A DNA stretch of 45,110 nucleotides from Hylemonella gracilis ATCC 19624. Its GTDB lineage: Bacteria; Pseudomonadota; Gammaproteobacteria; Burkholderiales; Burkholderiaceae_C. Shown piece by piece: positions 1 through 45,110 of the stretch. The stretch is taken from assembly GCF_000211835.1 (NCBI RefSeq), contig NZ_AEGR01000043.1:1-45110 (forward strand). Reading direction: 5' to 3'. Position 1 is the first letter of the stretch. Each line of letters starts with the position of its first letter. Under the pieces are notes generated by a model. That model was not told the origin of the DNA, did no database searches, and worked only from the letters and a program-made list of their open reading frames with translations. The translations under genes were made by a program, and so were the position numbers.

Positions 1-60
1 GTGACCAATCGTGCCCACGTTCACGTGCGGCTTGGTCCGCTCAAATTTCTCTTTTGCCAT
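1..60 (-). CDS. tuf: Elongation factor Tu, first 20 codons (cut by window edge)
   Basis: The minus strand reads ATG at 60 and encodes MAKEKFERTKPHVNVGTIGH, the invariant beginning of EF-Tu up to the start of its P-loop. EF-Tu is the GTPase that delivers aminoacyl-tRNA to the ribosome. A GGAG ribosome binding site lies 9 nt upstream of the ATG. The gene is truncated only by the window edge. Its position just after tRNA-Tyr, Gly and Thr genes on the same strand matches the tufB-type locus that leads into secE-nusG-rpl genes, which would lie left of the window. Confidence 0.95.
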   Translation of the reverse strand, partial: MAKEKFERTKPHVNVGTIGH

Positions 61-151
61 CTTTCAATTCTCCAGAAAAGGAAAAGCAACACGACTTGAA
101 ACACCAAGGCGCAACGGATGGCACAGCCAGCACCAACCGCGCACCTGTAGA

Positions 152-227
<76 letters not shown>

Positions 228-289
228 GAATTCAGCTTCAACACCGACCGGCCTGCGCACCAGCACACACGCATTCAACGATGAACCGC

Positions 290-363
290 TGGAGCGGGAG
301 ACGGGAATCGAACCCGCGTCATCAGCTTGGAAGGCTGGGGTTCTACCATTGAACTACTCCCGC
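290..363 (-). tRNA. tRNA-Gly (anticodon UCC)
   Basis: A 74-nt cloverleaf on the minus strand with encoded CCA. The acceptor arm is GCGGGAG/CTCCCGC, the anticodon loop contains TCC, and the T loop is GTTCGATTCCC. It is the middle gene of the Tyr-Gly-Thr-tuf cluster. Confidence 0.96.
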
Positions 364-430
364 CTCGCGCCACCAGCCCAGCGCATCACACGCCCGAACC
401 AGCGACGACTCTGCCGTTCATCGCAAACAC

Positions 431-516
431 TGGTGGAGAGGGCTGGATTCGAACCAGCGTACTCGTAAGAGGGCAGATTTACAGTCTGCTGCCATTAACC
501 ACTCGGCCACCTCTCC
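431..516 (-). tRNA. tRNA-Tyr (anticodon GUA)
   Basis: An 86-nt class II tRNA on the minus strand with a long variable arm. The acceptor arm is GGAGAGG, the anticodon GTA sits in GACTGTAAATC, the T loop is GGTTCGAATCC and CCA is encoded. It is the first gene of the tRNA-tuf transcription unit. Confidence 0.96.
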
Positions 517-530
517 ACGGTGAGCCTGCG

Positions 531-558
531 ATTATGCCATGATTTCTTGACACTGGAA
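531..558 (-). promoter_or_regulatory. Putative promoter of the tRNA-Tyr/Gly/Thr-tuf unit
   Basis: On the minus strand CATAAT (-10, 531-536) lies 16 nt from TTCCAG (-35, 553-558). It sits 15 nt before the tRNA-Tyr 5' end. The segment after the -10 is GC-rich (CGCAGG), as expected of stringently controlled stable-RNA promoters. The -35 match is weak. Confidence 0.5.
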
Positions 559-625
559 GCACCCCGACGAGGGCCCGCCCAGTCAGGCACACCTCCCAGG
601 CTGCCATGCGCCTTTGAGGACACGA

Positions 626-1417
626 TCACCAGGTCAGTGCACCCCGCCCGTGTGCCTGCAAGAAGCTGTTGGACTGACTGAAATGCCCGCACCCCAGAAA
701 AGGTTGGGGGCCGCGCAGGGCCGACAGCGGCGAAGGGTGATTGGCCGTCAACACCAGATGGCGACCTTGGGCTCCGACGCGCTCCTCCTTCCAACCTTGG
801 CCTGCGCAGGCGTGCGCCAGCGCTTTTTGCGCGTGGGCACCCCACAGCATGAACACAACCGGAGAAACTTGTTCAGTCACAGCAAGGATGATCCGCTGAG
901 TGAGCACTTCCCACCCCAACCCCGCATGGCTGGCCGGCTCGCTGTCTTCCACGGTCAAGCAGGTGTTGAGCAGCAGCACCCCTTGGCGGGCCCAGCCCTG
1001 CAACGATCCGTCTGCCGGGACGGGTCGAGGCGCCAGTTGCGGGTCCCGCGCCAGCTCCTTGTGAATGTTGCGCAAAGAAGGCGGCGGCTTGACGCCGGGC
1101 GCGACGGAAAACGCCAGCCCTTCGGCCTGCCCGGCGCCATGGTACGGGTCCTGCCCCAAGATCAACACGCGCACGGCCGAGAGGGGGGTGAGTTCCAACG
1201 CACGCAGGGGACGCGGCGGGTAGATCACCGCGCCAGCGTCCAACCGCGCCTGGATCTGCCGCCCCAGCGACCGCCCGGCGTCGCCGTCGAAAAATGTCTG
1301 CGCCAGAGCACGCCAATCTGGCGTCAAGGGAGCCAGCCACTCCGCGGGCGCCCAGGCCCGCAGTCGCTCGGCGGAGAACAGCCCCTGCGGCGGGGCCAAG
1401 CCGACCCGATCGTTCAT
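626..1417 (-). CDS. ung: Uracil-DNA glycosylase (family 1)
   Basis: This cytoplasmic base-excision repair enzyme removes uracil from DNA. The 263-residue protein has the catalytic GQDPYHG motif at about 88-94 (Asp90 is the water-activating base) and the HPSPLSA motif with His227, both diagnostic of family 1 UDG. I prefer the ATG at 1417 to an in-frame TTG at 1447, because the TTG would sit inside trpC and 1417 gives a typical N-terminus with an AGGCGGG sequence upstream. It lies 22 nt after trpC on the same strand and is probably the last gene of the trp operon. No clear terminator follows before the tRNA promoter. Confidence 0.95.
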   Translation of the reverse strand: MNDRVGLAPPQGLFSAERLRAWAPAEWLAPLTPDWRALAQTFFDGDAGRSLGRQIQARLDAGAVIYPPRPLRALELTPLSAVRVLILGQDPYHGAGQAEGLAFSVAPGVKPPPSLRNIHKELARDPQLAPRPVPADGSLQGWARQGVLLLNTCLTVEDSEPASHAGLGWEVLTQRIILAVTEQVSPVVFMLWGAHAQKALAHACAGQGWKEERVGAQGRHLVLTANHPSPLSALRGPQPFLGCGHFSQSNSFLQAHGRGALTW

Positions 1418-1439
1418 GTCGCGACCCGCCTGGACACCG

Positions 1440-2252
1440 TCAGGCAAACAGCTCAGCCAAGGCCAAGCCAGGCTCGGGCGCGCGCATGACGGCCTCCCCG
1501 ACCAGGAAGGCGTGCACGCCCGCGTCGCGCATGCGCGCCACGTCGGCGCGCTGCAGGATGCCGGATTCCGTCACCAGCAGACGATCAGGGGGCACCCGCT
1601 CCCGCAAGGCCAGCGTCGTGTCGAGCGAGACCTCGAAGGTGCGCAGATTGCGGTTGTTGATGCCCATCAAGGGAGTCTTGAGCTTGAGGGCCCGGTCCAA
1701 CTCGGCGCCGTCATGTACTTCCACCAGCACAGCCATGCCCAGCCCCAGGGCGATGGCTTCGAAGTCACGCATTTGCGCGTCGTCCAGGCAGGCCGCGATC
1801 AGCAGCACGCAGTCCGCCCCCATGGCGCGCGACTCGTAGACCTGGTAGGGGTCGATCAAGAAGTCCTTGCGCAGCACGGGCAGATCGCAGGAAGCCCGGG
1901 CCTGCTTCAGGTAGTCGGGTTGGCCCTGGAAGAACTGCCGGTCGGTCAACACCGACAGGCAGGCCGCCGAGACCTTACCGCCGCTGCCCGTGTTGCCTTC
2001 GGCATAACTCTGCGCGATATCGGCGGGGATGAAGTCCGCGCGCAGCACGCCCTTGCTCGGGCTGGCCTTCTTCACTTCGGCGATCACCGCCGCCTGACCC
2101 CTGCCGATCTTGCCGCGCAAGGCGCCCACGAAGTCGCGCGTGAGCACGCGGCTTTCGGCGTCGGCGCGCATGGCCGCCAGGGAGACCTTCTTGACCGCCG
2201 CCGCGACTTCCTCGCGTTTGACGGTAACGATTTTTTCCAGGATGTCGCTCAT
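1440..2252 (-). CDS. trpC: Indole-3-glycerol phosphate synthase
   Basis: It closes the indole ring by converting CdRP to indole-3-glycerol phosphate in tryptophan synthesis. The 270-residue TIM barrel shows the catalytic KKASPSKG motif (Lys61/62 region), LRKDF and GINNRNL. It is monofunctional, with no TrpF domain. Around residues 85-93 the usual short turn before ACLSVLTD is expanded by roughly eight residues (GNTGSGGK), a small lineage-type insertion in a loop. It starts 20 nt after trpD and is probably cotranscribed with it. Confidence 0.97.
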
Positions 2253-2272
2253 GCCGATTCGCCCTTATTGCT

Positions 2273-3301
2273 TCATGCCAACCGGCTGGCCACGGCCACC
2301 AGTTGCGCTAGCTTGGCCTTGGCCGCGCCGCTGGCGATGGCGGCCTGCGCCTTCAACACGCCTTGGGCCATCGAGGGCACCACGTCGGCGGCGTACAACG
2401 CCGCGCCAGCATTCAAGGCCACCAGATCACTCGCCACGCCAGGCTGGCCGTCCAGCACCCCCAGCAGCATGGCGCGCGAGGCTTCGGGGGTTTCCACCCG
2501 CACCTGGCGCATGCTGGCCATCTGGAAGCCGAAGTCCTCGGGATGGATTTCGTACTCGCGGATCTGCCCATCTTTCAGTTCACCGACCAGGGTCGCTGCG
2601 CCCAGGCTGATTTCGTCCAACCCGTCCTTGCCGTGTACCACCACGGCGTGCGTTGCGCCCAGTCTTTGCAAGGCACGCACCTGGATACCCACCAGGTCGG
2701 GATGGAACACGCCCATCAGGATATTGGGCGCGCTCGCCGGATTGGTCAGCGGCCCGAGGATGTTGAAGATGGTCTTGACGCCCAGTTCCTTGCGCACCGG
2801 GGCCACGTTCTTCATCGCTGGGTGGTGGTTGGGGGCGAACATGAAGCCGACCCCGGTCTCGGCGATGCAGCGCGCGATGGCCTCGGGCTTGAGGTGGATG
2901 TTGACGCCCAGCGCCTCCATCACGTCGGCGCTGCCGCTCTTGCTGGACACGCTGCGCCCGCCATGCTTGCTGACTTTGGCTCCCGCCGCCGCGGCGACGA
3001 ACATGGCACAGGTGGAAATATTGAAGGTGTGGGCCCCATCGCCACCCGTGCCCACGATGTCGACCAGGTGCGTGGCGTCGGCCACCTCGACCTTGGTCGA
3101 GAACTCGCGCATCACCTGCGCGGCGGCGGTGATTTCGCCGATGGTCTCCTTCTTCACGCGCAAGCCCGTGGTCAGCGCGGCCATCATCACCGGCGACATT
3201 TCACCGCTCATGATGAGCCGCATGATGTGCAGCATCTCGTCGTGGAAGATCTCGCGGTGCTCGATGACCCGCTGCAAGGCTTCGTGGGGGGAAATGTTCA
3301 T
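2273..3301 (-). CDS. trpD: Anthranilate phosphoribosyltransferase
   Basis: It transfers phosphoribose from PRPP to anthranilate, the second step from chorismate to tryptophan. GTGGDG (about 84-89) and the KHGGRSVSS segment are the PRPP/Mg binding signatures, and the conserved [11 protein letters not shown] segment follows. The start at 3301 (MNISPHEAL) has AGGA 7 nt upstream. An ATG at 3322 would add seven residues with poorer spacing. The 342-residue length is normal. It sits between a LysE-family exporter and trpC. Confidence 0.96.
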
Positions 3302-3334
3302 GGTCTTTTCCTGCATCGCCATCAGGCCGGACAG

Positions 3335-4012
3335 TTAACGGGACGGATTGTCGGAGAACGCCAGGCGCAGGCCGAAGCCCAGGAACATGGCGCCAGCCAG
3401 GCGGTCGAGCCAGTGCATGCTCCGACGCACCCAAGCGCGGCGGGCCAGCCAGGCCGCTGCGAGTGCCCAGCCGATGTCCACGGGAATGCTGCCCAGCGTG
3501 AACAGGCAGCCCAGCACGAGGAAGGCCAGGGTCTTGTGCGGCGCCTCGGGCACGATGAACTGGGGCAGGAAGGCGAGGAAAAAGATCGCCACCTTGGGAT
3601 TGAGCGCATTGGTCAGAAATCCACCCGCATAGACGGCACGCAGGGATACGGCGGCCTGGCTCCTCGTTATCGCGGCGCCGTCACCCAGCCCGGAACCGTC
3701 CGCTGCCCGGGCCAGCAAGAGCTTCACGCCCGTCCAGCACAGATAAGCCGCACCCACCCACTTGAGCACGGTGAAAGCGGTGGCGGACGCCGCGAGCAGG
3801 GCGCCGACGCCCAGCGCCGCAGCGCTGACATGCACGAAGCAACCGGTCGTGATGCCCAAACTGGCCACCACGCCCGCGCGCGCGTCCTGGCGCAGGGCAC
3901 TGCTGGTGATGTAGAGCACGTCGGGCCCGGGCGTGAGGTTGAGCAGCAAACCAGCCAGCAGGAACAAGGGCAGGTGAGTGATGCCCAGGGAGGACAGATC
4001 GAACAGGTTCAT
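3335..4012 (-). CDS. LysE/RhtB-family amino-acid exporter inside the trp operon
   Basis: This inner-membrane protein of 225 residues is rich in hydrophobic helices. It carries the N-terminal LNLTPGPD signature (about 24-31) and the central [19 protein letters not shown] segment typical of LysE/RhtB exporters. Its ATG overlaps the trpG stop codon as ATGA (4009-4012), so it is translationally coupled to trpG and must be made together with the Trp enzymes. Family members export lysine, threonine, homoserine lactone and other amino acids. The location suggests export of tryptophan, anthranilate or a related compound, which is inference. Cognates at this place are common in Burkholderiales. Confidence 0.9.
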
Positions 4013-4584
4013 GGCGCGCGCCGCTCCAGGAAGTTCTTCAGCATCGCATGCCCATGCTCGGTCAGGATGGACTCGGGATGGAACTGCACGCCCTCCACGT
4101 CCAGCGTCTTGTGACGCAGCCCCATGATTTCACCGTCGTCGGTCCAGGCCGTCACCTCCAGCTCGGGCGGACAGCTCGCGCGCTCGACGGCCAGGGAGTG
4201 GTAGCGATTGACCGTGAATTTCTCGGGCAGGCCGGCGAACACGCCCTGGCGAGTCGTGGTGATCTCGCTGGTCTTGCCATGCATCAACTCGCGTGCGCGG
4301 ACCACCTTGCCGCCGAAGGCCGCGCCGATGCTCTGGTGTCCCAGGCACACCCCCAGGACGGGCAGCTTGCCCGCGAAGTGCTGAATGGCCGCGATCGAGA
4401 TGCCCGCCTCCGCGGGCGAACAAGGCCCGGGGGAGACCACGAGCCGGTCGGGGCGGCGCTGCGCCACGCCCTCCACCGTGATCTCATCGTTACGGAACAC
4501 CTCGACCTCGGCGCCGAGTTCGCCGAAATACTGGACCAGGTTGTAGGTGAAGCTGTCGTAGTTGTCGATCATCAAGAGTTTCAT
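4009..4584 (-). CDS. trpG: Anthranilate synthase component II (glutamine amidotransferase)
   Basis: It supplies ammonia from glutamine to TrpE. The 191-residue class I amidotransferase shows the oxyanion SPGP motif (about 51-54), nucleophile Cys80 in GVCLGHQ, and the His169/Glu171 pair in FHPES. The ATG at 4584 has AGGAAG 8 nt upstream; an upstream in-frame start at 4602 is less likely. It lies 14 nt after trpE and overlaps the exporter gene by 4 nt. Confidence 0.97.
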
Positions 4585-4598
4585 GGTGCGGCTTCCTT

Positions 4599-6128
4599 TC
4601 ACTCCAGACCTTCTTCAACCAGCTCGGCGGCTCGCAGCAGCGCACGCGCCTTGGCCTCGGTTTCCTTCCACTCCAGCTCGGGCACGGAATCGGCCACGAC
4701 GCCTGCGGCGGCTTGCACATACAGCCGCCCGCCCTTGACCACGCCGGTGCGGATGGCGATGGCCAAGTCCATGTCGCCTGCATAGCTCAGGTAACCGCAG
4801 GCACCGCCGTAGAGACCGCGCTTGCTCGGCTCGAGCTGGTCGATCAGTTCCATGGCGTGCACCTTGGGTGCGCCGGTCAGCGTGCCCGCCGGGAAGGTGG
4901 CCTTGAGCACGTCCATGCTGCCCATGCCGTCCTTGAGCAATCCTTCGACGTTGCTGACGATGTGCATGACGTGGCTGTAACGCTCCACCGCGAAAGCCTC
5001 GGTCACCTTGACGCTGCCGATGCGCGCGATGCGCCCGATGTCGTTGCGCGCCAGATCGATCAGCATGACGTGCTCGGCGCGCTCCTTGGGGTCGCTGACC
5101 AGTTCCTGCTCGGCGGCCAGATCGGCCTCGGGCGTGGCGCCACGCGGACGCGTGCCCGCCAAGGGACGGATCGTGATCTTCTGCGCCGAACCCGTGGCCG
5201 TGCCGGGGGCAGCCACCCGCTCCTGCCGCACCAGGATTTCCGGCGAAGCGCCCACGACTTGGCTCTCGCCAAAGTCGTAGTAATACATGTAGGGCGAGGG
5301 ATTGAGCGTGCGCAGCGCTCGGTACAACGACAGCGGATGCGACTCGAACTTCTTGCTGATGCGCTGGCCCACCTGCACCTGCATGAAATCGCCCGCGGCG
5401 ATCAACTCCTTGGCCCGTTCCACGGCCTTCAGGTAGTCGGCCTTCGCGAATTCGCGCTCGGCCGGGTGGTGGGCGCTGGGCGCGAGGGCCGTGATGGGCG
5501 GCGCGCTGGCAGGCTCGCGCAGGCGATCACGCAGCTCGCGCAAGCGGCGCTTGGCCGCCGTGTAAGCCTCCGGTTGCGCCGGGTCGACGTACACGATGAG
5601 GTACAGCTTGCCCGACAAGTTGTCGATGACGGCCAGCTCCTCGCACTGCAACAACAGGATGTCGGGCATGCCCAGCGTGTCCGGCGGGCAGGAATCCTCG
5701 AGTTTCTTCTCGATGTAGCGCACGGCGTCGTACCCAAAGTAGCCCGCCAGGCCACCGCAAAAGCGCGGCAAGCCTGGCGTCAGCGCGACCTTGAAACGCT
5801 GCTGGTAAGCCGTGATGAAGTCCAGCGGATTGCCACGGTCGGTTTCGATCACGTTCCCATCGCGCAGAACGTCGGTGCGTGCGTGCGCGCCGAAGCCGCT
5901 GCTGCGCAGCCAGACCCGCGCGGGCAAACCGATGAAACTGTAGCGACCAAAGCGCTCGCCGCCGACGACGGATTCCAGCAGAAAGCTGTTGCGGCCGCCA
6001 TCCTGCACATGGGCCAGCTTGAGGTAGAGCGAGAGCGGTGTTTCGAGATCGGCAAAGGCCTCGGCAATGAGGGGGATGCGGTTATAGCCAGCCTGAACCA
6101 GGCTTTTGAATTCAAGTTCGGTGATCAA
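4599..6128 (-). CDS. trpE: Anthranilate synthase component I
   Basis: It converts chorismate and ammonia to anthranilate, the committed step of tryptophan synthesis. The 509-residue protein has the N-terminal LLES motif (about 50-53) involved in tryptophan feedback inhibition and the catalytic chorismate-binding half with [15 protein letters not shown]. The start codon appears to be TTG at 6126-6128, supported by a perfect GGAGG 7 nt upstream and by the conserved [10 protein letters not shown] beginning. The weak start may limit synthesis. The 257-nt upstream region (6129-6385) has a GC-rich palindrome near 6215-6234, but I see no Trp-codon leader peptide or attenuator and only a weak TATAAA at about 6327-6332. 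Confidence 0.97.
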
Positions 6129-6385
6129 GGGAGAGCCTCCGGCTCGTGCGGACCGCCCCGCCAGGGGACGGTCACGCGTTCATTCGGACAGGCCTTGCGT
6201 TGCACGGCCCAGGGGCGCGCGGCGCGCGCCGCGCATCAGCTTGACAAGCGAGCAGGCCGACGCCAGGGCCAGGCTCCCCGGTCGCTGCAACCTTTGCTGA
6301 TGAGGCGATGAATGAACATAGGCTGCTTTATAGCACCTTCGGTAGGCACGGGGCCCAGAGCTTGAGCAAAGAGGCGTTGGCGCCT

Positions 6386-9300
6386 TCAGCGCGTGTGCGC
6401 GGCCTGCTGGCCCGCCCACGCCTCCAGCTCTCCTGCGTTCAGCGGATGACTGTAGAGGTAGCCCTGACCCTTGTTGATGCCCAGGTACTGCATCAGCGCG
6501 GCCTGCTCCAGGGTCTCGATGCCCTCGGCCACGGTCTGCAGGTGCAAGGCCTTGGCCATGCGGATGGTGGCCTCGATCATCACGCGGTGGTAATTGCTGT
6601 CCAGCGCCTCGCTCACGAAGGAGCGGTCCACCTTCACTTGATTCACAGGCAACGCATGCAAGCAGGACAAGGATGAATACCCCGTGCCGAAATCGTCCAA
6701 GGACAAGGCCACGCCCAACGCACTCACCTCACGCAACACGCTCTGCACACCTTCGTCCTGCGCGGCCAGGCTCTCGGTGACCTCCAGCATCAGGGCCTCG
6801 GGGCCGATGCCCGTGCTTCTGAGCAACTCGGACAGGCGCGCGACAAAGTCCGTCTGCCGCAACTGCGCCCGCGACACGTTGACCGACACCGTCTGCGGTG
6901 CGCGGTCGCCCAGCATCTGTCGCAGGCGCACCAGCTCATGGCAAGCCGTGCGCAGCACACGCTCCCCCAAGGGGCCGATCAGGCCAGAGCCCTCGGCCAC
7001 CGGGATGAAAGCCAGCGGAGAAATCAGCCCGCGCTTGGGGTGATGCCAGCGCGCCAGCGCTTCCACGCTGGCGAGCCGTCCCGTGGCCAGATCGATCAAG
7101 GGCTGGTAGACCACGCGGATCTCGTCACGGGCCAGGGCTTGGCGCAGGTCATTTTCCAGTTCGGCGTCGTCGTGCACGCGCTTGCGTAGGGATGGCTCGA
7201 ACAGTTCATAGCGTCCACGCCCCTGCCGCTTGGCCTCGTACATCGCGATGTCGGCGTCACGCAGCACGCTGTCTGGGTCGTCGGCCATGTGCGTGGGCGT
7301 GACGATGCCGATGCTGGCCGTCGAACTGACGCGGTGCCCGCCGATCTCGTAGGGCTCCGCCAAGGTCTGCAACAAGCGCGTGGCGACAACCTTGGCGTCC
7401 AGGTCGCTGCGGATGTTGTCCAGCAGCACCACGAACTCGTCACCGCCGATGCGCGCCGCCAGTTGCTGCGCGGGCTGACCGGTCAGCACGTCGATGTCAC
7501 TGGCCTGAACGAAGGCATCGCCCGCGCGCAGACTCTCCTGCAGCCGCCCCGCGATCTGGCGCAGCAACTCGTCACCGGCCGAATGGCCCAGCGTGTCATT
7601 GACCTGCTTGAAGCGGTCGAAGTCCATGAACAGCACGGCGAAGCCGTAGCCCGGCTCGCGGCGGGCGCGATCCAGGGCCGCTCGGATGCGGCGCAGCAAC
7701 TCGGCACGGTTGGGCAGGTGAGTCAGGCTGTCGATGCGCGCGCTCTGGCGCAACTGTTCTTCCAGCTCCTTTTGCGCGCTGACGTCGTAGCAGACGCCCG
7801 CCATGCGCGCCGCGCGGCCACGACCATCGCGCGACACCACCGTGCCGGAGAAAAGCATCCAGCGCCAGCGGCCGTCCGCGTGACGCACGCGCATCTGCAC
7901 GTGCACGGGGCGGCGTGAATCGCGCAGGTTTGCGCGCAGGGCCCGCGACATCGCATCGAGGTCCTCGGGATGGATCAGGTCCACGAGGGTGCGCGCCGTC
8001 AACTCCAAGGAGCCACTGGCATACCCCAGCAGGGCGTAGAAACGCTCGTTCACCTCCAAGCGGCCGCTGGCGAAGTCCCATTGCCAGACCCCGAGCGCGG
8101 CACTTTCCACCGCGATCGACAACAGTTGCTGCTGGTCCCGTTGCTCGGTCACGTCGATGACACTGGACGCCACGCCCGTCATGTGCCCCGCCGCATCGCG
8201 CAGCGGCTGGGTGTTGGTCAGCAGCCAGCGCACCGGCGCGCCGGGCAGCACGATGCCGACGGATTCCGCGCGCAGCGGTTGGCCCGTGCGCAGCGTGCGT
8301 TGCGTCGGGCGCTCGTCCTCCGGATAAGGCGTCATGTCCGCGCGGACGGTGGTGACCCCTTGCGCCGACAACCCCACGCGACCCACCAGGGTATCCACGG
8401 GCAAGCCCAGCATCTCGGCGGCCAGCACATTGCAGTCGAGCACGCGCCCCTCCAAATCCTGAAGCACCACGCCCACGGGCACGGCGTCGATCAGCGCGCG
8501 CAGGCGCAAGCGCTGACTTTGGGCCTCGGTGATGTCGGTGGCGACCAAGGTGCACCCCTGAGGCTCCCCCTCCGCCCCACGAATGGGTTGGTAGTCCACG
8601 TCCAGCCAAACCTCGCGACCGTCCGCGGCCCGATGCAGTATCTCGGTGCGCACGGGCCTGCCCTGGCGCAACTCCTCCAGCAACGCCTGCTCGCGGGCTT
8701 CGCCATCGTCGGCTTGTCCCAACAGCACGCCCTGAACTCCAATGACTTGCTCGCGTGGCAACCCCTTGCCACGCAGGAAGGCGTCGTTGCACCAGAGCAC
8801 CCGACCGGCGCCATCGAGCATGGCCACCCAGTTGGCCGTGCGCTCGGCGACCAGTGCCAGTTGACGGCGTTGTTGCGTCTGCTGGCGCAGGCTCGCGTTT
8901 TGCTCGCGCACAAAACGCACCAGCGGCTCGGCAACCCCCAGCATCAGCAGGAACAGAAGCACCAGGGTGACGAGGAAAGCAACCCGGATGCCCCGCCGCG
9001 TCTCGGACGCGCGCCACTGCGCGGCCTCCTGCAGATCACGCCCCAGTCGCTGAAGGGTGCCCGTGAAGACATCCAACTCGGCATAGAGCCGCGCAATGGC
9101 GCGTTCACGCCCAGCGGGATCGGCCCCATCCACATGCCAGAGCAGGGATTGCGTGTGGTACCAGATCCTTTCGCGCTGATCCTGCCAGCGGGTGATGGTC
9201 TGCCTCAATTCGTCCGCGGGCTCGGACTCGGCAGCGGGAAGCTCGTGCTGCTCACCGAGCAGCGTGTCCAGCGCCTCGGCCTGGGTCTGCATGAGATGCA

Positions 9301-9766
9301 CGGTCTCGTTCAGCGCATCGATGCTGGTCTCGCCGGAATCCAGCCTGGCCTGCAAACGGGTGAGCTGAAGGCGCAGTCGTTGTGCGAATGTCTCCTGCAG
9401 CGCGGCGACCCGGATGACTTCCGCGTCCGCCTGCCGCACCTCCTCGAGACGCATTTGCTGACGGCTCTGGAGCCACGCCACCACCCCGACGGCCAGGAGC
9501 ACGAAGTAGAGCGCCAGCCTCACTCGGCAATGGGTCCGAGTGTGCCGCCCCGCCTTGGGCGCGGCATCCGCCTGGAATGTGGAGAAGCCCGAGGCGGAAG
9601 CGAACGTTGCACGGCCCAACGCCTCGACCTTGGCACGCCAACCACGCGCATCCCCCGTGTGAGGCGCCGCGTGCGACGGCTCAGCGGCCCAGGCGTCAGC
9701 GCTCGGGACCACCCGCTCATCTGCCTCTTGTCGGGCGCCCCGTCTCATCCACCACCTTCGCGCCAT
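6386..9766 (-). CDS. Membrane PAS-GGDEF-EAL cyclic-di-GMP protein
   Basis: A predicted bifunctional c-di-GMP enzyme of 1126 residues. Order: basic cytoplasmic N-terminus (about 80 residues), TM1 (about 83-100), a helical periplasmic sensor region (101-260), TM2 (261-280), then three PAS/PAC modules (about 305-415, 420-545, 550-670), GGDEF (about 680-865; GGDEF at 774-778) and EAL (about 870-1115; EAL at 902-904, DDFGTGYSSL present). Both catalytic motifs are intact. No RxxD inhibitory site lies five residues before GGDEF; instead there is a ~20-residue insertion just before it. A second Met at residue 7 (9748) has a better AAGG spacing and may be the true start. The gene lies between rpe and trpE and may be transcribed alone. 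Confidence 0.93.
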   Translation of the reverse strand: MARRWWMRRGARQEADERVVPSADAWAAEPSHAAPHTGDARGWRAKVEALGRATFASASGFSTFQADAAPKAGRHTRTHCRVRLALYFVLLAVGVVAWLQSRQQMRLEEVRQADAEVIRVAALQETFAQRLRLQLTRLQARLDSGETSIDALNETVHLMQTQAEALDTLLGEQHELPAAESEPADELRQTITRWQDQRERIWYHTQSLLWHVDGADPAGRERAIARLYAELDVFTGTLQRLGRDLQEAAQWRASETRRGIRVAFLVTLVLLFLLMLGVAEPLVRFVREQNASLRQQTQQRRQLALVAERTANWVAMLDGAGRVLWCNDAFLRGKGLPREQVIGVQGVLLGQADDGEAREQALLEELRQGRPVRTEILHRAADGREVWLDVDYQPIRGAEGEPQGCTLVATDITEAQSQRLRLRALIDAVPVGVVLQDLEGRVLDCNVLAAEMLGLPVDTLVGRVGLSAQGVTTVRADMTPYPEDERPTQRTLRTGQPLRAESVGIVLPGAPVRWLLTNTQPLRDAAGHMTGVASSVIDVTEQRDQQQLLSIAVESAALGVWQWDFASGRLEVNERFYALLGYASGSLELTARTLVDLIHPEDLDAMSRALRANLRDSRRPVHVQMRVRHADGRWRWMLFSGTVVSRDGRGRAARMAGVCYDVSAQKELEEQLRQSARIDSLTHLPNRAELLRRIRAALDRARREPGYGFAVLFMDFDRFKQVNDTLGHSAGDELLRQIAGRLQESLRAGDAFVQASDIDVLTGQPAQQLAARIGGDEFVVLLDNIRSDLDAKVVATRLLQTLAEPYEIGGHRVSSTASIGIVTPTHMADDPDSVLRDADIAMYEAKRQGRGRYELFEPSLRKRVHDDAELENDLRQALARDEIRVVYQPLIDLATGRLASVEALARWHHPKRGLISPLAFIPVAEGSGLIGPLGERVLRTACHELVRLRQMLGDRAPQTVSVNVSRAQLRQTDFVARLSELLRSTGIGPEALMLEVTESLAAQDEGVQSVLREVSALGVALSLDDFGTGYSSLSCLHALPVNQVKVDRSFVSEALDSNYHRVMIEATIRMAKALHLQTVAEGIETLEQAALMQYLGINKGQGYLYSHPLNAGELEAWAGQQAAHTR

Positions 9767-9811
9767 GTCCGCATACCCCTATGGTTGTCCTAGCGTAGCA
9801 GGACCCCGCAG

Positions 9812-9838
9812 GGAACAAAGCCCATGGATGATGGGCTT
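9812..9838 (-). terminator. Putative terminator after rpe
   Basis: On the minus strand an 8-bp perfect stem AAGCCCAT/ATGGGCTT (9818-9838) with a five-base loop is followed by TGTTCC. It lies 17 nt after the rpe stop and before the GGDEF-EAL gene. The U-tract is short, so termination may be partial. Confidence 0.5.
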
Positions 9839-9855
9839 CGGCCTTGCTTTTCGGG

Positions 9856-10548
9856 CTAAGCCAGCGCCCGGCGCATGGCATCCACCACCGCCTTGTAGTC
9901 CGGCTTGCCGAAAATGGCGCTGCCCGCCACGAACGTGTCCGCCCCGGCGTCGGCCACGCGGCGGATGTTGTCGACCTTGATGCCGCCGTCCACTTCCAGG
10001 CGGATGTCCTTGCCACACGCCTCGATGCGCTTGCGCGCGGCTTCGATCTTGCGCAGCGCCGAGTCAATGAAGCTCTGCCCCCCGAATCCCGGGTTAACGC
10101 TCATGATCAAGATCAGGTCGATGTCCTCGATCACCCAATCCAAGACGTCCAGCGGAGCGGCCGGGTTGAAGGTCAGGCCCGCCTTCACGCCCTTGGCCTT
10201 GATGGCCTGGATGCTGCGGTGCACGTGCGGGGAGGCGTCGGGGTGGAAGCTGATGAGGTCCGCGCCCGACTCGGCGAAGGCCGCCGCCAGCGCGTCGACC
10301 GGCTGAACCATCATGTGCACGTCCAAGGGCACGGGCGTGCCATCCGCGCGTTTCGCGTGGGGCTTGAGCGCCTGACAAATCATGGGGCCGAAGGTCAGGT
10401 TGGGCACGTAATGGTTGTCCATCACGTCGAAATGGATCCAGTCCGCGCCAGCGGCAATGACGTTCTTCAGCTCATCACCCAGGCGGGCGAAGTCGGCGGA
10501 CAGGATGGAGGGGGCAATGCGGTAGGCAGGGGGGGCGGTATGGCTCAT
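9856..10548 (-). CDS. rpe: Ribulose-phosphate 3-epimerase
   Basis: It interconverts ribulose-5-phosphate and xylulose-5-phosphate in the pentose phosphate pathway. The 230-residue TIM barrel begins with APSILSADF, then HFDVMD with metal ligands, [16 protein letters not shown] and EVDGGI, all family signatures. I choose the ATG at 10548 ([14 protein letters not shown]). Starts at 10563 (ATG) and 10572 (TTG) are in frame, but none has a clear ribosome binding site and a CCCGCATGCGGG palindrome covers 10557-10568. It is divergent from apaG. Confidence 0.95.
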
Positions 10549-10663
10549 GGCGGGGGCCCGCATGCGGGCCAAAGTCAGGGGAAGTCAAAAGGTATTTTCG
10601 CAGGTAGGATGACAGTCTGCCGGCCCTCCTCGTTCACGTGTTCCAGCCTTCGCGCCACCCGCC

Positions 10664-11059
10664 ATGTCCGACCCCACCGACATCCTGATCGAAACCCAGC
10701 CGCGTCACCTGCCCGAGCAGTCCGATCCGGCGCGCGGCATTTACGCCTTCGCCTACACGATCACCATCACCAATCGGGGCGACGTGGCGGCGCAGCTCAT
10801 TTCGCGCAGCTGGAATGTGAACGACGCCAACGGCCACACCGAGAAGGTGCGCGGCCTGGGCGTGGTGGGCCAGCAACCCTTGCTCAAGCCCGGCATGCGT
10901 TTCGAATACACCAGCGGCGCGCGCCTGCGCACGCCCACCGGCACCATGCACGGCAGCTATTTCTTCGTCACGGAAGAGGGTGATCGCTTTGACGTGGACA
11001 TCCCGCTGTTCGTGCTGGACGCCCTGAGCACGGGCGGTGGCCAGCGGACCCTGCACTGA
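10664..11059 (+). CDS. apaG: ApaG-domain protein
   Basis: This 131-residue fibronectin-III-like domain protein has the GLGVVGQQP loop (GxGxxG), SGARLRTPTGTMHGSY and DIPLFVL segments typical of ApaG. The biochemical role is not settled; enterobacterial mutants show altered cobalt/magnesium phenotypes. No apaH follows. It is transcribed divergently from rpe, and its stop is 17 nt before thiL, so the two are probably an operon. Confidence 0.93.
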   Translation: MSDPTDILIETQPRHLPEQSDPARGIYAFAYTITITNRGDVAAQLISRSWNVNDANGHTEKVRGLGVVGQQPLLKPGMRFEYTSGARLRTPTGTMHGSYFFVTEEGDRFDVDIPLFVLDALSTGGGQRTLH

Positions 11060-11075
11060 GCTGGCGGCCGACAGC

Positions 11076-12149
11076 ATGGCCCTCGGCGAATTCGAGCTGA
11101 TCGCGCGCTACTTTCAGCGCAACGCCGCGCCGCGCAACCCAGCCGTGGCCCTGGGCATCGGCGATGACTGCGCCTTGCTGCAAGCCCCGCCGGGCCTGAT
11201 GCCTGGCCAGCCCCCGGACGCGCCGTCCTCGATGCAATGGGCGATCAGCACCGACATGCTGGTCGAAGGACAGCACTTCTTCCCCGACGTGGCCCCCGAG
11301 GCGCTGGGCCACAAGGCCTTGGCCGTGAACCTCAGCGATCTGGCCGCCTGCGGCGCCCAACCCGTGGCCTTCACGCTCGCGCTGGCCTTGCCCGACAGCA
11401 ATGCCGCGCGCGAAGCCTGGGTCGACGCTTTCACGCGCGGACTGTTCGCCCTGGCCGACGCCCAGGGCTGCACCTTGATCGGCGGGGACACCACGCGCGG
11501 CCCGCTCAACATTTGCATCACGGTCTTGGGTTCGGTGCCTGCGGCGCAGGGCCGCGGTCAGGCCCTGCTGCGATCGGGGGCGCGGCCGGGTGATGACATC
11601 TGGGTCAGCGGCACGCTGGGCGACGCCCGGCTCGCGCTGCTGGCGATCAAGGCCCAGCGCGGCGAACGTGGCCCCGCTGCGGCCCGCTGGCTGCAGTTGC
11701 CGCCCGAGGTATTGAAAACCGCACGCGGCCGGTTGGAGCGCCCCACGCCACGCGTGGCCCTGGGCGTGGCGCTGCGTGGCATTGCCAACGCCTGCATGGA
11801 CCTGAGCGACGGCTTGGTCGGCGACCTGCAGCACATCCTGGAAGCCTCGCGTTGCGGCGCGCGCTTGCTGGCACCGGTGTTGAGCGAACTGCTGGCCTCG
11901 CACCGCCTCGATGGCAACGCGCTCACCCCGCCCGAACGCCTGAGCCTGGTCTTGTCAGGAGGAGATGATTACGAGCTGCTCTTCACAGCGCCGGCCAACC
12001 GGCGCGAGGCCGTGGCGACCGCGGCCGCGGTCGCCAACACGCCGGTGACCCGCATTGGCCAGATCGAGGCACAGGAAGGCCTGCGCGTGGTGGACGCCCA
12101 GGGCCAGCGGCTCGCCGGCCGGTTCGCGTCCTTCGACCATTTCGCCTGA
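11076..12149 (+). CDS. thiL: Thiamine-monophosphate kinase
   Basis: It phosphorylates thiamine monophosphate to thiamine pyrophosphate using ATP. The 357-residue AIRS/PurM-type protein shows GIGDDCALL, STDMLVEGQHF (Mg/ATP binding), GGDTTRG and MDLSDGLVGDL. The start at 11076 (MALGEFELI) is the family N-terminus; longer in-frame starts overlap the end of apaG. It converges with gshB; in other proteobacteria pgpA often follows, which is not seen here. Confidence 0.95.
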   Translation: MALGEFELIARYFQRNAAPRNPAVALGIGDDCALLQAPPGLMPGQPPDAPSSMQWAISTDMLVEGQHFFPDVAPEALGHKALAVNLSDLAACGAQPVAFTLALALPDSNAAREAWVDAFTRGLFALADAQGCTLIGGDTTRGPLNICITVLGSVPAAQGRGQALLRSGARPGDDIWVSGTLGDARLALLAIKAQRGERGPAAARWLQLPPEVLKTARGRLERPTPRVALGVALRGIANACMDLSDGLVGDLQHILEASRCGARLLAPVLSELLASHRLDGNALTPPERLSLVLSGGDDYELLFTAPANRREAVATAAAVANTPVTRIGQIEAQEGLRVVDAQGQRLAGRFASFDHFA

Positions 12150-12202
12150 GCCCCCGAACATCGGGCGTGGCGCGAGGCGGCCGGTACGCGAAGCGCAAGG
12201 CG

Positions 12203-13165
12203 CTAGCCAGCCGCGATGGCGGCTTCCAGGGCGTCGACGAAGCGCTTGGCCACATCAAAGCCGCTCTGGTCGCTGATCTCCTGGAAGCACGTCGGGCTGG
12301 TCACATTGATCTCGGTCAGCTGCTCACCGATCACATCCAGCCCCACGAGCAGGAGGCCCCGCGATGCGAGCAAGGGCCCCAGGCTGTCGGCGATTTCACG
12401 GTCTCGCGCGGTCAGCGGCTGAGCCACGCCCTTGCCGCCAGCCGCCAAGTTGCCCCGCACCTCGCCGCCCTGGGGAATGCGCGCCAGGGCATACGGCACG
12501 GGCTGGCCACCAATCACGAGGATGCGCTTGTCACCCTGGGCGATGGCGGGGATGAACTTTTGCACCATCAGGGTCTGCGCGCCATCCTGGTTCAGGGTTT
12601 CGATGATGCTGCCCAGATTCAGGCCATCGTCCTTGACGCGGAAGATGCCCATGCCGCCCATGCCATCGAGCGGCTTGAGGATGATGTCGCGGTGTTCCGA
12701 GTGAAAGTCCCGTACCGCTTGCGGCTCGCGCGTGACCAGGGTGGGCGCGATGAATTGGGGAAACTCCAAGATGGCGAGCTTTTCAGGGTGGTCACGCAGC
12801 GCACGCGGCTTGTTGTAGACCCGTGCGCCTTCGCGCTCGGCCTGCTCCAGCAAGTGGGTGGCATAGAAATACTCGCTGTCGAAAGGCGGGTCCTTGCGCA
12901 TCAGAACGGCGTCAAAGTCACGCAATGCCGTGTCTCTCACGGTCGACTCGCGAAACCACGGATCGGAATGGCCCGTGAGCACGATGTCTCGCACCTGCGC
13001 CCGCACGGGGCCGCCGGTTCGCCCGTCCGACACCCATCGCAATCGACCGGGTTCGCAAGCCGCCAGCTCGTGCCCTCGGCGCGCCGACTCCCGCATCATG
13101 GCGTAGGTGCTGTCTTTGTTGATCTTGAAGGACTCGAGCGGGTCGGCGATGAACAGGAACTTCAT
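12203..13165 (-). CDS. gshB: Glutathione synthetase
   Basis: It ligates gamma-glutamylcysteine and glycine. The 320-residue ATP-grasp enzyme starts MKFLFIADPLESF at 13165 and has VLMRKDPPFD, the glycine-rich ATP loop KPLDGMGGMGIF, and EINVTSPTC near the C-terminus. An upstream in-frame extension to 13369 has no homology-like sequence and no ribosome site, so I reject it. gshA is not adjacent in the window. Confidence 0.95.
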   Translation of the reverse strand: MKFLFIADPLESFKINKDSTYAMMRESARRGHELAACEPGRLRWVSDGRTGGPVRAQVRDIVLTGHSDPWFRESTVRDTALRDFDAVLMRKDPPFDSEYFYATHLLEQAEREGARVYNKPRALRDHPEKLAILEFPQFIAPTLVTREPQAVRDFHSEHRDIILKPLDGMGGMGIFRVKDDGLNLGSIIETLNQDGAQTLMVQKFIPAIAQGDKRILVIGGQPVPYALARIPQGGEVRGNLAAGGKGVAQPLTARDREIADSLGPLLASRGLLLVGLDVIGEQLTEINVTSPTCFQEISDQSGFDVAKRFVDALEAAIAAG

Positions 13166-13393
13166 GCGGGGAAGTCTCGCACGAATTGCGGATCGCATGG
13201 ATCGCTGCCCTGCAAAGGCCGCAGACGCCGGGCGCCCAAGCGCCGGGCCCGTGCATTCCGGATGCAGGGACAAGCAAAACCCGAGCCAGTTTTCAGTGGT
13301 GTTTAAAATGGCCCTCCCATTCAGCTTGCCCGTTCGGCTGGCTCCTCCCGCACCGCCCCCAGCGGTCATGTCCAGGTTTTAAAACGGCACACC

Positions 13394-13431
13394 GCCCTTC
13401 CTTCCCGCCCTTCCTTCCCGCCCTTCCGTCC
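13394..13431 (+). repeat. Short tandem repeat in lptA leader
   Basis: The 13-nt unit GCCCTTCCTTCCC occurs twice head to tail (13394-13406, 13407-13419), followed by a degenerate third unit, ending 5 nt before the lptA start. The rest of the 270-nt gshB-lptA spacer (13166-13435) holds a 10-nt palindrome GTTTTAAAAC (13376-13385) and a GGCGCC-type hairpin near 13231-13245. No gene is visible. Confidence 0.7.
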
Positions 13432-13435
13432 TGCG

Positions 13436-14209
13436 ATGCCCTCCCGCTGCTCTCCGCTCCGCCTGTTTCTGTCTCGCTTGGGTTTCGCCTGGGGCGCTTG
13501 CTTTTGGGTGGTCGCCAGCCTGTCAGCGGGCGCGCAGACGAAGGCCGCGACCCCGAGCCCAGGCACCACGACAGCGCCAGCAGCAGCGGCTCCGGTCCCC
13601 CAAGCCATGCACATCGAGGCGGACGCGCTGCGCTACGACGACCAGCGACAGATCAGTGTGTTCAGTGGCAACGTCGTGCTGACGCGCGGCGGCATCCGGA
13701 TCGAAGGGGAGCGCATAGAAGTTCGTCAGGACGCCCTGGGCTATCAGTACGGCAACATCACCGCAGCGTTGGGCCAGCGCGCCCGGTTCACGCAACTGCG
13801 CGAGGGCATGGATGAAACGGTGGTGGCGGAAAGCAACACCATCGAATACGACGGCCGCACCGACGTGTTCAAGCTCTTGGGCGACGCCGTCCTGCGCCGC
13901 CTGCGCAGCGGCGCCGAAGCCGACATCATGACCGGCCAGGTGGTCGTCTACGACAACCTGAAGGACATCTTCACCATCGACGGGGCGCGCGCCACCGGCG
14001 GCGTGGCCCCGCGGCCGGGCACCGACACCCGGGTGCGCGCCACCCTGTCCCCGCGCACGACCACCCCAGCCACACCCGCCACGCCGGCCGGGACCGCGGG
14101 AGCGCCGGCGGCCACGGGCAAGACGCCGACCACCAGCAGCGTGAAACAAGACCTGAACCTGCGCGACGACGCCCGCCTCGCCCCGACGCCCGCGCGCGGC
14201 GCCCGTTAA
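13436..14209 (+). CDS. lptA: Lipopolysaccharide transport periplasmic protein LptA
   Basis: LptA bridges inner-membrane LptBFGC and outer-membrane LptDE and carries LPS through the periplasm. The 257-residue protein has a basic start, hydrophobic signal segment and AGAQ cleavage region (about 1-34), then an OstA/LptA beta-jellyroll (about 57-185: IEADALRYDDQ, FSGNVVLTRGGIRIEGERI). A Thr/Pro/Ala-rich low-complexity tail follows, longer than in E. coli LptA. lptB follows after 34 nt. No lptC is found upstream, where it usually lies. Confidence 0.93.
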   Translation: MPSRCSPLRLFLSRLGFAWGACFWVVASLSAGAQTKAATPSPGTTTAPAAAAPVPQAMHIEADALRYDDQRQISVFSGNVVLTRGGIRIEGERIEVRQDALGYQYGNITAALGQRARFTQLREGMDETVVAESNTIEYDGRTDVFKLLGDAVLRRLRSGAEADIMTGQVVVYDNLKDIFTIDGARATGGVAPRPGTDTRVRATLSPRTTTPATPATPAGTAGAPAATGKTPTTSSVKQDLNLRDDARLAPTPARGAR

Positions 14210-14243
14210 CGCCTCCGCGCCCACCCCGGCCATCGACACACGC

Positions 14244-15080
14244 ATGAGTGAACAGCACACGACCACGGCGCCCGCGAGCGCCCCCGCATCCGCGAGCCAG
14301 GCCCCCGGGGTCTCCCACGCCGAGTTCGACCCCGCGCAAGCCAGCCGCCTGGAGGCGCGTAACCTCAAGAAGTTCTATGGCAGCCGCGAAGCCGTGAAGG
14401 ATGTGTCACTCGCCGTGCGACGCGGCGAAGTGGTGGGTCTGCTCGGCCCCAATGGCGCGGGCAAGACCACCAGCTTCTACATGATCGTGGGCCTGGTGCG
14501 CGCCAGCGCGGGCGCCATTGAAATCGATGGCCAACGCGTGGAACACATGCCCATCCACCAGCGCGCGCGCATGGGTCTGTCCTATCTGCCGCAGGAAGCC
14601 TCAATCTTTCGCAAGCTCAACGTCGAGGACAACGTGCGCGCCGTGCTGGAACTGCAGCACGACGACAAGGGCAAACGGCTGAAACGCGACGAGATCGAGC
14701 ACCGACTCACGAGCCTGCTGCAGGACTTGCGCGTCGAGAAGCTGCGCCTGTCGCCCTCGCTCGCGCTCTCGGGGGGTGAGCGGCGCCGCGTCGAGATCGC
14801 GCGCGCGCTGGCCACGCAGCCGCGCTTCATCCTGCTCGACGAGCCCTTCGCGGGCATCGACCCCATCGCGGTGATCGAGATCCAGCGCATCATCAGCTTC
14901 CTGAAATCGCGCGGACTGGGCGTGCTGATCACTGACCACAACGTGCGCGAGACCTTGGGCATCTGCGACCACGCCTACATCATCAGCGAGGGCCGCGTGC
15001 TGGCCGAGGGCACGCCCGCCGACATCGTCAACAACGCCGACGTACGCCGCGTGTACCTCGGCGAAAACTTCAAGATGTAA
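14244..15080 (+). CDS. lptB: LPS export ABC transporter ATP-binding protein LptB
   Basis: This is the cytoplasmic ATPase that powers LPS extraction with LptFG. The 278-residue protein has Walker A GPNGAGKTT (68-76), Q-loop region YLPQEASIF, signature LSGGE (175-179), Walker B FILLDE (195-200) and switch His232. It has about 35 extra Ala/Ser/Pro-rich residues at the N-terminus compared with E. coli LptB, so a later start is possible. It lies between lptA and rpoN. Confidence 0.96.
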   Translation: MSEQHTTTAPASAPASASQAPGVSHAEFDPAQASRLEARNLKKFYGSREAVKDVSLAVRRGEVVGLLGPNGAGKTTSFYMIVGLVRASAGAIEIDGQRVEHMPIHQRARMGLSYLPQEASIFRKLNVEDNVRAVLELQHDDKGKRLKRDEIEHRLTSLLQDLRVEKLRLSPSLALSGGERRRVEIARALATQPRFILLDEPFAGIDPIAVIEIQRIISFLKSRGLGVLITDHNVRETLGICDHAYIISEGRVLAEGTPADIVNNADVRRVYLGENFKM

Positions 15081-15116
15081 GCATGTTGGCCCCCACGCTT
15101 GTCACTCCGTGTACTG

Positions 15117-15167
15117 CGCTGCCCCCCGGGGGGGCCTTCGCGCCTTGGGGCGGCCCGGCGGCGCTCA
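15117..15167 (+). repeat. Dispersed GC-rich repeat, copy 1
   Basis: This 51-nt sequence, starting CGCTGCCCCCCGG and ending GGCGGCGCTCA, matches the minus strand of 45045-45095 with one mismatch (G here, A there at position 13). It lies between lptB and rpoN and can form GC hairpins. Repeats of this appearance are abundant in Comamonadaceae from memory. An upstream start for rpoN would translate it, which argues against that start. Confidence 0.85.
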
Positions 15168-15198
15168 CATGGGCGCACGCTTGGGCATGGTTGAGCGC

Positions 15199-16863
15199 AT
15201 GAAGCAAAGCCTCTCGCTGCGCATCTCCCAGCATCTGGCGCTCACGCCCCAGCTGCAGCAGTCCATACGCCTGTTGCAACTGTCCACGCTGGAGCTGAAC
15301 CAGGAGGTGGAGCAACTGCTGGACGAAAACCCGTTCCTGGAACGCGCCGACGACAGCGCCGAGCGTGAGGCCTTTGGCCTGGAACAGGCCGACACACCGG
15401 CGGTGAACGACGAAGACCACGGCGACACGGTCAGCAGCGGGCCCATCGACGGGCCCTCCGAGCACGTCCAGGAGACAAGCACCGAGGCAGCCAGCGAAGA
15501 GTCGGCGGCGGTGGATCTGGCGAGCGATGGAGACTGGGAAGGGGATGGCAGCGTGGAGCTGGCCCCTGACGACAGCGAATGGGGCGGCGACGCCCCCCCG
15601 CGCAACGGCAAGCAAGATGACGACGAGGCGGCGGACGCCACCGAACTCGCGCGCGCGCACGAAACCCTGCAGGACCACTTGCGCCAGCAAGCCTTGGCCT
15701 TGCGGCTGGCACCGGCCGACCGTGCCGCGCTGCTCTTCCTCGTGGAGTCGCTCAACGACGACGGCTACCTGGAAGACTCGCTCGAGACGCTGGCCGCCAG
15801 CCTGGCAGGCGACGACCCCACCCAGCTCGAGGAACTGCTGGAGCACTTCCAGCTCGCGCTGCGCCTGCTGCAGCAGATGGAACCCTCGGGCGTGGGGGCG
15901 CGTTCGCTCAGCGAATGCCTGCGCCTGCAGTTGCAGCAGCAAATGCAGGAGCTGCCGCCCTTGCCCCTGGCGTCCACGGCGCCCCAAAAGCAAGACACCT
16001 GCGGCCCACTGCGCCAAACCCTGGCGCACGCGCTGCGCCTGATCGAGCAGCCGCCAGAACTGCTGGCACGGCGCGACCTGCGCCGCCTGACCCAGCTCAC
16101 CGGCGGCGCGGGTGCGGCGGGCGAGGCGTTGACCCGCGAGGCCCTGGCCTTGATCGCGCGGTTGGAACCCAAGCCCGGGCGCCGTTTCGTGGACGTGGAA
16201 CGCCACATCATCACGCCCGACGTGCTGGTGCAGCGCGTGGGCGGCAATGCCAGCAACGCGCGCTTTCGCGTCATGCTCAACCCCGACGTGATGCCCCGCC
16301 TGCGCGTGCACGACATCTACGCCAACGCGCTCAAGGGGCAGCGTGGTTCGGGCGGGGGCACGCGCGATTCCAGCAGCCACGCCGCGCTGCAGCAGCGCCT
16401 GCAAGAGGCGCGCTGGTTCATCAAGAACATCCAGCAGCGCTTCGACACCATCCTGCGCGTGGCCAACGCCATCGTGGACCGGCAGAAGAACTTCTTCGTC
16501 CATGGCGAACTGGCCATGCGACCGCTGGTGCTGCGCGAAATCGCCGACGAGCTGGGCCTGCACGAGTCCACCATCAGCCGCGTGACCACGGCCAAGTACA
16601 TGTCCACGCCTTACGGCACCTACGAACTCAAGTATTTCTTCGGCTCCGGACTGGGCACTGAATCGGGCAGCAGCGCTTCCAGCACCGCGGTGCGGGCCTT
16701 GATCAAGCAGTTCGTGGGCGCGGAGAACCCCAAGAAACCCTTGTCCGACAGCCAACTCTCGGACATGCTCAAGGAACAGGGCATCGAGTGCGCGCGCCGC
16801 ACCGTGGCCAAGTACCGCGAGACGCTCAAAATCGCCCCGGCGAATTTACGCAAGACGCTCTGA
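15199..16863 (+). CDS. rpoN: RNA polymerase sigma-54 factor
   Basis: Sigma-54 directs RNA polymerase to -24/-12 promoters that need enhancer-binding ATPases. The N-terminal glutamine/leucine-rich activator region I (MKQSLSLRISQHLALTPQLQQ), an acidic region II, the core-binding domain, the HTH (LHESTISRVTTAKYM) and the C-terminal RpoN box ARRTVAKYRE are all present; 554 residues. I choose ATG 15199, because in-frame starts at 15109, 15169 and 15187 read into or just after the dispersed repeat. The usual downstream hpf and ptsN genes are absent here. Confidence 0.95.
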   Translation: MKQSLSLRISQHLALTPQLQQSIRLLQLSTLELNQEVEQLLDENPFLERADDSAEREAFGLEQADTPAVNDEDHGDTVSSGPIDGPSEHVQETSTEAASEESAAVDLASDGDWEGDGSVELAPDDSEWGGDAPPRNGKQDDDEAADATELARAHETLQDHLRQQALALRLAPADRAALLFLVESLNDDGYLEDSLETLAASLAGDDPTQLEELLEHFQLALRLLQQMEPSGVGARSLSECLRLQLQQQMQELPPLPLASTAPQKQDTCGPLRQTLAHALRLIEQPPELLARRDLRRLTQLTGGAGAAGEALTREALALIARLEPKPGRRFVDVERHIITPDVLVQRVGGNASNARFRVMLNPDVMPRLRVHDIYANALKGQRGSGGGTRDSSSHAALQQRLQEARWFIKNIQQRFDTILRVANAIVDRQKNFFVHGELAMRPLVLREIADELGLHESTISRVTTAKYMSTPYGTYELKYFFGSGLGTESGSSASSTAVRALIKQFVGAENPKKPLSDSQLSDMLKEQGIECARRTVAKYRETLKIAPANLRKTL

Positions 16864-16882
16864 GCGCCTCGCCTTCCCCCTC

Positions 16883-18157
16883 ATGAATGATCTACAGCTC
16901 TTCCTGCCCTGCGCCGCCGGCGTGGAGGACTTCCTCGCGACCGAGGTCCAGGCCATCACGGGGGCCTCAGGTGAGGCCCTGCGCAAGGGCCGAGGCGGTG
17001 TCGCGGTGCGGGCCAGCTGGCACGACGCACTCAAGCTCAACCTGCACAGCCGATTGAGCCAGCGCGTGCTGGTGCAGCTGGCCCACCGTCCCTACCGCGA
17101 TGAGCAGGACATCTACGAGGCTGCCAGCGGCGTCGCCTGGGAGTTGTGGTTCACCGCCAAGCAGAGCTTCAAGATCGAGCTGACCGCGCAGCACAGCCCG
17201 CTCAAGAGCCTGAACTTCGCGACCCTGCGCGTCAAGGACGCGGTGGCCGACCGCTTCCGCGACAAGAGCGGTGCGCGCCCGGACGTGGACACGCAATGGC
17301 CAGACGCGCGCATCCACGCCCACCTGACGCGTGAGCAGGTGACGCTCTACATCGACACCTCGGGCGAGCCGCTGTTCAAGCGCGGCTGGCGCGAAGACAA
17401 GGGCGAGGCGCCGCTCAAAGAGACCCTGGCCGCCGCGATGCTCGCGGCATCCGGATGGGGCGGCGTCTGGAACCCGGGGGCGACGCCCCTGCCGCTCTAC
17501 GACCCCTGCTGTGGCAGCGGCACCATCGCCATCGAAGCCGCGCAAATCGCCTGCCGCATGGCCCCGGGCCGGCAGCGCCGCTTTGGCTTTGAACGCCTGC
17601 TGCCTTTCCAGGCTGCGGCCTGGCAACGCATCAAGGCCGAGGCGGAAGCCGCCATCCGCCCGCTGGCCGAGCCCCTGGTGTTCGGCAGCGACGTGGCCCA
17701 CCGCATGGTGGACTTCGCCCAGCGCAACGCCGAGCGCGCCGGGGTGGCCAGCGCCGTGGAATTCCGCGGCGGCGACGCGTTGCAGCGCATGCCCCCGAGC
17801 GACAAGCCAGGGGTCCTGCTGCTCAACCCGCCTTACAACGAACGCATCGCCGTCGCCGGCATCGCGCGGGGGGATCGCACCCGCGCAGACGCGGGTGGCG
17901 CCCAGCGGGCGGCGCGCGAGACGGCGCAGACCGAGGACGGGGGCGAATTTTTCTCCCGCCTGGCCTCGCATTGGAAAAAGAACTACGCGGGCTGGACGGC
18001 CTGGGTGCTCACGCCCGACCTCAAGCTGCCGGGCCGCATGCGCCTGAAGGAAACCCGGCGCGTGCCACTTTGGAACGGACCCATCGAGTGCCGCATGTTC
18101 CGCTTCGACCTGGTGGCGGGAAAAATGGAGACCGCACAGAATGTCACTGACCACTGA
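16883..18157 (+). CDS. rlmL: THUMP-domain 23S rRNA (guanine-N2) methyltransferase, RlmL N-terminal type
   Basis: A SAM-dependent RNA methyltransferase of 424 residues. An N-terminal ferredoxin-like/THUMP region (about 1-165) is followed by a Rossmann methyltransferase with DPCCGSG (207-213) and catalytic NPPY (315-318), the N2-guanine methyltransferase signature. It corresponds to the first half of E. coli RlmL (m2G2445) and lacks the RlmK half, as is usual outside enterobacteria. Around residues 326-352 there is a charged Arg/Ala/Asp-rich insertion. Its last 17 nt overlap the next gene. Confidence 0.9.
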   Translation: MNDLQLFLPCAAGVEDFLATEVQAITGASGEALRKGRGGVAVRASWHDALKLNLHSRLSQRVLVQLAHRPYRDEQDIYEAASGVAWELWFTAKQSFKIELTAQHSPLKSLNFATLRVKDAVADRFRDKSGARPDVDTQWPDARIHAHLTREQVTLYIDTSGEPLFKRGWREDKGEAPLKETLAAAMLAASGWGGVWNPGATPLPLYDPCCGSGTIAIEAAQIACRMAPGRQRRFGFERLLPFQAAAWQRIKAEAEAAIRPLAEPLVFGSDVAHRMVDFAQRNAERAGVASAVEFRGGDALQRMPPSDKPGVLLLNPPYNERIAVAGIARGDRTRADAGGAQRAARETAQTEDGGEFFSRLASHWKKNYAGWTAWVLTPDLKLPGRMRLKETRRVPLWNGPIECRMFRFDLVAGKMETAQNVTDH

Positions 18158-19247
18158 TGCACGCACCCGTCGGCTGACCGCCCTGCTGGGCACCGAGTTG
18201 CCCATCATCCAGGCACCGATGGCCGGCTCGCAAGGCAGTGCCCTGGCGCTGGCCGTGTGCGCGACCGGGGGTCTGGGCTCGCTGCCCGCCGCTGCGCTCA
18301 CGCCCGAGGCCCTGCGCGCCGAGCTGAGCCTGCTGGGCGAACAAAGCCAGGGCCGGCCCTGGAACGTCAATTTCTTCTGCCACCAACCGCCCGTGCCGGA
18401 CGCGGCGCGTGAGGTGGCCTGGCGCCAGAGCCTCGCGCCCTATTACGCCGAATACGGCATCGATCCGGCCCAGGTCCCCACGGGCGCGGGCCGCAGCCCC
18501 TTCAGCGCGGCCCTGGCCGACTTGGTGGAGGAGTTCCGCCCCCCGGTGGTGAGCTTCCACTTTGGCCTGCCGGCCCCCGATTTGCTGGCACGCGTGCGCG
18601 GCTGGGGTTCGAAAATTCTGTCCAGTGCCACCACGGTGGAAGAAGCTCTGTGGCTGGAACGCCAGGGCGTGGACGCCGTCATCGCCCAAGGCCTGGAAGC
18701 GGGCGGACACCGCGGCCATTTCCTGTCGCGTGAGGTCAGCACCCAGATGGGCACCTTCGCCTTGCTGCCCCAGATCGCGCGCGCCGTGCGCATTCCGGTG
18801 ATCGCGGCGGGCGGCATCGTTGACGCGGCGGGCGTGGCCGCCGCTTTGGCGCTCGGCGCCTCCGGTGTGCAAGCGGGCACGGCCTACCTGCTCTGCACCG
18901 AAGCCACCACCAGCCCCGTGCACCGCGCCGCGCTGCAAGCCGAAGCGCGGCGCATCGCGCAGGGCGAGACCCCGCGAGGCACGACCCTGACGACGCTGTT
19001 CACCGGCGGCGCGGCGCGCGGCCTGGTGAACCGCGCCATGCGCGAACTCGGCCCCCTGCACAACGCCGCGCCCGCCTTCCCCCTGGCGACGGCGGCCATC
19101 ACCCCCCTGCGCGCAGCCGCTGAAAAAACCGGCCTGGACGATTTTTCGCCGCTGTGGTGCGGTCAGAACCTCAGCGCCTTGACGGTGGACCGTGGCATCA
19201 GCGCGGCCGAGGTCACTCGCGCCCTCGCGCGGGGTCTGCACGATTGA
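18141..19247 (+). CDS. Nitronate monooxygenase-family FMN protein
   Basis: A 368-residue FMN TIM-barrel of the NMO/2-nitropropane dioxygenase family. Seen: LPIIQAPMAGSQG near the N-terminus (class II-like GxMAGG variant), QGLEAGGHRGHF (FMN phosphate and the catalytic His region), IPVIAAGGI and LGASGVQAGTAYL. It probably detoxifies alkyl nitronates such as propionate 3-nitronate, though many members have unproved substrates. It overlaps rlmL by 17 nt, suggesting coupling. Confidence 0.88.
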   Translation: MSLTTDARTRRLTALLGTELPIIQAPMAGSQGSALALAVCATGGLGSLPAAALTPEALRAELSLLGEQSQGRPWNVNFFCHQPPVPDAAREVAWRQSLAPYYAEYGIDPAQVPTGAGRSPFSAALADLVEEFRPPVVSFHFGLPAPDLLARVRGWGSKILSSATTVEEALWLERQGVDAVIAQGLEAGGHRGHFLSREVSTQMGTFALLPQIARAVRIPVIAAGGIVDAAGVAAALALGASGVQAGTAYLLCTEATTSPVHRAALQAEARRIAQGETPRGTTLTTLFTGGAARGLVNRAMRELGPLHNAAPAFPLATAAITPLRAAAEKTGLDDFSPLWCGQNLSALTVDRGISAAEVTRALARGLHD

Positions 19248-19326
19248 CCGACATGGCTCCGATCGCAGGGGCGAAGAGGCGCCCGCCCTTCGCTTCATCG
19301 CGCCAACTCACCGTGACGGGCACGGC

Positions 19327-19800
19327 ATGATCCCGCCCGCCCGCCCAGCCCAGCCAACGCTGGTCCTCGACACCAATGTCGTGCTGGACCTGCTGCTCTT
19401 CGCCGACCCGGCCACCCCCGCCTTGCGCGCGGCGCTGGATGCCGGTCAACTGCGCTGGGTGACCACGGCCGTCATGCGCGAGGAACTGCGCCGCGTGCTG
19501 GCCTACCCGCACATCGCCGCGCGCATGGACTTCCACCAGCGCCCCGCCGATGCCCTGCTGGCCGATTACGACGCGCAGGTGGAATTGATGGGGGTCGCAC
19601 CCAAGGCCCCCTACACCTGCAAGGACGCTGACGATCAAAAGTTCATCGACCTCGCCTACCAACTGGGCTCGGCTGGCGCCGCCACCCTGTTGCTGAGCAA
19701 GGACAAGGCCGTGCTCAAGCTCAAGAAAAGACTGGCGGCTCATGGGGTGATCGTCTCCACCCAGCTGGGCTATGCTGCGAACACCCTGGTTTCTGCATAG
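19327..19800 (+). CDS. PIN-domain protein (putative TA toxin component family)
   Basis: A 157-residue PIN-fold protein with LVLDTNVVLDLL (acidic Asp15 and Asp21 region), a central Glu (REELRRVL) and C-terminal DADDQKFIDLA acidic cluster, the Mg2+-ribonuclease layout of the TIGR00305/PIN_3 family. No antitoxin-like small gene lies next to it, so it may be a stand-alone nuclease rather than a toxin. ATG 19327 is the first start consistent with the family N-terminus. It is followed 16 nt later by an OsmC gene. Confidence 0.85.
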   Translation: MIPPARPAQPTLVLDTNVVLDLLLFADPATPALRAALDAGQLRWVTTAVMREELRRVLAYPHIAARMDFHQRPADALLADYDAQVELMGVAPKAPYTCKDADDQKFIDLAYQLGSAGAATLLLSKDKAVLKLKKRLAAHGVIVSTQLGYAANTLVSA

Positions 19801-19816
19801 CGCCATACCCCCCATC

Positions 19817-20275
19817 ATGAGCAACGACAGCCCGAACACCGCCCCCCACGCGGTCCTGCGCCAACGCCAGGACTTCCAGTTCGACATCGATTTCGGCGCG
19901 CCCCGTCCCACGCTGCTGGCCGATGAGAACCCTCCGCTGGGCCAGGGCGCAGGCCCCTCGCCGGTTCAGCTGCTCTGCGCGGCCGTGGGCAACTGCATGG
20001 CGGATTCGTTGCTGTTCGCGCTGCGCAAGTTCAAGCAGCAACCCGAGCCCATCACTTGTGAAGTACGCGCCGACATTGGCCGCAACGAACAGAACCGGCT
20101 GCGCGTGCTGGGCCTGGACGTGGCGCTGACGCTGGGCGTGCCCGCCGCTCAGTTGGAACACCTGGACCGCGTGCTCGCCCAATTCGAGGACTTCTGCACC
20201 GTGGGCATGAGCGTGGCGCAGGGCATCCCTTTGCGCCTCAGCGTGAAAGATGCGGCAGGCCAGCCACTCAAGTGA
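19817..20275 (+). CDS. OsmC family protein (thiol peroxidase-like)
   Basis: A 152-residue OsmC/Ohr-fold protein with the two redox cysteines in place: Cys60 in AAVGNCMADS and Cys127 in EDFCTVGMSV. These reduce organic hydroperoxides or act on related thiol substrates in the family. The start at 19817 (MSNDSP) is preferred to an in-frame start at 19772, which overlaps the PIN gene. Specific substrate unknown. Confidence 0.88.
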   Translation: MSNDSPNTAPHAVLRQRQDFQFDIDFGAPRPTLLADENPPLGQGAGPSPVQLLCAAVGNCMADSLLFALRKFKQQPEPITCEVRADIGRNEQNRLRVLGLDVALTLGVPAAQLEHLDRVLAQFEDFCTVGMSVAQGIPLRLSVKDAAGQPLK

Positions 20276-20323
20276 GCTGAAGGTCTGTCTCTTACGCGGG
20301 GATCTTTCGTGCGGTCCCGCGGC

Positions 20324-20701
20324 TCAGCTGAAACGGCGGTAGGCCCAGGCACCCAGGCCAAACAGCACGATCACCCACGCCAGGACAAAAGCCGCCGCCA
20401 TTGCGACGCTGACGGGACGGTCCACCACGGCCTCGGCCCGTTCCCGGGCGGTCACCATGACGGGCGGAGGCATCAGGCGCAGAACCAGGGCCAGGCCCAG
20501 GGGCACGAGGATCACGTCGTCCAGATAACCGAGCACGGGGATGAAGTCGGGGATGAGGTCGATGGGGCTCAGAGCATAGGCTGCCACCAGCAAGGCCAGC
20601 AGCCGCACCGCCCACGGCGTGCGCGCATCCCGGGCCGCGAAGTACACGAGCAGGGTTTGACGTTTCAAACCCCGCGCCCACTCCCGCAGCGTCCCCCTCA
20701 T
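20324..20701 (-). CDS. DUF1232 (YkvA-like) membrane protein
   Basis: A 125-residue protein with the DUF1232 core ALSPIDLIPDFIPVLGYLDD (about 44-63) in a membrane hairpin, and a further C-terminal helix (VAMAAAFVLAWVIVLFGLGA). The function of the family is unknown. The start at 20701 follows a GGGGGA sequence. It lies 19 nt after guaD on the same strand and converges with the OsmC gene across a 48-nt gap. Confidence 0.85.
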   Translation of the reverse strand: MRGTLREWARGLKRQTLLVYFAARDARTPWAVRLLALLVAAYALSPIDLIPDFIPVLGYLDDVILVPLGLALVLRLMPPPVMVTARERAEAVVDRPVSVAMAAAFVLAWVIVLFGLGAWAYRRFS

Positions 20702-20720
20702 GGCCCGCGATCCCCCGCGC

Positions 20721-22037
20721 TCAGGCGGGCACCGGCGCGGCCCAGGCGCCGTTGACGGCCACGCGCTCCACCACGCGCTCATCGCCCAGCACGATGAGCG
20801 CGAACAGCAGCTCGTCGAGGTTGCGCGCTTGCGCGGTCTTGCGCGCCAGCAGGGGCGTGGCGGCGGGATTGAGCACGAGGAAGTCAGCCTCGTGGCCGGG
20901 CTGCAGATTGCCGATCACGCCCTCTAGCCCCAGGGCTTGGGCGGCGCCGGCCGTGTGCAGCCACCAGAGTCGCTGCGGACTCAAGGACAGGCCCGGCTTG
21001 GCCACACCTTCTCGCCCCACGTAGTAGGCCGCCAGCATGGTGCGAAAGGGACTGAAGCTGGTGCCGCCGCCCACGTCGCTGGCCAGGCCGTAGCCGTGGC
21101 CCACGCGGTCCGCGCCAGCGTAGTCGAAGAAGCCGCTGCCCAGGAACAGATTGCTCGTTGGGCATACGGCGGCCACCGCGCCGCGGTCGCGCATCAGGGC
21201 GCGGTCCGCGTCATCGACGTGGATGCAGTGGGCGTAGACGGCACGCTCGCGCAGCAGGCCGAATTCTTCATAGACGGAGAGGTAGCTGCGTGACTGCGGA
21301 AACAGCTCATGCACCCAGGCGATCTCTTCGCGGTTTTCGGCCACATGAGACTGGATCCAGACATCCCTGTACTTCGCGGCCAGTTCACCGGCGCCGCGCA
21401 GTTGCCGCTCGCTGGAGGTGGGCGCGAAGCGCGGGGTGATGGCATACCCCAGGCGTTCCACGCCGTGCCACTTGCGGATCAAGGTCTCGGTGTCAATCAA
21501 GCTCTGCTCGGTCTCGTCGCGCACGCCGTCGGGAGAGTGGCGGTCCTGCAAGACCTTGCCCGCGATCAGACGCAGTCCGCGCGCCCGCGCTTCGCTCATC
21601 AAGGCGTCAACCGATGAAGGGTGGGAGGTGGCGAAGGTCAGCGCCGTCGTGACGCCGTTGCGTTGCAACTCGTCAAGAAAGAAGCGCGCGACTTCCGCGG
21701 CGTAGGCAGGGTCGCCAAAGCGGCTCTCGTGCGGAAAGGTGTAGTTCTCCAGCCAGGGCAGCAGCCCATCGGCGGGCGAGCCAATCACATCCGTCTGAGG
21801 GTAATGGATGTGCAGATCGACAAAGCCCGGCGCCAGGATGCGGCCCGGCAGCGGCGTTACCGCCAGCCCGGGAAAGGCACTGGCCAACCTGGCTTGCAGG
21901 GCCCCGTAGTCCCCGGCGAGTTGCACCACTTGTCGACCCGTCGCGTCCGGGCCTATGACCAGCACTCCGTCTTCGTCGTAGAGCACCTGGCCCTGTTGAT
22001 TGAAACGCAACAGTGCGGATCGATAGGCATGCATCAT
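20721..22037 (-). CDS. guaD: Guanine deaminase
   Basis: It hydrolyses guanine to xanthine and ammonia in purine catabolism. The 438-residue amidohydrolase has the zinc-binding PGFVDLHIHYPQTD segment (HxH), then FATSHPSSVD, QSHVAENREEI, YAHCIHV, and ASDVGGGTSFSPF with the metal-binding Asp. The start is one of two adjacent ATG codons (22037 or 22034). It is divergent from a diguanylate cyclase gene (59-nt gap). Other purine-type genes are found at 24.8 kb and 39-45 kb. Confidence 0.94.
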   Translation of the reverse strand: MMHAYRSALLRFNQQGQVLYDEDGVLVIGPDATGRQVVQLAGDYGALQARLASAFPGLAVTPLPGRILAPGFVDLHIHYPQTDVIGSPADGLLPWLENYTFPHESRFGDPAYAAEVARFFLDELQRNGVTTALTFATSHPSSVDALMSEARARGLRLIAGKVLQDRHSPDGVRDETEQSLIDTETLIRKWHGVERLGYAITPRFAPTSSERQLRGAGELAAKYRDVWIQSHVAENREEIAWVHELFPQSRSYLSVYEEFGLLRERAVYAHCIHVDDADRALMRDRGAVAAVCPTSNLFLGSGFFDYAGADRVGHGYGLASDVGGGTSFSPFRTMLAAYYVGREGVAKPGLSLSPQRLWWLHTAGAAQALGLEGVIGNLQPGHEADFLVLNPAATPLLARKTAQARNLDELLFALIVLGDERVVERVAVNGAWAAPVPA

Positions 22038-22096
22038 GCCGACGAGCTTAACCTTTCTGGACCGATTCGAGCCGAAACCCATTAGCATCCTGGCTC

Positions 22097-23251
22097 ATGC
22101 GCACCAAGCCGCCAACCGCCGCCCGCACGTCGAGGAACGTTGCGCTGGAGCTTGGTTTCCGGCGCTGCGCCCAGGATCTGCGCGGGCTGCTCCTGACCAC
22201 GCCCCTGGCCTGGTTGATGGTGGGATGGCTCTGCTGGGATCGGGTGCCCATGGAGCGACTGGGCGGGTGGCTGGGCGGATTTGCGGTCAGCTGGATGATC
22301 GCGCTGCTGCTGCTCACCCTGCTGCTGCGGCTGCCATCCCCACAACGCCGCCGCCATGGCTGGCTGCTCCACGGAGCAGCGGCGCTCGATGGCATGGCCT
22401 GGGCGGCCATGGTGCCCCTGCTGATGCCAGACAAGGGAGCCAATGCGCTACTGCCTTGGCTGATCGTGCTTCTGTGTGGCGGCGCGGCCGTGACGGCGCC
22501 CATCTATGCCTCTTATGTCCGCGCCCACTTTTCCTACCTGGCGGGCTTGTTTGGCGTCTTGCTCGGACATGCCCTGTGGCAGTACCAGGACTTGGCGCAT
22601 CTGAGCATCACCCTGGGGCTGATCCTCTTCCTCGTGCTGCTGACCTGGCACATCCGCCGCATCGGCCATTCGGCGGAGGAGGCCCTGCGCCAGCAGCTGA
22701 AGAACACCGCGCAGAACGAGCGTCTGGCCGGTCTGCTGCGCGTGGCGCGGCGCGATGCCGAGACCGACGCCCTGACGGGCCTGGCCAACCGGCGCCTGCT
22801 GGACAGCACGCTGTCGAGCCGTTGGCAAGTCGGCGGACTCAATGATCGGCGGGAACGCCCGCTGTCGGTGCTGATGCTGGACCTGGACCATTTCAAGCGC
22901 GTGAACGACACGCACGGGCATGACGTGGGTGACCAGATCCTCAAGGCTTTCGCGGCCCGCACCAGCCAGCAACTGCGCAAACCCGATTTGTTCGCGCGCT
23001 ACGGCGGCGAGGAGTTCACCGTGCTGCTGCCCGGCACCGACGCACCCAAGGCTTTGGTGATCGCGGAGCGCGTGCGCGCCGCGATCGCGGGCATGCCCTT
23101 GATCGCCGAGCCGCCGGTACCGATCACGGTGTCCATTGGCGTGGCGCAGCGCAAGCCGAACGAAAGCACGGAGGCCCTGCTCGCGCGCGCCGACGTGGCG
23201 CTCTACGCCGCCAAGCAGGGCGGGCGCAACCGCGTGATGCTGGCGGAGTGA
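22097..23251 (+). CDS. Membrane diguanylate cyclase (GGDEF)
   Basis: It makes c-di-GMP from two GTP. The 384-residue protein has about six hydrophobic segments (about 30-195) of an integral-membrane sensor, a short helical linker, and a GGDEF domain (about 215-380) with the active-site GGEEF at 303-307. An RKPD inhibitory I-site (294-297) lies exactly five residues upstream, so product feedback is expected. There is no EAL domain. The gene stands alone, divergent from guaD. Confidence 0.93.
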   Translation: MRTKPPTAARTSRNVALELGFRRCAQDLRGLLLTTPLAWLMVGWLCWDRVPMERLGGWLGGFAVSWMIALLLLTLLLRLPSPQRRRHGWLLHGAAALDGMAWAAMVPLLMPDKGANALLPWLIVLLCGGAAVTAPIYASYVRAHFSYLAGLFGVLLGHALWQYQDLAHLSITLGLILFLVLLTWHIRRIGHSAEEALRQQLKNTAQNERLAGLLRVARRDAETDALTGLANRRLLDSTLSSRWQVGGLNDRRERPLSVLMLDLDHFKRVNDTHGHDVGDQILKAFAARTSQQLRKPDLFARYGGEEFTVLLPGTDAPKALVIAERVRAAIAGMPLIAEPPVPITVSIGVAQRKPNESTEALLARADVALYAAKQGGRNRVMLAE

Positions 23252-23275
23252 GCCCCGGAAATCGGTGATCCGCGC

Positions 23276-23695
23276 TCAGCGGCCAGCCACGGGAATCGCG
23301 CGTGTTCGGCCCCACAGCACGACAGCCACCAGCAGGATCAGCACGATATTCATCGGCAACACCGCCATCTCGCCGCGCACGGCGTGAAAGCCCATTGCGA
23401 GTCCCTGCAGCACCAGCAAGCCCAGGGCGGCCAAGGCGGTCAGCCGGGGCCGGATGCGCGTGAGCGTGGGCAGAAAAATGCCCAAGCCGCCGAGCAAATC
23501 AGCGATGCCCGTCACCGGCACCAGGGAGGGCAGCTCCGCGGTCCACGGCATCATCCGGGCCAGCTCCACCGCGGGCGTCGCGAGCTTGGTGTACCCCGCG
23601 TAGACAAAGAAGATCGCCAGCAAGCCTTGGATCAGCCACAGGACGATGTTGAGAACAGTTCTGGCACGGCCTGGGGCCATGGCGTCGGACTTCAT
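23276..23695 (-). CDS. DoxX-like family membrane protein
   Basis: A 139-residue inner-membrane protein with four hydrophobic helices. The first carries IQGLLAIFFVYAGYTKL, and PVTGIADLLGGLGIFLP follows, as in DoxX-like proteins (PF13564 type). Family function is uncertain. AAGGAG lies 8 nt before the ATG. It is divergent from a LysR regulator, which may control it. Confidence 0.86.
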   Translation of the reverse strand: MKSDAMAPGRARTVLNIVLWLIQGLLAIFFVYAGYTKLATPAVELARMMPWTAELPSLVPVTGIADLLGGLGIFLPTLTRIRPRLTALAALGLLVLQGLAMGFHAVRGEMAVLPMNIVLILLVAVVLWGRTRAIPVAGR

Positions 23696-23787
23696 GAAAA
23701 AACTCCTTTGGGTTGTGGCCCCCGCCTACCAGGGGCACTGCAGCGAAGGTAAGGCCGCCGAAGCATTTACGGAAGCGATAAAAATTC

Positions 23788-23800
23788 GATGAAAATCATC
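23788..23800. promoter_or_regulatory. Palindrome in the DoxX-LysR intergenic region
   Basis: The sequence GATGAAAATCATC is a perfect 13-nt dyad (GATGA-AAA-TCATC) in the 119-nt region between the divergent doxX-like and lysR-type genes, 15 nt before the LysR start. It is AT-rich against a GC-rich background and could be an operator. The T-N11-A rule of LysR sites is only loosely met. Confidence 0.4.
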
Positions 23801-23814
23801 TCCAAAGGAGATGG

Positions 23815-24717
23815 ATGATGATTGGCTCGCTCACCTTGGACCAGCTGCGTGTGCTGGTGGCGATAGAAGAGACGGGCAGCTTTTCCGCTGCCGGCCGAAG
23901 GTTGCGCCGGGTGCAGTCCGCCATCAGTCACACCGTGCAGGCGCTCGAAACGGCGCAGGGCATCGATCTGTTCGATCGCAGCGGGCGCGTGCCGCGCTTC
24001 ACCGAAGCGGGCCGGGTACTGGCGTCACAAGCGCGCCAGGTGCTCCGCCAAGCGGAGGCCTTCGAGCGCGCGGCCAAGTCCATGGCCACCGGACTGGAAC
24101 CCGAGTTGAGCCTTGCGGTGGACAGCTTCGTGCCCACGGGGCCCTTGATCCGCGGCTTGGCCGGGCTGCAGGCGCAGCACCCCGATCTCACCGTGACCCT
24201 GTTCACCGAAGGCATGGGCGCGGCCGAACGCAGGGTGAGCGAGGGTTCCGCCACCCTCGGGCTTTGCGTGCTGCTGCCCTCCATGAACCAGGATCTGCAG
24301 GCCAGCGCATTGACCGAGGTCACCCTGGTGCCCGTGGTGTCATCCACCCACGCCTTGGCGCGCGAGACCAGGGCGCTGACGCGCGACATCCTGGCGGAGC
24401 ATGTGCAATTGATCTTGACCGATCCACTGCAACGGCCAGGCCCGAGCTTCAGCGTGGTGAGCCCCCGCATCTGGCGCTTCGTCGAGATCGCTCGCCGCTT
24501 GGAATTCCTGCTCGCGGGTTTCGGCTGGGGCACGATGCCGCTGCACTTGGTGCAGCAGCATCTCGAAGCGGGCCGGCTGGTAAGGTTGCCCATCGACGAC
24601 CCCGGACTGCTGCCCGGTTCCATCGGCCTGTTTGCCATCCACCAACGCCAGCGGCCCTTGGGCGTTGGCGCACGCTGGCTGCTGGCCGAATTGCAGCGGC
24701 AACGCTGGTTCGATTAG
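23815..24717 (+). CDS. LysR-family transcriptional regulator
   Basis: A 300-residue LTTR: winged HTH at the N-terminus (TLDQLRVLVAIEETGSFSAAGRRL... ISHTVQALE), linker helix, and a substrate-binding domain of two Rossmann-like halves. AAAGGAG at 23804-23810 precedes two adjacent ATGs (23815, 23818); spacing favours the second. It is divergent from the DoxX-like gene, the classic arrangement for LTTR control of a neighbour and itself. The inducer is unknown. Confidence 0.92.
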   Translation: MMIGSLTLDQLRVLVAIEETGSFSAAGRRLRRVQSAISHTVQALETAQGIDLFDRSGRVPRFTEAGRVLASQARQVLRQAEAFERAAKSMATGLEPELSLAVDSFVPTGPLIRGLAGLQAQHPDLTVTLFTEGMGAAERRVSEGSATLGLCVLLPSMNQDLQASALTEVTLVPVVSSTHALARETRALTRDILAEHVQLILTDPLQRPGPSFSVVSPRIWRFVEIARRLEFLLAGFGWGTMPLHLVQQHLEAGRLVRLPIDDPGLLPGSIGLFAIHQRQRPLGVGARWLLAELQRQRWFD

Positions 24718-24751
24718 CGTGTGTCAGCTGGCGGCCTTGGCATGACGGTGC

Positions 24752-25891
24752 TCATTTCGGCAAACGGGTCGGCACCCCGTCGACCAGCCAGTTCATGCTC
24801 AGAATCTGCGCGTCACTCAAGGTCTGGCCGCGTGCGATGACGACATGGCCTTCGTTGTCACGCACCTCGGCCACGGCATGGAAGGGATGCAGACGGCCCG
24901 CGGCGATGTCACGCTGGCGTGCCAGCACTTCCTCGCGCACCTGGGGCGGCACCTTGGGGCCAAAACCCTCCACACGGATCATGCCGTCCTTGACGCCACC
25001 CCAGACCGTGCCGCTCTTCCAGGTGCCGTCCAGCACGGCCTGCACGCGGCGGGTGTAGTACTCGCCCCATTGGTGGGTCACGGCGACGATCTGCGCATCG
25101 GGCGCGATCTTGCGCATGTCGGAGTGATAAGCCACGGCCAGGGCGCCGCGTTCTTGGGCGGCGGTCATGACCGCCGGGCTTCCAGTGTGGAAGGCCAGCA
25201 CCTGGGCACCCTGGTTGAGCAGGCTCAGCGCCGCCTCGCGCTCCTTGGGCGGATTGAACCACTCGCTGATGAAGAGCACACGCACCGTGGCCTGCGGATT
25301 GACCGAGCGCATGCCCAAAGTAAAGGCGTTGATGCCCTGGAGCACCTCGGGGATGGGGAAGCCCGCCACGTAGCCGGCCTGGGTGGCCAGGCGCCCCGCC
25401 GCCACGCCCGCGAGGTAGCGGCCCTCGTAATAACGCGCGTTGGCCGCGGCCACGTTGGGCGCGGTCTTGTAGCCGGTGATCGACTCGAACTTCACGTCCG
25501 GAAACTCCGCCGCCACGCGCAGCGTCGGTTCCATGTAGCCAAAGCTGGGCGTGAAGATAAGCTTGTTTCCTTGCTGCGCCAGGTCACGGATCACGCGCTC
25601 GGCGTCCGCGCCCTCGGGCACGTTCTCGACATAGCTGGTGCGTACCTTGCCACTGTCCTTGAATGCGGCCTCGACGGCCAGGCGCCCGTCCTCGTGCTGG
25701 CGCACCCACCCCGCGTCGGTGAGCGGGGCAACATACACGAAGGCGGCCTTGAGCGGCACTGGAGCTGGAGCTGGCGCCGTTGCTGGAGCAGGCGCTGGCC
25801 CCGCAGGCCGGGCGGACTGGGAAAAAACAGGGGGGCAAAACAAGGCGGCTGCGAACGCCAGGCATGGCGCGGCCACGAGGTTTTTGTACAT
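24752..25891 (-). CDS. BMP-family ABC substrate-binding protein, orphan copy
   Basis: A periplasmic binding protein of the basic membrane protein/PnrA family (nucleoside or purine ligands in characterised members), 379 residues. It has a signal peptide (about 1-24), an Ala/Pro-rich linker (about 25-47), then KAAFVYVAPLTDAGWVRQHEDGR, YVENVPEGADAERVIRDL and GFPIPEVLQGINAFTLG. It is clearly a paralogue of the protein at 41658-42743 but has no permease or ATPase genes beside it, so it must share a transporter or act in sensing. GAGGA precedes the ATG. A terminator-like hairpin lies in its 5' leader. Confidence 0.92.
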   Translation of the reverse strand: MYKNLVAAPCLAFAAALFCPPVFSQSARPAGPAPAPATAPAPAPVPLKAAFVYVAPLTDAGWVRQHEDGRLAVEAAFKDSGKVRTSYVENVPEGADAERVIRDLAQQGNKLIFTPSFGYMEPTLRVAAEFPDVKFESITGYKTAPNVAAANARYYEGRYLAGVAAGRLATQAGYVAGFPIPEVLQGINAFTLGMRSVNPQATVRVLFISEWFNPPKEREAALSLLNQGAQVLAFHTGSPAVMTAAQERGALAVAYHSDMRKIAPDAQIVAVTHQWGEYYTRRVQAVLDGTWKSGTVWGGVKDGMIRVEGFGPKVPPQVREEVLARQRDIAAGRLHPFHAVAEVRDNEGHVVIARGQTLSDAQILSMNWLVDGVPTRLPK

Positions 25892-25914
25892 GGTGTTCCT
25901 CTACATGATCCCGG

Positions 25915-25952
25915 AATAAAAACGCGCGCGGCCTGGGACACAGCCGCGCGCG
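25915..25952 (-). terminator. Intrinsic terminator or attenuator in the BMP gene leader
   Basis: On the minus strand a perfect 10-bp GC stem (25923-25932 with 25943-25952, loop of 10) is followed by TTTTTATT. It points towards the BMP gene, whose ATG is 24 nt further on. The only upstream gene, fdnG, is divergent, so there is no upstream coding region for it to terminate. It may be an attenuator in a leader RNA, or may stop antisense transcription from the fdn side. Confidence 0.65.
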
Positions 25953-26015
25953 GGCCGATTTTCCCACGAACTTCCAGGACGCCACGGCGCACCACCGGCG
26001 CGGCCCCGCATGTTG

Positions 26016-26037
26016 TTGCAAGTGCATCTCAATTGCA
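26016..26037. promoter_or_regulatory. Interrupted palindrome upstream of fdnG
   Basis: TTGCAA (26016-26021) and AATTGCA (26031-26037) form an inverted repeat TGCAA-N-TTGCA between the divergent BMP and formate dehydrogenase genes. It could be an operator. It only loosely resembles a Fur-type site and I do not assign a regulator. Confidence 0.3.
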
Positions 26038-26048
26038 GGCGTGCCAAA

Positions 26049-26066
26049 CCAGGGTAAGAACCCTGG
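26049..26066 (+). promoter_or_regulatory. Perfect inverted repeat upstream of fdnG
   Basis: CCAGGG-TAAGAA-CCCTGG is a 6-bp perfect dyad about 105 nt before the fdnG start. A possible -10 TAGAAT (26086-26091) follows 19 nt later. No clear sigma-54 (GG-N10-GC) site or strong -35 was seen. Candidate regulator site. Confidence 0.35.
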
Positions 26067-26169
26067 AAAAGTGAAAAAGTCCTCCTAGAATCCGCCCCAC
26101 GCTTGAGGCAAAGTCGTCGCCAGGCTGGTGCGCCGCCTCTTCCTTTCAACACGAAAAGAAGGTGCTCCT

Positions 26170-29100
26170 ATGGTGCAGCTCTCCAGACGCCAGTTCATGA
26201 AAGTGACTGGCACCACGCTGGCGGGTTCGAGCCTGGCGCTGATGGGCTTTTCGCCCGCCACCGCCTTGGCCGACGTCCGACAGTACAAACTCTCCGCCGC
26301 CACCGTCACCCGCCAGACCTGCACGTATTGCTCGGTCGGTTGCGGCATCCTGATGTACTCGCACGGTGATGGCGCGAAGAACGTGCGCTCCACGGTGTTC
26401 CACGTCGAGGGCGACCCCGACCATCCGGTGAACCGCGGCACGCTGTGCCCCAAGGGCGCGGGCCTGCTGGACATCATCAACAGTCCCAACCGCCTGATGT
26501 ACCCCGAGTACCGCGCGCCCGGCTCCAACGAGTGGAAGCGCATGTCCTGGGACGAGGCACTGGACCGCATCGCGAAGCTTCTCAAGGCCGACCGCGACGC
26601 CAACTTCGTTGAAAAGACGGCGGACGGCCTGACGGTCAACCGCTGGCTCACCACCGGCATGCTGGCGGCTTCCGCCTCCAGCAACGAAGCTGGTTACATC
26701 ACCCACAAGGTCGCCCGTTCCTGGGGCCTGCTCGCATTCGACAACCAAGCCCGTGTCTGACACGGCCCGACGGTGGCAGGTCTTGCCCCGACGTTTGGCC
26801 GTGGAGCGATGACGAACCATTGGGTCGACATCAAGAACGCGGATGTGATTTTGATTATGGGCGGCAATGCCGCCGAGGCGCACCCCTGCGGATTCAAGTG
26901 GGTGACGGAAGCGAAGGCGCACAACAAGGCGCACTTCATGGTGGTGGACCCGCGCTTCAACCGCTCGGCGTCCGTGGCCGACTTCTACGCGCCGATCCGT
27001 TCCGGCAGTGACATCGCCTTCCTGGGCGGGATCATCAATTACCTGCTGACGAACGACAAGATCCACCATGAGTACGTGAAGGCCTACACGGACTTCACCT
27101 TCATCGTGCGCGAGGACTTCAAGTTCGACGAGGGCATCTTCTCCGGCTACAACCCCGAGAAGCGCACCTACGACAAGGGCAGCTGGGACTACGAGCTGGG
27201 AGCGGATGGGTTCGTCAAGACCGACCCCACGCTCAAGCATCCACGTTGCGTCTACCAGCTGATGAAGCAGCACTACGCGCGCTACACGCCCGAGATGGTC
27301 GAGCGCGTCTGCGGCACGCCTAGGACCAAGTTCCTGCACGTGGCCGAACAGTTCGCGTCGACGGCCGTGCCGGGCCGCGCGGCCACCATCATGTACGCGC
27401 TGGGCTGGACGCAGCACAGCACGGGCGCGCAGATGCTGCGCACCGGCGCCATGGTGCAGCTGCTGTGCGGCAACATCGGCGTGGCGGGCGGCGGCATGAA
27501 CGCGCTGCGCGGCCACAGCAACATCCAGGGCCTGACGGACCTGGGCCTGCTGTCGGGCAGCCTGCCGGGCTACCTCACCCTGCCGGGACAAGCCGAGCAA
27601 GACTACGCCAAGTACATCGAAGTGCGCGCGCAGAAGCCCCTGCGCGCCAACCAGATGAGCTACTGGCAGAACTACGGCAAGTTCCACGTCAGCCTGATGA
27701 AGGCCTGGTACGGCCCCGCCGCGACCAAGGAGAACAACTGGGCCTTCAACTACCTGCCCAAGCTCGACAAGCAGTACGACATGCTGCAGGTCTTCGAACT
27801 GATGCACCAGGGCAAGGTCAACGGCTACATCGCCCAGGGCTTCAACCCCATCGCCTCTCTGTCCAACAAGGACCGCGTGCGCGATGGGCTGTCCAAGCTC
27901 AAGTTCCTGGTCGTGATGGATCCGCTGGCGACGGAAACGGCTGAGTTCTGGAAGAACCACGGCGAATACAACGACGTGGACACCGCGCAGATCCAGACCG
28001 AGGTGTTCCGCCTACCGACCACCTGCTTCGCGGAGGAAGACGGCGCGGTCGTCAGTTCCTCGCGCGTGCTGCAATGGCACTGGAAGGCGGCCCAACCCCC
28101 GGGTGAGGCGCGCACGGACATCCACATCATGTCCTCGCTGCACCAGCGCATGAAGACGCTGTACGCCAAGGACGGCGGCAAGTTCCCGGACCCCATCCAG
28201 AACCTCTGGTGGCCGTACGCGAAGGCCGAGGAACCCTCGCCCGAGGAAGTGGCCAAGGAGTACAACGGTCGCGCCCTGGTCGATCTGATCGACCCCAAGG
28301 ACAAGGCCACCGTGCTGCGCAAGGCGGGCGAGCAGGTCTCCGGCTTTGGCGAGTTGCGTGACGACGGCACGACGATCAGCGGCTGCTGGATCTACGCCGG
28401 CGCCTGGACCACCGCGGGCAACCAGATGGCACGGCGCGACAACAGCGACCCCACCGGCATCGGCAACACGCTCAACTGGGCCTGGGCCTGGCCGGCCAAC
28501 CGCCGCGTGCTGTACAACCGCGCGTCCTGCGACCCCAGCGGCAAGCCCTTCAACCCCAAGCGCAAGCTGGTGGCCTGGAACCCGGCCGCCAACGGTGGCG
28601 CGGGCGGCTGGGGCGGCGCGGACGTGCCGGACTTCGGTGGCACGCTCGCGCCCGAGACCGGTGCCGGGCCCTTCATCATGAACCCCGAGGGCGTGGCCCG
28701 CTTCTTCGCGCGCAAGGGCTTGAACGAAGGTCCCTTCCCCGAGCACTACGAGCCCTTCGACACGCCGCTGGGCTACAACCCGCTGAACCCGAAGAACCCC
28801 AAGGCGACCAGCAACCCGGCCGCGCGCGTGTTCCCGGAAATCTGGAAGACCTTCGGCGAGGCCAAGGACTACCCGCACGTCGGCACCACCTACCGACTGA
28901 CCGAGCACTTCCACTACTGGACCAAGCACGCGGTGCTCAACGCCATCACCCAGCCCGAGCAGTTCGTCGAGATCGGCGAAGCCCTGGCCAAGGAGGTGGG
29001 CGTGAAGACCGGCGAGCGCATCCGGGTCTCGTCCAAACGCGGTCACATCGTGGCGGTGGCGCTCGTCACCAAGCGCATCAAGCCGATGCAGGTGGACGGC

Positions 29101-29256
29101 AAGCCGCTGCACCACGTGGGCATCCCCATCCACTGGGGCTTCACCGGCGTGACCAAGAAGGGCTACCTGGCGAACACGCTGACGCCTTTCGTGGGCGATG
29201 GCAACACCAACACGCCCGAGTTCAAGACCTTCCTGGTCAAAGTTGAAAAGGCCTAA
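26170..29256 (+). CDS. fdnG: Formate dehydrogenase-N alpha subunit, selenocysteine protein (UGA at 26758-26760 = Sec197)
   Basis: It oxidises formate to CO2 at a Mo/W-bis-MGD centre on the periplasmic side of the membrane. One frame runs from ATG 26170 (GAAGG 7 nt upstream) to 29256, with a single internal TGA. The text before it is DNQARV and after it [17 protein letters not shown], exactly the FdnG/FdhF selenocysteine context, so TGA encodes Sec197 (E. coli FdnG Sec196). A Tat signal SRRQFMK (residues 5-11) and a [4Fe-4S] site with Cys51, 54, 58 and 93 precede it; molybdopterin-binding domains follow. Total 1028 residues, normal for the family. Naive gene calling would split it into 26170-26760 and 26773-29256. 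It is followed by fdnH after 11 nt. Confidence 0.97.
26758..26804 (+). promoter_or_regulatory. bSECIS element of fdnG
   Basis: Directly after the UGA, CACGGCC (26761-26767) pairs with GGCCGTG (26797-26803). An upper stem GG[U]GGCA/TGCCCC with an unpaired U at 26774 is capped by the loop GGUCU (26779-26783). Counting the U of UGA as 1, the bulged U is at 17 and the loop G and U at 23 and 24, identical to the positions known to bind SelB in E. coli fdhF. This tells SelB to insert Sec. Confidence 0.95.
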
Positions 29257-29267
29257 AGGAAGCTGCC

Positions 29268-30182
29268 ATGTCATCACTGCAATCCCTCGACATCCGGCGG
29301 CGCTCCGCCACCACCACGCCCTCGCCAAGCATCCGCGAGGCCCACTCCGGCGAGGTCGCCAAGCTCATCGACGTGTCCAAGTGCATCGGCTGCAAGGCCT
29401 GCCAGACCGCCTGCATGGAGTGGAACGACCTGCGCGAGGAAGTCGGCTCCAACCACGGCGTCTACGACAACCCGATGGACCTGACCGAGCACTCCTGGAC
29501 CGTCATGCGGTTCACCGAGTACGAGAACACGGCCACGGGCAATCTGGAGTGGCTGATCCGCAAGGACGGCTGCATGCACTGCGCGGACCCGGGCTGCCTC
29601 AAGGCCTGCCCCTCGCCCGGCGCCATCGTGCAGTACGCCAATGGCATCGTGGACTTTCAGGAAGAGCACTGCATCGGCTGCGGCTACTGCGTCACCGGCT
29701 GCCCCTTCGACGTGCCCCGCATCTCGACGAAGGACAAGAAAGCCTACAAGTGCACGCTGTGCTCCGACCGCGTGGCCGTGGGCCAGGAACCGGCCTGCGT
29801 CAAGACCTGCCCGACCGGCGCCATCATGTTCGGCACCAAGGACGCCATGAAGGACCAGGCCGCCGAGCGCATCGAGGACCTGAAGTCGCGTGGCTTTGAG
29901 AAGGCCGGTCTGTACGACCCGCTCGGCGTGGGTGGCACGCACGTCATGTACGTGCTGCACCACGCGGACCAGCCCTCGCTGTACGCGGGCCTGCCCAACG
30001 AACCGAAGATCAGCCCCATGGTCAGCCTGTGGAAGGGCGTGGCCAAGCCGCTGGCGATGTTCGCGCTGGGCGCGGCCGCGCTGGGTGGCCTGTTCCACTT
30101 CATCACCAAGGGTCCCAACGAAGTCTCCAAGGAATTGGAAGACGAGATGGAACGCGAAGACCAGAAAGCGAAGGAGGCCTGA
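29268..30182 (+). CDS. fdnH: Formate dehydrogenase-N beta subunit (four [4Fe-4S] clusters)
   Basis: It transfers electrons from FdnG to the cytochrome b subunit. The 304-residue protein has sixteen cluster cysteines in four groups: 39/42/45/49, 102/105/110/114, 135/138/141/145 and 162/165/177/181. A C-terminal transmembrane helix (about 256-278) anchors it facing the periplasm, followed by a charged tail. It has no signal peptide of its own and is expected to be exported with the Tat-bearing alpha subunit. It starts 11 nt after fdnG and ends 2 nt before fdnI. Confidence 0.96.
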
Positions 30183-30184
30183 CC

Positions 30185-30811
30185 ATGCAACGCAACCCCC
30201 GCGATTTGCAACGCTACACGGCGTCCGAGCGCGCCAACCATTGGGCCGTGGGCATCTGCTTCATCCTGCTGGCGCTCTCGGGCCTGGCCTTCTTCCACCC
30301 CGCCTTCTTCCCGCTCACGCAGCTGTTCGGCGGCGGGCCGTGGACACGCATCCTGCATCCCTACATCGGCCTGCTCATGTCGGCGGGCTTCGTCATGATG
30401 TTCCTGCGCTTCTGGCGCCTCAATGTCATCGAAGCCCGCGACAAGGAATGGCTGAAGAACGTGCGCAAGATGGTGGATGGCAACGACCACGACATGCCCG
30501 AGCAAGGCAAGTACAACGGCGGCCAGAAGGTTCTGTTCTGGGGTCTGGTGATCTGCATGGCCTTGCTGCTGATCAGCGGCGTGCTGATGTGGCGGGCCTG
30601 GTTCAACCTGCCCGTGACGCTGGTGCGCCTGGCCTCGGTGCTGCACGCCGTCGCGGCGGTGGGCATGATCGGCCTGATCATCCTGCACGTCTACGCGGCC
30701 ATCTGGACCCGTGGCACCATCCGTGCCATGCTCTACGGTACGGTCACCCGCGCCTGGGCCAAGCAGCACCACCGCGGCTGGTACCGCGAGCAGACCGGCG
30801 ACAATCGCTGA
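30185..30811 (+). CDS. fdnI: Formate dehydrogenase-N gamma subunit, cytochrome b556
   Basis: A membrane dihaem cytochrome that passes electrons from the beta subunit to quinone. The 208-residue protein has four hydrophobic helices and histidines at 19, 58, 154 and 168, matching the E. coli FdnI haem ligands (18, 57, 155, 169). An in-frame upstream extension lies in the other-frame shadow of fdnH and is rejected. It ends the fdn operon; a strong terminator follows 24 nt later. Confidence 0.95.
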   Translation: MQRNPRDLQRYTASERANHWAVGICFILLALSGLAFFHPAFFPLTQLFGGGPWTRILHPYIGLLMSAGFVMMFLRFWRLNVIEARDKEWLKNVRKMVDGNDHDMPEQGKYNGGQKVLFWGLVICMALLLISGVLMWRAWFNLPVTLVRLASVLHAVAAVGMIGLIILHVYAAIWTRGTIRAMLYGTVTRAWAKQHHRGWYREQTGDNR

Positions 30812-30835
30812 CACGCCGCCGCGGTTGCCGCGCCA

Positions 30836-30869
30836 CGCCGCCGGAGGACCCGGCGGCGTTTTCATTTTT
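30836..30869 (+). terminator. Intrinsic terminator between fdnI and fdhE
   Basis: CGCCGCCGG (30836-30844), loop AGGAC and CCGGCGGCG (30850-30858) form a perfect 9-bp stem followed by TTTTCATTTTT. It stands 24 nt after fdnI and 10 nt before the fdhE start. It should reduce fdhE-sel expression relative to fdnGHI; some readthrough is likely, because no obvious separate fdhE promoter is visible. Confidence 0.88.
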
Positions 30870-30879
30870 CAGGACCCCC

Positions 30880-31917
30880 ATGCAACGCATCCTCCAGCCC
30901 GGCGACATCGAAGCGCTCGACCACACCGCCTTCACCCGCGTGCGCCTGCCCGAGCCCAACAGCCTCTACACCGACCGCGCCGCGCGCTTGGCGCAACTGG
31001 CCGACGGCAACCCGATCGCCGACTACCTGCGCTTCGCGGCGCGCCTGGTGCGTGCCCAGGGCCAAGCCGCCGCGCAGCTGGCGCCGCTGTCCTTCACCGA
31101 CGCCGCAGTGCAGCAGGTGGCGCGGGCGCAGGAACACTCCATGCCCCTCTTCCCCGCCGCCGAGCACATCGACCCGGGCTGGCGCGCGGTGTTGACTCAA
31201 GTGCTGGACGCGCTGGAAAAAGGTGAGAAGTCCTCCACGAAACCGGTCGAACCCTTGCCCACGGCGATGGCCGGTCTGATCACCCGCCTGCGCGGCATGA
31301 CCGTCGAAGAACTCGACGCGTTGGCCCACCGCATGGTCACGCGCCTGGCCTTGCTGCAGACGCCCAGCAAGACGACCGAGGCCGATGAGCTGGCGCTGCA
31401 GCCCCTGGTGCTGTCCGCGCTGCAAGTGACCTACACCCACCGCGCCAGCCACCTGCGCGCAGCCGACATCCCCTACACCGACCCGGCCAGCATCTGCCCC
31501 GTCTGCGCGGCTCCGCCCGTGGTCAGCGTGCTGCGCATCGGTGGCCAGTCCGCCGGCCACCGCTACCTGCACTGCGGCCTGTGCGGCACCGAATGGCACA
31601 TGGTGCGCGTCAAGTGCAGCCACTGCGAATCGACCGAGGGCGTCCGCTACCAGGGCGTCGAGAGCCAGGCACAGGAGGCCGAGGCTGGGACCGAGATCGC
31701 GCACAAGGGGGCTGGCGGCAAGAAGGAGCAGGAGGTCGTGCTGGCCGAGACTTGCGACCACTGCCACGGCTACCGCAAGATCGTCAACCAGGAAAAAGAC
31801 CCACTCGCCGAACCGCTGGCCGACGACCTCGCCACGCTCACGCTGGACCTGCTGATGAGTGAAACCCCCTACGCCCGCGCCGGTTCCAACCCGTTGCTCG
31901 CCTTCGCCGCTGAATAG
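30880..31917 (+). CDS. fdhE: Formate dehydrogenase accessory protein FdhE
   Basis: A cytoplasmic assembly factor for respiratory formate dehydrogenases, thought to act on the redox state or maturation of the catalytic subunit before Tat export. The 345-residue protein has four CxxC rubredoxin-like pairs: C206/C209, C232/C235, C246/C249 and C292/C295. A charged Glu/Lys-rich insertion (about 262-285) separates the last two. AGGA is 5 nt before the ATG. fdhD, its usual partner, is not in the window. Confidence 0.94.
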   Translation: MQRILQPGDIEALDHTAFTRVRLPEPNSLYTDRAARLAQLADGNPIADYLRFAARLVRAQGQAAAQLAPLSFTDAAVQQVARAQEHSMPLFPAAEHIDPGWRAVLTQVLDALEKGEKSSTKPVEPLPTAMAGLITRLRGMTVEELDALAHRMVTRLALLQTPSKTTEADELALQPLVLSALQVTYTHRASHLRAADIPYTDPASICPVCAAPPVVSVLRIGGQSAGHRYLHCGLCGTEWHMVRVKCSHCESTEGVRYQGVESQAQEAEAGTEIAHKGAGGKKEQEVVLAETCDHCHGYRKIVNQEKDPLAEPLADDLATLTLDLLMSETPYARAGSNPLLAFAAE

Positions 31918-31990
31918 CCTGTGCGAGCACACCCCAACGTGATAGCCTGACGGACCGCCGCCCTCCACCGTCCACCTTCTTGCGCGAGTG

Positions 31991-33475
31991 ATGAGTTCAT
32001 CCTCCCCCGCCCCCATCGCCCCCACACCCAGCCTGTTGGCCAAGCTGCCCTCCGTCGACCGCGTGCTCGCCAGCCCGGCGCTGCGCGAATTGAGCACGCA
32101 GTACGGACTAGGCCAGGTCACGGACACGCTGCGCGCCGCGCTCGACGGCTTGCGCGCGCAAGCCCAGGCCGGCGCACTCACGGCCGAGCAACTGGACACG
32201 CAAGCCGCCACCGACGCCTTGGCTGGCACCGTCGCGCGGCGCCTGGAGGCGAAATTCGCCCCGCGCCTGCGCGCTGTCTTCAACCTCAGCGGCACGGTGC
32301 TGCACACCAATCTGGGCCGCGCCCTGCTGCCCGACGACGCGGTGCAGGCCGTGGTGCGCGCGCTGACCACGCCCGCCAACCTGGAATTCGACCTGGCGAC
32401 CGGCGGGCGCGGCGATCGCGATGACCTCGTCGATGAGCTGCTGCGCGAGCTGACCGGCGCCGAAGCCGCGACGGTGGTCAACAACAACGCCGCCGCCGTG
32501 CTGCTCACGCTCAGCGCCCTGGCCGCGAAGAAGGAAGTCATCGTCTCGCGCGGTGAGCTGGTGGAAATCGGTGGCGCCTTCCGCATTCCGGACATCATGA
32601 AGCGCGCGGGGGCGACACTGGTCGAGGTCGGGACCACCAACCGCACCCATGCCAAAGACTACGCCGAGGCCATCACGGTTCGCACTGCCTTGCTGATGAA
32701 GGTTCACACCAGCAATTACGCGGTGACTGGCTTCACCAAGAGCGTGCCTGAAAGCGAGGTCGCGCAGATCGCCCACGCGGCGAGCGCGGCGGACCCGCAA
32801 GGCCTGCCGCTGGTGGTGGACCTGGGCAGCGGCACCTTGGTGGACCTGTCGCGCTGGGGCCTGCCGCACGAACCCACGGTGCGCGAGACCATCGCCGCGG
32901 GCGCCGACCTCGTCACCTTCAGCGGCGACAAATTGCTGGGTGGCCCGCAGGCCGGCTTGATCGTGGGCCGCAAGGACCTGATCGCGAAGATCAAGAAGAA
33001 CCCACTCAAGCGCGCGCTGCGCGTCGGCAAGCTGACCCTGGCCGCGCTCGAGCCGGTGCTGCGCCTCTACCTCACGCCCGAGCGCCTGGCCGAGCGGCTG
33101 ACCACGCTGCGCCTCTTCACCCGCCCGCAGGCGCAGATGCATGCGCAGGCCGCGGCGCTTCGGCCCCTGCTGCAAACGGCACTCGGCAACGCGTACGCCG
33201 TGGAAAGCGTGCCTCTCTTCAGCCAGATCGGCAGCGGCGCCCTGCCCTCGGACACCTTGCCCAGCCATGGCCTGCGCATCCAGCCCGTGGACGCCAAGCG
33301 CGCGGGCCGTCAGATCAGCCGCCTCGAAACCGCGCTGCGCCAGCTACCGCGACCCGTCATCGGCCGCGTGGCCGACAACGCGCTCTGGCTTGACCTGCGT
33401 TGCCTGGAAACGAAGGACGAGGCGGACTTCACGGCGCAGTTGCCTTTGCTGGGCACGACGGTGATGAAGGCATGA
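31991..33475 (+). CDS. selA: L-seryl-tRNA(Sec) selenium transferase
   Basis: This PLP enzyme turns Ser-tRNA(Sec) into Sec-tRNA(Sec) with selenophosphate from SelD (not in the window). The 494-residue protein has the PLP lysine in [12 protein letters not shown] (Lys314), [16 protein letters not shown] near 98-113, and [14 protein letters not shown] 31988 immediately before the ATG is an alternative start. It follows fdhE after 73 nt and precedes selB after a structured 232-nt gap. Confidence 0.97.
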
Positions 33476-33520
33476 GGGACTGGATGACATTCACAGGCCG
33501 CGGAGCGGGCAAAACGCGGG

Positions 33521-33570
33521 CTCCCGCAGAACTGGCTTTGCCGGGCAAAGATGCGGTGCCGATGCGGGAG
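33521..33570 (+). other. Nested stem-loop in the selA-selB intergenic region
   Basis: CTCCCGCA (33521-33528) pairs with TGCGGGAG (33563-33570), enclosing a perfect CTTTGC-CGG-GCAAAG hairpin (33536-33550). The whole 232-nt gap (33476-33707) is unusually long for sel genes and also has a repeated AGGCCGCGGA. There is no GGUCU loop, so it is not an evident SECIS. It could affect selB translation or mRNA processing, which is inference. Confidence 0.5.
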
Positions 33571-33707
33571 CGCCACCATGAGGGGCTGAGAGGCCGCGGA
33601 TCTATGCCTGCCTGCGCAGGCTTGGGCGGCCCGAAGAGCCCCGACCTCTGGCCGTGGCGCAGATGCCGACCCACACGACGTGGGGGAGCAATGGGGAGGA
33701 AGTTTCC

Positions 33708-35768
33708 GTGATCATCGGTACCGCCGGTCACATCGACCACGGCAAGACCACGCTGGTGCGCGCGCTGACCGGCGTGGACACCGACCGCCTCAAGGAGGAG
33801 AAGGCGCGCGGCATCTCCATCGAGCTGGGGTATGCCTACACGCCCCTGCCGCAGACCACGGGCGAGGACGCCCGCGAAGTGCTGGGTTTCATCGACGTGC
33901 CGGGCCACGAGAAATTCGTCCACACCATGGCGGCGGGCGTGGCGGGCATCGACCACGCCTTGCTCGTGGTCGCGGCCGACGACGGCGTGATGCCGCAGAC
34001 CCGCGAGCACCTCGCCATCGCCCTGCTGCTGGGTGTGCGCGAGGGCAGCATCGCGCTGACCAAGACCGACCGCGTCGATGCCGCGCGCATCAGCGCCGTG
34101 CGCGCCGAGCTGCAAGCCCTGCTCGACGGTACGCCGCTGGCCGGCGCCGCGCTGTTTGAAACCACGGCCACGCGCGAGGGCGACCCCGGCGTGGCCGCGC
34201 TGCGCGACCATCTCTTCGCATGCGCGCGCGCGCATGCCATGCGGCCCGATGGCGGGCTGTTTCGCCTCGCGGTCGACCGGGTGTTCACCCTGGCGGGCCA
34301 GGGCACGGTGGTCACGGGCACGGTGTTCGGTGGCACGGCTCGCATCGGCGACAGCCTGCGCCATTCGGCCAGCGGCCAGGGGGTGCGCGTGCGCAGCATC
34401 CACGCCCAGAACCGCGCCAGCCCCAGCGGCCATGCCGGCCAGCGGGTCGCGCTGGCTCTCGCAGGCATCGAGAAAGATGCGATCCAACGAGGCGACTGGA
34501 TCGCCGACGCGCGCGCCTTGCAGGCCAGTCGGCGCATGGACGTGCGCCTGCAGCTGCTGCCCGGCGCGGAGATCCGCCCCTGGACGGCCGTGCACGTGCA
34601 CCTGGGCGCGGCCCATCACCTCGCGCATGCGGTGCCGCTGGAGGGCGACGTCGTGCGCCACGGGGACAGCACGCGGAACTCCGACACCGCAGACCGGACG
34701 TCCGATGTGCCCTCGGTGCAAGGAACACGCGTGCAGCTGGTTTTCGATACCGATGTCTACGCCACGTCCGGTGACCGCTACATCCTGCGCAATGCGCAGG
34801 CCAGCCGCACTCTCGGTGGGGGGCATGTGCTTGACCCTTACGCCCCCGAACGCAAGCGCCGCAGTCCCGCGCGCATGGCCTGGCTGGACGCTGTGCAGCA
34901 AACCCTGGCGGAAGGAACGGTGGGGCCGCTGCTTGCGCAAGCGCCACAGGGGCTCACGCGCGCCCACCTGGCCCTGCTGCTGGGGCGCCCGCCCGAATCA
35001 CTGCCGCTGCCGACCGACACGCTGGTGCTGCCGCAGGCCGAGGACGATGCCCTGCTCGTCCTCCCCGCGCACTGGCAGGTGCTGCGCACGCAGGTACTGG
35101 ACGCCCTGTCGCGGCTGCACACGCAGTCGCCCGACGAGCCCGGCGTGAATGCGGCGCGCCTGCGTCGCATGGCCTTGCCCACCCTGAGCGCGGCCACGCA
35201 GACCCACGGTGACGCGCTCTGGCAAGGATTGCTGGCGGCCCTGCTGGCGGAGGGCTCACTCGCCCAGAGCGGCGCCTGGCTGCATCTGCCCGCGCACCGC
35301 GTGGAGCTGAGCGCCAGCGAACAGTCCTTGGCCGAACGGCTGTTGCCCGCGTTGCGGGGCATGACGCCGGCCAAAGGGTACGACCCGCCCTGGGTGCGCG
35401 ACCTGGCGAAAGACTTCCACGTCGGAGAGGAAGTGGTGCGCCAGTTGCTGCGCAAGCTCGCACGCCAAGGCGCGCTGCACCAGGTGGTCAAAGACCTGTT
35501 CTACACCGCCGAACGCATGGACGAACTGGCCGCGCTGATCGCTCGCCTTGCCGCCGAGGCGGCCCCGGCACCCGCGGATGACGGCGGGCGTGCGATGCCC
35601 GCCATGCGCGGCGCCGTCGAAGCGGCGCACTTTCGCGACGCGACGGGCCTGGGCCGCAAGCGCGCCATCCAGGTGCTGGAGTACTTCGACCGCGTGGGCT
35701 ACACGCGCCGCGTGCGTGACGCGCACCTGCTGCGACCCGGCGTGAGCTGGCAAAGCGCTGCCGACTGA
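33708..35768 (+). CDS. selB: Selenocysteine-specific translation elongation factor SelB
   Basis: An EF-Tu-like GTPase that binds Sec-tRNA and the bSECIS hairpin and delivers Sec at UGA. The 686-residue protein starts with GTG at 33708, with GGGGAGGA 7 nt upstream, so the first residues are (M)[14 protein letters not shown] (G1). DVPGHEKF (G3) and TKTD (G4) follow, then beta-barrel domains and a C-terminal winged-helix array (about 440-686) that contacts the mRNA. A longer in-frame ATG at 33654 lacks this support. It is followed 48 nt later by selC. Confidence 0.96.
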
Positions 35769-35816
35769 GCTCTTCTAGAATCAGCCACCGTTCACGGACC
35801 GCTGTTCGTGACCGAA

Positions 35817-35909
35817 GGAAGGCATACGCACCCGGTGGTGCGCCCGGGCTTCAAACCCGGTAGGGGGCGTCAGTCGCTTCCTGGTAGGTTCGACTCCTGC
35901 TGCTTTCCG
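35817..35909 (+). tRNA. selC: tRNA-Sec (anticodon UCA)
   Basis: A 93-nt tRNA with the 8-bp acceptor stem special to tRNA-Sec (GGAAGGCA/TGCTTTCC, one G-U), anticodon loop CTTCAAA with TCA at 35851-35853, a long variable arm and GGTTCGACTCCTG T arm. The discriminator is G35909. CCA is not encoded (CCC follows), unlike E. coli selC, so it must be added. It lies 48 nt after selB and may be cotranscribed; an inverted repeat TCACG/CGTGA (about 35792-35811) precedes it. Confidence 0.96.
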
Positions 35910-35917
35910 CCCCGCAC

Positions 35918-35946
35918 TTCAGCGCGCGCTACTGCGTTCCTATAAT
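35918..35946 (+). promoter_or_regulatory. Putative promoter downstream of selC
   Basis: A perfect -10 TATAAT (35941-35946) lies 17 nt after a weak -35 TTCAGC (35918-35923). Transcription would start near 35953, just before a 6-bp hairpin CCGTGG-TCAGT-CCACGG (about 35955-35971). It would drive the three-gene operon at 36149-39427 with a leader of about 195 nt. Confidence 0.6.
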
Positions 35947-35986
35947 GAATCGCCCCGTGGTCAGTCCACGGAGGACATCATCCGGT

Positions 35987-36012
35987 GTCGTCATTGCAGG
36001 TCTGCGTGCGGC
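35987..36012 (+). promoter_or_regulatory. SECIS-like hairpin in the leader of the post-selC operon
   Basis: GUCG-u-CAU-[U]-GC, loop AGGUCU, GC-GUG-CGGC: G35987-C36012 to G35990-C36009, bulged U35991, C35992-G36008, A35993-U36007, U35994-G36006, bulged U35995, G35996-C36005, C35997-G36004, loop 35998-36003. The 12 nt TTGCAGGTCTGC (35994-36005) equal the E. coli fdhF SECIS tip. The codon that would have to be UGA (35978-35980) is TCA, so it is not a Sec-insertion signal. A SelB-binding control element, as in the E. coli selAB leader, is the inferred role. GACATC (35974-35979) can pair with GGTGTC (35984-35989), excluding the lower stem. Confidence 0.72.
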
Positions 36013-36148
36013 ATGCGCATTGTTTGTCATCTTTCCCGGAATCCTTGAAAGTCCCGGGTGATGCTCAAGCAATCGGGCAGCAACACTTCCCTCAGGGGAC
36101 TCCTTCAACGACGGCGGTTTTTCCCGACGTCATTCGAAGGAGCACTTC

Positions 36149-37264
36149 ATGCCCTATCTCGCCACGCTCGAATCCATAGTCCAGGACAGCATCGCGCCCG
36201 CCGCGCTGGAGACCGATCAGCAGGCCCGCTTTCCGCGCGCGGCACTCGATGCACTGGGCCGAGCCGGCCTGCTGGGCCTGATCAGCGCCAAGGACGTGGG
36301 TGGCCTGGGGCTGGGCCAGCCCGAGGCCGCCAAGGTTGTCGAACGCATCGCGCAAGACTGTCCGTCCACCGCCATGATCGTCTGCATGCACTACGCGAGC
36401 ACGGCCCTGATCGAGAAATACGGCCCCGCCGAAACCCGCAAGGCGATCGCCGCAGGCAAGCACCTCAGCACCCTGGCCTGGTCTGAAACGGGGACCCGGA
36501 GCCATTTTTGGGCCCCGGTCGGCACGGCCAAGGCCGACGGCAAGGACTACCTGCTCGATGGCAGCAAGAGCATGGTCACCTCGGCGCTCGAAGCCGACTC
36601 CTACGTCTGGTCCTCGCAACCGGTCCAGGCCGAAGGACCGAGCACGATCTGGCTGGTGGACAGCCGCCTGCCGGGCCTGAGCCGCCCGCAGGCCTTCGAT
36701 GGCCTGGGCCTGCGTGGCAATGCCTCCGCGCCCATCCGCGCCAACGGCGTGCGCGTGCCCGCCAGTGCGATGCTGGGGCGGGACGGCGGCGGAGGCGACA
36801 TCATGAACGGCGACACCCTGCCACTGTTCACCCTGCTGGTGGCCTCCGCGTCCATCGGCCTGATGGAAGGCGCGCTGCAGCGCGCCACGGCGCACGTCAC
36901 GGGCAACCGCTTCGCCGAGAGCGGCACCACGCTAGCCGACCTGCCCACGGTGCGCGCCTACCTCGCCCGCGCCCGCATCCGGGCCGATCAGGCCCGCGCA
37001 CTGCGCGACGACACACTGGCCGCGTTGGCCAGTGGCCGTGCCGATGCCATGTTGCGCGTGCTCGAGGTCAAAGCCAGCGCGGCCGAGGCCGCGCTGGAAG
37101 TGACCGACCTGGCCATGCGCGTCGGCGGTGGCGCGGCTTTCCGCAAGGAAGCCGGCCTGGAACGCCTGTTCCGCGACGCCCGCGCGGCCTCCATCATGGC
37201 CCCCACGTCCGACGTGCTCTACGACTTCATCGGCCGCGCGCTCTGCGGCATGCCGCTGGCCTGA
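36149..37264 (+). CDS. Acyl-CoA dehydrogenase-like flavoprotein, post-selC operon gene 1
   Basis: A 371-residue acyl-CoA dehydrogenase-fold protein: N-terminal helical domain (ALDALGRAGLLGLISAKDVGGLG), middle beta domain (LAWSETGTRSHF, YLLDGSKSMVTSA), C-terminal helical bundle ending GLERLFRDARAASIMAPTSDV. In true dehydrogenases the equivalent of IMAPTSD is IYEGTSE with the catalytic Glu; here it is Ala. This points to an oxygenase or other flavin role, as in the DszC/SfnB branch. AAGGAG precedes the ATG. The gene leads an operon starting 240 nt after selC, with a SECIS-like leader. Substrate unknown. Confidence 0.85.
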   Translation: MPYLATLESIVQDSIAPAALETDQQARFPRAALDALGRAGLLGLISAKDVGGLGLGQPEAAKVVERIAQDCPSTAMIVCMHYASTALIEKYGPAETRKAIAAGKHLSTLAWSETGTRSHFWAPVGTAKADGKDYLLDGSKSMVTSALEADSYVWSSQPVQAEGPSTIWLVDSRLPGLSRPQAFDGLGLRGNASAPIRANGVRVPASAMLGRDGGGGDIMNGDTLPLFTLLVASASIGLMEGALQRATAHVTGNRFAESGTTLADLPTVRAYLARARIRADQARALRDDTLAALASGRADAMLRVLEVKASAAEAALEVTDLAMRVGGGAAFRKEAGLERLFRDARAASIMAPTSDVLYDFIGRALCGMPLA

Positions 37265-37368
37265 GATGCAACACTCCCCCGAGGCGCGACGCGCCTTCCC
37301 CCCTGTTCGTTTGCCCTCCGCTCGGGCAAGCCAGCGCATTTTCGTGTGAACACTCACCAGGAAACTTC

Positions 37369-38235
37369 ATGCCATCACCGCAACCTCCGATGCTCGGTGC
37401 CGTCGCCTACGCACCCAAGGTCGTCACGATCTGGGAGGGCTTCAAGGCCTATTTCGCCGAACGCGGCTACGCCTTCGACTACATCCTCTATTCCAATTAC
37501 GAAACGCAGGTCGAGGCCCAGTTCAAGGGCGACATCGCCTTCGCCTGGAATTCACCACTGGCCTGGGTGCGCGCCGACCGCATGGCCCGCGCGCGCGGCC
37601 AGCAAGTGCGGGCCCTGGCCATGCGCGACAGCGACATCGATCTGCATTCCGTGCTGGTCGTGCGTAGCGACAGCCCCGCGCAAAACCCGGCGGACCTGAG
37701 CGGCAGAACGATCGGCTTCGGCGCGGTGGATTCGCCGCAGGCGACACTGATTCCGCTCGACCATCTTCGCCACCAAGCGGGCATGGTGGCCGGGCGCGAC
37801 TACAACGCGCGCCGCTTCGACGTGCTGGGCGGCAAGCACGGCGACCACATCGGGGGTGAACGCGACGCGGCGGTGGCCCTGATGAAAGGCGACATCGACG
37901 CGGCCTGGATGATCGCGGGCAATCACCGCGCCTTTGCCCACGAGGGCACGCTGCCCGCCAGCGGCACGCGCATCCTCGCCACCACGGCGGCCTTCGACCA
38001 CTGCAACATGACGGTCAGCCCGGGCGTGGACGCGGGGATCGCCCAGCGCTTTGGCGACATCTTGCTGGGCATGGACTGGAACGACGCGCGGACACGCCCC
38101 TTGCTGGAACTCGAGGGCCTGAAATCCTGGCAGCCGGGCCGCACCAGCGGCTACGCGCTGCTCGAACGCGCCGTGAGCGAGGAAGGCTTCTATGACGGAC
38201 AAGGCCACATCACCGCCACCGACTATCGATATTGA
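37369..38235 (+). CDS. PhnD/NMT1-like binding-fold protein without signal peptide, post-selC operon gene 2
   Basis: A 288-residue protein resembling PhnD/SsuA-type substrate-binding proteins: AVAYAPKVVTIWEGFKAYF, FAWNSPLAWV, LVVRSDSPAQNPADLSGRTI and GERDAAVALMKGDIDAAWM. It begins directly with the fold and has no signal peptide or lipobox, and no permease or ATPase is adjacent, so it is probably cytoplasmic. Cytosolic members of this fold include the thiamine-pyrimidine enzymes of the THI5/NMT1 group. AGGAA precedes the ATG. Its last 44 nt overlap gene 3. Function unknown. Confidence 0.82.
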   Translation: MPSPQPPMLGAVAYAPKVVTIWEGFKAYFAERGYAFDYILYSNYETQVEAQFKGDIAFAWNSPLAWVRADRMARARGQQVRALAMRDSDIDLHSVLVVRSDSPAQNPADLSGRTIGFGAVDSPQATLIPLDHLRHQAGMVAGRDYNARRFDVLGGKHGDHIGGERDAAVALMKGDIDAAWMIAGNHRAFAHEGTLPASGTRILATTAAFDHCNMTVSPGVDAGIAQRFGDILLGMDWNDARTRPLLELEGLKSWQPGRTSGYALLERAVSEEGFYDGQGHITATDYRY

Positions 38236-39427
38236 AGCCCTGGGCTTCGACGCGGGTGCTCACCTGCTGGTCAAGCACGCCCTCGCCACCTTGCCCCTGG
38301 GCGAGGTGCTGCGTGTGACAGGTCATGCCCCAGCTTGGCAGGTGCAATTGGCGGACTGGTGCCGTGGCCAAGGCCACGGCCTGCACTGGGACGACGACAC
38401 GCAGCCGCTGGACATGCGCCGTTGGGCCCAGCTGCGCCGCGGCCACGCGCAGGCGGGCCGTTGGCGCGGCGCCTCCGCCACCGGTGCCAGCGACCCACGC
38501 CATCCGGACGCGGTACGGGCCGAGGCCAGTCCGGCCTGGGGTCTGGCGGCGCGAGGAGCACGTGTCGAGGCGGGATCGCCGGAGTTCGAATTTCGCCTGC
38601 GCGACAAGCAGGAACTGTGGACTGACAGCGCGGCCGAGCTCTACGCTCAGGCGGTGAATGCACAGTGGAACCCCGACACGGTCATCGATTGGGACGATGC
38701 ACCTGAACCCCCACCGGAGATCGAGGACGCCATCGTCCAGGTCATGACCTACATGATCGAGAATGAAAACGCGGCGCTGCTGGTGCCCGCGCGTTTTCTG
38801 GGTCAACTGCACCCGCACTACCGCGAGTTGCAGGCCGCGCTGGCGATCCAGGTCGCCGACGAGGCACGGCACATCGATGTGTTCACGCGCCGCATCCGTC
38901 GCCATGGCCGCGAGCCCGCGCTGTCCACCGCCGGTGGCCAAGCCTCGCTCAAGAGTCTGCTGGACGAGCCCGACTTCTCCGTGGCCTCCTTCCTGCTTTC
39001 TGTGCTGGGCGAAGGCAGCTTCGTCAACCTGCTGCAGTTCCTGCAGACCGAAGCGCCCGATCCGCTGACACGTCAGATCTGCCGCCTGGCCGCGCGCGAC
39101 GAGGCGCGCCATGTCGCGCTGGGCATGTCACACCTGCTCTACCGCCTCGCGCGGGAGCCCGGTTTCCAGCACCGACTGGCACAGTCCGTGGCGCAGCGCC
39201 ACGACGCGCTGGCCGGCACCGCGGGCCTGAACGAGGAGGTCTTCGACGCGCTCATCCTGGTCGCGGCCGGTGAACTCACGCCCACGGCAATCGCACGGGG
39301 TTACGCCCGCGTGCAACAGCTGATGCGCGACATGGCGGATGGCCGCTACGCCAAGCTGGTTCGGCTGGGTTTCGCGCGGGACCAGGCCGAGCACCTGGCG
39401 GCGCTGCACACCCGCAATTTCATGTGA
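38192..39427 (+). CDS. TusA-like / diiron ferritin-like fusion protein, post-selC operon gene 3
   Basis: A 411-residue two-domain protein. Residues 10-70 (IDIEALGFDAGAHLLVKHAL... GHGLHW) look like a TusA/SirA/YedF fold, but the catalytic CPxP is replaced by DAGA; Cys57 is the nearest cysteine. Residues 145-330 form a ferritin-like four-helix bundle with diiron ligands Glu190 or 192, Glu224-x2-His227, Glu274 and Glu304-x2-His307 (two DEARH motifs), as in AurF-type or rubrerythrin-like oxygenases. AGGAAGG precedes the start inside gene 2, so translation is coupled. The combination suggests an oxidation reaction on a sulfur- or selenium-linked substrate, which is inference. Confidence 0.8.
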   Translation: MTDKATSPPPTIDIEALGFDAGAHLLVKHALATLPLGEVLRVTGHAPAWQVQLADWCRGQGHGLHWDDDTQPLDMRRWAQLRRGHAQAGRWRGASATGASDPRHPDAVRAEASPAWGLAARGARVEAGSPEFEFRLRDKQELWTDSAAELYAQAVNAQWNPDTVIDWDDAPEPPPEIEDAIVQVMTYMIENENAALLVPARFLGQLHPHYRELQAALAIQVADEARHIDVFTRRIRRHGREPALSTAGGQASLKSLLDEPDFSVASFLLSVLGEGSFVNLLQFLQTEAPDPLTRQICRLAARDEARHVALGMSHLLYRLAREPGFQHRLAQSVAQRHDALAGTAGLNEEVFDALILVAAGELTPTAIARGYARVQQLMRDMADGRYAKLVRLGFARDQAEHLAALHTRNFM

Positions 39428-39455
39428 ACACGCCCGGCGGCAATGGTCTAGCTCG

Positions 39456-40508
39456 TCAGGCGAACGCCGCGAAGTAAGCGTCCAACCGCGCGATCTCGCG
39501 CTGCTTGGCCGCTTCGTCCATGAAGCTGCCCTCGAAACTGTTGCGCGCCAAGGTATAGGCATGGCCGGCGTGCAAGGCAGGCAAGGCCGCGAAGGTTTGC
39601 AGGTAGTTCTCGTTGACGTAGCCGCCGAAGTAGGCCGGATCGTCGGAATTGACCGTGGCGCACAGGCCCGCATCCAACAGGGCGCCCAGGTTGTGCTGCG
39701 CGAGCGTGGGGAAGACGCAGAGCTTGAGGTTGGACAGCGGGCAGACGGTGAGCGGCACGCGCTCCTTCGCCAGCCGAGTCATCAAGGCCGCGTCATGCAC
39801 GGACTGCACGCCGTGGTCGATGCGCTCGGCGCCCAGCAGATCGAGCGCGCCCCAGACATAGGCCGGTGGCCCTTCCTCGCCCGCGTGGGCCACGATGCGC
39901 AGGCCCTGCTCACGGCAGCGCGCGAACAGGCGGGTGAATTTTTCCGGCGGGTGGCCCACCTCGCTGCTGTCCAGCCCCACACCGATGAACTGGTCGCGGT
40001 AGGGCAGAGCAGCCTCCAGCGTGGCCAGGCCGTCCTCCTCGCTGAGATGGCGCAGGAAACAGAGGATGAGCGCGGCGCTGATACCCAGTTTCTGTTCCGC
40101 ATCGGCGCAGGCCCGGTGCAGGCCGGTGATGACAGTGTCCATGGACACGCCGCGCGCGGTGTGGGTTTGCGGGTCGAAGAACAGCTCGGCGCGGCTCACT
40201 TGGTCGGCCGCCGCGCGTTCGAAGTAGGCCCAGGCCATGTCGTAGAAGTCCTGCTCTTGCAGCAGCACGCTGGCGCCCGCATAGTAGATGTCGAGAAAAC
40301 TCTGCAAGTCGGTGAAGGCGTAAGCGCGGCGCAAGTCCTCGACACTCGCATAGGGAATCGACACACCGTTGCGTTGCGCGAGCTGGAAGATCAGCTCGGG
40401 CTCCAGCGAGCCCTCGATGTGCATGTGCAGCTCGGCCTTGGGCATGCCACGCAGCACATCGGGCAGGCGCGCGGCGCTGATGGCGGGAAATGGGTTGGTC
40501 GTCATCAT
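39456..40508 (-). CDS. Adenine/adenosine deaminase-family protein (adenine deaminase type)
   Basis: A 350-residue zinc hydrolase of the adenosine deaminase superfamily: LHMHIEGSLEPEL (His28, His30), HAGEEGPP, RIDHGVQSV and NSDDPAYFGG. The SEVGHPP and AELFFDPQTHT segments look like the adenine deaminase subgroup rather than classical adenosine deaminase. Members of this group also include deaminases of N6-substituted adenines. The start is one of two adjacent ATGs (40508, 40505) after GGGAG. A longer frame to 40742 overlaps the Rieske gene and is rejected. It follows the Rieske gene by 55 nt and converges with the post-selC operon. Confidence 0.88.
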   Translation of the reverse strand: MMTTNPFPAISAARLPDVLRGMPKAELHMHIEGSLEPELIFQLAQRNGVSIPYASVEDLRRAYAFTDLQSFLDIYYAGASVLLQEQDFYDMAWAYFERAAADQVSRAELFFDPQTHTARGVSMDTVITGLHRACADAEQKLGISAALILCFLRHLSEEDGLATLEAALPYRDQFIGVGLDSSEVGHPPEKFTRLFARCREQGLRIVAHAGEEGPPAYVWGALDLLGAERIDHGVQSVHDAALMTRLAKERVPLTVCPLSNLKLCVFPTLAQHNLGALLDAGLCATVNSDDPAYFGGYVNENYLQTFAALPALHAGHAYTLARNSFEGSFMDEAAKQREIARLDAYFAAFA

Positions 40509-40563
40509 CGGCTCCCGATCGGTCGTTGTTTCTTGGGCAGGCGGCACCTTGGCGCTGCACGCC

Positions 40564-41574
40564 TCAGCAGGTTCCGAAGCGCACACCCAGCTCGCGCAAA
40601 TAGCGGCGGTAATGGGACGAGGCCAAGTCCGCCGCGCTGTGCACTTCCTTGACGGGCGCGTGCTCGCTGATGGGCAGCAACTTGGGCCGCTGAGATTCGA
40701 GCACGGGCTGGTCCTGCCCGAAGATGGTGTTCTGGAAATCAATCAGCGTCTGGTCCGGGTCTTCGCTGTGGTTCATCGCCATGCGGATCCACACGCGGCT
40801 GCGCTCGGGATCGACCGGGCAGACGAAGAGCGCGATGGACTCGCGGAAGTTGGCCAGCTTCACCGCCGTGGCCTCGGGCACCTTGGTCAGCACGCAGTGG
40901 TAGGGCCCCGCGACTTCATAGGTGTACTCCACCATCGCCCCACCCTGAGCGTGCACGCTGGATTGCGGCTGCCAGGCAAAGCAGTCCGAGACAAAGATGC
41001 CCGTGGGCGTCTTCTCGACCTTGTACGGCTGCATGGCCGTGTGGTCGCGCGCGCCCAGCCATCCGGTGTGGATGAAGCCGAAGTGCGACATGTCCAGGAA
41101 GTTCTCGACGATGCGCGGCGCGCTGGCCTGCACCTCGTAGGGGCCGGAGGTGACTTTGCGCAGGTTCACATCGTCCTCGGCGGCGAAAGCCGGCAAGGGC
41201 ACGGGCACTTGGGCCGGCGGGGCCGTGTGCGCCGGATTCAGACAGACCCAGACCAGGCCATAAGCCTCGCGCACCTGGTGCGCGCAGGCCCGGTGCCCCT
41301 CGGGCGGCGTGAACCCCGGCACCGCCGGAATCGCGACGCAACGCCCTTGGGGTTCGAAGCGCCAGCCGTGATAGGGACACTCGAGCTCGCCGTCCACCAC
41401 CCGCCCCATGGACAGCGCCGCGCCACGGTGCGGGCAGCGGTCGGTGAAGACACGCGCCTGCCCGGTCGCGTCGCGCCAGAGCACCAGGTCCTCGCCGAGC
41501 AGGCGCACGGGCAAGGGCTGCTCGTGCACATCACGGCACAAAGCGACGGGATGGAAGAAAGCGCGTTCGATCAT
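40564..41574 (-). CDS. Rieske-type mononuclear non-haem iron oxygenase (alpha subunit)
   Basis: A 336-residue oxygenase. The Rieske [2Fe-2S] site is CPH...CPYHGW (Cys47, His49, Cys66, His69); the mononuclear iron site is ENFLDMSHFGFIH (Asp161, His164, His169). Length and layout fit the vanillate/N-demethylase and ring-hydroxylating group that needs a separate reductase, not found here. It stands between a purine-type BMP transporter and an adenine deaminase-like gene, so an N-dealkylation or hydroxylation of a substituted purine is plausible but unproved. ATG 41574 has no Shine-Dalgarno sequence; a terminator ends 4 nt upstream. Confidence 0.88.
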   Translation of the reverse strand: MIERAFFHPVALCRDVHEQPLPVRLLGEDLVLWRDATGQARVFTDRCPHRGAALSMGRVVDGELECPYHGWRFEPQGRCVAIPAVPGFTPPEGHRACAHQVREAYGLVWVCLNPAHTAPPAQVPVPLPAFAAEDDVNLRKVTSGPYEVQASAPRIVENFLDMSHFGFIHTGWLGARDHTAMQPYKVEKTPTGIFVSDCFAWQPQSSVHAQGGAMVEYTYEVAGPYHCVLTKVPEATAVKLANFRESIALFVCPVDPERSRVWIRMAMNHSEDPDQTLIDFQNTIFGQDQPVLESQRPKLLPISEHAPVKEVHSAADLASSHYRRYLRELGVRFGTC

Positions 41575-41577
41575 GGT

Positions 41578-41614
41578 CAAAGAAAAACGGGCAACCAGGC
41601 TGGCTGGCTGCCCG
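41578..41614 (-). terminator. Second of two tandem terminators, just before the Rieske start
   Basis: On the minus strand CGGGCA (41588-41593 complement) and TGCCCG (41609-41614) close a stem with a GCC/GGT-rich inner part, followed by TTTTTCTTTG. Its U-tract ends 4 nt before the Rieske ATG. Confidence 0.8.
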
Positions 41615-41621
41615 AGAGAGG

Positions 41622-41658
41622 ATCAAAGAAAACGGACGGTCGAAACGGACCGCTCCGT
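41622..41658 (-). terminator. First tandem terminator, overlapping the BMP stop codon
   Basis: Minus-strand ACGGAGCGGTC (41648-41658) pairs with GACCGTCCGT (41632-41641), ten base pairs with one bulged G, followed by TTTTCTTTG. It begins inside the TGA stop of the BMP gene. Both terminators share the tail TTTTCTTTGA, so one may be a duplicate of the other. Confidence 0.82.
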
Positions 41659-42743
41659 CACTTGCCCGAGGGGATCTTGCCTTCCACGCCCTTGACGTAG
41701 AAGTTCACGCTGTCCTTCCAAGCCTGGTCGGCGCTCTTGCCCTTGGCCAGCACTTCCTTGCCTTCGTTGGTCACGATGGGGCCGGTGAAGACTTCGAACT
41801 TGCCAGCCTTCATCTCGGCCTTGATCTTGTCCACTTGGGCCTTGGTGGCGGCGGGGACTTCGGGCGAAATCTTGATCAGATCGTTCACGCCATCGGGCAC
41901 GCCCAGGATGGTGCGACCGGTCTTCCAGGTGCCGTTGAGCACGTCGTTGATGGCGCGCTCATAGTAGGGACCCCAGTTCGCGATGGCCGAACCCAGGTGA
42001 GCCTTCTTGGCGAAGGCGCTCATGTCGCTGTCCCACCCGAAGGCGTACTTGCCGTTCTTCTCGGCGGTCTGCAGCACGGCGGAGGAATCGGTGTTTTGCA
42101 GCAGCACGTCGGCGCCTGCGTTGATCAGGCTTTGCGCGGCTTCGCTTTCCTTCGGCGGATCGAACCAGGTGTTGATCCAGACCACCTTGACCTTGATGTT
42201 GGGATTGACCGACTGCGCGCCAAGCGTGAAGCCGTTGATGTTGCGCAGCACTTCGGGGATCGGGAAGGAACCGACGAAACCCAGCGTGCCGGACTTGCTC
42301 ATCTTGGCCGCGATGATGCCCGCCAGGTAGGTGTCCTGGTAGAAGGACGCGTCATAGATGCGCATGTTGGACGCCGTCTTGTAACCCGTGGCGTGCTCGA
42401 ACTTCACGTCCGGGAACTCCTGGGCCACGCGCAACATGGGCTCCATGAAACCGAAGGACGTCGCGAAGATGATCTTGTTGCCTTGGGCGGCCAGGTCACG
42501 GATCACACGCTCGGCGTCAGCGCCTTCCGGCACGTTCTCGACATAGGTGGTCTTGACCTTGGCGCCGAACTTCTTCTCGACTGCCTTGCGGCCGAGGTCG
42601 TGCGCGTAGGTCCAGCCGGCATCGCCCACCGGGCCCACATAGACCCAGGCGGCCTTGAGCGGCTCGGCGGCGAAGGCCGACAGGCTGGAGGCGGCCAGCA
42701 CGGCCGCGGCCAGACCGGCCTTGAAGAGAGAACGTTTGTTCAT
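41658..42743 (-). CDS. BMP-family ABC transporter substrate-binding protein
   Basis: A periplasmic binding protein of the BMP/PnrA family, 361 residues, with a signal peptide (about 1-25, cleaved after AFA) and KAAWVYVGPVGDAGWTYAHDLG, YVENVPEGADAERVIRDL and GSFPIPEVLRNINGFTLG. Family members bind nucleosides or purines. AAGGAAG precedes the ATG. Two permease genes lie upstream on the same strand, after a 170-nt gap that contains no gene I recognise. It is closely related to the orphan at 24752-25891. Confidence 0.94.
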   Translation of the reverse strand: MNKRSLFKAGLAAAVLAASSLSAFAAEPLKAAWVYVGPVGDAGWTYAHDLGRKAVEKKFGAKVKTTYVENVPEGADAERVIRDLAAQGNKIIFATSFGFMEPMLRVAQEFPDVKFEHATGYKTASNMRIYDASFYQDTYLAGIIAAKMSKSGTLGFVGSFPIPEVLRNINGFTLGAQSVNPNIKVKVVWINTWFDPPKESEAAQSLINAGADVLLQNTDSSAVLQTAEKNGKYAFGWDSDMSAFAKKAHLGSAIANWGPYYERAINDVLNGTWKTGRTILGVPDGVNDLIKISPEVPAATKAQVDKIKAEMKAGKFEVFTGPIVTNEGKEVLAKGKSADQAWKDSVNFYVKGVEGKIPSGK

Positions 42744-42913
42744 GGTGCTTCCTTCTGAGGAGAAAAAATGATGAGGGAATCAAGCAAAAACCACGCCGGG
42801 ATTATGGCGCGACTGGCCAGCAAACAGAAGTACCGCCGCCGGCGCCTGATCGCGCGCGAAACCCTGGGCTGTCAGAGCGTCGATCTGCGCGACACCGCCT
42901 GGGGTCCGTGAGA

Positions 42914-43834
42914 TCACCCACCGGGATGGAAGGGCTTGCCCAAAGACGCAGGCATGTTGACGCGAATCCAGACCGGGTTGCGCGAGATCAGCACCAGAAC
43001 CACGATGGTGGCCAGGTAGGGCAGCATGGCCAGCAACTGGCTGGGAATCTGCACCCCCGCGCTCTGCAGCGCGAACTGCATCATGGTCACGCCGCCGAAC
43101 AGGTAAGCGCCCAACAGCACGCGGGCTGGCCGCCAGGTGGCGAAGGCGGTCAGGGCCAAGGCGATCCAGCCCCGCCCCGCCACCAGGCCCTGCACCCAGA
43201 GCGGCGCGTAAACGACCGACAGAAAGGCACCGGCCACGCCGCACAAAGCGCCGCCGACCAGCACCGCCAGGAAACGGATGCGACGCACCGGGTAACCCAG
43301 GGCATGGGCCGCGGCGGGGGACTCACCCACGGCGCGCAGCACCAGCCCGGCACGGCTGCGGTAGAGGAACCAGGCCATCAGCGCCGCCAGCGCCATGGCC
43401 GCGTAGACCATCGGGTGCAGTTGGAAGAAGGCCGGGCCGAAGAAGGGGATGTCCGACAGCAGCGGCACCGCGTTCGGGGTCTGGTCTTCCAACTTCTTGC
43501 CCACCATGCTCACGCCCACGAAGGCGGAGAAGCCGGTGCCGAAGAGGCTGAGCGCCAAGCCGGTGGCGTACTGGTTGGTGTTGAGCCAGATTACCAGCAG
43601 ACCGAAGACGGCCGCCATGCCCGCGCCCGCCGCCGCGCCCGCGACGAAGCCCACGGCCGCTTCGCCGGTGTGGAAGGCGGCGGCGAAGCCCGCGATCGCA
43701 GCGACCAGCATCATGCCTTCAGCGCCCAGGTTGAGCACGCCCGCTTTTTCATTGAGCAGCAGGCCCAAACCCGCCAACACCAAGGGCGTGCCCGAGGCCA
43801 AGGCCGCCGCGATCAGCAATGCGGTTTCGTTCAT
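42914..43834 (-). CDS. ABC transporter permease (BMP/nucleoside type), second subunit
   Basis: A 306-residue inner-membrane permease with about eight hydrophobic segments. LGLLLNEKAGVLNLGAEGMMLVAA is the typical signature of the branched-chain/nucleoside permease family (PF02653). The ATG at 43834 overlaps the stop of the first permease gene as ATGA; an upstream in-frame start at 43897 is rejected for this reason. It forms a heterodimeric channel with the product of 43831-44991. Confidence 0.93.
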   Translation of the reverse strand: MNETALLIAAALASGTPLVLAGLGLLLNEKAGVLNLGAEGMMLVAAIAGFAAAFHTGEAAVGFVAGAAAGAGMAAVFGLLVIWLNTNQYATGLALSLFGTGFSAFVGVSMVGKKLEDQTPNAVPLLSDIPFFGPAFFQLHPMVYAAMALAALMAWFLYRSRAGLVLRAVGESPAAAHALGYPVRRIRFLAVLVGGALCGVAGAFLSVVYAPLWVQGLVAGRGWIALALTAFATWRPARVLLGAYLFGGVTMMQFALQSAGVQIPSQLLAMLPYLATIVVLVLISRNPVWIRVNMPASLGKPFHPGG

Positions 43835-44991
43835 GCCTGTGCTCCGCGCGGTTCGTGTTTCGCCTCTTTCTTCAGACCAGCCCGACGCACGGACCAACGC
43901 ACTCGGTAATTGATCAGGGTGTCACAGGCCAGCAGCATGAACAGCAGCGCGCCCTGGAACACACTGGTCAGCGCATTGGGCAGGCCCAGGCGCGACTGCG
44001 ACAGCTCGCCGCCGATCAGCAGCATGGACAGCAGCAGGCTGGAGAACACGATGCCCACCGGGTGCAGCCGCCCGACGAAGCAGGCGATGATGGCCGCGAA
44101 ACCGTAGCCCGTGGACAGGTGCGGCGTCAGCTGGCGAACCGGGCCCGCCACCTCCATGGCGCCGGCCAATCCGGCCATGGCCCCCGACAGCAGCATGGCC
44201 GTCCACAGCGTGCCGCGGCTGGAAAAGCCCGCGTAGCGCGCCGCGGCCGGCGCCAAGCCGCCCACCTGCAACTGGTAACCACGCCAGGACTTGGAGAGGA
44301 AAAGCCAGAACGCCAGCACCGCCACCAGCGCGACCACGAAGCCCCAGTGCAGCCGCGTGGGGGGCAGCAGCACGGGCAGCCAGGTCGAGACGTCGAAGGT
44401 TTTGGTCTGTGGGAAGTTGTAGCCCTGCGGGTCTTTCCAGGGGCCGAAGACCAGGTAGTTCAGCAGTTGCTGCGCCACGTAGACCAGCATCAGGCTGACC
44501 AGGATTTCATTGGCGTTGAACTTGTCGCGCAGCCAGGCGACGATGGCCGCCCAGAGCGCGCCGCCCAGAGCGCCCGCCAGCAACACCACCGGCGCGTACA
44601 GGCCGCGCGGACCCAGGGGCTCGGGTGACTGGAAAGGCATCAGCGTCTGGCCGTCCAGGTTGTACATGGTCAACCACAGCGCCACGCCACCCCCGGTGAT
44701 GGCACCCAGCAGGAACTGCCCCTCGGCCCCGATGTTCCAGATGTTGGCCCGATAGCAGGCCGCCAAACCCAGGGCACATAGCATCAGTGGCGTGGCCTTG
44801 AGCAGCAACTCGGAGATCGGCCGCAGGCCGCGCAGCGGTTCGACGAAGAAGACCGCCAGGCCCGCCAGCGGGTCCTTGTCGAGGGCGATGAAGAGCAGGC
44901 TGGCCAACAGCACCGTCAAGGCCAAGGCCAGCAAGGGCGACACCCAGGCCATCCACTGGGAAGGCTGGGGACGTGGTTCGAGTCTCAGCAT
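43831..44991 (-). CDS. ABC transporter permease (BMP/nucleoside type), first subunit
   Basis: A 386-residue inner-membrane permease with the NIWNIGAEGQFLLGAI signature near residue 85 and about nine hydrophobic segments, paired with the following permease. Together with the BMP protein it needs an ATPase with two nucleotide-binding domains, as in other BMP systems. Its gene is not between 44991 and the window end, so it should lie just to the right beyond the repeat. Confidence 0.93.
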   Translation of the reverse strand: MLRLEPRPQPSQWMAWVSPLLALALTVLLASLLFIALDKDPLAGLAVFFVEPLRGLRPISELLLKATPLMLCALGLAACYRANIWNIGAEGQFLLGAITGGGVALWLTMYNLDGQTLMPFQSPEPLGPRGLYAPVVLLAGALGGALWAAIVAWLRDKFNANEILVSLMLVYVAQQLLNYLVFGPWKDPQGYNFPQTKTFDVSTWLPVLLPPTRLHWGFVVALVAVLAFWLFLSKSWRGYQLQVGGLAPAAARYAGFSSRGTLWTAMLLSGAMAGLAGAMEVAGPVRQLTPHLSTGYGFAAIIACFVGRLHPVGIVFSSLLLSMLLIGGELSQSRLGLPNALTSVFQGALLFMLLACDTLINYRVRWSVRRAGLKKEAKHEPRGAQA

Positions 44992-45044
44992 GCGCCGACC
45001 TCGCGATAGGTTTCAAGTTGCTGCATGCGATCCATCCTCGCGCT

Positions 45045-45095
45045 TGAGCGCCGCCGGGCCGCCCCAAGGCGCGAAGGCCCCCTCGGGGGGCAGCG
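45045..45095 (-). repeat. Dispersed GC-rich repeat, copy 2
   Basis: On the minus strand this matches 15117-15167 over 51 nt with one mismatch. Its flank is different (CCGCTGCGCGAGGTT before the core). It is intergenic, upstream of the permease gene, and runs to the window edge. Confidence 0.85.
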
Positions 45096-45110
45096 AACCT
45101 CGCGCAGCGG

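Follow-up and report, generated by a model that had tools for sequence, protein, structure and literature searches.

A UGA-less SECIS-like hairpin in the leader of a three-gene unit linked to selenium genes in Hylemonella gracilis and related bacteria

Introduction

The closest described counterpart of the leader reported here comes from Escherichia coli: a SECIS-like element reportedly lies in its selAB leader, as Thanbichler and Bock are said to have found in 2002, and we know of no other case of regulation by a SECIS without UGA, which there apparently amounts to local feedback. A portion of PMC8124441 credits ‘SelB autoregulation’ to Thanbichler and Bock 2002. The leader of a three-gene unit (g1-g2-g3, hereafter the trio) of Hylemonella gracilis ATCC 19624, situated in the 45,110-nt stretch of contig NZ_AEGR01000043.1 that was analysed (the window), resembles the selAB leader in that it carries a non-coding SECIS plan in the 5' leader with no UGA to recode, and in its tie to Sec synthesis, with SelB-Sec-tRNA as the presumed ligand. 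It differs in preceding a three-gene operon outside the known Sec machinery and in its conservation through several families of both Beta- and Gammaproteobacteria.

A second point of comparison is the decoding SECIS of formate dehydrogenase (RF01989), of which the window holds a native reference copy (26755–26813, forward strand, Rfam 85.3 bits). The trio leader shares with it the bulged U, the GGUC loop and the flanking pairs, whereas it has no UGA, no coding frame and, in the window, no Rfam match. In most trio leaders the upper stem is short, like that of the E. coli SECIS, and not four pairs long as in the local formate dehydrogenase SECIS; the Ramlibacter leader agrees with the formate dehydrogenase element in upper-stem length and loop.

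Among protein families, the Rv1679/Rv1680-type pair provides the best NCBIfam relatives of g1 and g2, both below cut-off, and g3 has no counterpart match. The architecture of g3, with a second domain joined to a TusA-like one, is reminiscent of YedF (TIGR03527, SirA/TusA-like plus DsrE-like), which a section of PMC5322559 ties to selenium use and in which CPxP is the motif named for SirA-like domains; unlike YedF, g3 lacks CPxP and has a di-metal oxidase in place of DsrE. We found no account of the trio, nor of such a SECIS leader, in our searches of open-licence papers: ‘acyl-CoA dehydrogenase’ and ‘ferritin’ are absent from the main texts of PMC5322559, PMC9312934 and PMC2432076, and ‘phosphonate’ from those of the last two.

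Results and Discussion

All features of the locus lie on the forward strand. An ORF named selA from its place and sequence, with homologues located by tblastn (31988–33475), is followed by selB, which encodes the proposed trans-acting factor (33708–35768), and by selC, the tRNA-Sec with UCA anticodon (35817–35911; ARAGORN, Rfam RF01852 72.6 bits). The hairpin stands between selC and the trio, whose ORFs begin at 36149, in agreement with the preliminary description of a three-gene unit directly after selC. It spans 35987–36012 with the layout GTCG-T-CAT-T-GC-AGGTCT-GC-GTG-CGGC, that is, nine pairs, a hexaloop AGGUCU with GGUC at 35999–36002, and two unpaired U (35991 and 35995), both on the 5' side. 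The two bulged U and the loop had been described before and are borne out by the sequence, as is the 12-nt identity to the tip of the E. coli fdhF SECIS: TTGCAGGTCTGC (35994–36005) matches exactly a part of the functional SECIS 5'-ggttgcaggtctgcacc-3', whose use in E. coli is documented in a part of PMC3834832. In the 3.6-Mb genome the 12-mer has a single exact occurrence, and with at most one mismatch it has 46 genomic matches against 16 for the reversed control pattern. A search of the window leader against Rfam at E up to 1 matched no model, SECIS models included, and the minimum-energy fold of the isolated window leader does not contain the hairpin (tip-pair probability 0.25); predicted tip-pair probabilities of isolated leaders range from 0 to 0.96.

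The identity of the tip with that of the formate dehydrogenase and E. coli elements invites the reading that the hairpin decodes UGA for a short Sec leader peptide or a decayed selenoprotein gene. Counted from the bulged U, the UGA needed for such decoding would stand at −18 to −14; 0/26 leader rows and 0/6 further rows have one there. The absence already noticed in H. gracilis thus holds in all 32, which contradicts decoding and leaves it hardly credible.

The hairpin of the window is real and conserved. Bulged U, GGUC loop and the first two pairs below the bulge are kept in all 31 leaders examined from the main clade of the trio (Comamonadaceae, Ideonella, Paraburkholderia and allies, Luteimonas, Pseudoxanthomonas), so that homologous operons devoid of the hairpin, which the preliminary description had named as evidence against its reading, do not appear among those of the same clade. 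The second pair below the bulge is A-U in 9, G-U in 11, G-C in 8 and C-G in 3 of these leaders. The upper stem has been rebuilt with compensating changes in Luteimonas (GACA/UGUC) and in Ramlibacter (CGCA/UGCG), the latter following the plan of the local formate dehydrogenase SECIS (GGCA/UGCC). The covariation check suggested earlier gave a divided answer. Among 13 distinct variants, 32 of 39 positions in three pairs are paired versus 24.0 in permutations (p 0.007; p 0.095 when restricted to two pairs), but covariation on a fixed nine-pair structure (alignment A5, 13 leaders) is no better than in shuffles, with the third pair and the outer pairs broken in several genera. The near-invariance of the hairpin tip, within which every invariant column of a 21-leader alignment falls, weakens strict covariation statistics; given the nine-pair result, support for the claim therefore comes from the tip, from the two pairs beneath it and from the upper stems that were rebuilt.

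Hairpins of the SECIS plan are present in 29 of 44 trio leaders, with 1.8 expected from shuffles, by a scanner tuned after the leaders were seen and on homologous, hence non-independent, sequences. With the scanner already fixed, 12 new trio loci yielded the hairpin in six, the other six falling outside the hairpin clade; five of the 12 have the trio inside a sel operon, without the hairpin. The hairpin still heads the operon where the gene order is g2-g1-g3 (L015, L025, L027). All SECIS leaders placed in trees fall in one clade (support 100/99), which suggests a single gain.

What might recognize so constant a tip? Viewed as DNA, TGCAG-GT-CTGCA is nearly an inverted repeat, and TGCAGGTCTGC recurs in 26 of 31 leaders, in most with A as the next base, as might befit the operator of a transcription factor. 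The arms, however, differ among leaders (GCA, GACA, CGCA) with pairing kept by compensation, and neither the centre GGTC nor the unpaired T, which stands on one side only, varies; this pattern is the opposite of that expected of an operator, and the site lies 3' of the candidate −10 box. We accord an operator only a very slight probability.

The −10 box in question is the TATAAT at 35941–35946, a candidate for that of the leader transcript. The promoter-like word pointed out earlier is thus present, but a sigma-70 scan of the window leader found no full promoter. In 19 of 23 leaders a lenient scan for words, run without a chance control, finds one of seven −10-like words 5' of the tip. The SECIS plan stands in an untranslated 5' leader, its bulged U roughly 90–210 nt 5' of the first start codon (some of these starts are approximate), and we infer that this region is transcribed.

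The selenium link of the trio is stronger than was known to the preliminary description, since the trio lies inside the sel operon in five genomes, adjoins selD elsewhere and is nearly always accompanied by SelD. In those five genomes the order is selA-g1-g2-g3-selB-selC, with gaps of 11–21 nt from the g3 match to the selB match. The gene selD adjoins the trio in several genera (13 of 58 locus rows), and in the Xenophilus group it lies 27–60 nt 3' of it. Besides selA, selB and selD, fdhD was identified among the flanking gene clusters, which derive from a coarse clustering of frames that includes many shadow frames in this GC-rich DNA. SelD is encoded in 44 of 45 trio genomes versus 285 of 399 genomes. 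SelB is encoded in 26 of 27 hairpin genomes, compared with 13 of 23 genomes that have other trios (a comparison that ignores kinship) and, across the order, 103 of 399; the tally of trio genomes leaves out L159, L161, L162, L165 and L172. The prospect that homologous operons might lie mostly in genomes without selA/selB, raised earlier as a counter-argument, is not what we see for SelB in the hairpin clade.

A non-decoding SECIS on an operon that travels with selenium genes implies that the Sec machinery probably senses selenium and controls the operon, and the initial reading of selenium regulation is supported. We consider it probable that the hairpin serves as a SECIS for regulation and not for decoding, through which SelB-GTP-Sec-tRNASec tunes g1-g2-g3 as a module of selenium supply or handling. 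The amount of SelB-GTP-Sec-tRNASec would report selenium supply, and the complex would bind the bulged U and the GGUC loop in the 5' leader and thereby alter expression of the trio. Both this binding and the regulatory effect, with its sign, we infer; by analogy with E. coli selAB, repression at sufficient selenium would be the most likely direction. Where, within the main clade, the trio forms a separate unit, the SECIS leader would control it, while in the sel-operon clade it is presumably co-transcribed with selA and selB.

The opposite sign has some basis in the window: an alternative, terminator-like hairpin (36003–36019), followed by TTGTTTGT, can use the 3' arm of the SECIS-like one. 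Binding of SelB might then keep the transcript from terminating, and available selenium would turn the trio on. Four overlapping terminator-like matches fall on this one site versus 0.4 expected in shuffles, and the sequence is identical in the congener G003. No U-rich tail was seen by eye in the leaders of Paraburkholderia, Ideonella and Delftia, so termination is not the general mechanism, and we regard activation as unlikely.

Control by SelB would be the property of one clade and not of the whole gene family, because trios outside the main clade lack the hairpin and part of their genomes lack SelB. SelB is present and the trio nevertheless without the hairpin in Duganella, Rugamonas and G216. 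A second conserved leader, unrelated to the first and designated leader B, is found 5' of the trio in 11 other loci, whose genomes encode SelB in four cases and lack it in seven. That 8 of these 11 leaders share GCAGGUC by eye (GCAGGTC in the DNA), with SelB in just four of the genomes, could mean that the hairpin, too, is an RNA element related to leader B and read by a factor other than SelB. Our scanner found the bulged-U plan at the core of leader B only in the two Duganella loci, though, and leader B has its own conserved context and lies outside the hairpin clade; the genomes that have the SECIS form show signs of Sec decoding. A reader other than SelB accordingly seems highly improbable.

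What could the trio contribute to selenium metabolism? The product of g1 (36149–37264) is an acyl-CoA-dehydrogenase-fold flavoprotein of the Rv1679-like type, with a match to the acyl-CoA dehydrogenase family and a best NCBIfam match to NF049984 (354 bits, under the curated cut-off of 600). The catalytic glutamate of acyl-CoA dehydrogenases lies in a YEGT motif; at this position g1 has Ala, Gly or Ser, never Glu, in 17 of 17 sequences. The product of g2 (37369–38235) has the phosphite/phosphonate-binding-protein fold of the Rv1680-like type (NF049985, 213 bits, under the curated cut-off of 400); no signal peptide for the periplasmic export of an ABC substrate-binding protein was seen by eye, and no transporter to provide a permease/ATPase partner was identified among the recurrent neighbours of the trio in the coarse clustering of flanking genes, few of which are named. 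The product of g3 (38192–39427) combines an N-terminal TusA-like domain with a C-terminal di-metal oxidase (AurF/R2lox/VlmB-like); against NCBIfam it gives nothing better than E 0.015. At a threshold of E 1, 20 of the 22 members match PF01206 in this N-terminus (best 2.9e-5), with the seven listed scores below the gathering score; the domain is modelled as beta-alpha-beta-alpha-beta-beta and has D-x-G in place of CPxP in all 22 rows. At the same threshold all 22 match PF11583 in the C-terminus, the ExxH pairs E224/H227 and E304/H307 are invariant in 22 rows, and Foldseek matches include R2lox, VlmB and ADO. Sulfur or selenium chemistry is plausible for such proteins, and the trio would act upstream of SelD, as a module that supplies or handles selenium. 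Its location in the sel operon or by selD, the near-universal presence of SelD and this plausible chemistry make the trio a new candidate for the step, so far poorly known, that brings selenium to SelD in aerobic bacteria.

A fuller hypothesis, which we offer tentatively and rate at somewhat less than even, casts SelB-GTP-Sec-tRNASec as the selenium riboregulator of an undescribed selenium-assimilation module feeding SelD. The phosphite-fold g2 may then hold selenite or selenophosphate; lineages that decode Sec would control the trio through the UGA-less SECIS or through residence in the sel operon, and those with SelD but no SelB would use a second selenium-sensing leader RNA. Since the UGA-less SECIS device appears conserved across several families before genes outside the known Sec pathway, a translation factor would here act as a nutrient sensor, and, if this is true, SelB-GTP-Sec-tRNASec has a target beyond the Sec machinery.

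Several smaller observations concern the surroundings of the trio. Searches for further trios gave none that were new (2 of 21 genomes near Luteimonas, 3 of 200 in Burkholderiaceae), and PLSDB returned no plasmid-borne match at E 1e-30. CAGACC in Paraburkholderia leaders had prompted the idea of a switch in which the tip pairs with the downstream leader; duplex energies proved no better than those of shuffles (p > 0.05) in 23 of 24 leaders, and the idea was rejected. No SECIS-like hairpin lies 5' of selA in the window, L009–L011, L025 (84 nt), L027 (7 nt), L042, L158, L160 (contig shared with L009), L167, L168, L170 or L171; in L166 the same search gave one weak SECIS-like candidate, inside the start of the coding region. 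Of 30 genomes searched for the formate dehydrogenase SECIS, 26 have it, and the four negatives are SelB-less leader B genomes. Among the examined stretches of the first set, only the window and that of its congener include formate dehydrogenase genes; in the later set L166, L168 and L171 do. L035 has its formate dehydrogenase SECIS on the same contig.

The hairpin in the window

The hairpin of 26 nt (35987-36012), read from the sequence, lies between selC (35817-35911) and the start of g1 (36149), the first gene of the trio. From 5' to 3' it consists of GUCG, an unpaired U, CAU, an unpaired U, GC, the loop AGGUCU, GC, GUG and CGGC. Further upstream stand a formate dehydrogenase with its own SECIS (RF01989 match, 26755-26813), selA, selB and selC. 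The preliminary description had noted the two unpaired U, the AGGUCU loop and an identity of 12 bases with the E. coli fdhF SECIS tip, and all three are confirmed, the last against the functional SECIS quoted in an excerpt of PMC3834832. It had also stated that no UGA stands at the position needed for Sec insertion, and the test of the window leader agrees. Because this defining UGA is absent, a decoding SECIS was rejected for the trio-leader hairpin.

Distribution of the hairpin among trio leaders

A g3 pattern scan covering one genome per species in 84,980 species returned 41 loci. An initial, strict scan of the DNA preceding g1 recovered the tip of the hairpin in Delftia, Ideonella, Paraburkholderia with its allies, and one Lampropedia. 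Read directly, the Acidovorax and Xenophilus leaders display the same tip over an imperfect lower stem and the Ramlibacter leader a variant of it, while in Pseudoxanthomonas, Luteimonas and a second Lampropedia the tip is found elsewhere at the operon head. The scanner was relaxed after these leaders had been read and is hence fitted to them; in this form it scores 29 of 44 trio leaders against 1.8 expected from dinucleotide shuffles. Elsewhere in the same loci, window excluded, its background rate is 0.036 hits per 350 nt. Because of this fitting, 15 further trio regions of the window's family were fetched and scanned unchanged. Three of these proved, judging by length, to be contigs already in the set (L009, L013 and L020); among the 12 new loci, six carry the hairpin (L158, L159, L161, L162, L165 and L172), five have the trio inside a sel operon and lack it, and L169 has neither the hairpin nor this placement.

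The hairpin loci form one clade in the trees (support 100/99), which would most simply reflect one gain followed by full retention, rather than many independent gains. Five of the six new hairpin loci were placed, all within this clade. The sixth, L172, was left out because its g3 is partial; its leader resembles that of Delftia. The six new loci without the hairpin fall outside the clade, as do L035, L041 and L043, three of the 29 scoring leaders.

Pattern of conservation

We compared 31 leaders; L014 and L084 were dropped because they share a strain with L013 and a contig with L007, respectively. All 31 keep the GGUC loop, the bulged U and two pairs under the bulge. The first of these pairs is U-A in 24 leaders, U-G in 4 and G-C in 3, and the second is A-U in 9, G-U in 11, G-C in 8 and C-G in 3; the third pair is kept in 19 leaders, and the outer four are each kept in between 19 and 24. 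The upper stem reads GCA/UGC in 26 leaders, GCA/UGU (with a G-U pair) in two, GACA/UGUC in two (Luteimonas) and CGCA/UGCG in one (Ramlibacter). Compared with the formate dehydrogenase SECIS, whose upper stem in most of these genomes is GGCA/UGCC, that of Ramlibacter follows the same plan in letters that are changed yet matching. Permutation of the 3' sides among 13 distinct variants gave a mean of 24.0 paired cells against 32 of 39 observed (p 0.007); limited to two pairs and 5 variants, it gave p 0.095, and a rigid nine-pair count in 13 leaders revealed no excess of covariation. All seven invariant columns of a 21-leader alignment lie inside the tip.

Co-occurrence with SelB and SelD

Of 40 trio genomes, 31 have a SelB match above the cut-off; in a sample of 399 genomes from the window's order, 103 do. 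The earlier proposal that SelB controls the operon is in keeping with its presence in the genomes of hairpin-bearing operons: 26 of 27 have it, against 13 of 23 other trio genomes (Fisher p 0.0012, kinship ignored). These 27 comprise 24 tested trio genomes, in which L013 and L014 count as a single strain, together with the window, its congener L047 and L158. For L047 and L158 a selB gene next to the trio was scored as SelB presence. The count excludes L028, which has SelB but whose leader falls beyond the end of its contig, and five of the newly added hairpin loci. The sole SelB-less hairpin genome is a Delftia metagenome assembly, which is probably incomplete, since it has a formate dehydrogenase SECIS yet lacks both SelB and SelD. 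For SelD, matches above the cut-off are present in 44 of the 45 trio genomes (G091 and G112 seem to be a single assembly) and in 285 of the 399 from the order. The trio count includes SelB-less genomes, which points to a link with selenium use in general. Distant trios in Actinobacteria (L044, L045; g3 identity about 50%) have no hairpin; their genomes have SelD and a partial SelB match just above the cut-off.

Gene neighbourhood

The trio is rare, occurring in 7 of 399 genomes in the order and 18 of 389 in the family, window included in both. Among 58 locus rows, many of them short stretches (L024/L046 are one genome and L013/L014 one strain), 16 have selA, selB or selC near the trio and 13 have selD, two of these confirmed by TIGR00476; 23 have some sel gene. 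The order is selA-selB-selC-hairpin-trio in the window, L047 and Ideonella, selB-selC-hairpin-trio in Ramlibacter, and selA-selB-hairpin-trio-selC, with selD further on, in L158. In L013/L014, L162 and L165 the hairpin and trio are followed by selD after 27 to 60 nt, and in three Luteimonas sel genes lie 0.2 to 4.6 kb from the trio. Three Ideonella have fdhD (formate dehydrogenase sulfurtransferase) directly after g3 (L009:7218-8120 and equivalents in L010 and L011). Five loci (L166, L167, L168, L170, L171) are arranged selA-trio-selB-selC, with 11 to 21 nt from the g3 match to the selB match. The hairpin is absent from all five, in line with a possible need for it only in trios transcribed from a promoter of their own. 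In Peristeroidobacter soli (L042:3938-4059) the selC tRNA-Sec ends 28 nt ahead of the g1 match, and the trio may be co-transcribed with it. In Lampropedia aestuarii (L020:4600-5200) the hairpin precedes a g1 that is broken, as judged by eye, and a second g1-like gene follows g3.

Possible mode of regulation

The E. coli selAB leader contains a SECIS-like element that mediates repression by SelB. We regard the trio-leader hairpin as a strong candidate for a regulatory SECIS of this kind in a new setting; the regulatory reading in the preliminary description is supported as far as sequence evidence can take it. By analogy with selAB, repression by SelB would be the default direction on the trio leader. 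Given that SelB-GTP has picomolar affinity for Sec-tRNASec and nanomolar affinity for SECIS, as stated in an excerpt of PMC4513850, abundant charged Sec-tRNA would keep a free leader SECIS occupied. Two features make this direction a tentative one. A terminator-like hairpin with a TTGTTTGT tail (36003-36019), seen in the window and its congener, competes for the 3' arm and excludes the SECIS-like fold. In addition, the stretch 5 to 14 nt ahead of the start has a predicted mean pairing of 0.41 to 0.97 in 23 leaders (some starts approximate), with no link to the tip demonstrated. The hairpin is often not the favoured predicted fold when the leader is folded alone; either SelB may need to trap it, or the structure predicted for the flanks may be wrong.

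The trio proteins

g1 matches acyl-CoA dehydrogenases, the closest NCBIfam being the Rv1679 type (354 bits, below cut-off). At the place of the YEGT glutamate all 17 sequences compared carry Ala, Gly or Ser, and the flavin chemistry of g1 is therefore likely to differ from theirs. The predicted fold of g2 (pLDDT 91) is that of the phosphite/phosphonate binders PtxB and PhnD, and also of the arsenate/arsenite binders ArrX and AioX; no signal peptide is seen by eye, and the second-best NCBIfam match, TIGR04553 (57.5 bits, cut-off 250), is to a putative selenate-binding family. g3 joins a TusA-like N-terminus without CPxP (PF01206 weakly matched in 20 of 22 members) to a di-metal oxidase resembling R2lox, VlmB and aldehyde-deformylating oxygenase, with modest Foldseek scores (best E 6e-4; model pLDDT 76). 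The most economical guess is that the trio performs an oxygen-using step releasing or carrying selenium towards SelD.

A second leader type

Eleven loci (L029-L032, L035, L036, L038-L041, L043) share a different leader, leader B (L035:3793-3913), conserved around GCGCTGCCAGNNNGCAGGTCAGCAG...GAGGTRCG and without an Rfam match. In 7 of the 11 genomes a search allowing up to one mismatch matched nothing but the trio's own leader, and 4 of the 11 have SelB. Leader B could provide SelB-independent control of the same trio, and is a possible candidate for a selenium-related riboregulator of another kind. A separate stretch (L118) from the Lampropedia genome of L016 has at its centre a weak RF01989 match (48 bits) with TGC at the UGA place and a changed GGTC loop. 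It seems to mark a cysteine-type formate dehydrogenase whose SECIS has decayed; the same genome also has an intact one.
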